Source of the DNA: Candidatus Latescibacterota bacterium
Lineage (GTDB): Bacteria > JAAXHH01 > JACQVL01
DNA length: 12,187 bases
Direction: 5' to 3'
NCBI GenBank assembly: GCA_016209865.1
Contig: JACQVL010000283.1
Location: forward strand, 1-12,187
Below, piece by piece: positions 1-12,187 of this stretch. The notes beneath the pieces were generated by a model. It searched no databases, was not told where the DNA came from, and saw only the letters and a list, made by a program, of their open reading frames with translations. The stretch's first letter is position 1. Each line of letters starts with the position of its first letter. The translations under genes were made by a program, and so were the position numbers.

Positions 1-27
1 GTTCTCAAAGAACCTACGAGCGGTTGT

Positions 28-43
28 CTCCCCGTCCGGGGAG
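28..43. other. Small GC-rich hairpin
   Basis: CTCCCC at 28-33 pairs with GGGGAG at 38-43 around a GTCC loop, giving a 6-bp perfect stem. No T-run follows on either strand, so it is not a standard intrinsic terminator. If the minus-strand promoter at 56-84 is real, this hairpin would fall in the first bases of that transcript's leader. A small perfect stem like this may also occur by chance. Confidence 0.35.
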
Positions 44-55
44 TGCCTTGCCCAG

Positions 56-84
56 AAGATACCGGCAAGCGCGCGCGCTGTCAA
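56..84 (-). promoter_or_regulatory. Candidate sigma70-type promoter reading leftwards
   Basis: On the minus strand a perfect -35 box TTGACA (84 down to 79) is followed by a 17-base spacer (78 to 62) and the -10 box TATCTT (61 to 56), which matches 4 of 6 positions of TATAAT. Transcription would start near base 49 and run out of the window, implying a divergently transcribed gene to the left. The spacer contains a GC-alternating palindrome (68-79 overlaps its left edge and the -35 box). This is a motif match only, and sigma specificity in an unidentified phylum is uncertain. Confidence 0.35.
68..79. repeat. 12-bp self-complementary GC palindrome
   Basis: AGCGCGCGCGCT is a perfect palindrome lying between the two boxes of the candidate minus-strand promoter. 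It could be an operator or simply a GC-alternating run. Nothing else in the window repeats it. Confidence 0.25.
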
Positions 85-242
85 GTCAAGAATGCCTGCA
101 TCAATTCAGGGGTTTCCACACGGAGAAGGTCTATGAAGACTGTGTCTCGAACATCCGCTGGTTTCAACTCCGAATAGATTGAGTCTTGGGTGTTGCTGGA
201 ACCGGGTGAAAGAAACACTCGATCAACCCAGAGGAGGCCGCC

Positions 243-1193
243 ATGAAAGTCTTAATGCGGGAACGCGATCTTTCAGACGAGTACATTCTTTTTGCACAGC
301 AGATCGGCGCGGATGGGTTCGACATTCATAATCCCGATAATGTGCCTGGTTTTAGGGAACAGGGCTACCCGGACCGAGAAGCCTTAGATAGACTAAAAAA
401 GAGAGTGGAAGCGGCTGGTCTCGGCCTCTACCGCGTGGCGCCCCCCCAACCTCTTCAGTACCTGCTGGGAGAGCCGGGCGGGGAAGAGGAAGTCGAGAAT
501 CTCCGCAAAACGCTCCAGGTTTTCGGGCAGGTTGGCATTCCGTTCATGTCTATGCCCATCCATCTGGGTAATCCCGGGTATCGTGGAGGGTATACCCACG
601 CGCATCGCGGCGGCTACACCATGCACGCGTTTGACGTGGAGCGGATGAAGAAAAGCCTGGAAGAAGAACCGCTGGAGGAGAAGATTTCTCTGGACGATCA
701 CTGGAGCCGCTGTGTAGAATTGTACAGGCGGCTCGTGCCGGTGGCTGAGAACTACGATGTGAAACTGATCACTCACCCGTCTGATCCACCGTTGCCCGAT
801 ACCGATGTCTCGCCTCGGCGCTGGGCTGGCCTCTTAGATGCCGTTCCCAGCGACCATAACGGCCTCCTCTACTGCATCGGCACGCGTTGCGAATCTGGCG
901 TAACGATCTTTGAGGACATCCGCTATTTCGGTCGGAAGGGCAAGATCTTCCATACGCATTTCCGCAACGTGCGGGGAACGATCCCGACGGCAGGCGGGTA
1001 CGAGGAGGTCGCGCTCGACGACGGCGATATGAATATGTTTAAGGTACTGCAGACCCTGCGCGAAGTGGGATTCGACGGCGGATTACAGATCGACCATCTG
1101 CCGCACTACACCCACGATGACGCTCATCAGAAGGTTGCGTCGGGCTATGCGGTGGGTTACGTCAAAGCGTTGATCACGGCGCTCCGTGCTTAA
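243..1193 (+). CDS. UxuA-type mannonate dehydratase family protein (TIM barrel)
   Basis: This 316-residue protein resembles D-mannonate dehydratase (UxuA), which dehydrates mannonate to 2-keto-3-deoxygluconate in hexuronate breakdown. Seen directly are HPSDPP (178-183), NGLLYCIGTRCESG (206-219), KIFHTHFRNVRG (234-245), a DDGDMNMF segment (259-266) and GLQIDHLP (280-287). By comparison with UxuA, the metal ligands would be His178, Cys211, His239 (or His237) and Asp284, all present. It is shorter than E. coli UxuA (about 394 residues), so the exact substrate is uncertain; a related sugar-acid dehydratase or an isomerase-like enzyme is possible. The ATG follows GAGGAGG (231-237) with a 5-base spacer. 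It is the first gene of the plus-strand cluster, 13 bases before the enolase-like gene, a pairing that suits sugar-acid metabolism. There is no signal peptide. Codons in its first third look more AT-rich than in the following genes. Confidence 0.8.
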   Translation: MKVLMRERDLSDEYILFAQQIGADGFDIHNPDNVPGFREQGYPDREALDRLKKRVEAAGLGLYRVAPPQPLQYLLGEPGGEEEVENLRKTLQVFGQVGIPFMSMPIHLGNPGYRGGYTHAHRGGYTMHAFDVERMKKSLEEEPLEEKISLDDHWSRCVELYRRLVPVAENYDVKLITHPSDPPLPDTDVSPRRWAGLLDAVPSDHNGLLYCIGTRCESGVTIFEDIRYFGRKGKIFHTHFRNVRGTIPTAGGYEEVALDDGDMNMFKVLQTLREVGFDGGLQIDHLPHYTHDDAHQKVASGYAVGYVKALITALRA

Positions 1194-1206
1194 GAAGGAG
1201 TAGACG

Positions 1207-2283
1207 ATGAACATCATCAGAGTCGAAGTGTTCCAGATCGAGACACCGCGCTACTACGGGTACATTTCCGGCCATGTCATCGTGAAAGTCCACGTCGATG
1301 ACGGGCCGGTCGGCCTGGGCGAGGCTTCGGACAGCAAAGCCCAGGATGTGAGCGCGATCGCCCGGCGCTACAACGACCTGCTCGTGGGACGCGACGCCAC
1401 CCGCATCACCGAGATCAACGAGTTACTGCGGGCGCAGGATTTTGGGAGCACCGTTTCCAACCCGCATCTCGCCTCCGCCATCGACATCGCCCTCTACGAC
1501 CTCAACGGCAAGGCTCAGGGGGTGCCCGCTTACGTCCTGCTGGGCGGCAAGACGCGGGACCGCATCTACAGTTGCTACCCGATCTTCGGGGGGCAGGTGC
1601 AGGAGGACTTCGAACGAGCCGCCAGCTACCTGCAGCGCCTGGTCGACCTGGGCCATCACCTCTTCCGGTATTATGTATCGGGTGACAGCGCGCTGGATGA
1701 CCGCTTCCTGACGGAGATGAAGTCCCGCTATGGCGAGCGCATCAAACTCAAATCGCTCGATTTTTCCGGCCGTTTCCGGGACTGGGAGGCTGCGCTGCGC
1801 TACGCCGACGCGCTCCGGCATCATGCTCCCTACCATTTTGAGCAGCCGTCGACCATTCTCAGAGTCAGCGCCGAGTTCACGAAGCGTGTCGACCTGCCCG
1901 TCACCCTGCACATCGGCAGCCTGGCGCACGGGTACGAGGCGGCGGAACGCGGGGCCTGCACCGCCTTTAACGTCGCCTGCGTGTCGGGCGGGCCGACCCA
2001 CATCCGCCGGATGTTCGCGTTGGCCGAGGCCGCCGGCCTCAAATGCCTGATCGGGACCGATCAGGAATCGACGCTGGGCACCGCAGCCCAGGTTCACGTC
2101 GGCGTGGCCATGCCCAACCTCGACCTGCCCTGCGACCCGATGGGCCCGGTGCTCTACACGAAGTGGCCGTCGACAGAGAACATCCGGGCTGAGGGCAGCT
2201 ACCTCTATCCGCCCGAAGGTCCCGGCATGGGCGTCGAGCTCGACGAACAGAAGATGAAGGAACTCACGGTGGCGTCGGCGTGA
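1207..2283 (+). CDS. Enolase-superfamily (MR/MLE-like) protein lacking canonical catalytic lysines
   Basis: This 358-residue protein has the layout of the mandelate racemase/muconate lactonizing enzyme family: an N-terminal capping domain to about residue 125 with ALYDLNGKAQGVP (95-107), then a barrel ending in the MLE-like ESTLGTAAQVHVG (287-299). Members abstract a proton alpha to a carboxylate using Mg2+. The first two metal ligands can be placed at Asp185 and Glu212 (in HFEQP). By eye, the KxK motif at the end of strand 2 reads Arg154-Tyr-Tyr156, the third acidic ligand falls at His235-Ile236 in LHIGSLAHG, and the later MLE lysine falls at Val256 before SGGP. Chemistry is therefore unlikely to be standard; it may be a divergent dehydratase/isomerase or a non-catalytic paralogue. 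The ATG follows GAAGGAG (1194-1200) with a 6-base spacer, and the 13-base gap after the preceding dehydratase implies co-transcription. Family assignment is firm, function is not. Confidence 0.85.
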   Translation: MNIIRVEVFQIETPRYYGYISGHVIVKVHVDDGPVGLGEASDSKAQDVSAIARRYNDLLVGRDATRITEINELLRAQDFGSTVSNPHLASAIDIALYDLNGKAQGVPAYVLLGGKTRDRIYSCYPIFGGQVQEDFERAASYLQRLVDLGHHLFRYYVSGDSALDDRFLTEMKSRYGERIKLKSLDFSGRFRDWEAALRYADALRHHAPYHFEQPSTILRVSAEFTKRVDLPVTLHIGSLAHGYEAAERGACTAFNVACVSGGPTHIRRMFALAEAAGLKCLIGTDQESTLGTAAQVHVGVAMPNLDLPCDPMGPVLYTKWPSTENIRAEGSYLYPPEGPGMGVELDEQKMKELTVASA

Positions 2284-2334
2284 TCGGGATCGGTTTGCCT
2301 CGCTGATCGTGGCAGAATACTAAGGGGGTGTGCG

Positions 2335-3459
2335 ATGCCTACACGATACCGCGCTGGCGTCATCGGCCGCACCGGCCGCGGCGACTACGGACATGGGCTC
2401 GACCGGGTCTACTTGGAGATGGACGAGATCGACCTCGTCGCGGTCGCAGACGACAACCCGACGGGCTTAGCGGAAGCAGGCAGACGGTTGGGGGTAGCCA
2501 GGCTCTACCTCGACTACCGTGAGATGTTGGCGAAGGAGCGGTTCGACATCGTGAGCGTGGCCCCGCGCTGGGTGGCCCCCCACCATGAGATGGTACTGGC
2601 CGTCGCGGAGGCCGGGGCGTGCGTGTTTCTCGAGAAGCCGATCGCCCGGACGCTGGCCGAAGCGGACGCGATGATCGTCGCCTGTGAACGGGCCGGGGTG
2701 ACGATGGGCATCGCCCACCAGGGCCGGATGCACGCGACCACACACTACGCGAAGCGTCTCTTGGCTGACGGCACGATCGGCACGATCCTCAGCGCCCAGA
2801 TGCGGGGGAAAGAGGATACGCGCGGCGGGGGCGAGGACCTGATGGTGCTCGGCACCCACATGTTCGATACCCTCCGGTTCTTGCTCGGCACGAACCCGCG
2901 CTGGGCCTTCGCTGCCGTGACCACCGCAGACGGACGCCTCGTCACCAAAGCCGACGCGGTGGACGGACCGGAGGAGATGGGATGGATCACAGGTGATCGT
3001 GTGCATGCCCTCTACGGCTTCGAAGATGGGACGACTGCGACGTTCGAGTCCCGGCGGAATCAGACCGACGCGGGCGGACGCTTCGGACTGCAGGTGTTCG
3101 GCACCCAGGGGATTCTGTCGGTCTACCAGAGCTCGCAGGAGATCCGCATCTACGGCGCGCCATTCTGGCGTCCGGATCGCACCGCGCCGGTGCAGAATGT
3201 GACCGCCGAGGCGCTCGCGGCCCTTCCGGCCGACCAGCAGCGGATGCACGCGAACGCGAGTTATACGGATGTCCAGATGATGGCTAACCGGACGATCGTC
3301 CGCGATATCCTGAGGGCGCGCGAAGAAGGCCGGCGGCCGCTCAACAGCGGTCACGATGGACGCTGGGCGCTGGAGATGATCCACGGCGTCTACGCATCCC
3401 ATCTACAAGCCTGCCGTATCGCGCTGCCGTTAGCTGATCGAGCACATCCGTTGGAATAG
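2335..3459 (+). CDS. Gfo/Idh/MocA family oxidoreductase (copy 1)
   Basis: This 374-residue protein is an NAD(P)-dependent sugar or polyol dehydrogenase-like enzyme. The N-terminal Rossmann fold opens with GVIGRTGRGDYGHGLD (8-23), a variant of the usual GxGxxG loop. FLEKPIART (98-106) contains the EKP motif with the expected catalytic Lys101. The C-terminal alpha/beta domain has EDLMVLGTHMFD (167-178), where His175 and Asp178 fit the conserved GxHxxD substrate site, followed by the dimerisation sheet strand LQVFGTQGILSVY. The sequence length is typical of the family. There is no Tat or Sec signal, so it is probably cytoplasmic, unlike the periplasmic glucose-fructose oxidoreductases. The ATG follows AAGGGGG (2322-2328) with a 6-base spacer, 51 bases after the enolase-like gene. 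The substrate cannot be read from sequence. It differs clearly from the other two Gfo/Idh/MocA proteins here, so they are not recent duplicates. Confidence 0.92.
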   Translation: MPTRYRAGVIGRTGRGDYGHGLDRVYLEMDEIDLVAVADDNPTGLAEAGRRLGVARLYLDYREMLAKERFDIVSVAPRWVAPHHEMVLAVAEAGACVFLEKPIARTLAEADAMIVACERAGVTMGIAHQGRMHATTHYAKRLLADGTIGTILSAQMRGKEDTRGGGEDLMVLGTHMFDTLRFLLGTNPRWAFAAVTTADGRLVTKADAVDGPEEMGWITGDRVHALYGFEDGTTATFESRRNQTDAGGRFGLQVFGTQGILSVYQSSQEIRIYGAPFWRPDRTAPVQNVTAEALAALPADQQRMHANASYTDVQMMANRTIVRDILRAREEGRRPLNSGHDGRWALEMIHGVYASHLQACRIALPLADRAHPLE

Positions 3460-3465
3460 CGGGTC

Positions 3466-3500
3466 GGGACTTGAAGCCTGGAACTTGAAACCTGGAACCA
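3466..3500 (+). repeat. Heptameric tandem array, consensus GRARCYT (five units)
   Basis: Five consecutive 7-base units occupy 3466-3472, 3473-3479, 3480-3486, 3487-3493 and 3494-3500. Examples are GGAACTT and GAAACCT, and odd and even units alternate, giving a secondary 14-base period. The array fills the 58-base gap between the TAG of Gfo/Idh/MocA 1 (3457-3459) and the ribosome binding site of the DMFase-like gene (GGAGGA, 3504-3509). Units are imperfect copies of one another. It belongs to the same class of period-7 arrays seen at three other gaps in this window, with a different unit sequence. Confidence 0.7.
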
Positions 3501-3503
3501 TTC

Positions 3504-3509
3504 GGAGGA
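3504..3509 (+). promoter_or_regulatory. Ribosome binding site deciding the DMFase-like start
   Basis: GGAGGA sits 8 bases before ATG 3518. It supports this start over the upstream in-frame TTG at 3485, which lies within the heptamer array. Confidence 0.75.
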
Positions 3510-3517
3510 ACCGAACC

Positions 3518-4879
3518 ATGCCCTTCATAGAAGGCTATCTCAACACCCTGAGCGCTGCTCCTGGTGAGACGGTGCAGCTTCATGCGTCGAGCAACTCGGA
3601 CCGGTGCACGGCGACGATCATCCGGGAAGGGTATCCGGAACGGGTCGTCCATATCGAGCAGAACATTCCGATCGAGGAACACCCGATCCCCGGCCAGTCG
3701 TGGCTCACCGGGCCGGGCTGGCCGGTCTGCTGGACGTTCACCGTCCCCCGTGACTGGACGAGCGGGGTGTACCGCATCGAACTGAGCGCCGAAGGGGTCA
3801 GGAATCAGCCGACGCACACCCACTGGGGCAGACGCCTGGCCTCGCAGAACCTGCTCTTGGTCGTTCGCGCGGCTCGCCCGGCGGAGCAGCACAACATCCT
3901 CCTGCAGCTCACGACCAACACGTCCATCGCCTACAACTCCTGGGGCGGACGAAGCCTGTACGCGTATAACTCGTTCGACAAAGTCCAATCCGCACGGGTC
4001 AGCCTGCTCCGGCCAGGACACGGGTATTACGACGGCTGCCCGTTTCCGGCATGGGAGCGTCCCTTCGTCCACTGGTGCGAGCGCGAAGGGTACGGACTGG
4101 ACTACGCCATCAACTACGACCTGGAGCGATGGCCGGACGGGTTCGATCAGTACCGGCTGATCCTGAGCGTGGGACATGACGAGTACTGGTCTGCTCCGAT
4201 GCGCGATCACCTGGAGCGGTTTATCGCCAACGGCGGGAATGCCGCCTTCTTCAGCGGGAACAGCGTCTGCTGGCAGGTGCGCTTCGAGGATGAGGGGAAG
4301 ACGATGGTCTCGTACAAGGAGCATTACAAACAAGACCCCAAGTACGCCTCGGGCGAGCACGCCCTGCTCTCGACGCTGTGGAGCCATCCGCTGGTCGGCC
4401 GTCCGGAAAACCGGCTCACCGGCGTCGGGTTTCCGATGGGAGGCTATCATCTCAGTCACGGTTCCTACATGGATGGGCTGGGGGAGTACACCGTCCGCCG
4501 GGCGGCCCACTGGGTGTTTGAAGGGACGTGCCTCACAGAGGGAGATGTCTTCGGGGGGAGGAACACCATCGTCGGCTATGAGACGGATGGCTGCGCGTAC
4601 GTCGAGCGCGATGGGTATCCCGTTCCTACCGGCACGGACGGGACGCCGGAGGGTTTCACCATCCTCGCTCAATGCCCCTCAGCCTGGGCTGGCCACGAGA
4701 TCGAAGCGGACGTCTTCAAGGAAGCGAGGGTCGCCAAACAGGGCATGGCGACGATGGGACTCTACACTCGCGGAGGGACGGTCTTTACCGCCGGCACGAC
4801 GGATTGGTCGCACGGCCTCAAGGACGATTCCGTCGTCCAGCAGATCACCCGGAATGTGTTGAATCGTTTGGGAACGTGA
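3518..4879 (+). CDS. N,N-dimethylformamidase large-subunit-like protein
   Basis: This 453-residue protein resembles the large subunit of N,N-dimethylformamidase, an iron amidohydrolase. Residues 1 to about 120 form a beta-rich domain beginning IEGYLNTLSAAPGETVQL. The rest matches the family's C-terminal domain: TSIAYNSWGGRSLY (135-148), SLLRPG (162-167), GLDYAINYDLERW (193-205), SVGHDEYWS (217-225), FFSGNSVCWQ (244-253) and TAGTTDWSHGL (424-434). The known enzyme binds iron through two Tyr and one Glu; Glu222 in HDEY and Tyr139 in AYN are the best candidates, and I could not place the second Tyr with confidence. No small subunit is encoded here and the protein is much shorter than the characterised large subunit (over 700 residues), so the substrate is unlikely to be dimethylformamide itself. 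I chose ATG 3518, with GGAGGA at 3504-3509 and an 8-base spacer. An in-frame TTG at 3485 lies inside the repeat array and has no binding site. Confidence 0.82.
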   Translation: MPFIEGYLNTLSAAPGETVQLHASSNSDRCTATIIREGYPERVVHIEQNIPIEEHPIPGQSWLTGPGWPVCWTFTVPRDWTSGVYRIELSAEGVRNQPTHTHWGRRLASQNLLLVVRAARPAEQHNILLQLTTNTSIAYNSWGGRSLYAYNSFDKVQSARVSLLRPGHGYYDGCPFPAWERPFVHWCEREGYGLDYAINYDLERWPDGFDQYRLILSVGHDEYWSAPMRDHLERFIANGGNAAFFSGNSVCWQVRFEDEGKTMVSYKEHYKQDPKYASGEHALLSTLWSHPLVGRPENRLTGVGFPMGGYHLSHGSYMDGLGEYTVRRAAHWVFEGTCLTEGDVFGGRNTIVGYETDGCAYVERDGYPVPTGTDGTPEGFTILAQCPSAWAGHEIEADVFKEARVAKQGMATMGLYTRGGTVFTAGTTDWSHGLKDDSVVQQITRNVLNRLGT

Positions 4880-4891
4880 ATTCATGGCACA

Positions 4892-4919
4892 GTAGGGGTA
4901 CGGCGCGCCGTGTCCCTAC
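4892..4919. repeat. Long perfect-stem palindrome, REP-like hairpin
   Basis: The 28 bases fold into a 12-bp stem with a CGCG tetraloop (4904-4907). Ten pairs are Watson-Crick and two are G-T. The outer arms are GTAGGG (4892-4897) and CCCTAC (4914-4919). It lies in the 72-base gap after the DMFase-like stop codon and directly before a heptamer array. No T-run follows, so it is not a classical intrinsic terminator. It could slow RNA decay, attenuate read-through or be a mobile palindromic repeat. From memory, palindromes with GTAGGG/CCCTAC arms recur in several GC-rich environmental genomes; that is not shown here. Confidence 0.7.
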
Positions 4920-4920
4920 A

Positions 4921-4941
4921 ACCGACCACCGACCACCGAAG
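4921..4941 (+). repeat. Heptameric array, unit ACCGACC (three units)
   Basis: Two identical units, ACCGACC at 4921-4927 and 4928-4934, are followed by a degenerate third, ACCGAAG at 4935-4941. The third unit runs into the ribosome binding site AAGAGGA (4939-4945) of the next gene. The unit is the reverse complement of the TCGGTGG family at 7181-7215, so the two loci carry the same repeat in opposite orientation. Confidence 0.6.
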
Positions 4942-4945
4942 AGGA
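4939..4945 (+). promoter_or_regulatory. Ribosome binding site overlapping the repeat array
   Basis: AAGAGGA lies 6 bases before ATG 4952 and 9 bases before ATG 4955. Its first three bases belong to the last degenerate heptamer unit. It supports an ATG start over the in-frame GTG at 4910, which is inside the hairpin. Confidence 0.65.
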
Positions 4946-4951
4946 TACCCT

Positions 4952-5977
4952 ATGATGAACGTCGCCGTGATCGGGCTGGGCGCAGGACGGGGCCACCTGC
5001 GCGGCTACAGCGAGAGCCAGGATGCGCGGGTTCTGGCGATCGCCGATATCGATGAACGACGCCTGGCGTCAAACGCCGAACAGTTTCATATCCCCCAGGT
5101 CTATAAGGACTACAAGGAGATGCTGAAGGTCCCGGAGATTGAGGCGGTCAGTGTCTGCCTGCCGAACGACCTCCATGCGTCCGTCTCGATCGACGTGCTG
5201 AACGCCGGGAAGCACGTCCTGGTCGAGAAACCGATGGCCCGGTCTGCTGCGGAAGCGGAGGCGATGGTCGCGGCCGCCGCCGTCAATCGCAAGACCGTCG
5301 CCGTCTCCATGAACTACCGCTGGGCGTTCGGGCTTGAGCCGCATTATCTCAAACATCTCATCACGCAGGGTACACTGGGGAGCATCTACTATGTCAAAAC
5401 AATCTCCCTCCGACGCTACACGTTTCCGCGCGGCTACACGACGTGGTTCAGCGTCAAGGCGCGATCAGGCGGCGGCGGGCTGATCGACATGGGGCCGCAC
5501 ATGCTCGACCTGGCGATGTGGCTGGCAGGCGACTTCTCTCCCATCCAGGTGAGCGGTGTCACGCGGACCGCCATCATGACCGATACAGACGTGGACGACC
5601 TGGCCTCCGGTCTGATCCGCATGAAGGGCGGGGCGACGATCCTGATGGAATCCACATGGGCGACGTTTACGCGCTCCGCCATGTCCGTGACCGTCTTTGG
5701 CACGCAGGGCGGGGCGATCCTCGACCTGAACGCCCCTCAGGGCCAGCGTCTGACGCTGTTTAGCGAGGATGGAAGCGCTCGATTCGAGACGACCCCGATG
5801 GATATCCGTCTCTCTGAGCAGCCCGATGCCAGTGTCCAGGAGCATTTCGTCAGGAGCATCCGCGCCGGCCGACAGCCGGAGAATGCGGGTGAATGCGGGC
5901 TGGCGGTGATGCGGGTGATCGATGCGATCTACCAGTCCAGCGCGACGGGACGGGATGTGGTGATTGAGGGAGAATAA
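4952..5977 (+). CDS. Gfo/Idh/MocA family oxidoreductase (copy 2)
   Basis: This 341-residue protein is a standard member of the family. It has a Rossmann fold starting MMNVAVIGLGAGRGH with a GxGxxxG-type loop (residues 8-14), an acidic strand end at Asp32 in IADID suggesting NAD(H) preference, and HVLVEKPMARS (88-98) with catalytic Lys93. Its C-terminal domain carries GGGGLIDMGPHMLD (173-186), giving Asp179, His183 and Asp186 at the expected substrate positions. Such proteins oxidise or reduce sugars, inositols or amino sugars; 3-keto-sugar formation is a common reaction. There is no signal peptide. Two adjacent ATGs (4952, 4955) could each serve. The upstream GTG at 4910 would add 14 residues translated from the palindrome and repeat array and is rejected. 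Only 6 bases separate its stop from the next gene, so those two are almost certainly co-expressed. Of the three copies this one is closest to a textbook active enzyme. Confidence 0.93.
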   Translation: MMNVAVIGLGAGRGHLRGYSESQDARVLAIADIDERRLASNAEQFHIPQVYKDYKEMLKVPEIEAVSVCLPNDLHASVSIDVLNAGKHVLVEKPMARSAAEAEAMVAAAAVNRKTVAVSMNYRWAFGLEPHYLKHLITQGTLGSIYYVKTISLRRYTFPRGYTTWFSVKARSGGGGLIDMGPHMLDLAMWLAGDFSPIQVSGVTRTAIMTDTDVDDLASGLIRMKGGATILMESTWATFTRSAMSVTVFGTQGGAILDLNAPQGQRLTLFSEDGSARFETTPMDIRLSEQPDASVQEHFVRSIRAGRQPENAGECGLAVMRVIDAIYQSSATGRDVVIEGE

Positions 5978-5983
5978 CCTATC

Positions 5984-7177
5984 ATGCTGAAAACAGGTCG
6001 TTCCGGCGGCATCTACATCCATCCGTGGGATATCACCGATGAGGGCATCGACACGTGCTTCGATGACCTGGAGCACGTGTGCGGACTGAATGAGCTGTTT
6101 ATCGCCGCGGCCTACCACGCCAGCACGTTCCTGCTGCCTCATAACCCGAAGCGACTGGTGCGCTGGGATGATGGATCGGTCTTCTTTCCTCCCCAGCACC
6201 CACGCTGGCAGGAGACCCGCATCCAGCCGGTCGTGGGGGAGTGCGTGGATACCGCCGGGTATCTCCATCGCATCGTGGAGAACGCCCGGAGACGCGACTG
6301 GGGAGTGATCTTCTTCACGGTGTTCCATTACAGTCACAGCACCGCGCGGGCGTTTCCAGCGGGATGCTGCGTGGACGCGATGGGCGAGCGTCACCGGGCG
6401 TACCTCTGTCCGGCTCACCCCGACGTGCGCGCGTACGACCTGGCCATCGTCGAAGAGTTGATGAGCACCTATGGCGGGGACGGCATCCGGTACGAGTCGC
6501 TCGGGTTCAACACCTGGAATTACGGGATCGTCGTGAACAAGATTGATGTGCCCCCACCCCCACGAGCTCAGTTCTTGCTGAGCCTCTGCTTCTGCGGCAA
6601 TTGCCTCCAGCGCGCCAGGGATGAGGGACACGATCCGCTCCCCCTGAGACGCGAGATCCGGGAGCATCTGTACGAGACCCTCGCCAGGCCGTCGTCCGAG
6701 TGGGACAGGGGTCCGGCAGACGAAGCCTGGGCGCGGACTGTGTTTGATGGAAAGCTCTGGCAATATCTGGAGATACGCTGTAACACCGTCACCAGTCTCT
6801 TCACTGCCGTTCAGGAGATCGTCAACCGCTACGGTGGAGCGTTCATGCCGTTTGGCGCGCGGCAGGACCGGAGCGTGATGGACGGCCTGGACTACGCCCC
6901 GTTCTATCCGCACCTCAAACGGGTGAGTCTGGGGAGTTCGGGCGCGACGCTCGACGAGCGACGAGACTCGCTCCGCCATCAAGTCCGGGCAGTCCCGGAG
7001 TGGACCGAGCCTGAGATCACGCACAACCAGCGGACGTTCCAGTCGATGGAGGCGCTGCGGGACGAGGTGATGGCCGCTCGGGAAGCGGGCATCCGGCATC
7101 ATGCGTTCCACTATTACGGGATGACCCCCCGGCATCAACTGGAGTGGATCGGCCAGACCCGCGCCGCGTGGGCGTGA
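5984..7177 (+). CDS. Conserved-looking TIM-barrel protein of unknown function with CFCxxC motif
   Basis: This 397-residue protein has the look of the glycoside-hydrolase-like TIM barrels often found in sugar-utilisation clusters of environmental bacteria, but I cannot assign a reaction. Visible features are HPWDITDEGID near the start, AAAYHASTFLLPHNPKR (41-57), GVIFFTVFHYSHS (107-119), YLCPAHPDVRAY (140-151), DGIRYESLGFN (166-176) where Glu171 could be a catalytic acid, LSLCFCGNC (199-207) with cysteines 202, 204 and 207, and HHAFHYYGM (372-380). The cysteine trio plus Cys141 might bind a metal. A proline run (PPPP, 190-193) breaks the chain before the Cys motif. It has no signal peptide, unlike secreted glycosidases. 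It starts 6 bases after Gfo/Idh/MocA 2, preceded by a GAGGGAGA stretch (5966-5973) overlapping the previous gene's end, suggesting coupled expression and a shared pathway. The gene is real; its function is unknown. Confidence 0.8.
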   Translation: MLKTGRSGGIYIHPWDITDEGIDTCFDDLEHVCGLNELFIAAAYHASTFLLPHNPKRLVRWDDGSVFFPPQHPRWQETRIQPVVGECVDTAGYLHRIVENARRRDWGVIFFTVFHYSHSTARAFPAGCCVDAMGERHRAYLCPAHPDVRAYDLAIVEELMSTYGGDGIRYESLGFNTWNYGIVVNKIDVPPPPRAQFLLSLCFCGNCLQRARDEGHDPLPLRREIREHLYETLARPSSEWDRGPADEAWARTVFDGKLWQYLEIRCNTVTSLFTAVQEIVNRYGGAFMPFGARQDRSVMDGLDYAPFYPHLKRVSLGSSGATLDERRDSLRHQVRAVPEWTEPEITHNQRTFQSMEALRDEVMAAREAGIRHHAFHYYGMTPRHQLEWIGQTRAAWA

Positions 7178-7180
7178 GGA

Positions 7181-7215
7181 TCGGTGGTCGGTGGTCAGTA
7201 GTCGGTGGTCGGTAA
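7181..7215 (+). repeat. Heptameric tandem array, consensus TCGGTGG (five units)
   Basis: Units lie at 7181-7187, 7188-7194, 7195-7201, 7202-7208 and 7209-7215. Units 1, 2 and 4 are exactly TCGGTGG, unit 3 is TCAGTAG and unit 5 is TCGGTAA. The array begins three bases after the preceding TGA (7175-7177) and ends nine bases before the next gene's ribosome binding site. It is the cleanest of the four period-7 arrays, and its unit is the reverse complement of the array at 4921-4941. Confidence 0.8.
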
Positions 7216-7223
7216 AAGGAAGC

Positions 7224-7230
7224 AGAGGAG
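7224..7230 (+). promoter_or_regulatory. Ribosome binding site deciding the start of Gfo/Idh/MocA copy 3
   Basis: AGAGGAG sits 7 bases before ATG 7238. It supports that start over the in-frame GTG at 7205, which lies inside the heptamer array. Confidence 0.75.
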
Positions 7231-7237
7231 TCTCATC

Positions 7238-8455
7238 ATGGGCATCACGGTCGGCATGGTCGGCGTTGGGGCGTTCGCGCAGAGCTTTATCCCTCTGTTC
7301 AAGGCGCATCCGCTCGTGGATGACGTCGTGCTCTGCGACCTCGATGCGAACAAACTCAGGCAGAATGCCGAGAAACACGGCATCCCCAGGACCTGTCCGT
7401 CGCTCGATGCGCTGTGCGACACGGACGTGGACGCGGCGGTCATCATCACCCAGAACTGGCTGCACGCGCCCCAGGCGATCCAGGCACTGCGGGCGGGGAA
7501 ACACGTCTACTCTGCCGTGCCGACGGGCATCACCGTCGAGGAGATCGCCGGGCTGGTGAAGACGGTCGAGGAGACGGGCAAGGTCTACATGCTCGGCGAG
7601 ACGAGCTACTACTACCCGGCCGTCCTCTACTGCCGGGCGCAGTACGCCAAGGGTGCGTTCGGACACGTCGTCTACGGGGAAGCGGAGTACTACCACGACT
7701 GGGACCACGGGCTGTACGACGTGATGAAATGGCGCGGAGGAGCGCGCTGGCGGGAGTTCGCCGGAGGCCCGCCGATGCACTACCCCACTCATTCCACCAG
7801 CCAGATCATCTCCGTGACGGGCGCGCACATGACTCATGTCTCGTGCCAGGGCTTTGTCGACCGGACGGACGACGGTCTCTACCGGGCGGACGCCAATCGA
7901 TGGCAGAACGTGTTCAGCAACGAGGCGGCGCTCTTCAGGATGTCGGATGGGAGTTGCTGTCGCATCAACGAATTCCGTCGGATCGGCCATCCGGGCACGG
8001 TGCGGATGTGTCTGTTCGGGACGGAGGGGAGTTTCGAGCACAACTCCGCCGGCTCGATCTGGGTCACCAAAGATAGGAGCCAGAGCCTTCGCTTAGATGC
8101 GCTCCTGGAGTGCAAGGGCATGCCGGTGAGGCGGACGGGTGAGAAGGCGGAGGGGATGGATCTCGTCACGGCGGAGGACGGGACGCACCGGGATGTGTCC
8201 CCGCTGCATCCGGTGGAGCGGCTGCCTAAGGAATTCATCGGCCTCCCGAACGGCCATGCCGGGGCGCACCAGTTCCTCGTCGACGATTTTGTCCAGGCGT
8301 GCGTCGACGGGAGTCTCCCTCCGAATCACGTGTGGATGGCCGCCCGGTATGCCGTACCGGGCATTCTCGCACACGAATCTGCCATGAACGGAGGACGCTT
8401 GATGGAAATTCCGGATTTCGGAGACCCGCCGGGGGTTATCGGGGTTCGGGATTAG
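7238..8455 (+). CDS. Divergent Gfo/Idh/MocA family protein lacking the EKP lysine (copy 3)
   Basis: This 405-residue protein has a clear Rossmann start, VGMVGVGAFAQSFIP (5-19), and an acidic pair at Asp34/Asp36 in LCDLD that favours NAD(H). Where the family has EKP, it reads KHVYSAVPTG (88-97): Ala93-Val94-Pro95, so the usual catalytic lysine is Val94. The following region is aromatic-rich (ETSYYYP, 121-127; EAEYYHDWDH, 148-157), and GGPPMHYPTHSTS (176-188) still supplies His185 where the family has its conserved His. It may use another base, or the Tyr cluster, for hydride transfer, or bind rather than oxidise substrate. It is longer than copies 1 and 2. I chose ATG 7238. The last residues, GVIGVRD, are partly translated from the heptamer array at 8440-8474, in which the TAG stop lies. 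Family membership is firm; activity is uncertain. Confidence 0.88.
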   Translation: MGITVGMVGVGAFAQSFIPLFKAHPLVDDVVLCDLDANKLRQNAEKHGIPRTCPSLDALCDTDVDAAVIITQNWLHAPQAIQALRAGKHVYSAVPTGITVEEIAGLVKTVEETGKVYMLGETSYYYPAVLYCRAQYAKGAFGHVVYGEAEYYHDWDHGLYDVMKWRGGARWREFAGGPPMHYPTHSTSQIISVTGAHMTHVSCQGFVDRTDDGLYRADANRWQNVFSNEAALFRMSDGSCCRINEFRRIGHPGTVRMCLFGTEGSFEHNSAGSIWVTKDRSQSLRLDALLECKGMPVRRTGEKAEGMDLVTAEDGTHRDVSPLHPVERLPKEFIGLPNGHAGAHQFLVDDFVQACVDGSLPPNHVWMAARYAVPGILAHESAMNGGRLMEIPDFGDPPGVIGVRD

Positions 8456-8474
8456 GGGTTCGGGGTTCGGGAAC
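8440..8474 (+). repeat. Heptameric tandem array, consensus CGGGGTT (five units), spanning a stop codon
   Basis: Units lie at 8440-8446, 8447-8453, 8454-8460, 8461-8467 and 8468-8474. Units 1 and 4 are CGGGGTT; the others are CGGGATT, AGGGGTT and CGGGAAC. The TAG stop of Gfo/Idh/MocA 3 (8453-8455) lies across units 2 and 3, so the array supplies both the last codons and the stop of that gene. The array ends 53 bases before the ribosome binding site of the following gene. Confidence 0.78.
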
Positions 8475-8526
8475 AGACAAGTGCTCGAGTTCAGACAGTC
8501 GTTCGTTCGCACGGCACCGATACACA

Positions 8527-8534
8527 GGGAGGAG
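8527..8534 (+). promoter_or_regulatory. Strong ribosome binding site of the CehA/McbA-like gene
   Basis: GGGAGGAG lies 5 bases before ATG 8540. It is one of the closest matches to the anti-Shine-Dalgarno sequence in the window and fixes the start of the long metallohydrolase gene. Confidence 0.75.
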
Positions 8535-8539
8535 TCGCC

Positions 8540-11050
8540 ATGCCAGACTATCAACCGATCGACCTCGCCGGCTTCTGCAGCGTGGGGAAGCTGTTCATCA
8601 GTCCCGGAGCTGACCCGCCGATCGGCAGTCAGACCTTCCACGGCCTGCCGTTCAAGGTCGGCGCCGACGATCCCGACCCGACGCGGTGTTTCATCGGCTT
8701 CGGCGGCGAAGCCGGACTGCAGGACGGGAGCGTGACCATCCCGATCAACGCAACCGCCCGGCGCATCCTCTTTGCCCATGCCTTGCTGGAGTCGCAGGTG
8801 ATGGAAGGGGAGAAGTTCGGCCGCGTCGTCGCGCAGTACGTGTTCCGCTTTACCGGCGGCGAGGCGGTGCGCGTCCCCATCCGCGAGCGGTTTGAGGTGG
8901 GTGCCGTGGCGCCCGCGCAAGGGGGCGGCGCGCCGTTTCTCGCCGTGCCCGACCAGAAAGAAAGCCTGATGCCGCGCTACCAGGGGGAGTGGAGTCTGAT
9001 GGGTCGCCGCCAGACGGAAGCCTCGCGCGGCGGCGCGCGCGGCTATTACCTGTGGGTCTGGGAGAACCCCCACCCCGACCGCATGATCGAATCGATCGTC
9101 CTGGAACCCGGCGGCAGAAAGTTCCTGATCGCCGCCATCACCCTCGCCCACGTGGACGAACCCCCCTTCTGCCGCACCGGGAAGCGCGAGGTGAAGATCA
9201 CCCTCCCGCAGGCCGAGGACGCCGAGAAGCCGTTCCAGGTCGAAGTCGACGTCGACCGGGGTGTGGCGACGTACCCGTTCCCGCTGCCCGACCAGCCCGC
9301 AGACGAATTTCTCAGCAACGACTTCAAAGGCTGGGGGGAGGAACAGAACCCCAAATCAAGCCCGGCCTACGTGGAGATCGCGGCCATTCCTTCCGCCACC
9401 GTCACCGTGAAGAACGACGGCGAGACATTAGGCCAGGCCAACTGGGGCGAACTCCAGGAGAAGGGACGGGTGGAGACGCCCCGCGTCAGGCTGGAAGTCG
9501 TCGACCGGGGGAGAAACTGGGTCCACGTCACCGTCCTCGACGACGAGACGGGCAAGCCGGTCCCGTGTCGCGTCCACTTCCGTTCGCCCGACGGCATCCC
9601 GTATCAACCGCACGGCTACCACCACCACGTCAACTCCAACCTCGGCACGTGGCACGTCGACATCGGCGGGGATTTGCGGCTGGGACAGGTCACGTACGCC
9701 TACATCGACGGCCAGTGTCAGGGCTGGCTGCCGCGCGGACGGGTGATCGTCGACGTCGGCCGCGGGTTTGAGTACGAGCCGTTGCGGACGACAGTGGAGA
9801 TCAAGCCTAGCCAGCGCGACCTCGTCCTGCGCCTCAAGCGGTGGACGAACATGAACGCCAGACGCTGGTTCAGCGGGGATTCGCACGTCCACTTCTTAGG
9901 CACGCAGGGGGCGCACCGCGAGGCGCAGGGGGAAGACCTCAACGTCGTCAACCTGCTCCAGTCGCAGTGGGGCCATCTGTTCACCAACAGCGAGGACTTC
10001 ATCGGCCGGCCGACCGTGACGCAGGACGGACAAACGATCGTCTACTGCTCGCAGGAGAACCGCCAGCATTTCCTCGGTCATTTGATTCTGTGGGGTCTCA
10101 AGGACGAGGTGATGCCCTGGTGCACAGACGGGACGGGCGAGGCGGAGTTAGGGGGGACGCTGGAAGAGGCGATGTCGTACTGGGCGGACAAGACCCACGC
10201 GCAGGGCGGCACGGTCGTCATCCCGCACCTGCCCAATCCCAACTGCGAACCCGCCGTCCTCATCGCAACCGGACGGGCGGACGCCGTCGAGATGCTCCGG
10301 CACGGGGCGTACAACCATTCGGAATACTACCGTTATCTGAACTGCGGCTACCGGCTGCCTTTAGTGGGCGGGACGGACAAGATGAGCAGCGACGTGCCGG
10401 TGGGCATCTACCGCACCTACGCCTATATCCCTGACGACGAGGAGTTCAACTACGACACCTGGTGTCAGGCGGTGCGCGCCGGCCGGACGTTCCTCAGTGG
10501 CGGCCCGCTCATCCATTTCACCGTCAACGGCGCTCACGTCGGGGACACATTACGACTGCCGGGGAACGGCGGCACGGTCGAGGTCGAAGCGACGGCGGAA
10601 TCGATCTTCCCGATTCACACCCTGGAGATCATCCAGCAGGGACGCGTCGTCGCGTCAACGGAAGAGACGAAGGGCGTCCGGCTGCTCCGTCTGAAAACCG
10701 CGCTGAAGGTGGAGGGGCACACCTGGCTGGCCGCACGCTGCGGCGGGCCGAACTACACCGCCATCCCCCATCACGACGGCTGGCGGCGTGGGCTGTTCGC
10801 GCACACCTCCCCCCTCTACATCGCCTGCGGCGGGGAGTGGTGTCTGTTCGATCAGGACGCCGCCCAGTACATGCTGACCTTAGTCGAAGGCGGTCTGGCC
10901 TACATCCGCCACACGGCGGCGCACTACCCGTCCGGCAGCGTGACGCACCATCATGGGGAGGACGACCATCTCGCGTACTTAGAACGCCCGTTCCTCGAAG
11001 CGCAGAAGGCCATCCATCAGCGGATGCACGAGCTGGGCATCGCACACTGA
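8540..11050 (+). CDS. CehA/McbA-family (PHP-like) metallohydrolase, multidomain
   Basis: This 836-residue protein has at least three parts. Residues 1 to about 215 look like a beta-sandwich of galactose-binding type (RILFAHALLESQV, VAQYVFRFTGGEAVRVPIRERFEV, YYLWVWENPHPDR). Residues about 315-425 carry an Ig/carboxypeptidase-regulatory-like stretch (VHVTVLDDETGKPVPCRVHF, 328-347). From 440 on is a PHP-like metal hydrolase: GDSHVHF (446-452) gives Asp447, His449 and His451; further likely ligands are Glu465, His514 (LGHLILWG), His563 (VVIPHLPNP) and Asp613 (GGTDKM). The named relatives CehA and McbA hydrolyse carbamate esters such as carbaryl, but most of the family has unknown substrates, so an ester, amide or carbamate of a sugar-like compound is only a guess. 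There is no signal peptide despite the binding-type domains. It is the last gene of the plus-strand cluster, 84 bases after Gfo/Idh/MocA 3, and ends 11 bases before a convergent stop codon. Confidence 0.85.
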   Translation: MPDYQPIDLAGFCSVGKLFISPGADPPIGSQTFHGLPFKVGADDPDPTRCFIGFGGEAGLQDGSVTIPINATARRILFAHALLESQVMEGEKFGRVVAQYVFRFTGGEAVRVPIRERFEVGAVAPAQGGGAPFLAVPDQKESLMPRYQGEWSLMGRRQTEASRGGARGYYLWVWENPHPDRMIESIVLEPGGRKFLIAAITLAHVDEPPFCRTGKREVKITLPQAEDAEKPFQVEVDVDRGVATYPFPLPDQPADEFLSNDFKGWGEEQNPKSSPAYVEIAAIPSATVTVKNDGETLGQANWGELQEKGRVETPRVRLEVVDRGRNWVHVTVLDDETGKPVPCRVHFRSPDGIPYQPHGYHHHVNSNLGTWHVDIGGDLRLGQVTYAYIDGQCQGWLPRGRVIVDVGRGFEYEPLRTTVEIKPSQRDLVLRLKRWTNMNARRWFSGDSHVHFLGTQGAHREAQGEDLNVVNLLQSQWGHLFTNSEDFIGRPTVTQDGQTIVYCSQENRQHFLGHLILWGLKDEVMPWCTDGTGEAELGGTLEEAMSYWADKTHAQGGTVVIPHLPNPNCEPAVLIATGRADAVEMLRHGAYNHSEYYRYLNCGYRLPLVGGTDKMSSDVPVGIYRTYAYIPDDEEFNYDTWCQAVRAGRTFLSGGPLIHFTVNGAHVGDTLRLPGNGGTVEVEATAESIFPIHTLEIIQQGRVVASTEETKGVRLLRLKTALKVEGHTWLAARCGGPNYTAIPHHDGWRRGLFAHTSPLYIACGGEWCLFDQDAAQYMLTLVEGGLAYIRHTAAHYPSGSVTHHHGEDDHLAYLERPFLEAQKAIHQRMHELGIAH

Positions 11051-11061
11051 GGAAGAGACGG

Positions 11062-11847
11062 TCACCCCACTGGCAGCATGAACTGGCGCAAATAGCGCCC
11101 GGACAGCACTAAGAACCGGTCGCGGTTCTCGCCCCCGTACAGACGGCTGTGCGGCTCGATGCAGATCGCGCCATCGTACCCGGCCTCGTACAGAATCGCA
11201 AAGAACGGGCCCCAGGCGATCTGACCAAACCCAGGGTTGGGGTCGGGGATATGTTTGCCGTTGATCCGCAAGACGTCTTTGGCGTGGATATGCAGGAGGT
11301 GTGGGCCGGCTGTCAGCAATTCGGACATCCAGTCGCGCCCGTCGTAGACCGGATGGCTGGGGTCGAATTTGATGCCTACCTCTGGCAGTTTCGGCAGCAC
11401 CCGCTCCCAGGCCGCCGGACGGTCGATCATGTTTTCCCAGTGGCAATTGTAGAACGCGAACTTCAGCCCCCTGCGCTGCACCCCCTCGATGCGCGGCCCG
11501 GCGTCCTCCACGACGGAGTCCCATTGAGCCTCGTCCGGCACGTTGGGGCTCCGGCCCGTTCCGGCGATGAACACCTCCGTCCCCAGCGCCGCCGCCAGGT
11601 CGGCCGCACGCTCCCACAAGTCCAGATGCGCCTGACGCTGCTTCGCGTCCGGGTCGCGGTAGTTCTTGCCGAACAGGCTGGCAGCGGCCAGCTCGACCCC
11701 CTCAGCACGCAGCGCATCCTTGAATTCACGGTGATCCGTGAATAACGGGGTCTCCCCGAACAGCGCCAGTTCGACACACCCGAACCCGTGCCGGGCCGCA
11801 AAACGCACATCGTCAACCGTGCCGCTCGTCAGAAATCCGAGTTTCAT
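11062..11847 (-). CDS. Sugar phosphate isomerase/epimerase-like TIM-barrel protein
   Basis: This 261-residue protein is of the AP-endonuclease-2/xylose-isomerase-like TIM-barrel type, whose members include hydroxypyruvate isomerase, tagatose-type epimerases, inosose dehydratase and 3-keto-glycoside-cleaving enzymes. Visible elements are GFGCVELALFG (21-31), FAFYNCHWEN (130-139), GIKFDPSHPVYDG (158-170) with Asp162 and His165, HLLHIHAKD (183-191) with His186/His188, and ICIEPHSRLYGGENRD (229-244) with Glu231. The usual first metal-binding Glu (in an LxxENH-like motif) seems to be replaced by FYNCHWE, where Glu138 may substitute. The start ATG has AAGGAGAG (11861-11854) 6 bases upstream, embedded in the end of the PhyH gene. 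Its start overlaps that gene's TGA in an ATGA, so translation is probably coupled. It runs toward the plus-strand cluster. The catalysed reaction cannot be fixed from sequence. Confidence 0.88.
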   Translation of the reverse strand: MKLGFLTSGTVDDVRFAARHGFGCVELALFGETPLFTDHREFKDALRAEGVELAAASLFGKNYRDPDAKQRQAHLDLWERAADLAAALGTEVFIAGTGRSPNVPDEAQWDSVVEDAGPRIEGVQRRGLKFAFYNCHWENMIDRPAAWERVLPKLPEVGIKFDPSHPVYDGRDWMSELLTAGPHLLHIHAKDVLRINGKHIPDPNPGFGQIAWGPFFAILYEAGYDGAICIEPHSRLYGGENRDRFLVLSGRYLRQFMLPVG

Positions 11848-12187
11848 AAGGTGCTCTCCTTCGATGCGAACGCAGCCGCGTACACCCGCGACTTGTCGTT
11901 CAGGTTGCCGTAAAACGCTCTGATGTCTGGGTCTGGATGATCCCGCCAGAATCGTGTCGGCACGAGCGAATAATGACTGAGAACCGGCCCGGATCGGTGA
12001 CCGTAGTACACCTGAAGCGTCTTCCGCTCGTGCTGAGTTGGCCGGACGGTGGCGGTATGCAGGACAGAGAGGTTGAACAGGATGGCCGTCCCCGCCGGGC
12101 CGTGGAGGTCGATACTGCCCGCCCTGACTAACTGCTCGGCTGGCTCCAGGATCGTATCGTGGATGGATTCCGGGGAGATCGAAAAAC
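11844..12187 (-). CDS. PhyH (phytanoyl-CoA dioxygenase) family protein, C-terminal part
   Basis: The minus-strand frame is open from the window edge to a TGA at 11846-11844, giving 113 residues with no start codon in view; the gene is cut by the window, not broken. It reads GPAGTAILFNLSVLHTATVR (29-48 of the visible part), then HERKTLQVYYGH (52-63) and a tail RAFYGNLNDKSRVYAAAF. PhyH enzymes are Fe(II)/2-oxoglutarate dioxygenases. The visible His43 in VLHTA fits the distal iron-binding His and Arg54 fits the 2-oxoglutarate-binding Arg; the HxD pair would lie beyond the window. These enzymes hydroxylate small molecules, including modified sugars, phosphonates and acyl chains; the substrate is not evident. 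It overlaps the isomerase-like gene by ATGA, so the two form an operon reading leftwards. Confidence 0.82.
   Translation of the reverse strand, partial: FSISPESIHDTILEPAEQLVRAGSIDLHGPAGTAILFNLSVLHTATVRPTQHERKTLQVYYGHRSGPVLSHYSLVPTRFWRDHPDPDIRAFYGNLNDKSRVYAAAFASKESTL
11854..11861 (-). promoter_or_regulatory. Ribosome binding site inside the end of the PhyH gene
   Basis: AAGGAGAG on the minus strand lies 6 bases before the isomerase-like ATG and encodes part of the last residues of the PhyH protein. Together with the ATGA overlap it indicates translational coupling. Confidence 0.7.

Follow-up and report, generated by a model that had tools for sequence, protein, structure and literature searches.

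The period-7 arrays of the window (the whole 12,187-nucleotide stretch of DNA analysed here) are best explained as arms of compact inverted-repeat elements that are dispersed through the genome and resemble MITEs or REPINs in architecture. Such elements would be copied as whole units and tolerated in intergenic DNA; we give this explanation about an even chance. In a complete element, the G-rich strand of the first arm (4½ heptamers) would point inward, and a short A-rich linker would follow, then a spacer of about 15–160 bp, which may contain a palindrome or further nested arms, a T-rich linker, and a facing arm of the same family. The elements would be intergenic because insertion elsewhere is not tolerated, and small gaps or decay would leave a single arm, as in the window. 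The explanation draws on the observed period, size and orientation of the arrays, their facing pairs and nesting, the multiplicity of families and two copies of one whole element, and it is proposed that the element would spread as a unit, through mobility or a copying process acting on the hairpin. Effects on genes, such as supplying stop codons or forming RNA hairpins between operon genes, are probably secondary. Over-represented heptamer repeats of bacteria have been a puzzle since 2007, with polymerase slippage, quadruplexes and regulator binding as the explanations offered. The window's genome separates these explanations, and its facing-pair and nested architecture, together with the recurrence of this architecture in other phyla, raises a testable question concerning an inverted element that is mobile or copied.

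The window contains four period-7 arrays, as reported in the initial annotation. Tandem Repeats Finder called them at 3469–3498 (period 14, i.e. 2 × 7), 4921–4939, 7181–7213 and 8439–8471, and the flanking letters extend these calls to the earlier limits. Three of the arrays lie in gaps between genes, as had been claimed for all four, and the fourth does so only in part, as it encloses the stop codon (8453–8455) of the upstream gene and codes for its last residues (...GVIGVRD, then stop). The plus-strand gaps of the window measure 13, 51, 58, 72, 6, 60 and 84 bases, and independent gene calls agreed with the earlier count of four array-bearing gaps among the seven, with arrays absent only from those of 6, 13 and 51 bases. 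The first array begins 7 bp past the stop of the preceding gene. The second ends 10 bp ahead of the start codon at 4952, and the gap in which it lies (4880–4951) fits the genome-wide layout described below: a palindrome on the inner side of the array, which folds into a 12-bp stem, is followed by the C-rich face of the TCGGTGG arm and then by the start codon. The third array starts 3 bp beyond the stop at 7177. No match to a structured RNA of Rfam was found in the window, and intrinsic terminators and sigma-70 promoters at the arrays were rejected as candidates, none scoring above chance between 3300 and 8700. An influence of the arrays on mRNA folding, also suggested earlier, is relevant only where a facing partner exists, and the single-arm gaps 7178–7240 and 8440–8540 of the window fold no better than shuffled sequences.

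Table 1. Period-7 arrays, palindrome and neighbouring genes of the window
Feature	Position	Strand	Description
Period-7 array	3466..3500	.	CCTGGAA/CTTGAAA units; minor family; G and C counts tie, orientation unassigned
Palindrome, 28 bases	4892..4919	.	GTAGGGGTACGGCGCGCCGTGTCCCTAC; GTAGGGG..CCCTAC; 'Q' type, dispersed across the genome
TCGGTGG-family array	4921..4941	minus (G-rich strand)	Inward-pointing arm, start side of gap
TCGGTGG-family array	7181..7215	+	TCGGTGG TCGGTGG TCAGTAG TCGGTGG TCGGT, then AAAA; inward-pointing arm, stop side
CGGGGTT-family array	8439..8474	+	TCGGGGTTCGGGATTAGGGGTTCGGGGTTCGGG; inward-pointing arm, stop side
GFO/IDH/MocA-type oxidoreductase gene	2335..3459	+	Gene edge
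Gene with DMFA2_C domain (N,N-dimethylformamidase beta-like)	3518..4879	+	
GFO/IDH/MocA-type oxidoreductase gene	4952..5977	+	
GFO/IDH/MocA-type oxidoreductase gene	7238..8455	+	Own stop codon within the CGGGGTT array

Period-7 arrays are present in the window's genome (3.75 Mb in 356 contigs, 83% complete) far beyond chance. In a first sample of 80 stretches of this genome (824 kb, 61.6% GC), self-match scans at lags of 2 to 21 detected 146 period-7 arrays, with 96 and 21 at the harmonic periods 14 and 21 and 0–8 at every other period; a third-order Markov simulation yielded 0 period-7 arrays. An extended sample with 20 more stretches (1.12 Mb) contained 191 period-7 arrays and at most nine at any other period from 4 to 13. 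Because some of the added stretches had been picked from contigs known to have TCGGTGG hits, the first set gives the fairer density, 177 per Mb. When the whole genome was searched for TCGGTGGTCGGTGG with at most one mismatch, 230 matches were obtained, and the reversed control gave 0. The initial annotation had left room for a local coincidence, to be recognised by the lack of a period-7 excess or of an intergenic preference; the excess over non-harmonic periods is present, array bases are 22-fold denser outside genes than inside, and the common period without common sequence noted in the window extends genome-wide, with one set of rules across families. Relatives from the same order contain ∼13 arrays per Mb versus 170 in the window's genome (extended sample), and TCGGTGG counts in them are at chance level. 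Vertical inheritance as an order-wide trait was rejected, since these relatives are nearly array-free, yet one of them (G011) carries 21 GATTTTR matches.

The arrays belong to at least eight major families with unrelated units: AGTGACG, GATTTTG, TCGGTGG, CGGGGTT, GAAGGAC, TCAGGGG, GAGTGAA and GCGGATT (units written so that G outnumbers C). The largest, AGTGACG (51 arrays), is without any GG, as is GAGTGAA, and only CGGGGTT and TCAGGGG have a G-tract of at least three in each unit. The GG-free families keep the size, placement, orientation and pairing of the G-rich ones, and the rule therefore belongs to the element and not to a quadruplex. Median lengths of the individual families range from 30 to 32.5 bp, which corresponds to four units and a part unit (∼4½); the overall median is 31 bp, the histogram peaks at 30–33 bp, and 125 of the 191 arrays measure 30–34 bp. 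Such a tightly fixed length, ∼31 bp in every family, gives no support to the slippery, phase-variable spacers that had been suggested. The arrays end in a fixed phase and their interruptions are conserved among copies, as in copies of a set sequence. Since every unit family is dispersed in many copies with these properties, the alternative posed earlier, a common mechanism rather than one dispersed element, was a false choice. The four bases past the end of the G-rich strand are 55–68% A, compared with 23% in intergenic DNA. Variation is found mostly in the middle units and at one position of the unit, the tolerant positions being AGTGAC[N] and GATTTT[R]. Substitutions are strand-asymmetric, with 63 changes of CG to CA and 3 of CG to TG. 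A general strand-specific mutation signature was considered and rejected, the signature being strong in the window's genome and absent from the arrays of other genomes; the asymmetry probably reflects founder variants or tolerated positions.

Placement relative to genes was analysed with gene edges from our own codon-usage gene caller, not a curated annotation, whose seed was the window's eight long plus-strand genes, mostly confirmed by Pfam. Arrays mostly lie within ∼20 bp on either side of a stop codon, or 8–24 bp upstream of a start codon. The description of the arrays as standing before a gene is thus not a rule, as either gap edge is used, with the G-rich strand inward. This strand, defined beforehand, points into the gap in 133 of 159 arrays (133:26, p = 1.7e-18). 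With orientation defined per family, 42 of 43 arrays in gaps of 80–150 bp point inward, and the orientation is also inward in 8 of 10 arrays at divergent promoters. A stop codon is located inside the array in 34 of 106 stop-side arrays and a start codon in 4 of 86 start-side arrays, counts that would be expected if invading DNA were tolerated at the ends of genes.

Arrays that share a gap face each other. When unit models were applied to all gaps, same-family pairs were convergent in 92 cases and divergent in 3, and the scan also contained 18 convergent pairs of different families and 29 tandem pairs. Among close neighbours whose G-rich orientation had been fixed beforehand, 21 pairs were convergent, 0 divergent and 4 tandem. 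Facing arms of the same family occur in 46 of the 83 array-bearing gaps of at least 80 bp, and the other 37 are without a detectable partner; many apparently single arrays have a decayed facing partner. Two arrays that face each other in one gap nearly always belong to one family, two arrays that flank one gene belong to different families in 12 of 14 cases, and therefore the unit is the gap rather than the gene. Dispersed palindromes of three kinds (ATTCCCGC..GCGGGAAT, GTAGGGG..CCCCTAC and CACCCTGAG) are located inside the arms in nearly all gaps that contain both, in arrangements such as A> P <A and C> C> P <C <C. In stacks of families, TCGGTGG lies outside AGTGACG in 11 of 13 cases. Complete elements form very stable RNA hairpins (z −8 to −11). 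The possibility that one arm arose from the other by local inverted duplication was rejected, as paired arms are no more alike than shuffled partners or arms of other elements in the family.

The clearest case of a copied unit is formed by L029:17696-17802 and L082:9336-9443, in which an arm, a 45-bp spacer (39 of 45 positions identical) and a second arm are present in both copies; their flanks differ on both sides, with no similarity continuing past the outer ends of the arms. Additionally, AGTGACG elements at four or more loci (L107, L097, L032 and L042) have in common a decayed spacer with an inner inverted array of period 6. MITEs and REPINs are short, non-coding inverted repeats that are present in many copies, located between genes and able to form hairpins, and the present elements resemble them in all these respects. 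They are unlike MITEs and REPINs in that the arms are themselves tandem heptamers and that, apart from the spacer pair and the decayed cluster just described, most spacers are unrelated between copies. The arms, however, stay ∼90% alike, and this combination is unexpected for a plain MITE and counts against the MITE-like reading. There is also no clear target-site duplication: the mean shared flank was 3.5 bases versus 3.2 in permutations (p = 0.013), with no consistent length. A search with positive controls found no Y1/RAYT transposase gene (PF01797), which REP/REPIN sequences would call for, in the 83%-complete genome, and a reverse transcriptase (PF00078) was likewise not found there. An origin through either enzyme was therefore rejected for this genome.

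A neutral origin, in which DNA polymerase slips with a preferred 7-base step and the products are retained only where they are harmless, was proposed by Mrazek and colleagues (as cited in PMC4692102 and PMC4679880) and is unlikely here. It fits the prominence of period 7 in the window's genome and the statement, in cited surveys, that among long repeat units heptamers rank first in abundance in most of the bacterial genomes examined, and the intergenic enrichment agrees with tolerance. However, slippage does not predict a few families repeated hundreds of times, ends in a fixed phase at a set length of ∼31 bp, or the occurrence of identical units in unrelated phyla, and it is already strained by the facing partners of the same family. 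It may create or tune the number of units, yet it yields no such pairs. Also unlikely is a selected RNA signal, with facing arms that would form long hairpins in polycistronic mRNA and protect, process or attenuate transcripts between genes. For complete elements, such hairpins are physically plausible given their extremely favourable folding, and arrays occupy 27% of co-directional gaps versus 13% of divergent gaps (p = 0.027). Against such a signal stand the 37 partnerless gaps, the inward orientation at divergent promoters, the lack of covariation between the arms of a pair, and a negative test for strand-specific wobble (41 G.U vs 35 A.C), on which selection at the RNA level through wobble asymmetry was rejected.

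We consider it improbable that the arrays are binding sites for a multi-contact protein that reads period-7 DNA or RNA through five core motifs in 31 bp, an idea related to the translational regulator, such as S1, Csp or Csr, proposed by MacGregor for TAACTGA repeats (PMC4679880). The fixed unit number, the single tolerant position per unit and the strand-asymmetric substitutions would agree with a bound protein, but at least eight unrelated unit sequences would require equally many proteins, the arms occur in both orientations relative to transcription, and the substitution asymmetry is absent in arrays of other genomes. G-quadruplexes, as proposed for the GGGNATC repeats of Xanthomonas and Nostoc (PMC4692102), where a preference for four units would reflect four G-tracts, are a highly improbable general explanation. 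The inward G-rich strand is as in those repeats, and quadruplexes could still apply to the two families with G-tracts in every unit (CGGGGTT and TCAGGGG). AGTGACG and GAGTGAA, however, share the length, placement, orientation and facing pairs without any GG, and quadruplexes are therefore no shared cause.

The copied inverted-repeat element that we prefer has a close published counterpart in the GGGAATC and GGGGA(C/T)T heptamers of Xanthomonas and Nostoc, for which Rehm et al. 2015 described a four-unit preference, an orientation rule and convergent pairs, leaving the function open (PMC4692102). As in the present arrays, the period is 7, the location is intergenic, about four units are present and convergent pairs lie nearby; the G-rich strand is the coding strand near stops and the opposite strand upstream of starts, and the repeats are under-represented between divergent genes. 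Those repeats differ from the present ones, which comprise many unit families in one genome, some GG-free and unable to form quadruplexes, so that a G-tract of at least three per unit is not a general feature, and which have a much tighter length, a nested family order, central palindromes and at least one whole-element copy. The four-unit preference, orientation rule and convergent pairs were thus already known for GGGNATC heptamers (PMC4692102), and new here are the validity of the same rules for numerous families within one genome, some of them GG-free, the central palindromes, the preferred stacking order, and the recurrence of units and arrangement in other phyla. The TAACTGA heptamers of Beggiatoaceae (MacGregor 2015; PMC4679880) are likewise intergenic direct repeats, with 2–6 copies and a patchy distribution in distant phyla. 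They form one family only, nearly always direct and mainly right before start codons, whereas the present arrays comprise several families at both gap edges and in facing pairs. Cyanobacterial heptameric STRRs (Calothrix, cited in PMC4692102) resemble the present arrays, which are tandem, intergenic and present in many copies, in that several heptamer families occur per genome; the facing-pair layout and the gene-edge rule are not among the STRR features cited in that paper, and the present host is not evidently cyanobacterial, as the initial annotation had supposed.

Quite unlikely, in our estimate, is the broader proposal that heptamer-armed inverted repeats are one class of horizontally spread mobile DNA across bacterial phyla. 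Its mechanism would write a set number of heptamers and a few A on both 3′ ends that face a gap, layer after layer, as in end-healing at a break, and the published 'simple' heptamer repeats would be its remains. TCRGTRG arrays were found in Cyanobacteria, Planctomycetes, Chloroflexi, Acidobacteria, Bacteroidetes, Verrucomicrobia, Firmicutes and others. The loci of these other phyla carry further heptamer families (84 period-7 arrays versus at most 13 at any other non-harmonic period), their facing pairs have the G-rich strand inward in 18 cases and outward in 3, and array length has the same mode of 31–33 bp with a longer tail. AGTGACR arrays occur in 4 of 288 genomes. GATTTTR arrays are patchy, being present in 14 of the 288 searched genomes besides the window's own, which, like the inward orientation of facing pairs in other phyla, counts in favour of the compact inverted-repeat element preferred above. 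In one of these genomes, from another bacterial family (G055), five of seven sampled GATTTTR loci consist of facing pairs, in which the arms measure about 25–33 bp and the spacer 13–21 bp; of the remaining two, one has a weak partner that was unflagged by the scan and the other contains two arrays far apart.

At the CpG sites of the heptamer arrays in the window's genome (sampled stretches L009–L108 and L225–L244), the G-rich strand carried CA 63 times and TG three times, and this bias of CA over TG was independent of gene direction. No such asymmetry at CpG sites was found in the arrays of other genomes.

In 1.12 Mb of the window's genome, palindromes of the GTAGGGGTACGGCGCGCCGTGTCCCTAC kind are intergenic, dispersed and positioned on the inner side of the heptamer arms, and the same holds for the ATTCCCGC..GCGGGAAT palindrome, which occurs 41 times. 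Arms of the AGTGACG family also enclose nested inner inverted arrays with a period of 6 (units GAGGTT/AACCTC). A GTAGGGGCG palindrome adjoins the unusually long GGGAAAC/GGGAAAT array.

Palindrome, long array and nested arrays (L, sampled stretch)
Feature	Location	Remark
Palindrome GTAGGGGTACGGCGCGCCGTGTCCCTAC	window 4892-4919	28 bases
GGGAAAC/GGGAAAT array	L020:598-652	55 bp (usual, 31 bp)
Nested period-6 inverted array	L032:3460-3600	
Nested period-6 inverted array	L107:9576-9713	
Nested period-6 inverted array	L097:1068-1216	

The heptamer array GATTTTGGACTTTGGATTTTGGATT is present in many copies in another bacterial genome, G259 (contig C1, e.g. stretch L296), where most copies are interrupted at the same unit, the interruption being fixed.

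The 836-aa protein encoded at 8540-11050 of the window had no Pfam matches; the adjoining cluster comprises genes for GFO/IDH/MocA oxidoreductases and UxuA/TIM-barrel, enolase-superfamily and dimethylformamidase-like genes.
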